DNA of 36,209 nt from a virus. Location: positions 1 through 36,209 of IMG/VR virus record IMGVR_UViG_3300010885_027927; one strand, 5' to 3'. The notes below the pieces were generated by a model. It had not been told where the DNA came from. It saw only the letters and a program-made list of their open reading frames with translations, and made no database searches. The translations under genes and the position numbers were made by a program. Numbering within the stretch: position 1 is the stretch's first letter; the number at the start of each line of letters is the position of its first letter. Positions 1 to 36,209 of this stretch are shown one piece after another.

Positions 1-557
1 AGACAAATCAGAAATACCGCTCAATGTATATTCAATATTTGCTCCAACACGAGTGAAATTACCGATGTTCACCCCAGGCGGAAATGTAGATCCTCCAGCC
101 CCGGTAACAAAAGTAGCACTAGTTGCGTTGTAAATAACTATTTTAGTTCCAGAAGCTATTGGTACTAGAGCTTGAAACGTACCAGAAGAAAATGTACTAG
201 TTGTAGTTGGAGCGGGACATGGAGTAGCAGCTAACACAGATATAGGAATGTTAAATGTAGTGGTAGTAGTAGTTTTATCTGCTGAACATGCATTTGTTGC
301 ATCTATTACTAAATTATATTGTTTACCGGCAGCAGACAAATCAGAAATACCGCTCAATGTATATTCAATATTTGCTCCAACACGAGTGAAACTAGAAATT
401 CTCATTCCAGATGGAAGTGTAGTAACACTAGAAAAACTAGCACCGGTCGCATTGTTAATAATTATTTTAGTCCCAGCAGCTATTGGTACTAGAGCTTGAA
501 ATGTACCAGAAGAAAATGTACTAGTTGAGACGGGACACAGTGTGGGAGTTACAGTTA
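1..557. repeat. Near-identical tandem Ig-module duplication
   Basis: Bases 1-58 match 334-391 exactly (period 333, or 111 codons), the centre differs, and the block from 161 matches that from 485 (period 324) almost exactly. This is a mosaic of young duplication and divergence within the giant Ig gene. Confidence 0.9.
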
Positions 558-3159
558 TAGATGGAACCGATAAGATAGCTGTTGTAGTAATACATTGACT
601 TCCAGAATTTGTTGCTGTTACTTGAAAAGTGTAACTTTTTCTACTAGTAGTAGCATCAGGAGTTCCATTCAATGAAATCTCAATCCCGTTTCCTACCACA
701 GTTGAATTATCTACAGATATTCCCGGCGGCAGACTTGAAGCAATTACACTAGCGCTAGTTGCATTTGAGACTACTATTTTTCCTTGATAAGAATTATCAA
801 CTTGAAATTTGGTATTAGAAAGAGTAGCCGTCGGCGCAGCACACGAAGGAGTCGGCGGTGATACATTAATATACAGAGAAGTAATCCATTCTGCCGTTAC
901 AGTTGAGCACCGAGAACCACTATTATTAGGTCTCAAAGATATTACATAATTTAGTCCGGCAGTACTAGCAGACGGGGTTCCAGTTACTGAAATTTCAAGT
1001 GAAGTTCCAGATATAACTGGAGTTCCAAAAGACAATCCTGCCGGTAGAGCCGAAACTATACTGTGCTGTTCTATTGCAGTTGTATTTAAAAATACTATTT
1101 TTGCTTGATAACTTTTACCAACTTGTGCCGTTGTTATCTGCGGAGCCGACTCAAGCGTTGGCATCGTACATGGATCTGCAGGTGACACTGTTCCAGTTGC
1201 GATTGTAGTAGTAGAAATACTAGACGCGGTTTTACCTATACAATTATTTTGAGCAGTAACACTAATTGTATATTTTTGTGCAGACGCTGTTGGGGTTCCA
1301 CTTAAAGTAAATACATAATTTGAACCAGACGGAGCACCAGATGCGATTATACCAGTGGGTAATCCAGATAAAGTTGCAGTAGTTGCATTATTTACAGTAA
1401 TGCTTCCACTGTAAGCTGCGTAAGCTTTGAATGTATTACTATTTAAAGTTGCCGCTGGAGTAGTACATGTAGTTTCGGAGATTGATTTTTGAACGGTTCC
1501 TGAACCAATTTGTATTGTATAGTTTGTTTGAGTATCACAATAGTCTGCATATCCTGTCACTGATATGTTAAATGTGGTTCCACTAGTTGATAGCGTTGGA
1601 GTTCCACTGATTAATAGATTATATTCTCTAGTGCCTTTATCCCAACATCCGCCCTGACACACTCCGAATCCCCACTTTAGTCCCTCAGGCAGTCCAGTTA
1701 CAGATACTATTTTATTAACATTTTTAAGTATAAAAGTGGCATTATAAGCAGCTTCTGCTTTAATAGTGTTTAGTGCCGGCCAAACTGATACGAGACTGGG
1801 TAAAAGCGAGGGCGCAGTTCCACATTTTACAGTTATAGTGGGCAAAGTAAGTAAAGTGTCAGTGTAGTTTCCCCAGCAAGAACTTTGTTCAGAATTTTGT
1901 ACTACGATAATTGGATTTGGATCCGTAGTTCTTCTATTAGCATCATTAAGAGATGGAGTCCCGTATAAGTCAACAACGAACGAGTTGGCGGCGCTGTTAG
2001 AGGAAGACATAGCAGCACGAATTCCCAATGGGAAAAACATTACTCCGCTCAGATAGTTACCAAAAACTGTACCATAAACTGTACTATAGACACTTCCTAA
2101 GATGTTAGCATTAGTAATAGTTAGTTTACCGGTATAGGGTGTTCCTTCTATAAATTCTGTATTGTTTAGTGTGACTGTTGGCGGTGTTAAACAGTTTCGT
2201 GGTCTCACTCTTCCTGAGCCAGCACTAACTCCATTAACTGTGTTTGCAGAAAATCCAGCGGGAGCATTAGTGGCGTCAACTTTGATATCATAATTTTGCA
2301 ATGCAGTTGATGGAATTCCGCTGATAGTGATAACATAATATGATCCAGACTGAGAGCCGGACCAATTGAGCCCACTCGGAAGAGTTCCGTTGACTATAGA
2401 AGCACTAGTACAGTTGTTGATAGTAATACTTCCGCTATATGTAACATTTATTTGAAAAATATTATTGTATATCCCATTTATAGTTGGAGCTGTGGCCAGT
2501 GGTAATGCTGAGCCCATTACAGTTCCTGACCCAAAACTAAATACGAACGGAGTGGGAACACAAAAACTTGGCACTGAAGAACCGCTTGCTGTCAATTTTA
2601 TATCATAACTTTGTCCAGCAATAGTTGGAGTTCCAGCTATACGATATCGGTAGTATGATCCCGTGACTATTTCAAACGGAGTACTCCGGTCGTCTATTAG
2701 TCTAACTCCAGTTGGCAATCCACTAATAGTCCAATCTAATTTTGCCGGTGGATAACTAGCAACTAAAAAGGTGATAGTATTCCCAGTATTTCGTGTGAAT
2801 GAAAATGGACCAGGAGGAATAATAACTGGACTAGAACACTGAACTAGCGCGCCGTCGGCAACAGTTCCAGTAGCGATTGTAGTACCCGACAGTGTTGCAG
2901 CGGTGCAGTATCCAGATCGTGTATTAGTAGCTTGCACTATTATAGTATAGTTTTGATTACGTGCGCTTGGAGCCCCACTTATTGTAGCGATACGACTAGT
3001 TCCACTCTGAGAAAATGATACACTTACTCCAGTCGGTAGTCCACTTACACTAGACCATGTGGCATTAGAAAATGTAATAGTTCCGTTAAAGGAACTACCT
3101 AGCATAAAATTAAATGATATACCAGACAAATCATATGTTGGAGTTATACATGCGTCCAT
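1..3159 (-). CDS. Giant Ig-like repeat virion protein, C-terminus beyond window
   Basis: The frame is open from an ATG at 3159 to the left edge (1053 codons), so the C-terminus is missing. The translation is a string of about ten Ig-like (He_PIG-type) modules of roughly 100 residues. Most start with a Cys-x-x-Pro motif (CITP, CSSP, CLTP, CTTP, CTMP, CAAP) and carry the hallmark LPxGL/LPxGI and SGTPT turns. Such tandem domains are typical of phage tail or capsid surface proteins that bind host envelopes. The two leftmost modules are near-duplicates at DNA level. An AGGA lies about 11 bases before the ATG. It sits last in a minus-strand run of structural genes, 18 bases after the 145-aa gene. 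The adhesin or fibre role is inferred from the repeats and neighbours; no receptor-binding tip is visible. Confidence 0.85.
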   Translation of the reverse strand, partial: MDACITPTYDLSGISFNFMLGSSFNGTITFSNATWSSVSGLPTGVSVSFSQSGTSRIATISGAPSARNQNYTIIVQATNTRSGYCTAATLSGTTIATGTVADGALVQCSSPVIIPPGPFSFTRNTGNTITFLVASYPPAKLDWTISGLPTGVRLIDDRSTPFEIVTGSYYRYRIAGTPTIAGQSYDIKLTASGSSVPSFCVPTPFVFSFGSGTVMGSALPLATAPTINGIYNNIFQINVTYSGSITINNCTSASIVNGTLPSGLNWSGSQSGSYYVITISGIPSTALQNYDIKVDATNAPAGFSANTVNGVSAGSGRVRPRNCLTPPTVTLNNTEFIEGTPYTGKLTITNANILGSVYSTVYGTVFGNYLSGVMFFPLGIRAAMSSSNSAANSFVVDLYGTPSLNDANRRTTDPNPIIVVQNSEQSSCWGNYTDTLLTLPTITVKCGTAPSLLPSLVSVWPALNTIKAEAAYNATFILKNVNKIVSVTGLPEGLKWGFGVCQGGCWDKGTREYNLLISGTPTLSTSGTTFNISVTGYADYCDTQTNYTIQIGSGTVQKSISETTCTTPAATLNSNTFKAYAAYSGSITVNNATTATLSGLPTGIIASGAPSGSNYVFTLSGTPTASAQKYTISVTAQNNCIGKTASSISTTTIATGTVSPADPCTMPTLESAPQITTAQVGKSYQAKIVFLNTTAIEQHSIVSALPAGLSFGTPVISGTSLEISVTGTPSASTAGLNYVISLRPNNSGSRCSTVTAEWITSLYINVSPPTPSCAAPTATLSNTKFQVDNSYQGKIVVSNATSASVIASSLPPGISVDNSTVVGNGIEISLNGTPDATTSRKSYTFQVTATNSGSQCITTTAILSVPSITVTPTLCPVSTSTFSSGTFQALVPIAAGTKIIINNATGASFSSVTTLPSGMRISSFTRVGANIEYTLSGISDLSAAGKQYNLVIDATNACSADKTTTTTTFNIPISVLAATPCPAPTTTSTFSSGTFQALVPIASGTKIVIYNATSATFVTGAGGSTFPPGVNIGNFTRVGANIEYTLSGISDLS

Positions 3160-3177
3160 TATTTAACTAATCCTATT

Positions 3178-3615
3178 TTAGGCTATTTTTTGCTTTATTA
3201 AATCCAAATTAAGCGTTCTTATACTTCTAAAATCAGTGATGTTGATATCAGTGACACTTTTTGGATGATAGTTCAACACATAATGTGCATTTCCAACAAT
3301 AACTAAATTGTGATCCTCGCCTTGAATGTCGCTGGCCATAATAATATTTACATCAGTGATATCACTTAATAACAGTGTATAACACATGCCTAATGCTCTA
3401 GCCAGAGTACAGTATGTGTTTTCTGATAAAAGAGTCCACGGATCAGGCCAAGCCTCCATATCAGCCCAATGTAGATGATGATTAATTAGCGGGGCTTTTT
3501 GCCACCAATCATCAACCATCACGCATGCTTGTTTTAAATGACATCCTCGTATTTCAATACGAAGACTTTTCCATTCTCTCATTCTATTACTATAGTCGGT
3601 CTGAAATATGTTCAT
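3178..3615 (-). CDS. Conserved phage protein of unknown function, 145 aa
   Basis: A 145-residue soluble protein with no signal peptide or membrane segment. A Trp-rich patch (DDWWQKAP, WADMEAWPDPWTLL) is followed by a hydrophobic helix (ARALGMCYTLLL). It resembles small proteins found beside tail genes in T4-like environmental phages, but I cannot assign a function. It lies between two Ig-repeat structural genes with gaps of 8 and 18 bases, so it is probably co-expressed with them. It may be a tail-fibre assembly factor or a minor tail protein; this is inference from position only. Confidence 0.75.
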   Translation of the reverse strand: MNIFQTDYSNRMREWKSLRIEIRGCHLKQACVMVDDWWQKAPLINHHLHWADMEAWPDPWTLLSENTYCTLARALGMCYTLLLSDITDVNIIMASDIQGEDHNLVIVGNAHYVLNYHPKSVTDINITDFRSIRTLNLDLIKQKIA

Positions 3616-3623
3616 ATAAAATA

Positions 3624-5678
3624 TTATTGAAGTATGTTGTTCTTAAAAATAATCCCAACATTGTTATCATCAGTATTGGTCACTGAAGACGGCAACGTTG
3701 TCCAAGAATCCGTTAACGGATTAAACTCATATGTAAAACTTCTATCAATGATAAATCTATCAACTGTAAATTGAATTTCATTTAGTGTATGTGGCCATAA
3801 TTTTTTTATATTATTTTTTATAATCTCACTATATCCTGGCTTTGCATAACAGATCACAAAGGCTGAAATAAGTCCCGTAGTTGACCCATCTGATTGAATG
3901 CTTCTCATCCAAAGTGGCAATACACTATTGTCATTGACTGAACCCAAACTGGATAATATTTGTCGTCTCATGTTTACTAAACTGGCAGGATAAACAGTAA
4001 CTGTTGATTTTTTTATTTGTTGAGGCCACATCAATTGTTTACTGACTGATATATTATTGTTATTAACTAAATTATCAACAATCTCGCTGTAGACAACTTC
4101 ATAAATTATTTTTCCAGTTGTGTCTTTTGCTACTGCTGTTTTAATGTCGCCTAATGTAACTCGTCTTTTATAATGATTTTTTGCAACAGCTTCCAAATAT
4201 TGATTTATAGTACTTGCTGATACCCCAAACATATGATTGTAGATAATATTGCGTGTTTTACTATGATAATTATCATTAATTCTAAATATCTGTGTCTCCG
4301 GAAATATATTTTCGTCATTAATTAAACTATCAAATAATTCCCGGTCGGCAGTACTTGTATACGCTTGAATATAGATATTATGATAGGGTTCAGCATGAGT
4401 ACTCTTTGTAGTTAGTGTAAATTCCTTAGTTGATTGCACAAAAGAATATGTTGTACTACTTGCCTTGATTGTAAATGTATATATAATTTCACTATTTTTT
4501 GCTTGTAGAGAGGAAGTTGGCTCAAATGCAACTCTACCAGCAATTTCTCCAGTGAGTAGTAATGACAGTCCGCGTGGTAATGTTCCAGACACTAAAGTGT
4601 AGGTAAGTGGCAAATTTTGCAACGACACGGCACGTACTCCGAGTGTGCTTATTTCACCGTTTGTGATTATTCCCAGATCAGAAGATGTATCCCACGCAAT
4701 ATCAGTACTGATATTTCCCTTTACAACAAACTTCAAATTAATTGGATCACTATTTAATGAACCATTACTTACATATGCTGAGATATTAACAGTCAATAGA
4801 TTATTATTGACCGTTGGAAGATTACCAGATATCCACCCAGTAGTAGAATCATATGTTAGTGTACCAACTCCGCTGAGTCCGCTAACATGATATTGAATAT
4901 TCTGTTCTCCGAACTCATGTCCAATTAGCTTAAACTTAAACGGAGTATTTTGATAATATGTTCCTATATCAGCAGTACTCAAGTAATATGAATAATATTC
5001 ATCATCTTCAGTGACTGTTATTGGACGATTTAGATTGAATATTGCCGGTTTTCTTGCAGTGAATCCAGCAACAGACCGTTGATTTACTACAGTAATAGTA
5101 AACGGAGTAGTAGAGAATTGTGTATCACTTGATATTTTTAATACAAAACTATAAGTTTTTGCAGTCGGCTGATTGTTTGAATTTAGCGGAGGTTCAGCAT
5201 ATCCAGTAATTGTGCCGTTTGAATTAAGTTGTAATCCGGGTGGTAATTCACCATCTATCAAGTCAATTTTAATATCGGCTGTTTTGTCAAGGCTTTGATA
5301 ATTCAGTGTTACTGATATCCATGTGCAATCATTAAATGTTCCAAGATTACCAGTAACAGTTGTAAATCTCGGAACGGATTCGCCACTTACGGTAATAGAA
5401 AAGGATTTATCACTGAAGCCAACATAAACATTATCTCTATATTGTTTTAGTCTAATAGTGAAATTATTAGTATAAGTTATAGCACTGACTGCCAGTGTTC
5501 CAGATAGCAGTCCACTTGAAGATAGAGACAAACCCGCGGGAATTTGTCCGTTTAACACACTGTATTGTAGCGTAGCATCTGTTGCACTAGGCACAGCACT
5601 AAATTGAAAGTTTATTGCTGTTCCTTCTACATAAGCTCCTATGCTTCCACTACTAGTGTTCCATTTTGGCTGCAACAT
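3624..5678 (-). CDS. Ig-like domain tail/baseplate-associated structural protein, 684 aa
   Basis: The first roughly 420 residues are about four Ig-like modules with He_PIG signatures (IPAGLSLSSSGLLSG, LPPGLQLNSNGTITG, LPRGLSLLLTGEIAG). The remaining roughly 260 residues are a different, non-repetitive domain (from about AEPYHNIYIQAYTS) ending in a beta-rich tail with WTTLPSS. The Ig part suggests a surface-exposed virion protein; the C-terminal domain may anchor it. The ATG at 5678 has an AGGA six bases upstream. The gene begins two bases after the endolysin stop, so the two are co-transcribed. It shares the repeat type with the giant protein downstream, consistent with one tail-tip or fibre module. 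Confidence 0.85.
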   Translation of the reverse strand: MLQPKWNTSSGSIGAYVEGTAINFQFSAVPSATDATLQYSVLNGQIPAGLSLSSSGLLSGTLAVSAITYTNNFTIRLKQYRDNVYVGFSDKSFSITVSGESVPRFTTVTGNLGTFNDCTWISVTLNYQSLDKTADIKIDLIDGELPPGLQLNSNGTITGYAEPPLNSNNQPTAKTYSFVLKISSDTQFSTTPFTITVVNQRSVAGFTARKPAIFNLNRPITVTEDDEYYSYYLSTADIGTYYQNTPFKFKLIGHEFGEQNIQYHVSGLSGVGTLTYDSTTGWISGNLPTVNNNLLTVNISAYVSNGSLNSDPINLKFVVKGNISTDIAWDTSSDLGIITNGEISTLGVRAVSLQNLPLTYTLVSGTLPRGLSLLLTGEIAGRVAFEPTSSLQAKNSEIIYTFTIKASSTTYSFVQSTKEFTLTTKSTHAEPYHNIYIQAYTSTADRELFDSLINDENIFPETQIFRINDNYHSKTRNIIYNHMFGVSASTINQYLEAVAKNHYKRRVTLGDIKTAVAKDTTGKIIYEVVYSEIVDNLVNNNNISVSKQLMWPQQIKKSTVTVYPASLVNMRRQILSSLGSVNDNSVLPLWMRSIQSDGSTTGLISAFVICYAKPGYSEIIKNNIKKLWPHTLNEIQFTVDRFIIDRSFTYEFNPLTDSWTTLPSSVTNTDDNNVGIIFKNNILQ

Positions 5679-5680
5679 TG

Positions 5681-6304
5681 TTATTCCTGTTTTAGTAGTT
5701 TTAATGCCAATTCGTAATGGTGTATTCTATCTTCTAGACCATTTGTTCCGCCATTTATTCTTTTTGTCAGTCCAACAAAATCTTTTTTATCACAGTAATC
5801 ATTTAATGAGTTATTGTCCCAAAACCATCCACTACTACTAACTGCACCCTCTGGAGTTTCCATGTAATCAACGCATTCATCAATTGTTACGCCTAATCCT
5901 TGAGCAAATTTAGTATAGTTATCACGCCCAGTAAGTTGTATTAATCCACGACCACGAAACTTCCAACCATCACCGCTAGTTTCTGGTCCATTACTCATTC
6001 TATTTGCATATACACGATTTGCTATTCGTTCTGGTTTTCTAGCGTACTGATTTGCAAGTTCTTCTGTTGGGAAATATTTCTTAAATACAGTCATTAATCC
6101 CTGAGCACTATAATTTAAGTTTTCCTTAACAAAATTGAAACCGCCACTTTCATGGATAATTTGAGCCAAGTAACATGCCAATCTTTCATCAGTTTTTGAT
6201 ATTTCATAGTAATCAACCACATCGTTTAATGCGTCAACATAAGTTTCTAATACTGATGGTTTAGTTTTAGGGCATAACTTTTTAAGTAGCGTGGCAGTAA
6301 TCAT
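5681..6304 (-). CDS. GH19 chitinase-like endolysin
   Basis: A 207-aa protein with the glycoside hydrolase 19 fold used by phage endolysins to cut peptidoglycan glycan strands. The visible motifs are HESGGF (residues 51-56, catalytic Glu 52), KENLNYSAQGL (60-70, second acidic residue Glu 61), the WKFRGRGLIQLTG substrate-cleft motif near 113-125, and INGGTNGLEDR near the C-terminus. There is no signal peptide or membrane segment, so it needs a holin to reach the wall; no certain holin is visible in the window. The ATG at 6304 has AAGGAT upstream and a late-type box CATAAATA 20 bases before it. The spanin genes lie about 21 kb away, so lysis functions are split. Confidence 0.93.
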   Translation of the reverse strand: MITATLLKKLCPKTKPSVLETYVDALNDVVDYYEISKTDERLACYLAQIIHESGGFNFVKENLNYSAQGLMTVFKKYFPTEELANQYARKPERIANRVYANRMSNGPETSGDGWKFRGRGLIQLTGRDNYTKFAQGLGVTIDECVDYMETPEGAVSSSGWFWDNNSLNDYCDKKDFVGLTKRINGGTNGLEDRIHHYELALKLLKQE

Positions 6305-6323
6305 ATTATATCCTTAGTACATG

Positions 6324-6331
6324 TATTTATG
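6324..6331 (-). promoter_or_regulatory. T4-type late promoter box CATAAATA for endolysin
   Basis: On the minus strand this reads CATAAATA, one base from the T4 late consensus TATAAATA. It is 20 bases before the endolysin ATG and just after the upstream terminator palindrome, so the endolysin can start its own late transcript. Confidence 0.6.
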
Positions 6332-6340
6332 ACTGCATAA

Positions 6341-6368
6341 TAAAAAATCCCAGTCATATGACTGGGAT
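6341..6368 (-). terminator. Intrinsic terminator after the 1001-aa gene
   Basis: A perfect 22-base palindrome at 6347-6368 (11-bp arms; ATCCCAGTCAT as left arm) is followed on the minus strand by six T residues. It lies 24 bases after the stop of the 1001-aa gene and upstream of the endolysin promoter box. The arms meet without a loop, so a few central bases must open. Confidence 0.85.
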
Positions 6369-6391
6369 ATAAAGAACATCTTGTAAGCAGA

Positions 6392-9300
6392 TTACTTGAT
6401 GCCGGCTAATTTTTTCATCGTTAAAGAAATATCTTCTTTAACAATTTCTGCTTTCACCTTTGTATGTGGTAGAGTTGTTTGATCACTCTTTGGACCATTT
6501 AGACCACCACTAATAATATGTGACATGAATTTAACGTCGGCTCTGAATTGTTCATCTTCACTCTTGGCATTTCTGCTATTAGCCCACTCGTCTATCTTTT
6601 CATGTTCGCAAGAGCACTTGCTTTCGTACATACCACATTCATTGCACTGCTCTTCTGACTCGTCAACCTTTTCTTCTTTGTGATCTTCGTTTTCAGATGC
6701 GTTGTCTTCTTCATCTTCTTCATCTTCTTCAGTGTCTTCGTCTTCGTCTTCTTCATCATTCTCGTCTGACTCGTCTATTTCATCAGTGCTAAATTGTTGT
6801 CCAAAAGCATTAAAAGATTTTTTACCATTTTTTTCTGCTTCAGAGTCTTTTTGTTTTAACCATTGACCCTTGCTTACTTCATCTAATTCTTCTTCACACT
6901 CGCATTCTTCGTGACCACATTCTGAGCAAGTTTCTTCTGAAGAATGATCATGCTCTGAATGATCATCGCCACGAGAACCAATCATACGCTTTAAGAATTC
7001 AAATTCTTGATCGCCGCCGTCACCATCTGATGGTTGTAATTGACCTAACACTTCGTCTTGTGCCATTGGCTCTACTTCAATGCTCTGCCCGTCAGTTGAA
7101 TCCGCATGTTGCATTCCAGCATTCATTCCAGCACCAATTCCAATTCCGGCACTGGATAAAATCTTCATTAAAGATTGAGCGTCTTCGTCTGTAGCACTGA
7201 CACTAACACTGTCTCCCATACCCTGTTGCCCAGTAGAAGTGGTAACAGTCATGCCTTCTTTTAGTAGTGACTGTAATTGACGATCCCAGCTTTCCATTTG
7301 AGCGTCTTTTGTTACTTTAGCGTGTGATTGTTTTTTAGAATTATTATTAGTCATTTTTTTGTTTTCCATCATAAAATCCTCTTCCATGTTCCATTCTTCA
7401 TCAACTGATTGATCTGGAAATGGAAACTGTTCATCCATGACATCAGTTATTTTGTCATCAGCAATTGGACTCACCAGCGAATCGCGTGACGCTGTTGTAT
7501 CAAAATGCTGCTCCTCATCTATCAACGGAGCAGTATCTTCCATGTAACACTTGGTAACATGATCACGAAGTTCTTCTAATGGACCATGCCAAATCTTGTA
7601 AGGAACACGACCTTCACCATGATAATGATCAGCAAGTGCTTCATACAGGCTTTCATCCATTGTCCAGCCCTCTTCGCACATTTTACACTCATGTGGAAAT
7701 CTCTTTTTGATGTCTTCTAGAGTGTAACCTTCTGTGATTGAATTTTTGGATTCTTTCATTGCTTGTTTGCGAATAGTAGCAAAATACACATCTTCTCCCT
7801 CTTCAGAACCATATTGATCCTTCATTGAAGCCTTCATGCCAGATTTGTCATACTTTTGCTTTAGACTACGCTCTTTTGCCAGATTGGCAGCAGTCATTTT
7901 CTTTTCGTCTAATTCTTCTTCTGCTACTGGTTGTTGACCTTGTGTTGTTTGTTGACCTTGTGTAGTTTGTTGACCTTGTGCTGTTTGTTGACCTGGTTTT
8001 ACTGCGGTAGTTCCAGTTGCAGTTTTTTGTCCTGCTTGACCTGGTTGGCCCATGCCTGCTGTATTTTGTTGTTGCAGTGGTAGCTTAGCATCAGGGACTC
8101 CAGTTATTTTTCCCTGCTCTATACCCTGCTGAAGTGTTCTTGCTAGATTAGGGTCAGTTGTTTTAATTGCTGGTGCTGTCTGTCCAGGACGAGGCTGTTG
8201 AGTACCAGATGCAGAAGGAACAAACATAGTGCCGGGTGGTAATTGTTGTGCTTCAGCCAACATTGTTGACTCAACATGTTCCATCCAGTCCTTTAGCTTG
8301 TGCTTGACGCTTGCTTTACCTGGTAGTGTCTTTGGCTTACTACCCACGATCCAACTAGATAGTTCGTCAGTGTCCCACTTCTTTACTTCACCAGTGTCAC
8401 TGTCACTGTCTTTCTTTGGGCGACCGCGTCCGCGCTTAGGTGCATCTGCACTCTTCTTTACTTTTTTACCAGTGTCATCTTCGTCGTCTTTGCGACCATA
8501 TCCGCCCGGTTCTGCTTTATGTACACGACCAGTTTTAGTTTCTTTAGTACCTTCGGTGACGGATTGCTTGTCATCTGATAGACTTTGTAGAACACTGTTC
8601 ATATAGTCGGCGGCTTTAGTGATTTTACTTTGTTGCCAAGCCTCTAGTCCTTCTTCTTCGCTCTTTTGTCTAATCATGTCCAATAGTTCTGAGGCATCTT
8701 TAGTGATACTTTGTAGCTCACTGCTGGCCATAGAAATTTCGTGATCTTGCTCTTGTTCGCTTTCAGTCACTTTGCGCTCAGGTAAATGCTTTACTTGAAA
8801 TGACGTGAAGGCAAATGTGTCTTTATGTTTGCCATCTTCTCCGACACGACTAGGATCGTCTAGTTTAACCATACAACGATCTTCACCGCGATCAGTGTCT
8901 TGTGTGTACTTAACAATAACACCCATACCTAGTGGAGTTTTAACACGATCACCTACACTGTAGGTATTCTTGTAGCCTTCCGCCACACCTTGCTTACTCT
9001 CATCTTTTAGCTTGTGCTTGACGCTTGCTTTACCTGGTAATGTCTTTGGTTTACTACCTACAATCCAACGGGCTAATTCATCAGTGTCCCACTTCTTTAC
9101 TTCACCAGTGTCACTGTCACTGTCTTTCTTTGGGCGACCACGACCGCGCTTAGGCGCATCGTCGCTCTTCTTTACTTTTTTGCCACCATCATCTTCATCA
9201 TCTTTACGACCATAGCCACCTGGATCTGCTTTGTGAACACGACCAGATTTGGTTTCTTTAGTGCCTTCGGTCAACTGTTTTTTACCATTAGCGGCATATA

Positions 9301-9397
9301 AGTTAGCAACTTTCTTAGATGAATCATCCATATCACCAGTTGACTTACTTGTCTCACTTAATTGATCCATTTTGGAAATTAATGATTTCAAATCCAT
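6392..9397 (-). CDS. 1001-aa acidic repetitive head-associated protein, candidate prohead-processed polyprotein
   Basis: No known full-length family is recognised. A roughly 91-aa module occurs twice (residues 42-132 and 280-370), containing KRGRGRPKK, an AT-hook-like DNA-binding motif. Between the copies is a small beta-barrel-like stretch (SVGDRVKTPLGMGVIVKY, about 147-164). Residues 386-490 are Gln/Pro/Gly-rich with GQQTTQ repeats. Cys clusters occur at 571-574 (CKMC), 824-834 (CSECGHEECEC) and 918-930 (CNECG...CSC). Residues 873-917 are almost pure Asp/Glu. T4 prohead protease cuts after (L/I)xE; matching sites occur at LTE-G (44-45), LAE-A (382-383), ITE-G (556-557) and LKE-G (714-715). 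The N-terminus MDLKSLISKMDQ is amphipathic. It follows the capsid-targeted 203-aa gene by 11 bases, and AGGAAAAATC precedes the ATG. A head-interior or scaffold role is inferred. Confidence 0.85.
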   Translation of the reverse strand: MDLKSLISKMDQLSETSKSTGDMDDSSKKVANLYAANGKKQLTEGTKETKSGRVHKADPGGYGRKDDEDDGGKKVKKSDDAPKRGRGRPKKDSDSDTGEVKKWDTDELARWIVGSKPKTLPGKASVKHKLKDESKQGVAEGYKNTYSVGDRVKTPLGMGVIVKYTQDTDRGEDRCMVKLDDPSRVGEDGKHKDTFAFTSFQVKHLPERKVTESEQEQDHEISMASSELQSITKDASELLDMIRQKSEEEGLEAWQQSKITKAADYMNSVLQSLSDDKQSVTEGTKETKTGRVHKAEPGGYGRKDDEDDTGKKVKKSADAPKRGRGRPKKDSDSDTGEVKKWDTDELSSWIVGSKPKTLPGKASVKHKLKDWMEHVESTMLAEAQQLPPGTMFVPSASGTQQPRPGQTAPAIKTTDPNLARTLQQGIEQGKITGVPDAKLPLQQQNTAGMGQPGQAGQKTATGTTAVKPGQQTAQGQQTTQGQQTTQGQQPVAEEELDEKKMTAANLAKERSLKQKYDKSGMKASMKDQYGSEEGEDVYFATIRKQAMKESKNSITEGYTLEDIKKRFPHECKMCEEGWTMDESLYEALADHYHGEGRVPYKIWHGPLEELRDHVTKCYMEDTAPLIDEEQHFDTTASRDSLVSPIADDKITDVMDEQFPFPDQSVDEEWNMEEDFMMENKKMTNNNSKKQSHAKVTKDAQMESWDRQLQSLLKEGMTVTTSTGQQGMGDSVSVSATDEDAQSLMKILSSAGIGIGAGMNAGMQHADSTDGQSIEVEPMAQDEVLGQLQPSDGDGGDQEFEFLKRMIGSRGDDHSEHDHSSEETCSECGHEECECEEELDEVSKGQWLKQKDSEAEKNGKKSFNAFGQQFSTDEIDESDENDEEDEDEDTEEDEEDEEDNASENEDHKEEKVDESEEQCNECGMYESKCSCEHEKIDEWANSRNAKSEDEQFRADVKFMSHIISGGLNGPKSDQTTLPHTKVKAEIVKEDISLTMKKLAGIK
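8288..8560. repeat. Intragenic direct repeat, copy B
   Basis: Encodes residues 280-370 of the 1001-aa protein and is nearly identical at protein level to residues 42-132 (9002-9274). The copies lie 714 bases apart. Differences are mostly single substitutions (SGRV/TGRV, DDGG/DDTG, LARW/LSSW), showing an in-frame duplication that is still kept intact. Confidence 0.9.
9002..9274. repeat. Intragenic direct repeat, copy A
   Basis: Partner of 8288-8560. Each copy begins at a TEG motif that fits prohead-protease cleavage or a near-match of it (LTE-G here, VTE-G in the other copy), so the repeat unit may correspond to a released fragment. Confidence 0.9.
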
Positions 9398-9408
9398 GAT
9401 TTTTCCTA

Positions 9409-10020
9409 TTATTTCTTCTTAGCTGATGCACCAGTTTCTGGTCTTGGCATACGATTGATTTTTGACATTGGACTATTTACATTTCCAGCACTCAAACGCA
9501 TATCTTCGGCAGGTTTTGTTTTTGGGGCAGCAAATGACATATCCATCTTGTCCTTTTCGTGGGCGGCGCGTATCCTAGACATATACTGTTCGCCATATTC
9601 TTTGCTAGCTTCTTTTCCGGCATCTTCTAATGTTTCGTGTGTTAGAACTGGACTATGATCAGCTTGATTGGCGTATTGCTCCATTTCACTATCAACACCC
9701 TCTGCATAATCAGCTTGAAGCATTCTGACCATGTTCTCGTCATAGTTTAGTAGTCTAGCTAGTTGTTTTACCATTGGTTCTGTGCAAGGATACTTGAATT
9801 CTACATCTATAATGGTCACTGGCTGATTTTTAACATCATTGAAGCCAAGAGGATTTTTCTGAATTGGCTTGGAATTTGGTGTACCAATCTTAACTGGATC
9901 AAACTTTTGTAAATTCATAACAAACATATCCATCCAATTCTTTCCGGGATCGCCGCAAACGCTAATCTTATATTTGTATGATCTAACGGATTCCATTAAA
10001 AATTGCTTAAAAGTCTTCAT
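9409..10020 (-). CDS. Internal head protein with capsid-targeting N-terminus, 203 aa
   Basis: The protein starts MKTFKQFLMES. This closely resembles the capsid-targeting sequence of T4 internal proteins (MKTYQEFIAEA), which is removed by the prohead protease after (L/I)xE; here LME-S fits. The body (about 14-125) has alternating strands and helices (YKYKISVCGDPGKNWMD, PVTIIDVEFKYPCTEP); the tail is Lys/Pro/Met-rich and probably disordered. It is likely carried in the prohead core and cleaved during maturation. The ATG at 10020 has AGGAAT upstream and a GATAAATA late box 26 bases before it. It lies between gp16 and the 1001-aa protein, in a head-assembly block. The function of the mature domain is unknown. 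Confidence 0.82.
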   Translation of the reverse strand: MKTFKQFLMESVRSYKYKISVCGDPGKNWMDMFVMNLQKFDPVKIGTPNSKPIQKNPLGFNDVKNQPVTIIDVEFKYPCTEPMVKQLARLLNYDENMVRMLQADYAEGVDSEMEQYANQADHSPVLTHETLEDAGKEASKEYGEQYMSRIRAAHEKDKMDMSFAAPKTKPAEDMRLSAGNVNSPMSKINRMPRPETGASAKKK

Positions 10021-10044
10021 TATAGTATTCCTATACCTTATGTA

Positions 10045-10572
10045 TTATTTATCATTTTGTTGTTTTTTATTTGCTGCTTCAGCAATCAAAGCTTTGAGTA
10101 ATTCATTGCGATCAATAACTTTTCCAGTACCTGGCTGAGCATTTGGAGTATCAGCAGCTTGTTGTTTACTGGCATTAACAGATATCTTACGATCAATTTC
10201 TGCTTTCTTCAATTGAAGATCAATCATTTTTAGTTTATTATTGATTTTTGCAGTTTTTGCCGTAATAGCATGTCCTAGCATACTACTGGCACTATTAAAT
10301 ATTTCAGCACTAAATCTGGTATCGATTTGCATTCCAAGATCCATTAAATTATTGAAAGCTTCTTTTGCCAAATCAGCTAATTGATCCATTTCGGAATCGC
10401 TTGCTTCTAATCCGCGAACTTGAGGTAGTGCGTTTTCTATCTTTTCAATAGTATCCAATGTTTCTGCTGAGATGAGTTCGTTGGATAGTTCTTCCGGTTC
10501 AATCGTGTCAGTACATTGTTCAATTTCATCAGACGAGTCTAGATTAAATAATGTTTCCAATTTTCGTGTCAT
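10045..10572 (-). CDS. 16: Small terminase subunit, T4 gp16-like
   Basis: A 175-aa, largely helical protein. The central segment (about residues 60-128; EAFNNLMDLGMQIDTRFSAE, SSMLGHAITAKTAKINNKLK) matches the long-helix core of gp16-like small terminases in T4-type marine phages. These form rings that recognise concatemeric DNA and stimulate the large terminase gp17 during packaging. The N-terminus is acidic; the C-terminus is Gln/Ala/Lys-rich. gp17 is not in this window. The ATG at 10572 has no Shine-Dalgarno, but an AATAAATA late box ends only 8 bases upstream. The identity comes from remembered family patterns and position between gp4 and head proteins. Confidence 0.8.
   Translation of the reverse strand: MTRKLETLFNLDSSDEIEQCTDTIEPEELSNELISAETLDTIEKIENALPQVRGLEASDSEMDQLADLAKEAFNNLMDLGMQIDTRFSAEIFNSASSMLGHAITAKTAKINNKLKMIDLQLKKAEIDRKISVNASKQQAADTPNAQPGTGKVIDRNELLKALIAEAANKKQQNDK
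10046..10053 (-). promoter_or_regulatory. Late promoter box GATAAATA for the internal head protein
   Basis: Minus-strand GATAAATA overlaps the gp16 stop codon TAA (10045-10047) and lies 26 bases before the ATG of the 203-aa gene. It is one base from TATAAATA. Confidence 0.6.
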
Positions 10573-10580
10573 AATATATG

Positions 10581-10588
10581 TATTTATT
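10581..10588 (-). promoter_or_regulatory. Late promoter box AATAAATA abutting gp16 start
   Basis: Minus-strand AATAAATA overlaps the gp4 stop codon (10587-10589) and ends 8 bases before the gp16 ATG. With T4 spacing (+1 six bases after the box) the transcript would begin about 3 bases before the ATG. Confidence 0.55.
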
Positions 10589-11021
10589 ACTTACGCCCAT
10601 TGAAGAACATTTCGTTTTCTGTAATTATTCTAAAGCGAATACCCATTTTTTTACACCACTCGGATGCTGATTTCCACTTGGCCTGATTGACGATCACTGC
10701 TGCTTGATCTCTGCGACTCTTGCCCGCTTCTTGCAAGTTTGTTTGTTTGCTGGGTTTGATTTCTACTAGTTCGGCAGTTGTTCTACCGGTTTTGTCTTGG
10801 TAAACAATAAACACATCAGGAACATATATAGTTTGTTTACCAGTTAATGGATTGCGATAGGGTATATGTATGGATTCGCTTGCCCACTGAAGAACTTTGT
10901 CGTTGTTATCACAGAACATAAAAAATGTAAGTTCCCATCCGCTGCGATATCTAGGCTTACCCTTCCCAATGTATTTCTGTGGGTTTTTAAGTTCATAAAT
11001 TCCTTGTGCCCATCTAGCCAT
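10587..11021 (-). CDS. 4: Head completion protein, T4 gp4-like (TnsA/nuclease-like fold)
   Basis: A 144-aa protein whose whole length matches the T4 gp4 family: NPQKYIGKGKPRYRSGWEL, then QWASESIHIPYRNPLTGKQT, VPDVFIVYQDK and AELVEIKPSKQT, ending with NQAKWKSASEWCKKMGIRFRIIT. The Asp of VPD and the Glu and Lys of EIK look like the metal-binding triad of PD-(D/E)xK nucleases. gp4 acts late in head filling, before the tail joins. The ATG at 11021 lacks a clear Shine-Dalgarno. It follows the small 117-aa gene by 12 bases and precedes gp16. Confidence 0.9.
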   Translation of the reverse strand: MARWAQGIYELKNPQKYIGKGKPRYRSGWELTFFMFCDNNDKVLQWASESIHIPYRNPLTGKQTIYVPDVFIVYQDKTGRTTAELVEIKPSKQTNLQEAGKSRRDQAAVIVNQAKWKSASEWCKKMGIRFRIITENEMFFNGRK

Positions 11022-11033
11022 GTTAGTGCTGTA

Positions 11034-11387
11034 TTAATTGACGGGATTACTGTGAATAATATTTCGTTGAACTTTTTCATTCGGAGAAATAATATTATTA
11101 ATACCATATAACACTGTTTTAGTCTCACTTAGTGTATTCAAATAATAAGCAACTGTCAGTGTTATTTTCATCTTGTCCATTGAGTCAAATTGACTTAATA
11201 AATCCAAAACATTAATTTCTGTTTCCGAGCTTATTCTGAATAGTACTTCAGTGAAAGTTTTGGCAACTTCTATATTTGATGTGTGTTCACTAAAAAATGA
11301 ATATACGATATCATACTCATTTGCTGGTACTGATAAATTAATATTATAAAAATTATTGAATATTCTAACGGTATTATCAATGCTCAT
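11034..11387 (-). CDS. Small virion-assembly protein of unknown function, about 117 aa
   Basis: I choose ATG 11387 (MSIDNTVRIFNNFYN) because it follows the TAA of the tube-like gene as TAATATG, a coupled restart. A GTG 30 bases upstream would overlap the neighbour and has a badly spaced AGGA. The protein is short and helical with no cysteines or membrane segment (VAKTFTEVLFRISSETEINVLDLLSQF). It sits between a tube-like protein and gp4, so a tail or baseplate assembly role is possible. T4 has similarly sized hub-assembly chaperones, but I see no motif that proves this. Confidence 0.72.
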   Translation of the reverse strand: MSIDNTVRIFNNFYNINLSVPANEYDIVYSFFSEHTSNIEVAKTFTEVLFRISSETEINVLDLLSQFDSMDKMKITLTVAYYLNTLSETKTVLYGINNIISPNEKVQRNIIHSNPVN

Positions 11388-11388
11388 A

Positions 11389-12615
11389 TTAGGGTCCGGG
11401 TCCGCGTGGAGGGTCACTTCCTATTGGTTTTATATCTCTATTTACTACAGAAACAGAATTGGGATCACGAGCATTTTTTGCACCAGCAGATTGTGCACCT
11501 GTACCAGTGTTTGCACCTGCCGCTGGTAAATTAAATATGCCTCTTATGTTATCTGGATTAGTTGCTGCTCCAACAACTTTTGTCAGAACTTCTGATTTGG
11601 CCGCGTTTAATATTTGTGTTGAATTTTTCCAAGTTTTACCCAAGCGTCCACCAGCTTGTATTGCTCTTAGTGCTCTCTCGGGATCACCACTTGACAAGTC
11701 TTCTAATATTCCCAAACCACTATCAATCAATCCATTCTTTCCTAGTATATTTTTATTATTTCCAGGTAAGCTAAGTGGGCTTAGCTCAGTATCGTATGTT
11801 TCTTTCTCTCCAAATCTATCTACTATTGAATTTGGTGATTCACCATTTAATGCTCCCTCCAAGTACTTTACAGTTTCATAACGAACAGTCATGGAATTTT
11901 CCATTATTCCTCGTGTGTCATAATAACTATAATTATCGTGGTTAAAACTTTCAATCATTGGGTTTATTAATTCATACAGTGCAAAACTGTGCTGATTAAA
12001 CCCGTATACTTTTATTGATTTGAAAAATGCAGTCTTGTTCTTATTATAGATACTGGATCTAATAATATTGCTTGAACTTACATCTGATTTTAAGCCCCAA
12101 TCCTGTTGTTTACTGATATCGGGATCATATGTATTTTTTATGCTTAATTCATTTACAGCAGAACCACTTAGTGAATTAGCACTGCTTATATAATTTGGCT
12201 GACTTGGATCACTGTAGTAATAATTGAAATAAGCATGCCATAAGTGTCTTACTTGATTAGCATTATCGTCGTGAAAAGTTATTCTTATTGGATCATAACT
12301 TATTTTAGTTTGAACAAACCTTTTACGATTGTATTGATTCATTTCATGTAATTGAATACTGAATTTTGGCAAATCAATACTCTTTACTAGCAATCCTAAA
12401 TTAGTGGTTGAAGGAAAAACTTTCTCAACCAGATCGCCCGCAACTGCGACTTTACTTATATCAAAATACACATGAAACAGCCACTTGAATTTTGGACTAT
12501 TTTCATAGCCAGCATTAACAAAAGTTTTGCTAGCGTGCTTGTAATCTTTTAAGTAAGGAGAGCCGAAGAATCCATCTCCGGCCCCTTTTAGAAATTGCTG
12601 AAAAAATCCAGCCAT
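11389..12615 (-). CDS. Second tail-tube-like protein (baseplate tube initiator type), 408 aa
   Basis: The N-terminal roughly 330 residues look like the gp19/gp54 tube fold: KFKWLFHVYFDIS, LGLLVKSIDLPKFSIQLHEM, YNRKRFVQTKISYDPIRITFHDD, then LWHAYFNYYYSD and MTVRYETVKYLEG. The C-terminal roughly 80 residues are low-complexity Gly/Ala/Asn ending in DPPRGPGP. It lies 3 bases after the tube gene, separate from it in sequence, so it probably forms a distinct ring, such as the tube-initiating or junction layer at the baseplate. GGAAGC precedes the ATG with 6-base spacing. Assignment to gp54 specifically is uncertain. Confidence 0.78.
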   Translation of the reverse strand: MAGFFQQFLKGAGDGFFGSPYLKDYKHASKTFVNAGYENSPKFKWLFHVYFDISKVAVAGDLVEKVFPSTTNLGLLVKSIDLPKFSIQLHEMNQYNRKRFVQTKISYDPIRITFHDDNANQVRHLWHAYFNYYYSDPSQPNYISSANSLSGSAVNELSIKNTYDPDISKQQDWGLKSDVSSSNIIRSSIYNKNKTAFFKSIKVYGFNQHSFALYELINPMIESFNHDNYSYYDTRGIMENSMTVRYETVKYLEGALNGESPNSIVDRFGEKETYDTELSPLSLPGNNKNILGKNGLIDSGLGILEDLSSGDPERALRAIQAGGRLGKTWKNSTQILNAAKSEVLTKVVGAATNPDNIRGIFNLPAAGANTGTGAQSAGAKNARDPNSVSVVNRDIKPIGSDPPRGPGP

Positions 12616-12618
12616 AAA

Positions 12619-13263
12619 TTAGCTTCCGCCGATACCGCTTACGTTTGTGCCTAGTGTTCTGCCAACTGCTACACCAACGCCGTATGCTGGACCATTGCCA
12701 TCCAATGGGGTTTGTGTTGCATTATCAAATCTAATACTTAGCGTAATTGTAACTGGTTCATTTGTTCCATAATTCAATGAATTATAATTTGCACTGGCAA
12801 TGTAGCAACCATAGAGTTCCCAACTTTCCAATATATTTGGTGTTGTTACTCCGCGAGCGCCATCCAGAACTTGACACACTAATTTGAACTTGTAATCACT
12901 GCCACTGCTGGCACTTGCTTGCTCTTGAAAGTCAAACTGTTTCTGAATTTGCTCACCAACTCGTCTTGCAATTTCACCAGTAGCATCGTCACGCAAATTA
13001 ACAGTGACTGCCTGCCATGTTGGTTTTCCAGCTAGATATATTCTGCTGTTGTACAATTCAATTGGTATTTCACCAAATTCTACATTTGGACGAGTAAAAT
13101 CTATTACTTGTTTTGTTAGTTCAGTTGTTGGCTTACTTACTCCAAAATTCTCAAACAATACACGGAATCTGTATTGTAATTTTGGCATCAATAAACCCTG
13201 AGCATCACCAGTTCCATCACTGCTTGTTGGTACTGTCATTCTTGCGATTGAGCTAAAAGCCAT
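12619..13263 (-). CDS. 19: Tail tube protein, gp19-like
   Basis: A 214-aa protein starting MAFSSIARMTVPTSSDG. The start at 13263 is set by AAGGAG nine bases upstream; a TTG further upstream has no such site. Tube-fold features are the N-terminal YRFRVLFENFG, then RPNVEFGEIPIELYNSRIYLAGKPTW, the LRDD loop, and a C-terminal ELYGCYIASANYNSLNYG followed by the strand TITLSIRFDNA. Hexamers stack inside the sheath to form the DNA conduit. It follows the sheath gene, as in T4, but a stable hairpin and a GATAAATA late box lie between them, suggesting separate control of the two doses. Confidence 0.9.
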   Translation of the reverse strand: MAFSSIARMTVPTSSDGTGDAQGLLMPKLQYRFRVLFENFGVSKPTTELTKQVIDFTRPNVEFGEIPIELYNSRIYLAGKPTWQAVTVNLRDDATGEIARRVGEQIQKQFDFQEQASASSGSDYKFKLVCQVLDGARGVTTPNILESWELYGCYIASANYNSLNYGTNEPVTITLSIRFDNATQTPLDGNGPAYGVGVAVGRTLGTNVSGIGGS

Positions 13264-13283
13264 GGTTTGTATCTCCTTATTAT

Positions 13284-13291
13284 TATTTATC
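13284..13291 (-). promoter_or_regulatory. Late promoter box GATAAATA for tail tube gene
   Basis: Minus-strand GATAAATA 20 bases before the tube ATG, with AAGGAG between them. It begins three bases after the sheath/tube hairpin. Confidence 0.6.
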
Positions 13292-13293
13292 AT

Positions 13294-13315
13294 GGTCAGG
13301 AATTGCTTCCTGACC
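13294..13315 (-). promoter_or_regulatory. Sheath/tube intercistronic hairpin with GCAA tetraloop
   Basis: Perfect 9-bp stem (GGTCAGGAA / TTCCTGACC) closed on the mRNA strand by GCAA, a GNRA tetraloop. It starts 6 bases after the sheath stop. No T-run follows, so it is more likely an mRNA 3'-end stabiliser or processing site than a classical terminator. Confidence 0.75.
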
Positions 13316-13321
13316 AATTAA

Positions 13322-16300
13322 TTATCCGCTTATTTCCCCAGTGTTCAGAAGACGAACTGGAACATAGATAAATTCAACTGCCTTGGCAGGCTCAATTGCT
13401 ATATCAATCCATAATTCATTTCTGTCTATACGAGCCGGAGTGTTATTTGTCTCGTCACACACTACAACATAGTCATAGATACCACGCTTACTTAGTATGT
13501 CAGCAAGTAATGTCTGAACTACGCCGCGAGCTTCATTTCTAGTGATTGTGTCGTTTGGCTCAAATATGAATGGTCTTAACGCTCTTTGTAACTGATAACG
13601 AATATAGCATACTAGACGAGAAACGTTAGTTCTGTCAAGGGCACTTTGGCTATCAAAAGAGTTTTTATTTCCGTAATTCAATATTCCAATATTAGTGAAA
13701 TATGATATAGGATTAATAAAGTTTGTATATTCAATGTCTCGTAGAGCAACACGATTCTTTGTTGTAACAAATTCACCAGTTGTTGAGTCAATATAACCAA
13801 TGTTGCTGGCATTATCAACTATTCCACGACGCTGACCCGCTGGAGCAAACCATGGATACGCAACATTATCGTTGTAAATCATAGTGCGAAGTATCATATG
13901 ACTTGATGGAACAACAATTTCTGCTCCAGTTAAATCAGTTGTAATTCCACTTGGATAGTACACGCCCATGTAAGTATTGCGTGTAACTAGCGCATCTTCA
14001 CCAGTACCAGTTGCACCAGCAGTATTGGTTGCCCAATTTACAATGTCATTGGCGCTGTCTGCTAGACGCATTGGAGTATCACCAATAATGTAAGCAGTTT
14101 GTCCACGATCATTATTTAGAACAACCATGTCTGGCTGTAACTCAGGATATCCAGGAGCAGCAATCAGATTGAAAAATGTGTCTTCTTCGCGGATCTGAAC
14201 GTTTGTGTTTATAGCAGTTTTTAATTTCTGCACGACCATGTTTCTCTGAGCTTTACGACCCATATATGGAGATCCATCGCTCTTTAGTCCACTTACTGTA
14301 ACCCATGTGCTTTTCTCGGCTGGCAATGAATTGCCAGGATAATTTGCACTAGTAAAGTAATTTGTGCGATACTCTTTTACATTGTATCCACTGCGACGAG
14401 TGTTAAACAACAATGTTCCTGTAGGATACTTTGTTGCGTCTGGAGCATCCAAGTCCAAATAATTACTGTTTAGTAATCCTGCAATACTTGGAAACTCACT
14501 TTCAACTGGATCAATGCTTCCAGATGTGGCCCAGCGAGCGTCTGCAAATAGTACACCGTTTTCAGATGTTTGATCTGTGTTGTCTACGCGAACCCATTGA
14601 TCAACATCATCTACGGATTGCCAGCGATTGATAGCTGGGTAGTTTTCCAAATCACTAGTGTCAATCCAAAGATCTCCATAAGCAAGTGATCCACCGTTAC
14701 TGTTGGCGGCGGGCTCACTAGCACTAATTATTGGTCCATTTGTATCAGTTGCAGGAGACCCAGATGATTTTGGAAGACCGTTACTAGCATATGCTACAGT
14801 GCGATATCCCTTCCACTGACCGCCAACATTTGTCATAATGTCAACTTGATTGACTGCACTAAAATACCATGGTGTGCCATTTAATGGGTACTGTGTTGGT
14901 GTTATTTCATTAGGAATGTAATTAAACACTCTCCAGTTACTCAACTGCACTGTGTACTGTGGTTGTGCATATCCACTAATCCATGTAACTCCAGTAATAC
15001 CACCAGAAGAATTTACTGCAGTAACTTTGACTTCATATTTGGTATTCAATGGATTAGCATCTTCTATTTCTAATACATCACCAACTTCATAAGCAGCACC
15101 GGGAGTGGTAACTGTAAATGATGGAATGTATCCTGTTGTAACAACTTGTAGCTTTGCAAGACCAGTATTAACCTCTATATCTGTGTAAGTTAGTGTTTTG
15201 TATGGACCCCACTTAGCACCAAGAGTTGTTCCACTGATAAATCCAGCTTGTGCAAGTACATTGGACTTTGATTCGTCATCGAGAACAATCACTCCGCCAT
15301 CCAGATGAGTTAGAACAATTGCGCCAGTTGGAGAAACTTCAGCAGTAGTACGAGAAATATTTGCAGCAGTCCATGCTGTTACGAATTCACTTGAACCAAT
15401 AGCAGTTGTATTTACTGGCATAGTAACAGTGTAACTGTCACTTAAGCTAGCATCGTTAGGCTGGCTTACTTTAACCTTAAATGATACTGTAGATGAATTT
15501 GTACTTGCAGTAATTGTTGGACGGGCTATTGATCCAACAAACACAGATGGTCCTGTTCCAAATCTACGGAATACTTGAACTGGATTTAAGAAATTACTAA
15601 CGTTTGAACCGTACTGTGCGTATAGTGTGCCGTCGGGAATATTCTTTCCTCCAGTACTGTCTAGCGTGTTGTTAATGGCCCAGTCGTTGGTGCTCATTGG
15701 ACAATTTCTGGAGCTGAAACTACCAATAGAAGAACTGTACTGTCCAAAAACCAAGTTTGTTCCAGCGTTTGCAGAATTTGTTTTTATCCATACACTACCA
15801 CTTGGACGAGGCTGAGCATCAGTGCTTCTCCAGAGAGGCTGCTGAGCATTAGAACCAAAAACTACAGTTGGAGCATTGTAAGTAGCAGGAGTAATTCCCA
15901 ACTGAGTTAATACAGTAGATGAACCAACTATTCCTACTACAACTTGCTGATCAATTTCACTGTACAGTACTAGACTATTATTCTCAGCAACAGCAGACAC
16001 AAATGGTATATTGGCATCATTAATAGAAGACACAAGATTTTCTAAAGTATTGTTTGGAGCAGCACCAATAGTAATTGTTACTCCGTTAATAGAAAATGAT
16101 GCACCCTCTGTTAAAGCTGGAGAAAGTAGTGATGTTCCCTGCACAGCAGGTAAATTGTTTCTCCAACTTGGACCACCGAGTTCAACCCAAGAATTATTGC
16201 TCTGCTTGAACCAGTAAGTTGAATGACTGGATGGCTGTCTGGCACTTGTAAAATTGTTACTATTAGTAACCATTGATATAGCATAATCACCAATGTTACC

Positions 16301-16843
16301 AATAGAAGATTTTGGACGACCATTTACATCGGCCATATCAGCAACTTCTTTGATAAAGAAAGGAATCTGATTTACAAACTTACCAGTTGATTGATTAAAT
16401 TCAAAAATTCCCCATGAACTGTTATCAGTGTCTAGCCAGTAAGTTCCATTAGCAACCTCGGCAGCAGGGCGTGTAGTACGGCCAATCAAACTGGCAAGAT
16501 CAATGTCGGCTCGCAATACATAGCATAAGTTTGATAAGCCCAATACACTATATGCTGACTGTAAACCATACTCATTTAACTCATAACCCTGAAGTGAGGT
16601 GCCATTTGTTGTCTTATAGAAGAATGGATTTCCAAACAGTGTTGTCAAATCACGCTGACTTGTTACTCTGTAAAGCTTGTTTGCATTAGCAGCAATAGTT
16701 CCAGTTGCAATTCCTGTTCCTGCCGCATTTGATTTATTTTGTGCAGTTGCCAAAATAATAAGAGGAACAGTTCCCGGTGCTCCCGGTAAATACTGACTCT
16801 CATCAACAATGTTAACTTGTACGCCTGGACTATTTAGTGCCAT
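13322..16843 (-). CDS. 18: Tail sheath protein, gp18-like, greatly enlarged (1173 aa)
   Basis: The N-terminus (ALNSPGVQVNIVDES, PGTVPLIILATAQNK) and C-terminus (NPISYFTNIGILNYGNK, RDIEYTNFINP, ELWIDIAIEPAKAVEFIYV) match the contractile sheath family; the C-terminal domain holds the inter-subunit strands. T4 gp18 has 659 residues, so about 500 extra residues are inserted in the middle. The insert carries repeated aromatic modules (GTYWLDTDNSSW, STYWFKQSNNSW, GDLWIDTSDL) and beta-rich spacers, probably displayed on the outside of the tail. AAAGGAA lies 8 bases before the ATG at 16843. It is the first gene of the minus-strand virion block and likely highly expressed. No clear consensus late box is seen; GCTAAATA near 16900 is a weak candidate. 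Confidence 0.95.
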   Translation of the reverse strand: MALNSPGVQVNIVDESQYLPGAPGTVPLIILATAQNKSNAAGTGIATGTIAANANKLYRVTSQRDLTTLFGNPFFYKTTNGTSLQGYELNEYGLQSAYSVLGLSNLCYVLRADIDLASLIGRTTRPAAEVANGTYWLDTDNSSWGIFEFNQSTGKFVNQIPFFIKEVADMADVNGRPKSSIGNIGDYAISMVTNSNNFTSARQPSSHSTYWFKQSNNSWVELGGPSWRNNLPAVQGTSLLSPALTEGASFSINGVTITIGAAPNNTLENLVSSINDANIPFVSAVAENNSLVLYSEIDQQVVVGIVGSSTVLTQLGITPATYNAPTVVFGSNAQQPLWRSTDAQPRPSGSVWIKTNSANAGTNLVFGQYSSSIGSFSSRNCPMSTNDWAINNTLDSTGGKNIPDGTLYAQYGSNVSNFLNPVQVFRRFGTGPSVFVGSIARPTITASTNSSTVSFKVKVSQPNDASLSDSYTVTMPVNTTAIGSSEFVTAWTAANISRTTAEVSPTGAIVLTHLDGGVIVLDDESKSNVLAQAGFISGTTLGAKWGPYKTLTYTDIEVNTGLAKLQVVTTGYIPSFTVTTPGAAYEVGDVLEIEDANPLNTKYEVKVTAVNSSGGITGVTWISGYAQPQYTVQLSNWRVFNYIPNEITPTQYPLNGTPWYFSAVNQVDIMTNVGGQWKGYRTVAYASNGLPKSSGSPATDTNGPIISASEPAANSNGGSLAYGDLWIDTSDLENYPAINRWQSVDDVDQWVRVDNTDQTSENGVLFADARWATSGSIDPVESEFPSIAGLLNSNYLDLDAPDATKYPTGTLLFNTRRSGYNVKEYRTNYFTSANYPGNSLPAEKSTWVTVSGLKSDGSPYMGRKAQRNMVVQKLKTAINTNVQIREEDTFFNLIAAPGYPELQPDMVVLNNDRGQTAYIIGDTPMRLADSANDIVNWATNTAGATGTGEDALVTRNTYMGVYYPSGITTDLTGAEIVVPSSHMILRTMIYNDNVAYPWFAPAGQRRGIVDNASNIGYIDSTTGEFVTTKNRVALRDIEYTNFINPISYFTNIGILNYGNKNSFDSQSALDRTNVSRLVCYIRYQLQRALRPFIFEPNDTITRNEARGVVQTLLADILSKRGIYDYVVVCDETNNTPARIDRNELWIDIAIEPAKAVEFIYVPVRLLNTGEISG

Positions 16844-16939
16844 AATATATTTCCTTTATCTGTTATAAATGTCGTGATCAGAATGATTCTTTTATCACTA
16901 CAATTATTTAGCAGATACTGCGAAAAAACGCACGTTATG

Positions 16940-16958
16940 AATCTCTACCGTAGAGATT
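16940..16958. promoter_or_regulatory. Inverted repeat upstream of late box
   Basis: AATCTCTA-CCG-TAGAGATT, a perfect 8-bp stem with a 3-base loop, ending 3 bases before the plus-strand TATAAATA. T-rich sequence follows on the plus strand, so it could terminate plus-strand read-through or serve as a protein site in the divergent promoter region. Confidence 0.5.
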
Positions 16959-16961
16959 TTC

Positions 16962-16969
16962 TATAAATA
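16962..16969 (+). promoter_or_regulatory. Exact T4 late promoter box TATAAATA
   Basis: An exact match to the T4 late consensus, on the plus strand, 132 bases before the HNH gene start. It is the only unaltered consensus box noticed in the window. Confidence 0.6.
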
Positions 16970-17101
16970 AATGCATAAACTACTATGTATATGCTTATCT
17001 CAGAAAAAATGGCTTCTCGTACTGTATATAAAAGGGCAAAAACAAAAGAGAGTGAGTGCAACACAGAATAAAGAATAAAAACAAATGGCAAGACATCCGA
17101 T

Positions 17102-17464
17102 ATGAATGATAACAGACCGATATGTAAAAAATGTAACGGCAGATATCGTGCTATTGCTTACACGAGACCATCTGGCAAAATTCAATATAGAAGTTTATGC
17201 GAACATTGTCTTAAACTGAAAAAGACTGGCAAACTATCATCGGTTAAAATGTCTTGGGAATTGAAAGGATATAAGAAAAAAGCCACATGTGATGTATGTG
17301 GCTTTAGAAGTACTCTAAGTAGTCAGATAGTAGTCTATCACATAGACGGCAATCTAAATAACGCCGCGCTGTCTAATCTACGCAGCGTATGCTTGTGCTG
17401 CGTAGAAGTAGTCAAGCGAAAGAACTTCACCTGGAGAATCGGTGACATTCAAGTAGATCATTGA
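17102..17464 (+). CDS. HNH-like zinc-binding protein (putative endonuclease), 120 aa
   Basis: Two Cys pairs at the N-terminus (C8/C11 and C33/C36, CEHC) form a zinc ribbon. A second half has CDVCGF (C63/C66), YHIDGNLNN (H80 to N87) and SVCLCC (C97-C100), the layout of a zinc-bound HNH/His-Me finger. Similar small proteins occur in many T4-like marine phages. A DNA-nicking role is inferred; the HNH histidine and asparagines are present but the active site is not proven. It is on the plus strand, opposite to its neighbours, and its last 38 bases overlap the 3' end of the convergent dNMP kinase gene, suggesting a mobile or independently acquired gene. The ATG overlaps the TGA of a six-codon upstream frame. 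Confidence 0.82.
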   Translation: MNDNRPICKKCNGRYRAIAYTRPSGKIQYRSLCEHCLKLKKTGKLSSVKMSWELKGYKKKATCDVCGFRSTLSSQIVVYHIDGNLNNAALSNLRSVCLCCVEVVKRKNFTWRIGDIQVDH

Positions 17465-18059
17465 TCTGTTGATATAGACTATCAACGGTGCTATCGTTGT
17501 TAACAACATAATCGTAATTATACCCAATACTGCTGTACTCACTGACATGCACAGCGGGATACTTGAACTCCCACTCACTAGTTAGCCCATGCTGCATGTA
17601 GTCATTGACCCACTCTGGTTCTGGTGAACGAACAACACGAACTGTGATACCACCCAACTTTCGTACCGCGTCTAACTCGTTTACAAAACGAGTATCACTA
17701 ATTACTATGTGACTAGTATCTTTACTGAGCTTATAGAGCTTATATTCTAAGCTGGCAATCCAAATATCAGAATGAAAGCGATCCCGAAATAAATCAGTGG
17801 CTATTCTCTGTAATGCATATCTGGGACTAAAGTTGGGTATATCAAGTCTCTCGGCCCACCAACAATCAACACGCTCACGCCACTGTCTGGATTCCGCGGT
17901 ATCGCCCTCAAGTAGATCGCGATCCCATCCAAATATACTAGCTACTGCATCCTTGACGCTGCTGGCCCAACTTAGTTTAGTATATCCATGCTGTTTAACC
18001 AAGTAGTTGGAAACAGTATCCTTACCACACGAAATTAAACCACTTAAAGCTACTATCAT
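17427..18059 (-). CDS. 1: Deoxynucleoside monophosphate kinase, T4 gp1-like
   Basis: A 210-aa P-loop kinase: GLISCGKDT at residues 7-15 is the Walker A loop. It is followed by the substrate region (FGWDRDLLEGDTAESRQWRE), RYALQRIATDLFRDRF and the strand HIVISDTRFVNELDAVR carrying a conserved Asp-Thr-Arg. It phosphorylates dNMPs to dNDPs for phage DNA synthesis and fits with ThyA, DHFR, MazG and Nudix in this window. It has its own TTGACA-18-TACAAT promoter. It ends inside the HNH gene on the opposite strand. Confidence 0.9.
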   Translation of the reverse strand: MIVALSGLISCGKDTVSNYLVKQHGYTKLSWASSVKDAVASIFGWDRDLLEGDTAESRQWRERVDCWWAERLDIPNFSPRYALQRIATDLFRDRFHSDIWIASLEYKLYKLSKDTSHIVISDTRFVNELDAVRKLGGITVRVVRSPEPEWVNDYMQHGLTSEWEFKYPAVHVSEYSSIGYNYDYVVNNDSTVDSLYQQINDLLECHRFSR

Positions 18060-18065
18060 ACTAGA

Positions 18066-18095
18066 ATTGTATTACACAACTCTACTGAATGTCAA
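18066..18095 (-). promoter_or_regulatory. Sigma70-type promoter for dNMP kinase
   Basis: TTGACA (18090-18095), 18-base spacer, TACAAT (18066-18071), reading minus. The -10 box is about 6 bases before the ATG at 18059, so the 5' leader is very short. Confidence 0.65.
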
Positions 18096-18106
18096 TATAT
18101 TTAGAG

Positions 18107-18862
18107 TTACCCAATTACCCAAGTAAGTGGAGTGCTGCCATCAATATAACGCTTTAAGTCCTCTAACAAGTCTTCCTGCATCTTGGCACCCTCACTCTTC
18201 ATAGCAGCACCATTCAATGAAGTACCACCACCAGGGCCTGCAATTGATGAATACTTTTCACGAGCTTCACCCATAATAACCTTGCACTGCGCTACAACCC
18301 AACTGGTTATCCAGTTACTACTCTGATAGTTCTGCAACAGAGTAATCTCTGGCTTCAAATTGTCAGTCCATAGTAACAACTGCTCACCACTACCTTTGAA
18401 GTTGCGAACAAATTGTATAGCTTTGGTAACTGGATTGAATGTGAATATCACATAGCCACCGAACATTCTGGCAGCCAATTCTATATAACCGGCATAGAAG
18501 TCATAAGTAGCTAAACCGCCGGCATAGTTGTAATTCAAAAGATATGTATTCAATATGGCACTACTAAACGGATCAAAACTACTAGAGCTAGGACCCGTTT
18601 CAAGTCCTACTGTGCGACGAAATACCTGACGCACATTGATTATTTCCTGAGGCAATATGTATGTGTTCTTATCTTTCTCAATAGTCAATAGTGAGTATGA
18701 TTCCTCATATGCGTTCTGTGCTCTCTGTCTGTATGTAGAAATTGCGTATTGATACGCGGCCTCATAGTGAACAGGATCTAATTCCAAATCAATTATGCCA
18801 TCACCTAAACGATATCTCGTGTTATCAAATATCTTCTGTTTCATCTCTGCTAGATCCGCCAT
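18107..18862 (-). CDS. 13: Neck (head-tail connector) protein, gp13-like
   Basis: A 251-aa protein. The N-terminus (KQKIFDNTRYRLGDGIIDLELDPVHYEAAYQYAISTYRQRA) and C-terminus (EAREKYSSIAGPGGGTSLNGAAM, then LLEDLKRYIDGSTP) match gp13 of T4-type cyanophages. gp13 and gp14 form the collar on the filled head that receives the tail. GGAGG lies 8 bases before the ATG and an AATAAATA late box 19 bases before it. gp14 and gp15 lie about 2.5 kb away on the opposite strand, so the 13-14-15 cluster is split and inverted compared with T4. Confidence 0.82.
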   Translation of the reverse strand: MADLAEMKQKIFDNTRYRLGDGIIDLELDPVHYEAAYQYAISTYRQRAQNAYEESYSLLTIEKDKNTYILPQEIINVRQVFRRTVGLETGPSSSSFDPFSSAILNTYLLNYNYAGGLATYDFYAGYIELAARMFGGYVIFTFNPVTKAIQFVRNFKGSGEQLLLWTDNLKPEITLLQNYQSSNWITSWVVAQCKVIMGEAREKYSSIAGPGGGTSLNGAAMKSEGAKMQEDLLEDLKRYIDGSTPLTWVIG

Positions 18863-18881
18863 TTTATTACCTCCGTGATAC

Positions 18882-18889
18882 TATTTATT
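18882..18889 (-). promoter_or_regulatory. Late promoter box AATAAATA for gp13
   Basis: Minus-strand AATAAATA 19 bases before the gp13 ATG, with GGAGG between box and start. Confidence 0.6.
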
Positions 18890-18891
18890 CT

Positions 18892-18922
18892 ACTGGTTGT
18901 ATCGCTGTGCTCAACAACCAGT
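18892..18922. promoter_or_regulatory. Inverted repeat upstream of gp13 promoter
   Basis: ACTGGTTG and CAACCAGT form a perfect 8-bp stem around a 15-base loop, directly upstream of the gp13 late box on the minus strand. No T-run follows on minus, so it is more likely an RNA-structure or protein site than a terminator. Confidence 0.5.
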
Positions 18923-18975
18923 GATGCTTAGAGCCTACGCTATTGCTACGGCTCTATCACATCACTTTTTTATTT
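18921..18975 (+). terminator. Possible plus-strand terminator
   Basis: GTGAT-gctt-AGAGCC pairs with GGCTCT-ATCAC (18950-18960) around a 14-base loop. A second ATCAC and a run of T (TTTTTTATTTTTT) follow on the plus strand. There is no plus-strand gene nearby for it to end, so it may instead block antisense transcription. Confidence 0.4.
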
Positions 18976-19503
18976 TTTATTAATACATATATGCATTAAT
19001 GCTTATAGAAAATAGTATTATGCATAAAAATGTTTTACATAACATAATGTATTAATTAATTAATAATCTACATAATTTTTCTTGTATTAGAACTCTCATG
19101 CATTTGAATATGCGAGTAGATATAAAAATATCTAAAAAACATGCTCGTCACACGCGACGATGAATTGTACAATTACGGTGGAGGATTGACCATGTCTCAC
19201 CGACCTAAAATTAGGATGTACCCATATTCGCTGTAGCGTTGAAACATTATTCATCGGGTAGTTTCAACCAGCCTGAGCCCTCTATCGCTATTACCATGAC
19301 TCAGCAGACTTGACGGTGCATTGCTGCACTCACAACCATTACGACACAGAAAATGTTGCTGCCATGGGCAGACATTTAGGCATCCACTAGGGGTAGTTCT
19401 GTGAAGTTGCGTGACCTCGCAACTACCGTCCAAACCTAATTTGACGGATTGTATGGCATACTTCCAGGCGATGCTAACCTATGTGGTCATAATAAAGAGA
19501 GTG

Positions 19504-19872
19504 TTACTTCTGCAAGTATGAAGTAAGATCGGGTGAACTCCAGCCCTCTGGTTTCAAAACTTTTCCGTCTTCCCGTTTGCGTACTTTTCCGGTGACTGGA
19601 TCAATCTTGGCAAAATTGGTACGCATGACTTCGTTCCACGCACCCTCGCCATTGAATCCTGCCGAGTGCATAGCACCAGCAGTAACGACCATAATGTCTT
19701 CAAGTGCGTCTAGAATTTCAACCCGATCATTGGCGACAATTGCCTCTTTGAGTTCCTTAAATTCTTCTTCAATTAGATTAACATATAGTTTAAACTGAGC
19801 CTCATTCCAAACATCAGTAGTTTGATCACAGGCTCTCATAAACTTTTCTTGATCCGCAAATACATTTGTCAT
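19504..19872 (-). CDS. MazG-like nucleotide pyrophosphohydrolase
   Basis: A 122-aa all-helical protein of the MazG/PRA-PH superfamily. EEEFKELKEAI (about 35-45) and EILDALEDIMVVTAG (about 52-66) supply the acidic ExxE...ExxD metal-binding residues. A Lys/Arg-rich C-terminus follows (GKVRKREDGKVLKPEGW). Family members hydrolyse NTPs or dNTPs to NMP plus PPi; phage versions are thought to shape the nucleotide or ppGpp pool. AAAGGAA lies 6 bases before the ATG, which overlaps the TGA of the 54-aa gene (ATGA). Confidence 0.87.
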   Translation of the reverse strand: MTNVFADQEKFMRACDQTTDVWNEAQFKLYVNLIEEEFKELKEAIVANDRVEILDALEDIMVVTAGAMHSAGFNGEGAWNEVMRTNFAKIDPVTGKVRKREDGKVLKPEGWSSPDLTSYLQK

Positions 19873-20033
19873 GTTTTTCCTTTATTGTTGTGTTTGGGCA
19901 GTGTCAATTTACCCCACAGCCCAGTTAAGATTCCAGAAATGATAGCAGTCAATGATGTCAACTCTACTCCAACCAGAAACGCGGCAAGACAAGTAGTAGC
20001 TGACAAGCATAGTATGTATGCTACATCATTCAT
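19869..20033 (-). CDS. 54-aa small membrane protein, translationally coupled
   Basis: Short reading frame starting MNDVAYILCLSATTCLAAFL and ending LPKHNNKGKT. Two hydrophobic stretches (about residues 5-22 and 28-40) with a short acidic turn (GVELTS) suggest a hairpin membrane protein with a basic C-terminus. Its ATG overlaps the stop of the 393-aa gene (TGATG) and its TGA overlaps the MazG ATG (ATGA), so the three genes form a tight coupled chain. The function is unknown; holin-like size and topology are noted, but the early-type operon argues against a lysis role. Confidence 0.72.
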   Translation of the reverse strand: MNDVAYILCLSATTCLAAFLVGVELTSLTAIISGILTGLWGKLTLPKHNNKGKT

Positions 20034-21214
20034 CAATGTGCCCGCAAGATAATCAGGTCATCGTTCGTCCGACCCTTGACGATTGCTTGAACCGAGTTGA
20101 TTTCCTTGAACAGCTTACGAGCAGCAGGCTTACCAGCACTGATCAGCTTCTTCAGTGTATCAGCAGGCTTACGCAGAGTCTTCATTCCACTTTGAGCGGA
20201 ATCAAACCCAAGAATCGTAGTGCCCTTGACACTCAGTGACCCAGCGTGTGCGTCGGCAATGTAATAGGCCAATTTACGCTTGGCTGTATCATAAACCCAC
20301 ACTTCAGTAGCACCCACAATCTTGCTAGGGTGAATGCTGGTCAGATCAAGCTTAGTAGCATCATCCTTGAATTGCTTCATATACTTGATCTTTGCGACCT
20401 GCCTTTCTACTGGCACGGGCTTCCGCTTGCGAACAGTCTTGGTTTGCTTCTTAACGCTGATATAAGAACCAACACCTGCCAATACAGCATCGCAAAACTT
20501 GATCAGGTTGCGAATGGCAATCTTGCCATACTGAGCATAGCCTTCCTTCAAGTCAGCATCAGTACCAGCTTGCACCAGTTCCAATTCTTCGCGCCTACGC
20601 TTCCAGACATCAATAATGATGTTGGCGTGTTGAGGCAGAATGTTACGCTCGGTAAGAACACCCACGACATTAACATCAGCGGGTTGAGGATTACCATCAG
20701 TCAAGTAGGAGTCAAACAGACCCTCAATTTCGCCGGCAGCTTCACGCGCCTTGTCACGCATGATTTCCTGCACATTAGGACGATTGGGCTTTTCAACTTC
20801 TACTTCGGCAACTTCTACAACTTTTGTAGCGGATGCCAACAACACTTTCAGATGATCTCCAATACGAGCAAGTTCTTGTTCGGTCAAGACAAGACCACGC
20901 ATACCCATGCGGGAGAGCCATCCAAGTGAAATATTGAATTCTCGCTCGTGAACGGAACGAAGTCGCTTGATATCGGATGCACTCACACCCCGATGCTCAG
21001 CAAAGGAAATAATCAAATCCTTGCTGGTCTTGCGATCAAAGAAACGAGAATACCAATTCAGTGATTGAACCAATACACCCTTGCGAAGTTCCTCGCTTGG
21101 CTGCTCAAGAAACACTGGCTCATTACCAGCGAACTTGACATCAGTGTCACGAGGATTCAATTCGGGAACAATTACAGCGTCACCGACAATTGTGTTACGA
21201 GATTTACGAGCCAT
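20033..21214 (-). CDS. Conserved phage protein of unknown function, 393 aa
   Basis: A soluble, basic protein. The N-terminal half contains LNWYSRFFDRKTSKDLIISFAEHRGVSASDIKRLRS and helical segments. The middle (about 165-235) has repeated acidic-basic helices (EIMRDKAREAAGEIEGLFDSYL, VWKRRREELELVQ). The C-terminal half is beta-rich (EVWVYDTAKRKLAYYIAD). It is similar in feel to uncharacterised proteins of T4-like marine phages; no catalytic motif is recognised. AGGAAATC precedes the ATG. Two tandem sigma70-type promoters lie upstream, so it heads an early operon with the 54-aa protein and MazG. Its codon use appears less AT-biased than that of the late genes. Confidence 0.88.
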   Translation of the reverse strand: MARKSRNTIVGDAVIVPELNPRDTDVKFAGNEPVFLEQPSEELRKGVLVQSLNWYSRFFDRKTSKDLIISFAEHRGVSASDIKRLRSVHEREFNISLGWLSRMGMRGLVLTEQELARIGDHLKVLLASATKVVEVAEVEVEKPNRPNVQEIMRDKAREAAGEIEGLFDSYLTDGNPQPADVNVVGVLTERNILPQHANIIIDVWKRRREELELVQAGTDADLKEGYAQYGKIAIRNLIKFCDAVLAGVGSYISVKKQTKTVRKRKPVPVERQVAKIKYMKQFKDDATKLDLTSIHPSKIVGATEVWVYDTAKRKLAYYIADAHAGSLSVKGTTILGFDSAQSGMKTLRKPADTLKKLISAGKPAARKLFKEINSVQAIVKGRTNDDLIILRAH

Positions 21215-21238
21215 ATGATTTCCTACTGAATAGACTAT

Positions 21239-21267
21239 AGTATAGCAGTGTTCCGAATTAATGTCAA
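21239..21267 (-). promoter_or_regulatory. Proximal sigma70-type promoter for the 393-aa/MazG operon
   Basis: TTGACA (21262-21267), 17-base spacer, TATACT (21239-21244), minus strand. The spacer begins TTAATTCGG, shared with the promoter at 34121-34149. Confidence 0.8.
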
Positions 21268-21310
21268 ATTCATGTTTCCCTGCGATTTAGACAATATTTA
21301 GCATGAAATC

Positions 21311-21338
21311 AGTATACACAACACAGAATTATTGTCAA
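21311..21338 (-). promoter_or_regulatory. Distal sigma70-type promoter for the 393-aa/MazG operon
   Basis: TTGACA (21333-21338), 16-base spacer, TATACT (21311-21316), minus strand. It lies back to back with the plus-strand late box of gp14 at 21347-21354. Confidence 0.65.
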
Positions 21339-21346
21339 GCGTTTTT

Positions 21347-21354
21347 GATAAATA
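21347..21354 (+). promoter_or_regulatory. Late promoter box GATAAATA abutting gp14 start
   Basis: Plus-strand GATAAATA ends 4 bases before the gp14 ATG. With T4 late spacing, transcription would begin at or within the start codon. No Shine-Dalgarno is present. Confidence 0.6.
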
Positions 21355-21358
21355 CTGT

Positions 21359-23218
21359 ATGCCACGCTTATCACTTTGGAAGTCGGAAAAAACAGCAGAT
21401 TACAGGTTCTTTGATCGCACGATAAAAGAAATGTTTCAAGTTGGAGCAACTGACCTATACATTCACAAGTATATTGGAACAAACAATCCAGTTACTAGCA
21501 CAGATCTTAGTCAGCCAGTGTATGAAAAAACACAGGTAACAAACATCCAAGACTTGCTATTCATGGAAAATCGTGATCGCAAATATGACAAAAATATTTA
21601 CAGATTGCGTGGACACTACAATGTACAAAATCTAGATTTTGATTTAAGTCAATTTGGATTATTTTTAACAAATGACATAATTTTCATCACTGTACACTAT
21701 AACGACATGATAGATGTAATTGGTCGCAAATTAATGGTCGGTGATGTATTTGAATTGCCGCACTTAACTGACTATCACCCACTGGACGAGAAAATTCCTA
21801 TTGGTATCAGAAGATATTATCAAATCACTGATGCTAATTTTGCAAGTGAGGGGTTTAGTTCAACCTGGTATCCACATTTGTGGAGAATTAAGTGTGAGCC
21901 TCTAGTAAATTCACAAGAATTCTCTGACATACTTAATGAGCCCACGCAAAAAGACAATTACATGGGTAATTATGACCCAACAAAAACATATCAGCCTGGT
22001 TACACAGTTACATATGATGGTAAGATATGGACTCCAAAGCAATCAGTCCCAGTTGGAGTAACTCCATTGGACGATGATTATTGGCAACTAGTTGAGGGTG
22101 CAAGTATTGCTGACTTGTTTAGTACATACAAAAAGAATATTGAAATTAATGATGCACTAATAGAACAGGCTAAATTATTGGTTCCAAAATCAGGCTATGA
22201 TCGCAGTCAGCTATATGTTGTACCTACATTTGCCGGCGGTGAACCTGCGCCACCTGTCAATATAACAATTGATGTTACTAATGCCATACAAGTTGGCAAT
22301 ATTGAAGTGTTGTCTACCGCAAATTATCCAACTCCGAGTCCTGTTTTAAGAATATATAGAAGATATTTGGAAACTACTGGAGTTGGACCAAGTTATAGTA
22401 TTATTTTGGGAACTTCGTATTTGGAACCAGAATTAACAGATACTAATAGTGGACCAGTAGAGGGAACTTTAGCAGCTACTGCGTGTTCTATTGGATATAT
22501 GACTGGTCCATACGGTACCGCTGACGCTGACAATAGCAGAGCGGATCAATATGTTTCAAATATAGTTACCGCCAGCACTACAAAAATAAATTCTCAAACA
22601 ATCAAGTGTGATGATTTAAGCTCTGATGTAATACCAGGATTACTAATAAGATCTACAATTATCAATCAGAATAATCAGCAAATATCAGTGTTTCCCGATG
22701 ACACTACAATAACATCTGTTAATTATGCAACTAAACAACTTGTTGTAAGCAACAAAACTTTAACTACTATGCCATCTGGTACGAAAATAGTAGTAGCAAG
22801 TAATTTTGATGCCACTGCAACAAATCAGATGGATTTCAGAGCAGACTGTGATCCTCGTTTTAGATTTATTAGACGAGTAACACCACAAAGTTTCGGTTAT
22901 ATTGCTGGATATAACAGTGGAGACGGTACTGCTCCAAACGGAGAACAAGTAAGATCTGGAATATCTTTCCCTGGAAATCCTCAAGTAGGAGATTACTATC
23001 TAAGAACAGATTATCTACCTCAGAAGTTATACAGATACAGTGGAACTAGTTGGGTTGAGATATCAAGTAATGTCAGAACGGCAGTAGGATTTACGGTTGA
23101 TGATGAGAGCCAATTAAGTACCTTTATTAATAACAGTGCAAGTATTACAACTACAAGTGGGTTGACAATTCCAAGTCGTCAAAGCTTAAGTCAAGCGTTA
23201 AAAATAAAACCAGATTAA
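21359..23218 (+). CDS. 14: Neck protein, gp14-like, with carbohydrate-binding-like insert
   Basis: Starts MPRLSLWKSEKTADYRFFDR at ATG 21359; a TTG 27 bases upstream lies inside promoter sequence. The first roughly 200 residues resemble T4-type gp14 (FGLFLTNDIIFITVHYNDM, MVGDVFELPH, IRRYYQITDANFASEGFSSTWYPHLWRIKCEPL). Residues about 215-250 (YDPTKTYQPGYTVTYDGKIW, then DDDYWQLVEG) look like a CBM5/12 carbohydrate-binding module. The C-terminus carries more beta-rich segments and a YYLRTDYLPQKLYRYSGTSWVE motif. T4 gp14 has 256 residues, so this 619-aa version is much enlarged. It should bind gp13 at the head neck; the extra domains may decorate the collar. gp15 follows in the same direction. Confidence 0.8.
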   Translation: MPRLSLWKSEKTADYRFFDRTIKEMFQVGATDLYIHKYIGTNNPVTSTDLSQPVYEKTQVTNIQDLLFMENRDRKYDKNIYRLRGHYNVQNLDFDLSQFGLFLTNDIIFITVHYNDMIDVIGRKLMVGDVFELPHLTDYHPLDEKIPIGIRRYYQITDANFASEGFSSTWYPHLWRIKCEPLVNSQEFSDILNEPTQKDNYMGNYDPTKTYQPGYTVTYDGKIWTPKQSVPVGVTPLDDDYWQLVEGASIADLFSTYKKNIEINDALIEQAKLLVPKSGYDRSQLYVVPTFAGGEPAPPVNITIDVTNAIQVGNIEVLSTANYPTPSPVLRIYRRYLETTGVGPSYSIILGTSYLEPELTDTNSGPVEGTLAATACSIGYMTGPYGTADADNSRADQYVSNIVTASTTKINSQTIKCDDLSSDVIPGLLIRSTIINQNNQQISVFPDDTTITSVNYATKQLVVSNKTLTTMPSGTKIVVASNFDATATNQMDFRADCDPRFRFIRRVTPQSFGYIAGYNSGDGTAPNGEQVRSGISFPGNPQVGDYYLRTDYLPQKLYRYSGTSWVEISSNVRTAVGFTVDDESQLSTFINNSASITTTSGLTIPSRQSLSQALKIKPD

Positions 23219-23238
23219 ACAATACACAGTGCTAATAG

Positions 23239-23246
23239 CATAAATA
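23239..23246 (+). promoter_or_regulatory. Late promoter box CATAAATA for gp15
   Basis: Plus-strand CATAAATA between gp14 and gp15, 29 bases before the proposed AUC start and 44 before the first ATG. Confidence 0.55.
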
Positions 23247-23275
23247 TTCGTATATTAATTATTTGGGGAATTATC

Positions 23276-24664
23276 ATCGCTACTTATTTCATGGACAATC
23301 AAATTAGAAGATTTCTAATTCAATTTGCTCGCATATTTTCCAACTGGGAAGTAACCACTGGAACAGATGCAAATGGCAATCCAATTTTACATAGAGTCCC
23401 TATTATGTATGGAGATGCTAGTCGTCAAGCAGGCACTATCGTCGCGAATAACAGTGCCAATAACTTGCCAAGTGCTCCACTATTAACATATTACATAAAT
23501 GCAATTGAATATGATCAGCGAAGAACACAAGATCCTTATTTCATAGATAAGATTTCAGTTCGTCAGAGAACATATAATGATAATACACATGAATGGGAAA
23601 ATACTCAGGGTAATGCATTTAATGTTGAAAGAATAATGCCTGTTCCCTACACACTAAGAATAACACTAGATCTCTGGACTACCAATTATAATCAAAAATT
23701 AGAGCTATTTGAACAGCTAGGGGTACTGTTTAATCCAAGTATGGAATTACAAAGTACAGATAATTTTATTGATTGGACTTCATTGAGTGTTGTGTACCAA
23801 GACGGCATAACATTTACCAGTAGAAGTATTCCCATGGGATCTGGAAATCCAATAGATGTGTTTTCTTGGAAATTCTATATGCCAATTTGGATAAGCGGAC
23901 CTATAAAAGTCAAAAAGTACAATGTAATACACAAGATTATTGCCAGCATCTTTACTAGAAATTATAAAGATGACATACAGGATGACGACTTACTATTGGG
24001 TACAAGACAAAAAATAACTCCATATGGATACAAACTATTGTTGCTGGGTGATCAATTGCAGATAGTACAGTCAAGTCAGCCGCTAAATCCCGCAAACTCA
24101 GTAGTAGATGCAACTCCTAGTCCACATTCATGTTTATCATGGCAGGCAGTATTAAATGCATATGGCACAATTCGCCCTGGTATAAGTATGATAGCTTTGG
24201 AAAATTCATATTTAGACACAGAAGTCATGGGCACTATATCTCTCAATAGTGATAATGATAATATACTTGTCTATGACATAGATACAGATACGCTACCACA
24301 GAACACACTGGACCCAGTTGATAGTGTTATTGATCCAATAAAAAAGAGTCCAGATAGTGGGTTACCATCTGCCGCGACGGGTCAAAGATATTTAATCGTA
24401 GAAGACATTCCAATTCAGGAACCATATTCATCTCCGTCTGTTGAAACGCCAGCGTGGATTGGTTTAACAGAGGGTGCCACTGCAAATAGCATTATTGAAT
24501 TTGACGGTGAAAACTGGTCGGTTGTATTTGACAGTAAGAATGTTCAATCAACTGAATTTATTACTAATATAACCAGCGGAATTCAATATCGCTTTGAAAA
24601 TGGATCGTGGGTAAAAAGTTACGAAGGCTGGTATGATCAGGGATCATGGAGAATAATTATATAA
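23276..24664 (+). CDS. 15: Tail sheath terminator/stabiliser, gp15-like; probable AUC start
   Basis: The N-terminal roughly 225 residues match gp15: QIRRFLIQFARIFSNWEV, VPIMYGDASRQ, LTYYINAIEYDQRR, MPVPYTLRITLDLWTTNY, QLGVLFNPSMELQSTDNFIDWTSL and FYMPIWISGPIKVKKYN. gp15 caps the finished sheath and docks to gp13/gp14. The first ATG (23291) would drop residues that align with the family (TYFMDNQIRRF), and the only purine-rich site, GGGGAA at 23265-23270, is about 20 bases away from it. The ATC at 23276 gives MATYFMDNQ with ideal spacing, so I propose an AUC start. The C-terminal roughly 200 residues are an extension ending in IIEFDGENWSVVFDS and YRFENGSWVKSYEG, a module common in environmental phage virion proteins. 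Confidence 0.85.
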   Translation: MATYFMDNQIRRFLIQFARIFSNWEVTTGTDANGNPILHRVPIMYGDASRQAGTIVANNSANNLPSAPLLTYYINAIEYDQRRTQDPYFIDKISVRQRTYNDNTHEWENTQGNAFNVERIMPVPYTLRITLDLWTTNYNQKLELFEQLGVLFNPSMELQSTDNFIDWTSLSVVYQDGITFTSRSIPMGSGNPIDVFSWKFYMPIWISGPIKVKKYNVIHKIIASIFTRNYKDDIQDDDLLLGTRQKITPYGYKLLLLGDQLQIVQSSQPLNPANSVVDATPSPHSCLSWQAVLNAYGTIRPGISMIALENSYLDTEVMGTISLNSDNDNILVYDIDTDTLPQNTLDPVDSVIDPIKKSPDSGLPSAATGQRYLIVEDIPIQEPYSSPSVETPAWIGLTEGATANSIIEFDGENWSVVFDSKNVQSTEFITNITSGIQYRFENGSWVKSYEGWYDQGSWRIII

Positions 24665-24667
24665 AAC

Positions 24668-25090
24668 ATGAAGAAAACAAACTCAGTTGGAGTAATTTTT
24701 TGCTCTCAAAAAACATCAAGGCAATTGTTCTTATTAAGAAACGCTAAACGATATCCAGTATGGGGATTACCCGGAGGAAAAATAGAACGGGGAGAAACGC
24801 TTCGCGAGGCTCTAGAGCGAGAATGCAATGAAGAAATAGGTTTTTTTCCAAAGAATGCCAAATTATTTCCAATAGAAAAATTTATATCCGAAGACGCTAA
24901 GTTCACTTATCATACTTTTTACTGTTTTGTAGATGATGAATTTTTACCAAAGTTAAATCATGAGCACATAGGATACAGTTGGTGCAATCAAACTCACTAT
25001 CCTCAGCCACTGCACAGTGGATTATTTAATACGCTTATGTATGATATTATCAAACAGAAAATAGCTATAATCCAAGAATCCATAAAATGA
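24668..25090 (+). CDS. Nudix hydrolase
   Basis: A 140-aa protein with a complete Nudix box at residues 37-59: G37, E43, R51-E52, E55-E56, G58. The flanking strands VGVIFCSQKTSRQLFLLRNAK and the C-terminal HIGYSWCN fit the family. It hydrolyses a nucleoside diphosphate linked to another moiety; the substrate cannot be read from the sequence (dNTP sanitation, cap or NAD removal are all possible). It begins 3 bases after the gp15 stop, so it is expressed with late virion genes, unlike the other nucleotide enzymes here. A bidirectional terminator follows. Confidence 0.93.
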   Translation: MKKTNSVGVIFCSQKTSRQLFLLRNAKRYPVWGLPGGKIERGETLREALERECNEEIGFFPKNAKLFPIEKFISEDAKFTYHTFYCFVDDEFLPKLNHEHIGYSWCNQTHYPQPLHSGLFNTLMYDIIKQKIAIIQESIK

Positions 25091-25116
25091 AAAAGCCTGA
25101 CTAATCAGGCTTTTTT
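25091..25116. terminator. Bidirectional intrinsic terminator between convergent genes
   Basis: AGCCTGA-CTAA-TCAGGCT (25094-25111), flanked by A-run and T-run. It ends Nudix transcription on plus and the 139-aa gene on minus. Confidence 0.9.
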
Positions 25117-25136
25117 GTTGAACTGTAGTGTTTCAG

Positions 25137-25556
25137 TTATAGACTAGAAACTGTAACTACTGAATACAATGAACCCGCTGGAGCTACACCTGCTGATCCA
25201 AATGATAATACATATGCATTACCAGAAAAATCTAGTCCGCGGTTATTGCTAAACTTAGCGAGTCTTACAGTAGATGCATCTGCTTTTGTTACAGTAACAG
25301 TCATTGTATCGTCTGCGAGAGAAGCATTGTCAGAATCTGCCAACACGCAAATTCCAACATTTGTGCCATCAGAAACTAGAAACTTTCTTGCACCCTTTTG
25401 ACGCACAATAAAACCATTTGCTTCAGCGTTGCCTCTGATTTTTACGCGACAAAGAACTTGAAGTCCTGATGTAGCAGTGTCTCCACCAACTACTCCATAT
25501 AAATTGTTGTATCCTAGATCTACTCCGGGATGTGATATCTTTAGTGGTCTACCCAT
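25137..25556 (-). CDS. Small virion structural protein, MGRPL family, 139 aa
   Basis: Starts MGRPLKISHPGVDLG. The central domain (about 35-125; NGFIVRQKGARKFLVSDG, MTVTVTKADASTVRLAKFSNNRG) is beta-rich and aligns with the N-terminal domain of the next gene (RGYILKQKASKRFLCVDENG). N-terminal MGRPL proteins are recurrent virion components in T4-like cyanophages. It probably decorates tail or head; the partner is unknown. AAAGGAG lies 7 bases before the ATG. No cysteine cluster or membrane segment. Confidence 0.8.
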   Translation of the reverse strand: MGRPLKISHPGVDLGYNNLYGVVGGDTATSGLQVLCRVKIRGNAEANGFIVRQKGARKFLVSDGTNVGICVLADSDNASLADDTMTVTVTKADASTVRLAKFSNNRGLDFSGNAYVLSFGSAGVAPAGSLYSVVTVSSL

Positions 25557-25595
25557 GATTTTCTCCTTTATTATCGTTGTTCTAAATCTATTAGA

Positions 25596-26705
25596 TTAAT
25601 ATCCTTTAGTTGCAGTGTTGTAGGCTACTGTAAATGGTGTGCCGCCTGCGCCAATACCATATTTTGTTGCATTTACGCTGTTGCTTGCACCTAGTTGGAA
25701 TGTTTCTGCACCACCCCACTCTTGGAACCAAATACGAACTGGATACCATTTGCCTGCTACTACCGTGACACCATCTGTGCCGCTTCTAGTATTACCAGTT
25801 TGTGCCCATAGATAATTGTTGTTTGTTGGGTTCAGTGCAGGAGCACCAATCCAGAATACGCAATCGTCATCTACTAGCGCACCAATTCTCATGTTGCCTG
25901 TGACAGGTGCTTGCATGTATCCTTTCCACTCAAAGGCATAATTGTTTTCATTACCCAAGTCAGTGCGAGTGCCAAAGCTTAGATATGTATCAACTTCATA
26001 TGCTGGATCACTGATAGGACCATGACTTGCCACTCCGAAGAATCCCATGTCTAGTGTGTAGGGCGGAGTTGTATCTTTGACGGCGACTGTAGAAAAGTTT
26101 CCAACATACTTGCGACGATATAAGCCGTTGGCACTGTTTGGTACTGTGTCTAGCGCACTAGCTGTAATATCACGGAATGTAATACCAACAGAAGAGAAGG
26201 GGCCAACTACAGAACTAATTGGAGCAAAGACACCTGGAACTGTGTTGTTGCCGCCGCCAGAACCTGGTAGAGGCTCGTTACGATCCATGCCTACTGGGAT
26301 AATAACATCATCTTCTTCTAGGTCAACTGCATCAGTCATAGCTTCATCAGTGCCAGCTTCTTCCATTTGAACAAAGTCATCAGATAAGTTAGGGTCAAAT
26401 GTCCATGCAGTACTGGAACCCTCGTAGCTTAGACGATGACGAGTGATTTTTGTGATTTGATGTGAATCGCCATTATCATCCAGAATGGTAATAGACATTT
26501 CTCCAGGTTGTAAGTCAGCACTTGCTTTTTCTTTAAGATAACAAAGCGCCTGATTTCCATTTTCGTCTACGCACAAAAATCTCTTAGATGCTTTTTGTTT
26601 CAGAATGTATCCACGAACACTGTCAGTACCGTTGTTAAACTGCACTTTAATGTTGTTGTTTTCATTTGCGCCAAATAATTGTTGGCGACTTAGTGGTCTA
26701 CCCAT
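25596..26705 (-). CDS. MGRPL-family virion protein with PA14-like domain, 369 aa
   Basis: Residues 1-125 repeat the MGRPL domain of its neighbour. A linker with a Gly/Asn stretch (GSGGGNNTVPG) follows. Residues about 190-369 resemble a PA14 beta-barrel (YAFEWKGYMQAPVTGNMRI, ALVDDDCVFWIG, GKWYPVRIWFQEWGGAETFQLGAS), with the DDD motif that binds calcium and sugar in related domains. It therefore may bind host glycans. AAAAGGAG precedes the ATG and a GATAAATA late box lies 77 bases upstream. The two MGRPL genes probably arose by duplication followed by domain gain. Confidence 0.82.
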   Translation of the reverse strand: MGRPLSRQQLFGANENNNIKVQFNNGTDSVRGYILKQKASKRFLCVDENGNQALCYLKEKASADLQPGEMSITILDDNGDSHQITKITRHRLSYEGSSTAWTFDPNLSDDFVQMEEAGTDEAMTDAVDLEEDDVIIPVGMDRNEPLPGSGGGNNTVPGVFAPISSVVGPFSSVGITFRDITASALDTVPNSANGLYRRKYVGNFSTVAVKDTTPPYTLDMGFFGVASHGPISDPAYEVDTYLSFGTRTDLGNENNYAFEWKGYMQAPVTGNMRIGALVDDDCVFWIGAPALNPTNNNYLWAQTGNTRSGTDGVTVVAGKWYPVRIWFQEWGGAETFQLGASNSVNATKYGIGAGGTPFTVAYNTATKGY

Positions 26706-26782
26706 TTTTTTCTCCTTTTATTACTGACGTTCTAGGTCTACGCTGCGGGCTGAACAGCATAAGTCGTTGAGAACGAGCTAAG

Positions 26783-26790
26783 TATTTATC
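26783..26790 (-). promoter_or_regulatory. Late promoter box GATAAATA for the MGRPL genes
   Basis: Minus-strand GATAAATA in the 99-base gap upstream of the PA14-like gene; predicted 5' leader about 70 bases. Confidence 0.55.
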
Positions 26791-26804
26791 AAACGGAAGA
26801 AAAA

Positions 26805-27185
26805 TTAAGAGTAGATTTCAACATGTTGCTTACCGTACTCACGCATTAAACGGCCAGCAACTGCATTTGCAACATCTTCAATTGATTGCTTTGTTTCATC
26901 GTTCATGTCATCACTGGCCAATTTAACCTCAAATTGTCTATGATGAACTAGCTCATGGCACAGTGTACGCATAATATCGGCCATATTTCTGTCACCGACA
27001 TACACCCATACATAACCATTACTATGTGTGCTTCCAAAAGTTCTTTTTTCTTCTACTTCTTCTAGGCTATCACCATAGCGAATTTTTGGAATGTCATTTA
27101 TTCCAAGACGATTACAAGACCACTTGACAAATCGTTCAAGTTGTTTTTGTTTTTCAACGGATTCAAATATTTCTTTTGATATCAT
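26805..27185 (-). CDS. Putative zinc metallopeptidase (HExxH), 126 aa
   Basis: LCHELVHHRQFE (about 77-88) is a zincin HExxH motif: two His and a catalytic Glu in a helix. An upstream strand (YVWVYVGDRNMADIMRT) and a downstream helix with Glu/Asp may give the third ligand. Short metallopeptidase-like proteins of this type occur in many T4-like phages; no substrate is known. The ATG at 27185 has no Shine-Dalgarno; instead CATAAATA ends 4 bases upstream, predicting a leaderless message. The late box and neighbours suggest late expression with the spanins. Confidence 0.82.
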   Translation of the reverse strand: MISKEIFESVEKQKQLERFVKWSCNRLGINDIPKIRYGDSLEEVEEKRTFGSTHSNGYVWVYVGDRNMADIMRTLCHELVHHRQFEVKLASDDMNDETKQSIEDVANAVAGRLMREYGKQHVEIYS

Positions 27186-27189
27186 GTAG

Positions 27190-27197
27190 TATTTATG
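27190..27197 (-). promoter_or_regulatory. Late promoter box CATAAATA abutting metallopeptidase start
   Basis: Minus-strand CATAAATACTAC runs into the ATG at 27185. The Rz1-like gene's TAG lies immediately upstream (27198-27200). Confidence 0.6.
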
Positions 27198-27473
27198 CTA
27201 CTTACATGATTGTAGTGCAGTCAATAACTGATCTTCATATCCCAAATGTAGATTTCTATCTGCCAATAAAGACTTTACTTTTTCAAAAATATCACTACTC
27301 TCAGTTAACTTTGGAAAATTAAAATCTGGTTTTTCCGGAATTGGAGTTTGACATTTTATTGGAATTGCAATCTTTACTTCTTGTGGAATATATCTAATAG
27401 TTTCAGGTGTAGCGGCACAACCACTAATAATCACGGTGAACAAACACAGTATTAGAGATTTATTTGCTGACAT
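27198..27473 (-). CDS. Outer-membrane spanin (Rz1-like lipoprotein)
   Basis: A 91-aa protein with a lipoprotein signal: basic start (MSANKS), hydrophobic core (LILCLFTVI) and lipobox ISGC at about residues 16-19, followed by a Pro-rich stretch (IPIKCQTPIPEKPDFNFP). This is the layout of o-spanins, which sit in the outer membrane, meet the inner-membrane spanin and fuse the membranes at lysis. The gene overlaps the 3' end of the i-spanin gene by 14 bases, a usual Rz/Rz1 arrangement. It implies a Gram-negative host. Confidence 0.87.
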   Translation of the reverse strand: MSANKSLILCLFTVIISGCAATPETIRYIPQEVKIAIPIKCQTPIPEKPDFNFPKLTESSDIFEKVKSLLADRNLHLGYEDQLLTALQSCK

Positions 27474-27861
27474 TTTTTATCTCTTCGTTAATTAGTTTAT
27501 TTGCGTTGTCACACAAATTCATGTTTGGTTGTGGTTTACGATTAAGTAAATCTTGTGCTTGTTTTTTGTATTTTGATGCCACTGTGGCAGACTTTGTTAG
27601 CTGCTCTTGATACTTACTCAACTGTTGTTTTGCCTCTTCTTCTAAAGAAGCTATAGATGCATTTTGACGATCAACTGTTATCTTTAGTTCTTTCAAACTA
27701 TTTTGTGATACTTCTAAGTGCTTCTGCGATACCTCTAAATCAACTGTTAGTTTGTCAATGTCGCTATTTAACTTAACAGTGTGCAAGTATACAAAAAATA
27801 TCACAACTATTAACAAAGCGATAGCTGCTTCTTTCCAATATCTAAGTGCTATTAATAACAT
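27460..27861 (-). CDS. Inner-membrane spanin (Rz-like)
   Basis: Starting at ATG 27861 (MLLIALRYWKEAAIALLIVVIF) it gives an N-terminal transmembrane anchor (about residues 10-25). A long periplasmic coiled coil follows (SDIDKLTVDLEVSQKHLEVSQNSLKEL, EEEAKQQLSKYQEQLTK). I prefer this start over an ATG 33 bases upstream because it directly follows the TAA of the previous gene (TAACATG) and has GGA upstream. The protein spans the periplasm and partners the overlapping o-spanin gene. Confidence 0.85.
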   Translation of the reverse strand: MLLIALRYWKEAAIALLIVVIFFVYLHTVKLNSDIDKLTVDLEVSQKHLEVSQNSLKELKITVDRQNASIASLEEEAKQQLSKYQEQLTKSATVASKYKKQAQDLLNRKPQPNMNLCDNANKLINEEIKNVSK

Positions 27862-27862
27862 G

Positions 27863-28249
27863 TTATTTCCACTTAAGTGAAAAGTAGGTAGCATTACTCT
27901 CTGACATTTTTGCAGTTATTACAAATTTTTCAATGTAAAGAGAATAGTCAGAGAATCTTTCCCATTTTGGAGATTCCACTGAATTTTTAATAACCCACTG
28001 TCCCACTTCGCTTTGTTGCCATTTTAAGATTGGCTCGGCAGCGTACATGGCAATATCTTCTGTTACAGTTACTATTTCAAATTTATGTACAATTATTTTT
28101 ACTATTTTTTGTATTTTATTATCAATTAATAAACATGAGTAATCAGAGAAATCAGAGAAATCAGAGAAATCAGAGAAATCAAGTGATGTTTGCGGTGGCT
28201 TTCCTATATATCCACTGCTAGTTATAAAAAAGTTGTCAACTACAGACAC
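27863..28249 (-). CDS. Unknown protein with SDF tripeptide repeat, about 129 aa
   Basis: No family recognised. A short N-terminal part is followed by SLDFSDFSDFSDFSDYS, encoded by a 9-base tandem repeat, then a mixed helix/strand domain (KIVKIIVHKFEIVTVTEDIAMYAAEP, KFVITAKMSESNATYFSLKWK). The start is uncertain: GTG 28249 lies just after the ThyA stop; an ATG at 28291 and a TTG at 28297 would lie inside thyA, without a clear ribosome site. It sits between thyA and the spanin pair. The C-terminal half could be a phage-specific accessory protein; nothing proves a lysis role. Confidence 0.6.
   Translation of the reverse strand: MSVVDNFFITSSGYIGKPPQTSLDFSDFSDFSDFSDYSCLLIDNKIQKIVKIIVHKFEIVTVTEDIAMYAAEPILKWQQSEVGQWVIKNSVESPKWERFSDYSLYIEKFVITAKMSESNATYFSLKWK
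28142..28180. repeat. 9-base tandem repeat (ATCAGAGAA), about 4.3 copies
   Basis: Perfect in-frame repeat of ATCAGAGAA inside the unknown gene; on the minus strand it encodes repeated Ser-Asp-Phe. In-frame units allow copy-number change without frameshift. Confidence 0.95.
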
Positions 28250-28250
28250 T

Positions 28251-29081
28251 TTACACCGCCATTTTTGCTTTGATTGGTGGATGACTTTCATATCCAATCA
28301 ACTTGATGTCATCCATTGTGAACTTGTCAATGTCTTTTATCTCTGGATTCAGCCACAATTTTGGTGATGGCAGAGATTCACGAGTCAGTTGTTCTTTTAC
28401 TTGTTCAATATGATCCAGATAGATATGAGTATCGCCGGTTGAGACGATGAGTTCACCTACTTCTAACTCACAGACCTGAGCGATCATGTGAGTCAATAAA
28501 GCGTAACTGGCGTAATTAAACGGACTTCCGAGAAAGGAATCGGCGGATCTCTGATACATATGACAACTTAGTTCACGGTTCTTGCTCACATAGTATTGGC
28601 TCATCACATGACACGGTGGTAATGCCATCTGATCAAGTTCGTCTACATTCCATGCACTGATAATATGTCTGCGACTATATGGATCATTTTTGAGACCTTC
28701 AATCAAGTTTTTTACCTGATCAACTCCCCGCCAATCTCGCCATTGAACTCCGTAGACTCTACCTAAATCACCTTCAAATTTTGCCTTAGGCTTCCAATAT
28801 GGTGCCAACGCATTGGGAGTCCAAATAGTTACTACACCCTCTCTGGTACCATGTGTGATTTCTGCTAGTCTGCGTTCATCCCCGCTTCCCTCAATGAACC
28901 ACAACAATTCTCCAACTACAGCACGCCAAGCTAACTTTTTTGTTGTAATTGCTGGGAATCCCTGTCTAAGATCAAATCGTAATTGACGACCAAAAACGCT
29001 GATGGTGCCGGTGTTGGTTCTATCCTCACGACTTTCTCCGTTTTCTAGTATATCTTTTAATAAATTATGATATTGCTTCAT
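28251..29081 (-). CDS. thyA: Thymidylate synthase
   Basis: A 276-aa, full-length ThyA. Motifs: RTNTGT (21-26, phosphate loop), WRAVVGELLWFIEGS (52-66), GDLGRVYGVQWRDW (104-117), SRRHIISAWN (136-145), the catalytic Cys 157 in ALPPCH, and SADSFLGSPFNYASYALLTHM in the dUMP/folate site. It makes dTMP from dUMP with methylene-tetrahydrofolate, yielding dihydrofolate that the neighbouring DHFR recycles. The gene starts 9 bases after the DHFR stop. No Shine-Dalgarno is obvious. All key residues seen; no intron, although phage thymidylate synthase genes often carry one. Confidence 0.97.
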   Translation of the reverse strand: MKQYHNLLKDILENGESREDRTNTGTISVFGRQLRFDLRQGFPAITTKKLAWRAVVGELLWFIEGSGDERRLAEITHGTREGVVTIWTPNALAPYWKPKAKFEGDLGRVYGVQWRDWRGVDQVKNLIEGLKNDPYSRRHIISAWNVDELDQMALPPCHVMSQYYVSKNRELSCHMYQRSADSFLGSPFNYASYALLTHMIAQVCELEVGELIVSTGDTHIYLDHIEQVKEQLTRESLPSPKLWLNPEIKDIDKFTMDDIKLIGYESHPPIKAKMAV

Positions 29082-29090
29082 GTTTATAGT

Positions 29091-29555
29091 TTACACTATT
29101 TTTTTCCATACTTCAAATCTGTGTTCCGCCAATACTTCTCCGCTTACTAACTCAAATCCATTTAGATAGCTGTTGACATCCAATGTCACACTACAAGTTT
29201 CTTTGCTGTTGAATTTTGTTAAATATACTTTGTTAACACGATCACGCATATTCCATAGTAGTTTTGCTCCTCCTATAACAAACACTTGTTCGGATTCTGA
29301 AATACTTGGCAGCATATCATTGATACTTTTGTATACTTCGCAACGATCATCATTAATTGTTGAACTCAATACAATGTTTCGGCGATTAGGAAGTGGCTTT
29401 GGCATATTACTAGTCCAGGTTCCACCGCCCATTACTACAGTGTGCCCACTAGTTATTTGTTTAAATCTCTTTAAATCAACTGAAGATTTTGGCCACGGTA
29501 AATCATTATCATGACCAAATCCGTTGATTGAATTAACGGCAAAAATAGCATTCAT
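29091..29555 (-). CDS. folA: Dihydrofolate reductase
   Basis: A 154-aa DHFR: MNAIFAVNSINGFGHDNDLPWP at the N-terminus (folate site, Asp/Trp-Pro), GHTVVMGGGTWTSNM and NRRNIVLSS (NADPH site), and FVIGGAKLLW (Gly-Gly motif). It regenerates tetrahydrofolate for ThyA. Its ATG overlaps the TGA of the 98-aa gene (ATGA), so it is coupled to it. Confidence 0.95.
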   Translation of the reverse strand: MNAIFAVNSINGFGHDNDLPWPKSSVDLKRFKQITSGHTVVMGGGTWTSNMPKPLPNRRNIVLSSTINDDRCEVYKSINDMLPSISESEQVFVIGGAKLLWNMRDRVNKVYLTKFNSKETCSVTLDVNSYLNGFELVSGEVLAEHRFEVWKKIV

Positions 29556-29848
29556 AAGTTTTTTAACATTTTATCTGTTTCTGGTTGAACAGTTTCTGCT
29601 ATTCCTTCAATGTCCAAAATGAATTCTATTCCAATCATTTCGGAATCAAACTCTTCAAGTTTTCGTGACACTGCTTCTTCTATCTCTTCGCTGTCAAATC
29701 CCTGATTAAGCATTGACCTGATATTGATAGTTCGTTGCTTTCGTCCTTGTAGCTTTAGAATTAGCTTTTTGATAAATTCAACAGGAATTTTTGTTTTTTC
29801 TACATCCTCAATGATGTTTTCCCATCGCTCAAATATTTCTGGGGACAC
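29552..29848 (-). CDS. Conserved small phage protein, 98 aa, unknown function
   Basis: A helical, acidic protein: FERWENIIEDVEKTKIPVEFIKKLILKLQGRKQRTINIRSML, then EEIEEAVSRKLEEFDSEMIGIEFILDIEGIAETVQPETDKML. The pattern is widespread in T4-like marine phages without a known role. It starts at GTG 29848, with AGGATAAAATT upstream, and ends in a four-base overlap with DHFR. Its position between the 242-aa protein and the nucleotide genes suggests a middle-phase regulator; this is only inference. Confidence 0.82.
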   Translation of the reverse strand: MSPEIFERWENIIEDVEKTKIPVEFIKKLILKLQGRKQRTINIRSMLNQGFDSEEIEEAVSRKLEEFDSEMIGIEFILDIEGIAETVQPETDKMLKNL

Positions 29849-29852
29849 AATT

Positions 29853-30581
29853 TTATCCTGCTACCGCCGTCTTTCGTGGGCGCCCTGATTTTTTTGCTGC
29901 TGTTGCTTGAACTACTGGCTCTACTGCAACTGATTTTTTAGTACGAGTTTTCTTTTCTGAAGTAACAGTTTCTTTAACGACTGGTTCTAATGCGACGGCT
30001 TCCGTTAGCAGTCTCTCGCTCTCAGCCATTAATCCTTTGGCTTCAGCGGCCATTTTTGCAGCCTGAGCCCTTAAATTAGATGCCAGATCAGAGTTTCCAA
30101 GTGCATCACTTGACTGATTTTTTACTCCGTTAGCAGACTTTTGCTCACGAATTCTACGAGCAACATCCTTTGGATCTTGAAGTCCGCGACTAGCATCAAT
30201 ATCAGCTAACTTACGAACAGCTTCTTCGCCCTTGGACATTTCATCTAAAATTGTATTTAACTCGCTGAGCTTAATATGTTGATTTGGAGAGGGTGTCATC
30301 ATTACCGTAGATGTTTGAACCTTCTTTAACATGCCCTCGCGATGCAGAACCTGTAGAATTATTTGCCCGTCTTTCGTGTAGCTACGATTTAGCGCATCGG
30401 CTAGACTATCAGAACTTTGACCAATATCGCTCTCGATACATTGAATCAATGGATCATGCACATTCTGATTTAGAAGTTCTGTGTATATAACCAGACACAT
30501 GTGCTCTTCACCAGGAAGTTGTCTAAACACAACAGCAACTTTACGATCACCATGCTTTCCTACATGTTTTATGAATCTCAT
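29853..30581 (-). CDS. Conserved phage protein with AT-hook-like tail, 242 aa
   Basis: Residues 1-130 (MRFIKHVGKHGDRKVAVVFRQLPGEEHMCLVIYTE, ESDIGQSSDSLADALNRSY, LSELNTILDEMSKGEEAVRKLADID) match a family common in T4-like cyanophages. The C-terminal roughly 80 residues are a Lys/Ala-rich tail with KKTRTKK and KKSGRPRK, resembling an AT-hook. That suggests nucleic-acid contact. AAAGGAG lies upstream, and a TTTACA-18-TACAAT promoter precedes it. No enzymatic motif. Confidence 0.83.
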   Translation of the reverse strand: MRFIKHVGKHGDRKVAVVFRQLPGEEHMCLVIYTELLNQNVHDPLIQCIESDIGQSSDSLADALNRSYTKDGQIILQVLHREGMLKKVQTSTVMMTPSPNQHIKLSELNTILDEMSKGEEAVRKLADIDASRGLQDPKDVARRIREQKSANGVKNQSSDALGNSDLASNLRAQAAKMAAEAKGLMAESERLLTEAVALEPVVKETVTSEKKTRTKKSVAVEPVVQATAAKKSGRPRKTAVAG

Positions 30582-30602
30582 TTTATATCTCCTTTAATGC
30601 TT

Positions 30603-30632
30603 ATTGTATTTAGAGAGTGTATAGACTGTAAA
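30603..30632 (-). promoter_or_regulatory. Candidate sigma70-type promoter for the 242-aa gene
   Basis: TTTACA (30627-30632), 18-base spacer, TACAAT (30603-30608), minus strand. A CATAAATA late-like box (30637-30644) overlaps the stop codon of the upstream gene, so early and late signals may be stacked. Confidence 0.5.
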
Positions 30633-30639
30633 AAAATAT

Positions 30640-30978
30640 TTATGTAATAACTATATCTTTAGTAAGACGGTCACTGTATAGCTGAATGCCAACTCTACGA
30701 ATTGCGTCGGCAATCGTTTGTGCATCCACATTGAATAGTCGCTTAATCTCAGTCTCTGTCAAGTCACTCTGAAAGCGATAGATCTCGTAAAGTCGCTGAC
30801 TGTTTAATCTAGCTCTGAGCAACATACATTGTATTGGATTTCTCCATGTCACGGGTTCGTCCTTTAACACTTGAACAATAGCCTGTTGTTCTGCATCAGT
30901 TATATTAATTAGTGATTCCAGACCATACATGTCCCACATGATGATGTATTCAATCGTTCTTGGTTCTGACAAGTTCAT
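30640..30978 (-). CDS. Conserved phage protein of unknown function, about 112 aa
   Basis: ATG 30978 (MNLSEPRTIEYIIMWDMYGLESL) is chosen over a TTG four codons upstream. The body is helical (AEQQAIVQVLKDEPVTWRNPIQCMLLRARLNSQRL) and ends with a helix-turn-helix-like stretch (TETEIKRLFNVDAQTIADAIRRVGIQ), which could be DNA-binding. Similar small proteins are conserved in T4-like marine phages. It overlaps the 72-aa gene by 29 bases. Confidence 0.75.
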   Translation of the reverse strand: MNLSEPRTIEYIIMWDMYGLESLINITDAEQQAIVQVLKDEPVTWRNPIQCMLLRARLNSQRLYEIYRFQSDLTETEIKRLFNVDAQTIADAIRRVGIQLYSDRLTKDIVIT

Positions 30979-31168
30979 AATAAATCTCAACTTGCTCTAA
31001 CAGTTTATTTAGTTCTGTATTATTCTCAGCTAACTCACATATGTGTATCATTTTCATGTATCGTTTTGTGAAATTGCTAAGTTCTGTACTCCCGGTATCT
31101 ATCGTGTATATACTTCTAGTCTTGTCTTCGTTTTCGTAGACTATTATTTCGTGTATCTGCTTAATCAT
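30950..31168 (-). CDS. Hypothetical protein, 72 aa
   Basis: Beta-rich start (IHEIIVYENEDKTRSIYTIDTGS) followed by helices (LSNFTKRYMKMIHICELAENNTELNKLLEQVEIYYELV). No family recognised. It starts just after the terminator of the VWA gene and overlaps the next gene. No clear Shine-Dalgarno before the ATG. Confidence 0.65.
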   Translation of the reverse strand: MIKQIHEIIVYENEDKTRSIYTIDTGSTELSNFTKRYMKMIHICELAENNTELNKLLEQVEIYYELVRTKND

Positions 31169-31182
31169 AGTGAAAGAATAGC

Positions 31183-31205
31183 AAAAAGCCCGATGTTAGT
31201 CGGGC
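31183..31205 (-). terminator. Intrinsic terminator after the VWA gene
   Basis: GCCCGA-TGTTAG-TCGGGC (31188-31205); on the minus strand a run of five T follows the stem. Confidence 0.9.
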
Positions 31206-31222
31206 CTTTTGAGCAGTATTAA

Positions 31223-32509
31223 TCAATCATTAAAGTAAGCCCATGTACCAAATGGAGGCTTGATTGAGTCAGAACCGTGAATGATAAAAGTGGTATCTGT
31301 ATAATCTGGATCACCCCATGAACCGCATGGATAGCCATCGGTAAACACGATCAGACGCTTGGTGTCCTTCTCGCGATTTTTCAGATGAGTGAAGATAGCA
31401 TCAAAGTCAGTGCCACCACCACCCTTGGGTTCATATGCCTCAATAGTATCCATGTTGTCACTGGTGAAGTCCTCGGCATTGTAAATCTCAGTGTCAAAGC
31501 AAAACACATGAACACGATAGCTATCAAACGCCTCCATGATACCACGAACTTCGCCCAAGAACAACGCCGCTTGTTTGTTGCTGATAGAACCAGACATATC
31601 AATTGCCACTGCAATATCAATCTCTTCGCCCGGTGTCATTCCAGGCATAATGGCATCCATATGCCAGCTACGACGACTGGGACGAATGAACGAGTAGTCA
31701 TTACGAATCGCACTGGTCAAATTGGTCTGAATAAGTTCGCGCCAGGGCATCTTGGGTTCAGTAATACTTTGAATCATGCGATTGATTCCAGCGGGAATGT
31801 TGTCAGCACCATCAGCAGAACGAGCAGCCGCGATGATGTTTTGCTTGATTTCCTGACGAAGTTGTTCACGCTCGGCTTCAGACATGGGCTTGGGACGCTT
31901 GCCGCCCTTGCCTTGCTTATCACCGTCACCATCACCGTCATCATCACCCTCGCCGTCGCCATCCATGTGGTCGTCCAGCATCTGATTAATCAGATCATCA
32001 ATGTTAATTTTATTAACATTCTTCATCAGATCATCATAGATTTCCTCGGCTGGCTTGCCATCATACTTGGATTCATACAAACACGGAACAGTTTTGATGA
32101 ACTCACCGACCTTGTGACGCTTCAAATCGGCATTGACCGCATAATCATCGGCAATGTTCCAGATTTGTGGATCACGTTCACCGCGACGACCCATGTGATC
32201 ATAGCAAACATGAAGGACTTCGTGTCCAAACAAGAATTCTACTTCTCCGCGAGTCAACATGTTGATAAAGCGGCTATTGTAGTAGAAATTGCGACCGTCG
32301 GTTGCAGCAGTTGATAGCCATTCATCAGCGTTGATCAGCTTGAGACGAGTGGCCAGATTGCCGAAAAACGAATGCTTGAGCAGCAGTGAAACACGAGCAC
32401 CGATAAGACGATCACGAGCAACAGCATCAATCTTGGGATCCGTTACCCCGATCAGCTTGTCAAACTTATCGCTGCGAGACTTCTTCTTACCACCTAGAAC
32501 TTCTGACAT
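31223..32509 (-). CDS. Metallopeptidase-like and VWA-domain protein (MoxR partner), 428 aa
   Basis: The N-terminal domain (about 20-170) has GHEVLHVCYDH at 95-105, a zinc-type HExxH. A Gly/Asp-rich linker (182-200, DGDGEGDDDGDGDGDK) follows. The C-terminal VWA domain (about 296-428) carries a MIDAS: DMSGS at 304-308, GGTD near 366-368 and FTDG near 389-392. This is the layout of DUF2201-type VWA proteins, which act with MoxR AAA+ ATPases; the ATPase gene is directly upstream. Such pairs are thought to mature or remodel protein complexes; the phage target is unknown. AGGAG precedes the ATG, and a TTGACA-17-TATAAT promoter lies between the two genes. Confidence 0.9.
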   Translation of the reverse strand: MSEVLGGKKKSRSDKFDKLIGVTDPKIDAVARDRLIGARVSLLLKHSFFGNLATRLKLINADEWLSTAATDGRNFYYNSRFINMLTRGEVEFLFGHEVLHVCYDHMGRRGERDPQIWNIADDYAVNADLKRHKVGEFIKTVPCLYESKYDGKPAEEIYDDLMKNVNKINIDDLINQMLDDHMDGDGEGDDDGDGDGDKQGKGGKRPKPMSEAEREQLRQEIKQNIIAAARSADGADNIPAGINRMIQSITEPKMPWRELIQTNLTSAIRNDYSFIRPSRRSWHMDAIMPGMTPGEEIDIAVAIDMSGSISNKQAALFLGEVRGIMEAFDSYRVHVFCFDTEIYNAEDFTSDNMDTIEAYEPKGGGGTDFDAIFTHLKNREKDTKRLIVFTDGYPCGSWGDPDYTDTTFIIHGSDSIKPPFGTWAYFND

Positions 32510-32531
32510 ATGTATCTCCTATTGATATTGC

Positions 32532-32560
32532 ATTATAGCACTAGCGCTATTTACTGTCAA
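32532..32560 (-). promoter_or_regulatory. Consensus sigma70 promoter for the VWA gene
   Basis: TTGACA (32555-32560), 17-base spacer, perfect TATAAT (32532-32537), minus strand. The spacer holds TAGCGCTA, a short palindrome. It lies just after the MoxR terminator. Confidence 0.9.
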
Positions 32561-32566
32561 ATAGAG

Positions 32567-32592
32567 AAATGGCGTCCGAAGACGCCATTTTT
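32567..32592 (-). terminator. Terminator after MoxR with cUUCGg tetraloop
   Basis: AAATGGCGTC / GACGCCATTT, a 10-bp stem (32567-32590). On the minus strand the loop is TTCG closed by C-G, a very stable tetraloop; a U-rich tail follows. Confidence 0.88.
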
Positions 32593-32593
32593 A

Positions 32594-33694
32594 TTAGCGA
32601 GCCGCGTCCAGAATGTACTTGCCGTACTTCTTGTGGAAGTCATCAAAGCAGGGCAGCGTAGATGGCTTCAGTGGCAGATTGTATTGCTTAATAGCAACAC
32701 GAGAACCAAGAATGACCAACTCAGTTTCAAAGTTGTCCATCATAAATGTAAGGAAATTGTTGGTCATTTCCAACAGCTTGTCCTTTTTGACTTCCTTTTT
32801 GTCCATGATTGCCTTGAGTTCATAGCAAAGAGAAACAGTCAGACTGTACATGGCAGAAACTTCCTTGACCTTGAGTTCCTTGACCTTGCCATTCAGTACA
32901 TCAATTGCTTCGGGCAATTGAGCACTAAACTTACGGTGAGCTTGGAACTTTGCAGCCAGACCCTCGCCAACAGCACCAGCTACTAGCGTAAACAGAGTTT
33001 CCTGATCAACATTCTCATCCTGAAGCAACTCACTGACGAAAGTCCATGAGCGAGGAGTAGCAAATGCTCGGCTAGCAGACTTTGAATCAAAGTCATACAT
33101 ATCCTGCTTGGCAAAAGACAAGTAGCCAACTACATCGGGATGAATGCCCTTTGCAGTAGCCCATGCTTGCCAGCTAGGGAAGTCGGGACGCATTTCCACG
33201 TGAATAAAGCGATTAGCCAGCGGCATAGGCATGCGGAAAGTAACACCCTTGTCGGTTTCACGGTTACCAGCGGCAACAATAACCACATTGTCGGGCAGAA
33301 CATACTTGCCCACGCGACGATTCAGAATAAGTTGATAACCAGCAGCCTGAACCGAAGGTGCAGCACTATTCATTTCATCCAGAAAAAGAACAACTACCGG
33401 ATACTGACTAGCAAATTCCTCATCGGGCAAATCTACGGGTGGCGCCCAATCCATCTTGCCCAGTTCCTTGTTGAAGAAAGGAATGCCGCGAATATCAGTG
33501 GGTTCCATCTGCGCCATACGAAGATCAATCATGTATCCACCGAGTTCTTCGGTAATCTCACTGACAACTTCGGACTTGCCGATTCCGGGAGGACCCCACA
33601 AGAACACGGGACGCTTGACTTGGAATGCCTTGAGCAGAGCCCGACGGGCCTGAACAGAGGTAACGGTATAAGAATCAGAGACTTGAACTGCCAT
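32594..33694 (-). CDS. MoxR-family AAA+ ATPase
   Basis: A 366-aa protein. Walker A GPPGIGKS at 34-41, Walker B VVLFLDE at 101-107, sensor-1 Asn in AAGNRE (about 141-146), and the arginine-finger region MPMPLANRFIHVEM at 155-168. The C-terminal roughly 100 residues are helical and Lys-rich. MoxR ATPases work with VWA proteins as chaperone-like machines; the partner is the next gene. AAAGGAG precedes the ATG. Its promoter is sigma70-type and early-looking. The target could be a host or a phage complex; the sequence does not say. Confidence 0.93.
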   Translation of the reverse strand: MAVQVSDSYTVTSVQARRALLKAFQVKRPVFLWGPPGIGKSEVVSEITEELGGYMIDLRMAQMEPTDIRGIPFFNKELGKMDWAPPVDLPDEEFASQYPVVVLFLDEMNSAAPSVQAAGYQLILNRRVGKYVLPDNVVIVAAGNRETDKGVTFRMPMPLANRFIHVEMRPDFPSWQAWATAKGIHPDVVGYLSFAKQDMYDFDSKSASRAFATPRSWTFVSELLQDENVDQETLFTLVAGAVGEGLAAKFQAHRKFSAQLPEAIDVLNGKVKELKVKEVSAMYSLTVSLCYELKAIMDKKEVKKDKLLEMTNNFLTFMMDNFETELVILGSRVAIKQYNLPLKPSTLPCFDDFHKKYGKYILDAAR

Positions 33695-33723
33695 TTTTGG
33701 CTCCTTTGTTAAACAATAGTGAT

Positions 33724-33752
33724 AGTATAGGACGAAACTGATTATTTGTCAA
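33724..33752 (-). promoter_or_regulatory. Sigma70-type promoter for MoxR; -35 contains upstream stop
   Basis: TTGACA (33747-33752), 17-base spacer, TATACT (33724-33729), minus strand. The TGA stop of the 114-aa gene (33749-33751) lies inside TTGACA. Confidence 0.9.
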
Positions 33753-34093
33753 ATAGCGCCCGTCCAGGTGACGCGATTAAACTCACGAGCGAGAACATTC
33801 CCACGCGAAAAATTGGTAGCAGGAGCACGCCACGAAGCAGCCTTGAGAATCGTGCCACGCGAGAACTTGCCATCCTTGAGAACAATGAAAGAGTGAACAC
33901 TGCCATTGCTCACAATCTTTACATACTTGCTGCCGACTTCAACAGTAACACCGTTGACAAAACGGTCGCACATTTCCTCGCGAATTTTAGTACGAACTGG
34001 ATCAGAAACAGGATCAAGACTTTGCCAATTGATATAGCTGGACTTGATATGTGACACATAATCGTCAATAGCAACTTGAAATTGAGTGTCCAT
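33749..34093 (-). CDS. Conserved hypothetical protein, 114 aa
   Basis: A small mixed alpha/beta protein: a helical start (FQVAIDDYVSHIKSSYINW), then a beta-rich centre (GVTVEVGSKYVKIVSNGSVHSFIVL) and a C-terminus with ASWRAPATNFSRGNVLA. No family recognised; it seems to be a small early phage protein. AAAGGAACACAA precedes the ATG. Own promoter at 34121-34149. Confidence 0.78.
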   Translation of the reverse strand: MDTQFQVAIDDYVSHIKSSYINWQSLDPVSDPVRTKIREEMCDRFVNGVTVEVGSKYVKIVSNGSVHSFIVLKDGKFSRGTILKAASWRAPATNFSRGNVLAREFNRVTWTGAI

Positions 34094-34120
34094 TTGTGTT
34101 CCTTTCTTTACTATGAATAC

Positions 34121-34149
34121 AGTATATCACTGTACCGAATTACTGTCAA
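34121..34149 (-). promoter_or_regulatory. Sigma70-type promoter for the 114-aa gene
   Basis: TTGACA (34144-34149), 17-base spacer, TATACT (34121-34126), minus strand. It lies wholly within or next to the end of the 67-aa gene; its stop (34127-34129) abuts the -10 box. Confidence 0.9.
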
Positions 34150-34330
34150 CTTTGTTGAATTCTAGCTTGCTAGCGGCCAACATAGCGTCTGCGATTTTAT
34201 AACACTGAATTGCAGTCTTCATAATCACTTCATCATCGCGGTACATGAGTGTGGCAGAAAGAGAACTCATAATCTGACCAGCAAAATAGTCACGGGTTCT
34301 CAATTCATTTGAGGGTGAAATGTTCAACAA
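34127..34330 (-). CDS. Small conserved phage protein, RDYFAGQ type, 67 aa; TTG start
   Basis: LRTRDYFAGQIMSSLSATLMY and CYKIADAMLAASK form the pattern of a short protein found in many phages and prophages. No ATG lies before the conserved RDYFAGQ; the TTG at 34330, with GGAG six bases upstream, is the likely start. Function unknown. Its promoter overlaps a perfect 21-bp palindrome. Confidence 0.75.
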   Translation of the reverse strand: MLNISPSNELRTRDYFAGQIMSSLSATLMYRDDEVIMKTAIQCYKIADAMLAASKLEFNKVDSNSVQ

Positions 34331-34346
34331 GATTTTCTCCGTTAGA

Positions 34347-34367
34347 GTTACATTGAGTCAATGTAAC
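34347..34367. promoter_or_regulatory. Perfect 21-bp palindrome over a -10 box (candidate operator)
   Basis: GTTACATTGA-G-TCAATGTAAC: 10-bp arms and one central base. The -10 box TACATT of the 67-aa gene is inside it. No T-run follows, so it looks like a repressor or activator site, or a 5'-leader hairpin. Confidence 0.7.
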
Positions 34368-34388
34368 ACTAGACTGAATTACTGTCAA
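34360..34388 (-). promoter_or_regulatory. Sigma70-type promoter for the 67-aa gene; -35 contains upstream stop
   Basis: TTGACA (34383-34388), 17-base spacer, TACATT (34360-34365), minus strand. The TGA of the 83-aa gene (34385-34387) lies inside TTGACA. Confidence 0.82.
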
Positions 34389-34636
34389 GCAATCAATGAA
34401 CCATAGATGATCCACTTTTCCAAGTGATCAATGGCATCATTTACTGCTTTTAATTCATCCAAACTTTGACAATCTTTTTTGCGAGCACGATTGCGAACTT
34501 CTGCGCCACTAAGAACAGTGACCATAGCATCAATGTTGTTTAGCATGCGATGTAAGTCGCGATTATAGGGTAGCGAACGAATTTTTTCTTGTAATTCGTC
34601 TTTGCGTTTTGACCACTCTAGACTTGACTCAATCAT
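34385..34636 (-). CDS. Hypothetical helical protein, 83 aa
   Basis: Highly charged and helical (LEWSKRKDELQEKIRSL, HRMLNNIDAMVTVLSGAEVRNRARKKD, LKAVNDAIDHLEKWI). No family recognised. The ATG at 34636 has no Shine-Dalgarno and falls at the predicted +1 of its promoter, so the mRNA may be leaderless. Confidence 0.72.
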   Translation of the reverse strand: MIESSLEWSKRKDELQEKIRSLPYNRDLHRMLNNIDAMVTVLSGAEVRNRARKKDCQSLDELKAVNDAIDHLEKWIIYGSLIA

Positions 34637-34642
34637 ACAGAC

Positions 34643-34671
34643 AGTATATCAATCAGTTGAATACTCGTCAA
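34643..34671 (-). promoter_or_regulatory. Sigma70-type promoter for the 83-aa gene; -35 contains tail-fibre stop
   Basis: TTGACG (34666-34671), 17-base spacer, TATACT (34643-34648), minus strand. The tail-fibre TGA (34668-34670) lies inside the -35 box. Confidence 0.82.
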
Positions 34672-36209
34672 TAATTCTGACCTGCGATAAAGCCTAGCCA
34701 AGTAGTGCCACCGTTAAAAGTCATCAGCGTGATTACATCATACTTGTCTTCCTTGGTAGTTAACACTGGTTCAATTTCTCCTGGCCACTTAACTGATATT
34801 GGCCAAGTGATAAGTCTACTGCCAGTTGCATCCTGTTTGATTATCAGTGCCATATAGTACAGTCTACCAGATGTTGGAGTATTGATAAAATTAAGTGTGG
34901 TGATGTTTGATTGCATATTGATGATAAAATTGTTTGCTTGTGAGCAATCAATTGTAGTAGACTGGGCCGAGTTTATATTTACAGTTGACTCGGTGTATGC
35001 AGTGCCAAAGCTTAGTGAAGATGAAAGTGTTACTGCATTTGAGAATGTAGTTGCATTTGGTACAGTACCACCAGAAAAACCAGTTGCGGTCAGCGAGTCA
35101 ACATATTGCTTGGTTGCTGCGTGTAAATCACTGGTTGGAGCTTCACTAAGAGTAAGTGGACCAGTCATTGTATCTCCGTTTTTGTTTACTGGAGTGTACC
35201 CAATAAGATTGTTAACTGCACCCAGTGCTGTTGTTGCTCCTGTTCCGCCACTTGTGATTGCTAGTGTGCCGCCTATTGTTATTATTCCACCGCCTACTAT
35301 TGGTCCACCAGTTGTTGTTAGTCCAGTTTCTCCCCCAGAAACATCAACACTTGTTACTGAACCCCCGCCACCACCGCCACCACCACCGCTTACGGTAGTC
35401 CATGATGGGGGTCCACCATTTCCATTGCTTGTTAATACTTGACCTGCTGTTCCGTAATTAGCTCCGCTCAATCCCCATGCACCAGTTGGTGTAATTCTCA
35501 ATCTTTCAGTGAGTGTAGTGCCAGTAGAAACAAATACAGACCCAGAACGGAATGGCCCTGATCCACCTTGTAGGTATACATTGCCTCCTGCTCCGTTGAA
35601 AGCACCTGGACCACCTTTTATATAAACATGTCCTGGTTCGCCACCAACAACACCTGTTGAAGAAGATATACCACCTTCAATTGATATAGATGTACCATCA
35701 AAGCCGTTTGAAATCGGTGCCTTTCCAGCTATGGTGAATGTGCCGGCGTTAGAGCCTAGTGTCAAGGTGCCAGAGCCATTATATGAAATTTGTGATGTTG
35801 CAGCATATGATCCACTGCTGTTCATTATTAACTGACCACTACTACCTGGTATTGCTGTTAGACCTGTGCCACCATTGGCAAGTGATAATTTTCCAGCTAG
35901 TGTAATAACTCCATCGCTAGTGATTGGTCCTCCACTAGTGGTTAGACCCGTTGTTCCACCAGACACATCTACACTAAGAACAGTTCCAATGCCACCCGGA
36001 GATATCCAAGATAGTGTTCCATCACCATTTGTGCCTAACACTTTGCCTTCATTTCCAGTTTGTTCTGGTAAAAATCCATTTAGTGCCGCTGCGCCTGATG
36101 ATGCTCCAGTGCCTCCACTCTCTACTGGTAAAACGCCGGTAGAGAGTGTGTTTGCAGAAGTTGCATAAACTGCTCCGTTAACGGTAAACGATGAGAGCCC
36201 AGTACCACC
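34668..36209 (-). CDS. Tail fibre protein with GGTG repeats, N-terminus beyond window
   Basis: Open to the right edge (513 codons plus stop visible), so the start is missing; an internal GTG at 36041 is not a real start. Two similar modules (SVDVSGGTTGLTTSGGPI and SVDVSGGETGLTTTGGPI) are separated by SGAQ-free Gly/Ser-rich beta sequence and a run of nine Gly. LANGGTGLT, ITSGGTGAT and VESGGTGAS are the GGTG repeats of phage fibres; DTMTGPLTL and SDLHAATKQYVDSL are classic fibre-shaft motifs. The last roughly 100 residues form a beta-rich tip (LITWPISVKWPG, YDVITLMTFNGGTTWLGFIAG), likely the trimeric receptor-binding end. Confidence 0.88.
   Translation of the reverse strand, partial: GGTGLSSFTVNGAVYATSANTLSTGVLPVESGGTGASSGAAALNGFLPEQTGNEGKVLGTNGDGTLSWISPGGIGTVLSVDVSGGTTGLTTSGGPITSDGVITLAGKLSLANGGTGLTAIPGSSGQLIMNSSGSYAATSQISYNGSGTLTLGSNAGTFTIAGKAPISNGFDGTSISIEGGISSSTGVVGGEPGHVYIKGGPGAFNGAGGNVYLQGGSGPFRSGSVFVSTGTTLTERLRITPTGAWGLSGANYGTAGQVLTSNGNGGPPSWTTVSGGGGGGGGGSVTSVDVSGGETGLTTTGGPIVGGGIITIGGTLAITSGGTGATTALGAVNNLIGYTPVNKNGDTMTGPLTLSEAPTSDLHAATKQYVDSLTATGFSGGTVPNATTFSNAVTLSSSLSFGTAYTESTVNINSAQSTTIDCSQANNFIINMQSNITTLNFINTPTSGRLYYMALIIKQDATGSRLITWPISVKWPGEIEPVLTTKEDKYDVITLMTFNGGTTWLGFIAGQNY

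What the first reader, a model, noticed from the sequence alone, without database searches (positions are those of the whole stretch)
6392..10020. 1001-aa polyprotein with repeated prohead-protease-like sites beside a capsid-targeted internal protein
The 1001-aa protein has (L/I)xE sites before small residues (LTE-G, LAE-A, ITE-G, LKE-G), the rule for T4 prohead protease gp21. The upstream protein carries an IP-like targeting start (MKTFKQFLMES). The large protein also has two AT-hook-like motifs, an Asp/Glu tract and Cys clusters. Together this suggests a set of DNA- or metal-binding peptides released inside the capsid and perhaps injected with the genome.
Basis: partly seen in the sequence, partly recalled or inferred. 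Interest (0 to 1): 0.65.

Follow-up and report, generated by a model that had tools for sequence, protein, structure and literature searches.

The report
Shuffled phage polyproteins joined by DNA repeat
The protein belongs to a large set of proteins in uncultivated giant phages whose parts are swapped in reading frame at one nearly invariant 18-letter DNA repeat that also spells a likely head-protease cut site (QGVAE|G), so these phages appear to mix and match small protein cargoes for their heads; the cutting itself is not yet shown.

Summary
The 203-aa homolog in jumbo phage PA5oct is annotated as a virion protein by mass spectrometry.

The unexpected part is one site, KQGVAEG (window 8975-8992). 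It is encoded by an 18-nt sequence, CAAGGTGTGGCGGAAGGC, that recurs almost unchanged in unrelated ORFs of uncultivated phages. In 144 loci, 340 copies with up to 3 mismatches all lie in the QGVAEG frame (reversed control: 1). Codon usage predicts this coding 0.15% of the time. Alignment blocks of 90% identity or more end at it 85/173 times (3 at control LxE sites). 20 of 21 recurrent modules occur with different neighbours. A near-identical phage (99.97% over 3 kb) carries a different module after the repeat. No cultured phage record has the 18-mer.

Best reading: in-frame module shuffling at a DNA repeat that doubles as a prohead-protease site, building encapsidated polyproteins. Shuffling is shown by comparison; cleavage, encapsidation of this protein, injection and the recombination mechanism are inferred.

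The parts
6392..9397 (-). 1001-aa modular polyprotein ORF
   Evidence: homologs L001, L003, L016, L017, L022 and others directly follow the 203-aa gene
9353..9397 (-). leader helix MDLKSLISKMDQLSE| (aa 1-15) ending at an L-x-E site kept in 7/7 aligned homologs
8996..9265 (-). first copy of the ~90-aa block (TKETKSG...VKHKLKD) with AT-hook 1
9116..9151 (-). AT-hook motif 1 (aa 83-94)
   Evidence: Pfam PF02178, 20.3 bits, cut-off 17.4
8975..8992 (-). the DNA element CAAGGTGTGGCGGAAGGC, encoding QGVAEG (aa 136-141)
8777..8977 (-). inserted module 1 (YKNTYSVGDRVKTPLGMGVIVKY..., aa 141-207); in L061 a 54% identical module sits between two element copies in an unrelated ORF; replaced by another module in near-identical phage L004
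8552..8761 (-). module 2 (DHEISMASSELQ...GLEAWQQSKITKAADYMNSV, aa 213-282), a predicted helical domain between VTE212| and VTE282|; relatives in about 25-30 other ORFs and in cyanophage S-SCSM2R
8288..8551 (-). second copy of the ~90-aa block (aa 283-370) with AT-hook 2
8402..8437 (-). AT-hook motif 2 (aa 321-332), placed by its register with the first copy
   Evidence: sequence
7733..7918 (-). module aa 494-555 (KERSLKQKYDKSGMKASMKDQYGSEEGEDVYFATIRKQA), 66% identical to part of a 539-aa protein of cyanophage S-T4
6653..6775 (-). Asp/Glu-rich tract (about aa 875-915), predicted disordered
9409..10020 (-). 203-aa head/virion protein; homolog PA5oct 0202 annotated as found in virions by ESI-MS/MS
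   Evidence: weak phrog_14802 match
9991..10020 (-). capsid-targeting-like leader MKTFKQFLME| (L-x-E|S kept in 9 sequences)

Best explanation
The 1001-aa protein is a mosaic, probably head-associated polyprotein of a PA5oct/Phosso/Atu_ph07-like jumbo myovirus. An 18-bp DNA repeat, CAAGGTGTGGCGGAAGGC, dispersed in frame through many unrelated ORFs of such uncultivated phages, is a joint at which modules (median 74 aa) are exchanged. SHOWN BY COMPARISON: sequence invariance beyond codon bias, a single reading frame, homology breaking off at the repeat, the same module in many contexts, different modules in near-identical phages, and insertions that place a new module at an existing x-x-E site. 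INFERRED: (1) recombination uses the repeat's own homology, or its microhomology with native cleavage-site codons, during phage replication; (2) the encoded V-A-E|G is cut by the phage's S77 (gp21-type) prohead protease, so each swap stays in frame and releasable; (3) leaders resembling T4 capsid-targeting sequences bring the polyproteins into the prohead core, and the released modules stay in the head and may enter the host with the DNA.
For: 340 copies with <=3 mismatches, all in the QGVAEG frame, reversed control 1; 61 exact 13-mer core copies in 19 of 20 large records, reversed control 0. All QGVAE sites in loci fetched by protein homology use the same coding; in a codon-blind scan 42 of 72 new in-frame KQGVAEG sites are identical and most others are one or two synonymous steps away; codon usage predicts 0.15%, and the top recurrent 15-mers in varied contexts are all this element. 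Shuffling: at >=90% identity 85 of 173 alignment ends lie at the element, 3 at control LxE sites; all ends 299 against 1.5 for random positions. Window and L004 are 99.97% identical over 3016 nt, then differ right after the element. 20 of 21 recurrent modules have at least two different neighbours on each side. L177 against L178: native SMSE|ASGY becomes SMSE|STNN...KKQGVAE|ASGY. Strictly filtered insertions lie at [LIVMF]xE sites in 9 of 10, 2.1 expected. Protein level: in decayed copies Glu changed twice against 16 synonymous changes in its codon (Fisher p 2e-4). L-x-E|(S/N)A in gp23 of the protease-bearing records. Strict LxE|small leader in 40% of element ORFs against 13% of others, p 1e-12. 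S77 protease in 6 of 20 records, 58-67% identical to those of PA5oct and Phosso. PA5oct 0202 and 0203 annotated as virion proteins by MS.
Against: No protease in the window or in its closest large relative, though that record also lacks recognisable T4-type portal and capsid genes. The accepted T4 rule is L/I-x-E (PMC9026906); V at P3 is an extension. PA5oct 0203 is not alignable to the 1001-aa protein, so its virion location is by gene position only. PA5oct 0202 lacks the LxE leader. Homologs L016, L017 and L023 lack the element, so it is not needed for the core protein. Most modules have no known function. The window holds a single element copy. All loci are metagenomic, and many were fetched because they carry the repeat.
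Confidence: 0.66

Rival explanations
1. The repeat is the recognition site of a dedicated enzyme (homing endonuclease, recombinase or transposase) that moves modules; homology is secondary.
For: Sharp ends: conservation is confined to about 20 nt. A fixed sequence of this length suits an enzyme target. HNH-like ORFs lie beside gp23 in some related records (seen in the translations), and PA5oct carries Hef-like homing endonucleases in this region.
Against: The repeat is not palindromic. L094/L178 and L177/L178 show insertions at native sites sharing only a short part of the motif, which suits microhomology better. No linked enzyme gene was sought systematically.
Confidence: 0.2
2. Protein-level selection only: QGVAEG is a favoured cleavable linker and its uniform DNA reflects codon preference or recent common descent.
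For: Variants drift by synonymous steps, and P1 Glu is protected.
Against: Codon usage predicts the coding 0.15% of the time, with GCG only 8% of Ala codons. Other protease-type sites in the same protein (LTEG, VTEG, LAEA, ITEG, LKEG) are written with unrelated DNA. Flanking sequences are unrelated while the 18 nt are identical.
Confidence: 0.08
3. The polyprotein is a prohead core/scaffold protein (gp67/gp22-like, acidic, LxE-rich) digested to peptides that leave; inserted modules are passengers without function after cleavage.
For: Asp/Glu tract, mostly low-confidence predicted structure with small helical islands, conserved slot beside a head protein. T4 core proteins are digested at the same motif (PMC9026906).
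Against: Modules include enzyme-like domains in other element ORFs: GNAT, ParB_N, dCMP deaminase, NT5C, LysM, SutA RNA-polymerase-binding domain. Related head clusters already have separate core-like genes around the protease (identified by position and composition).
Confidence: 0.22
4. Assembly artefact: short repeats made assemblers join unrelated contigs.
For: All data are metagenome assemblies.
Against: The repeat is shorter than usual assembly k-mers; every copy keeps one open frame. The same junctions recur in contigs from different samples: L006, L007, L008 and L001, L002; about 63 junctions occur in two or more loci (loci, not samples, were counted).
Confidence: 0.02

Closest known systems
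T4 internal head proteins (IPI-IPIII, Alt) with capsid targeting sequence and gp21 cleavage at L/I-x-E
   Same: Short hydrophobic leader ending in L-x-E, head location expected, diverse cargo among related phages (PMC9026906, PMC3012670).
   Different: T4 proteins are separate small genes cut mainly at the leader; here many modules sit in one chain, joined by a repeated DNA sequence.
Polyvalent proteins of phages and conjugative elements (Iyer et al. 2017, PMC5512222)
   Same: Large multidomain proteins thought to be packaged and injected; varied enzyme domains, including ParB-like; recombinational variability was suggested for one group.
   Different: No DNA repeat at domain borders was found in the passages read; peptidase domains within the protein, not a prohead-protease linker, are discussed for release.
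Giant-phage head proteolysis (SPN3US gp245, phiKZ)
   Same: Many head and ejected proteins cut after Glu at short motifs, some propeptides cut several times (PMC10052503).
   Different: No shuffled modules and no conserved linker DNA in the passages read.
Intragenic mosaicism of phage proteins (PMC10684548)
   Same: Ongoing exchange of protein fragments.
   Different: Here the exchange point is a fixed 18-nt in-frame sequence with an encoded cut-site-like motif.
In-frame repeats of bacteria such as Rickettsia palindromic elements (own knowledge; mentioned in the MITE review PMC10969869)
   Same: A dispersed DNA repeat lying inside coding genes.
   Different: Those are longer, palindromic and insert themselves; this one is 18 nt, not palindromic, and borders exchanged modules.

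Membership tests
T4-type capsid-targeted internal protein | N-terminal ~10-residue leader ending in L/I-x-E before a small residue | tested here: met
   203-aa protein: L8, E10, S11 invariant in 9 sequences; 1001-aa protein: LSE15 kept in 7/7. PA5oct homolog lacks it.
T4-type capsid-targeted internal protein | Present inside the virion head | tested here: inconclusive
   PA5oct homolog 0202 and same-slot 0203 are annotated ESI-MS/MS structural proteins; not shown for this phage or for the head interior.
T4-type capsid-targeted internal protein | Cleaved by a gp21-type protease of the same phage | not testable with these tools
   No protease in the contig; S77 protease in 6 of 20 related large records.
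Substrate of an S77 prohead protease | (L/I)-x-E motifs above chance and conserved | tested here: met
   10 against 3.0 with V allowed, P 0.0015; 6 against 2.0 for strict L/I, P 0.011; four sites kept in all aligned homologs, others not.
Polyvalent protein | Several unrelated domains in one chain, varying between relatives | tested here: met
   Module swaps and shared modules in unrelated ORFs; domains by Pfam in other element ORFs.
Polyvalent protein | Injected into the host | not testable with these tools
   Needs experiment.
Palindromic mobile repeat (RPE/MITE) | Inverted-repeat ends | tested here: not met
   The 18-mer and its conserved surroundings show no inverted repeat (sequence).
Chi-like genome-wide recombination signal | Many copies over the genome, in all frames | tested here: not met
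   0-7 copies in records of 57-374 kb, clustered; all copies with <=3 mismatches in one frame in ORFs.

The most novel reading that the evidence does not exclude
Uncultivated jumbo phages use one 18-bp DNA sequence as a universal in-frame joint: it is the recombination point for exchanging protein modules and at the same time the codons of a capsid-protease cut site, so any module that arrives is automatically fused, packaged and released in the head as injectable cargo.
Probability: 0.5. Interest if true: 0.92.

Novelty: categorically new. Interest (0 to 1): 0.8.

Why it matters
If true, phages have an exon-shuffling-like system: a standard DNA connector that keeps frame and allows release of each new domain during head maturation. 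It would explain fast turnover of packaged effectors, give a signature to find hundreds of new small phage domains (329 internal modules in 222 clusters in a small sample), and bear on how protein mosaicism arises without breaking reading frames.

Tried and rejected
PHROGs gave no family for the 1001-aa protein, and Pfam only the AT-hook. Structure of the 1001-aa protein: low confidence (mean pLDDT 43.8, seven-sequence alignment), no PDB match. Model of the 203-aa protein: moderate confidence, matches only to uncharacterised phage proteins including one of Atu_ph07. S77 and S78 proteases, gp23 and portal in the window's closest large relatives: nothing found; the protease-profile search had no positive control. 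Bacterial and archaeal genomes: 26 scattered single 18-mer hits, many in G+C-rich genomes, not far from chance (their contexts were not examined). Cultured phages: no 18-mer, best matches 16 nt at chance level. Internal translation start at the repeat: ATG nine bases downstream is commoner than average (54/605 against 15), but most copies have none, so it was not pursued. Single-linkage clustering of all segments merged into one giant cluster and was replaced by internal-module clustering. Literature: no paper holds QGVAEG; other sequence strings hit 27 papers, and the ten shown are all alpha-synuclein or unrelated, by the peptide string only.
Full report
What is there. The window is a 36-kb linear virus record. 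Its tail sheath is nearest to jumbo phages PA5oct, MIJ3, Phosso and Atu_ph07. Both ORFs of the finding exist as described. The 203-aa ORF and the 1001-aa ORF are neighbours in related contigs. In PA5oct the order is similar (sheath, tube-like proteins, small ORFs, ~200 aa, large acidic protein), and the two proteins in these slots, 0202 and 0203, are annotated as structural with ESI-MS/MS evidence. 0202 is homologous to the 203-aa protein (E 4e-9); 0203 cannot be aligned to the 1001-aa protein, although it is acidic, has a Cys cluster and carries VEE|TASAGASSAGGIASV, which resembles the gp23 cleavage region seen in related records.

The protease-type sites. [LIV]xE|[AGS] occurs 10 times against 3.0 expected (P 0.0015), 6 against 2.0 for strict L/I (P 0.011). 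Four [LIV]xE sites persist in every aligned homolog with P2 changing (LSE15, ITE556, LKE714, IDE937); others are lost or cannot be aligned. In a low-confidence model, sites 15, 212, 282, 382, 556 and 714 lie at edges of predicted helical islands, whereas LYE586 is inside a helix. So some sites are likely real and some are likely chance.

The element. Relatives of the protein are mosaics in which modules are joined by QGVAEG, and every QGVAE in loci fetched by protein homology had the same DNA. Of 253 distinct core occurrences all are in the QGVAEG frame, and conservation is confined to about 20 nt. Allowing mismatches, 340 copies with up to 3 mismatches in 144 loci are all in frame, against 1 for the reversed pattern. 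In 19 of 20 large records there are 1-7 copies, clustered, with no reversed-control match. A codon-blind scan found 42 of 72 new in-frame KQGVAEG sites with the identical coding, and those loci exclude the ones already caught by the exact 18-mer. Codon usage predicts 0.15%. The other protease-type sites of the window protein are encoded by unrelated DNA. The same 18-mer is absent from 50,697 cultured-phage records at the sensitivity used and near chance in 85,000 bacterial and archaeal genomes.

Shuffling. Among alignments of 90% identity or more, 85 of 173 block ends lie at the element and 3 at control LxE sites; for all ends the counts are 299 and 28, with 1.5 expected for random positions. 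The loci were chosen for carrying the element, but the control sites are in the same ORFs. The window and L004 are 99.97% identical over 3016 nt and diverge right after the element. Element-bounded internal modules number 329 in 222 clusters, and 20 of 21 clusters with three or more copies have different neighbours on both sides. Window module 1 has a 54% identical relative between two elements in an unrelated ORF (L061); module 2 recurs in some 25-30 ORFs and in a cyanophage; a further stretch matches cyanophage S-T4. Insertions seen between close relatives either duplicate the element (L084/L115, L010/L151) or add a module with its element at a native cleavage-like site: SMSE|ASGY becomes SMSE|STNN...KKQGVAE|ASGY, and AMAE|GRGF becomes SMAEG...HLSEQGVAE|GRGF. 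Of ten strictly filtered insertions nine are at [LIVMF]xE sites against 2.1 expected. This is the observation that ties the DNA joint to the protein cut site.

Protein-level constraint. In decayed copies the Glu codon changed its amino acid twice but had 16 synonymous changes (Fisher p 2e-4), while Gly and Ala changed freely; Val changed mostly to Met or Leu. This is what a P3-hydrophobic, P1-Glu protease rule would give. gp21 of T4 cuts after L/I-x-E (PMC9026906). Gp23 in the protease-bearing records keeps L-x-E|(S/N)A with variable P2. Element-bearing ORFs have LxE|small leaders three times as often as other ORFs of the same loci (the pattern was chosen after seeing the data). S77 proteases occur in six of the twenty large records and resemble those of PA5oct and Phosso.

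What is not shown. No cleavage, no virion data for this phage, no injection, no binding activity. The window's closest large relative has no recognisable protease, capsid or T4 portal, so its head genes are missing or divergent. How modules move is open: homology of the repeat itself, microhomology with native cleavage-site codons, or an enzyme that recognises the 18-mer.

Verdict. I rate the shuffling as well supported, cleavage as likely, and injection as plausible. The literature search covers open-access papers only, so a description in a subscription journal cannot be excluded.

Noticed in passing
window 13322-16843 (-): Tail sheath of 1173 aa; its nearest relatives in PA5oct, Phosso and Atu_ph07 are about 880-1090 aa long and align over only 60-63% of it.
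   Followed up: no
window 11389-13317 (-): Two adjacent tail-tube-like ORFs, the first with a long C-terminal extension; Phosso has a similar pair.
   Followed up: no
window 10587-11021 (-): Head-closure (gp4-like) protein with a TnsA-like endonuclease domain.
   Followed up: no
L028 (record G019) 1504-1605 of the record: A gp23 profile weakly matches (E 0.0025) the leader of an element ORF: YVLES|ASGGGTSAGSVASV resembles gp23 HLAES|ATAGATSAGNVATL, suggesting a shared cleavage region.
   Followed up: partly
L144-L149: A small head gene upstream of the protease starts MILNEFFNKEP or MFVTELFDP, much like leaders of element polyproteins (L097 MILNEFFNNNQ, L026 MFVDDLFDQK).
   Followed up: partly
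605 element copies in L001-L229 and the window: ATG lies nine bases after GGAAGG in 54 copies (15 expected); a possible internal translation start in some modules.
   Followed up: no
records G008 (343 kb) and G009 (262 kb): Large element-bearing records with no detected T4-type capsid, portal or protease genes; head genes may be highly divergent.
   Followed up: partly
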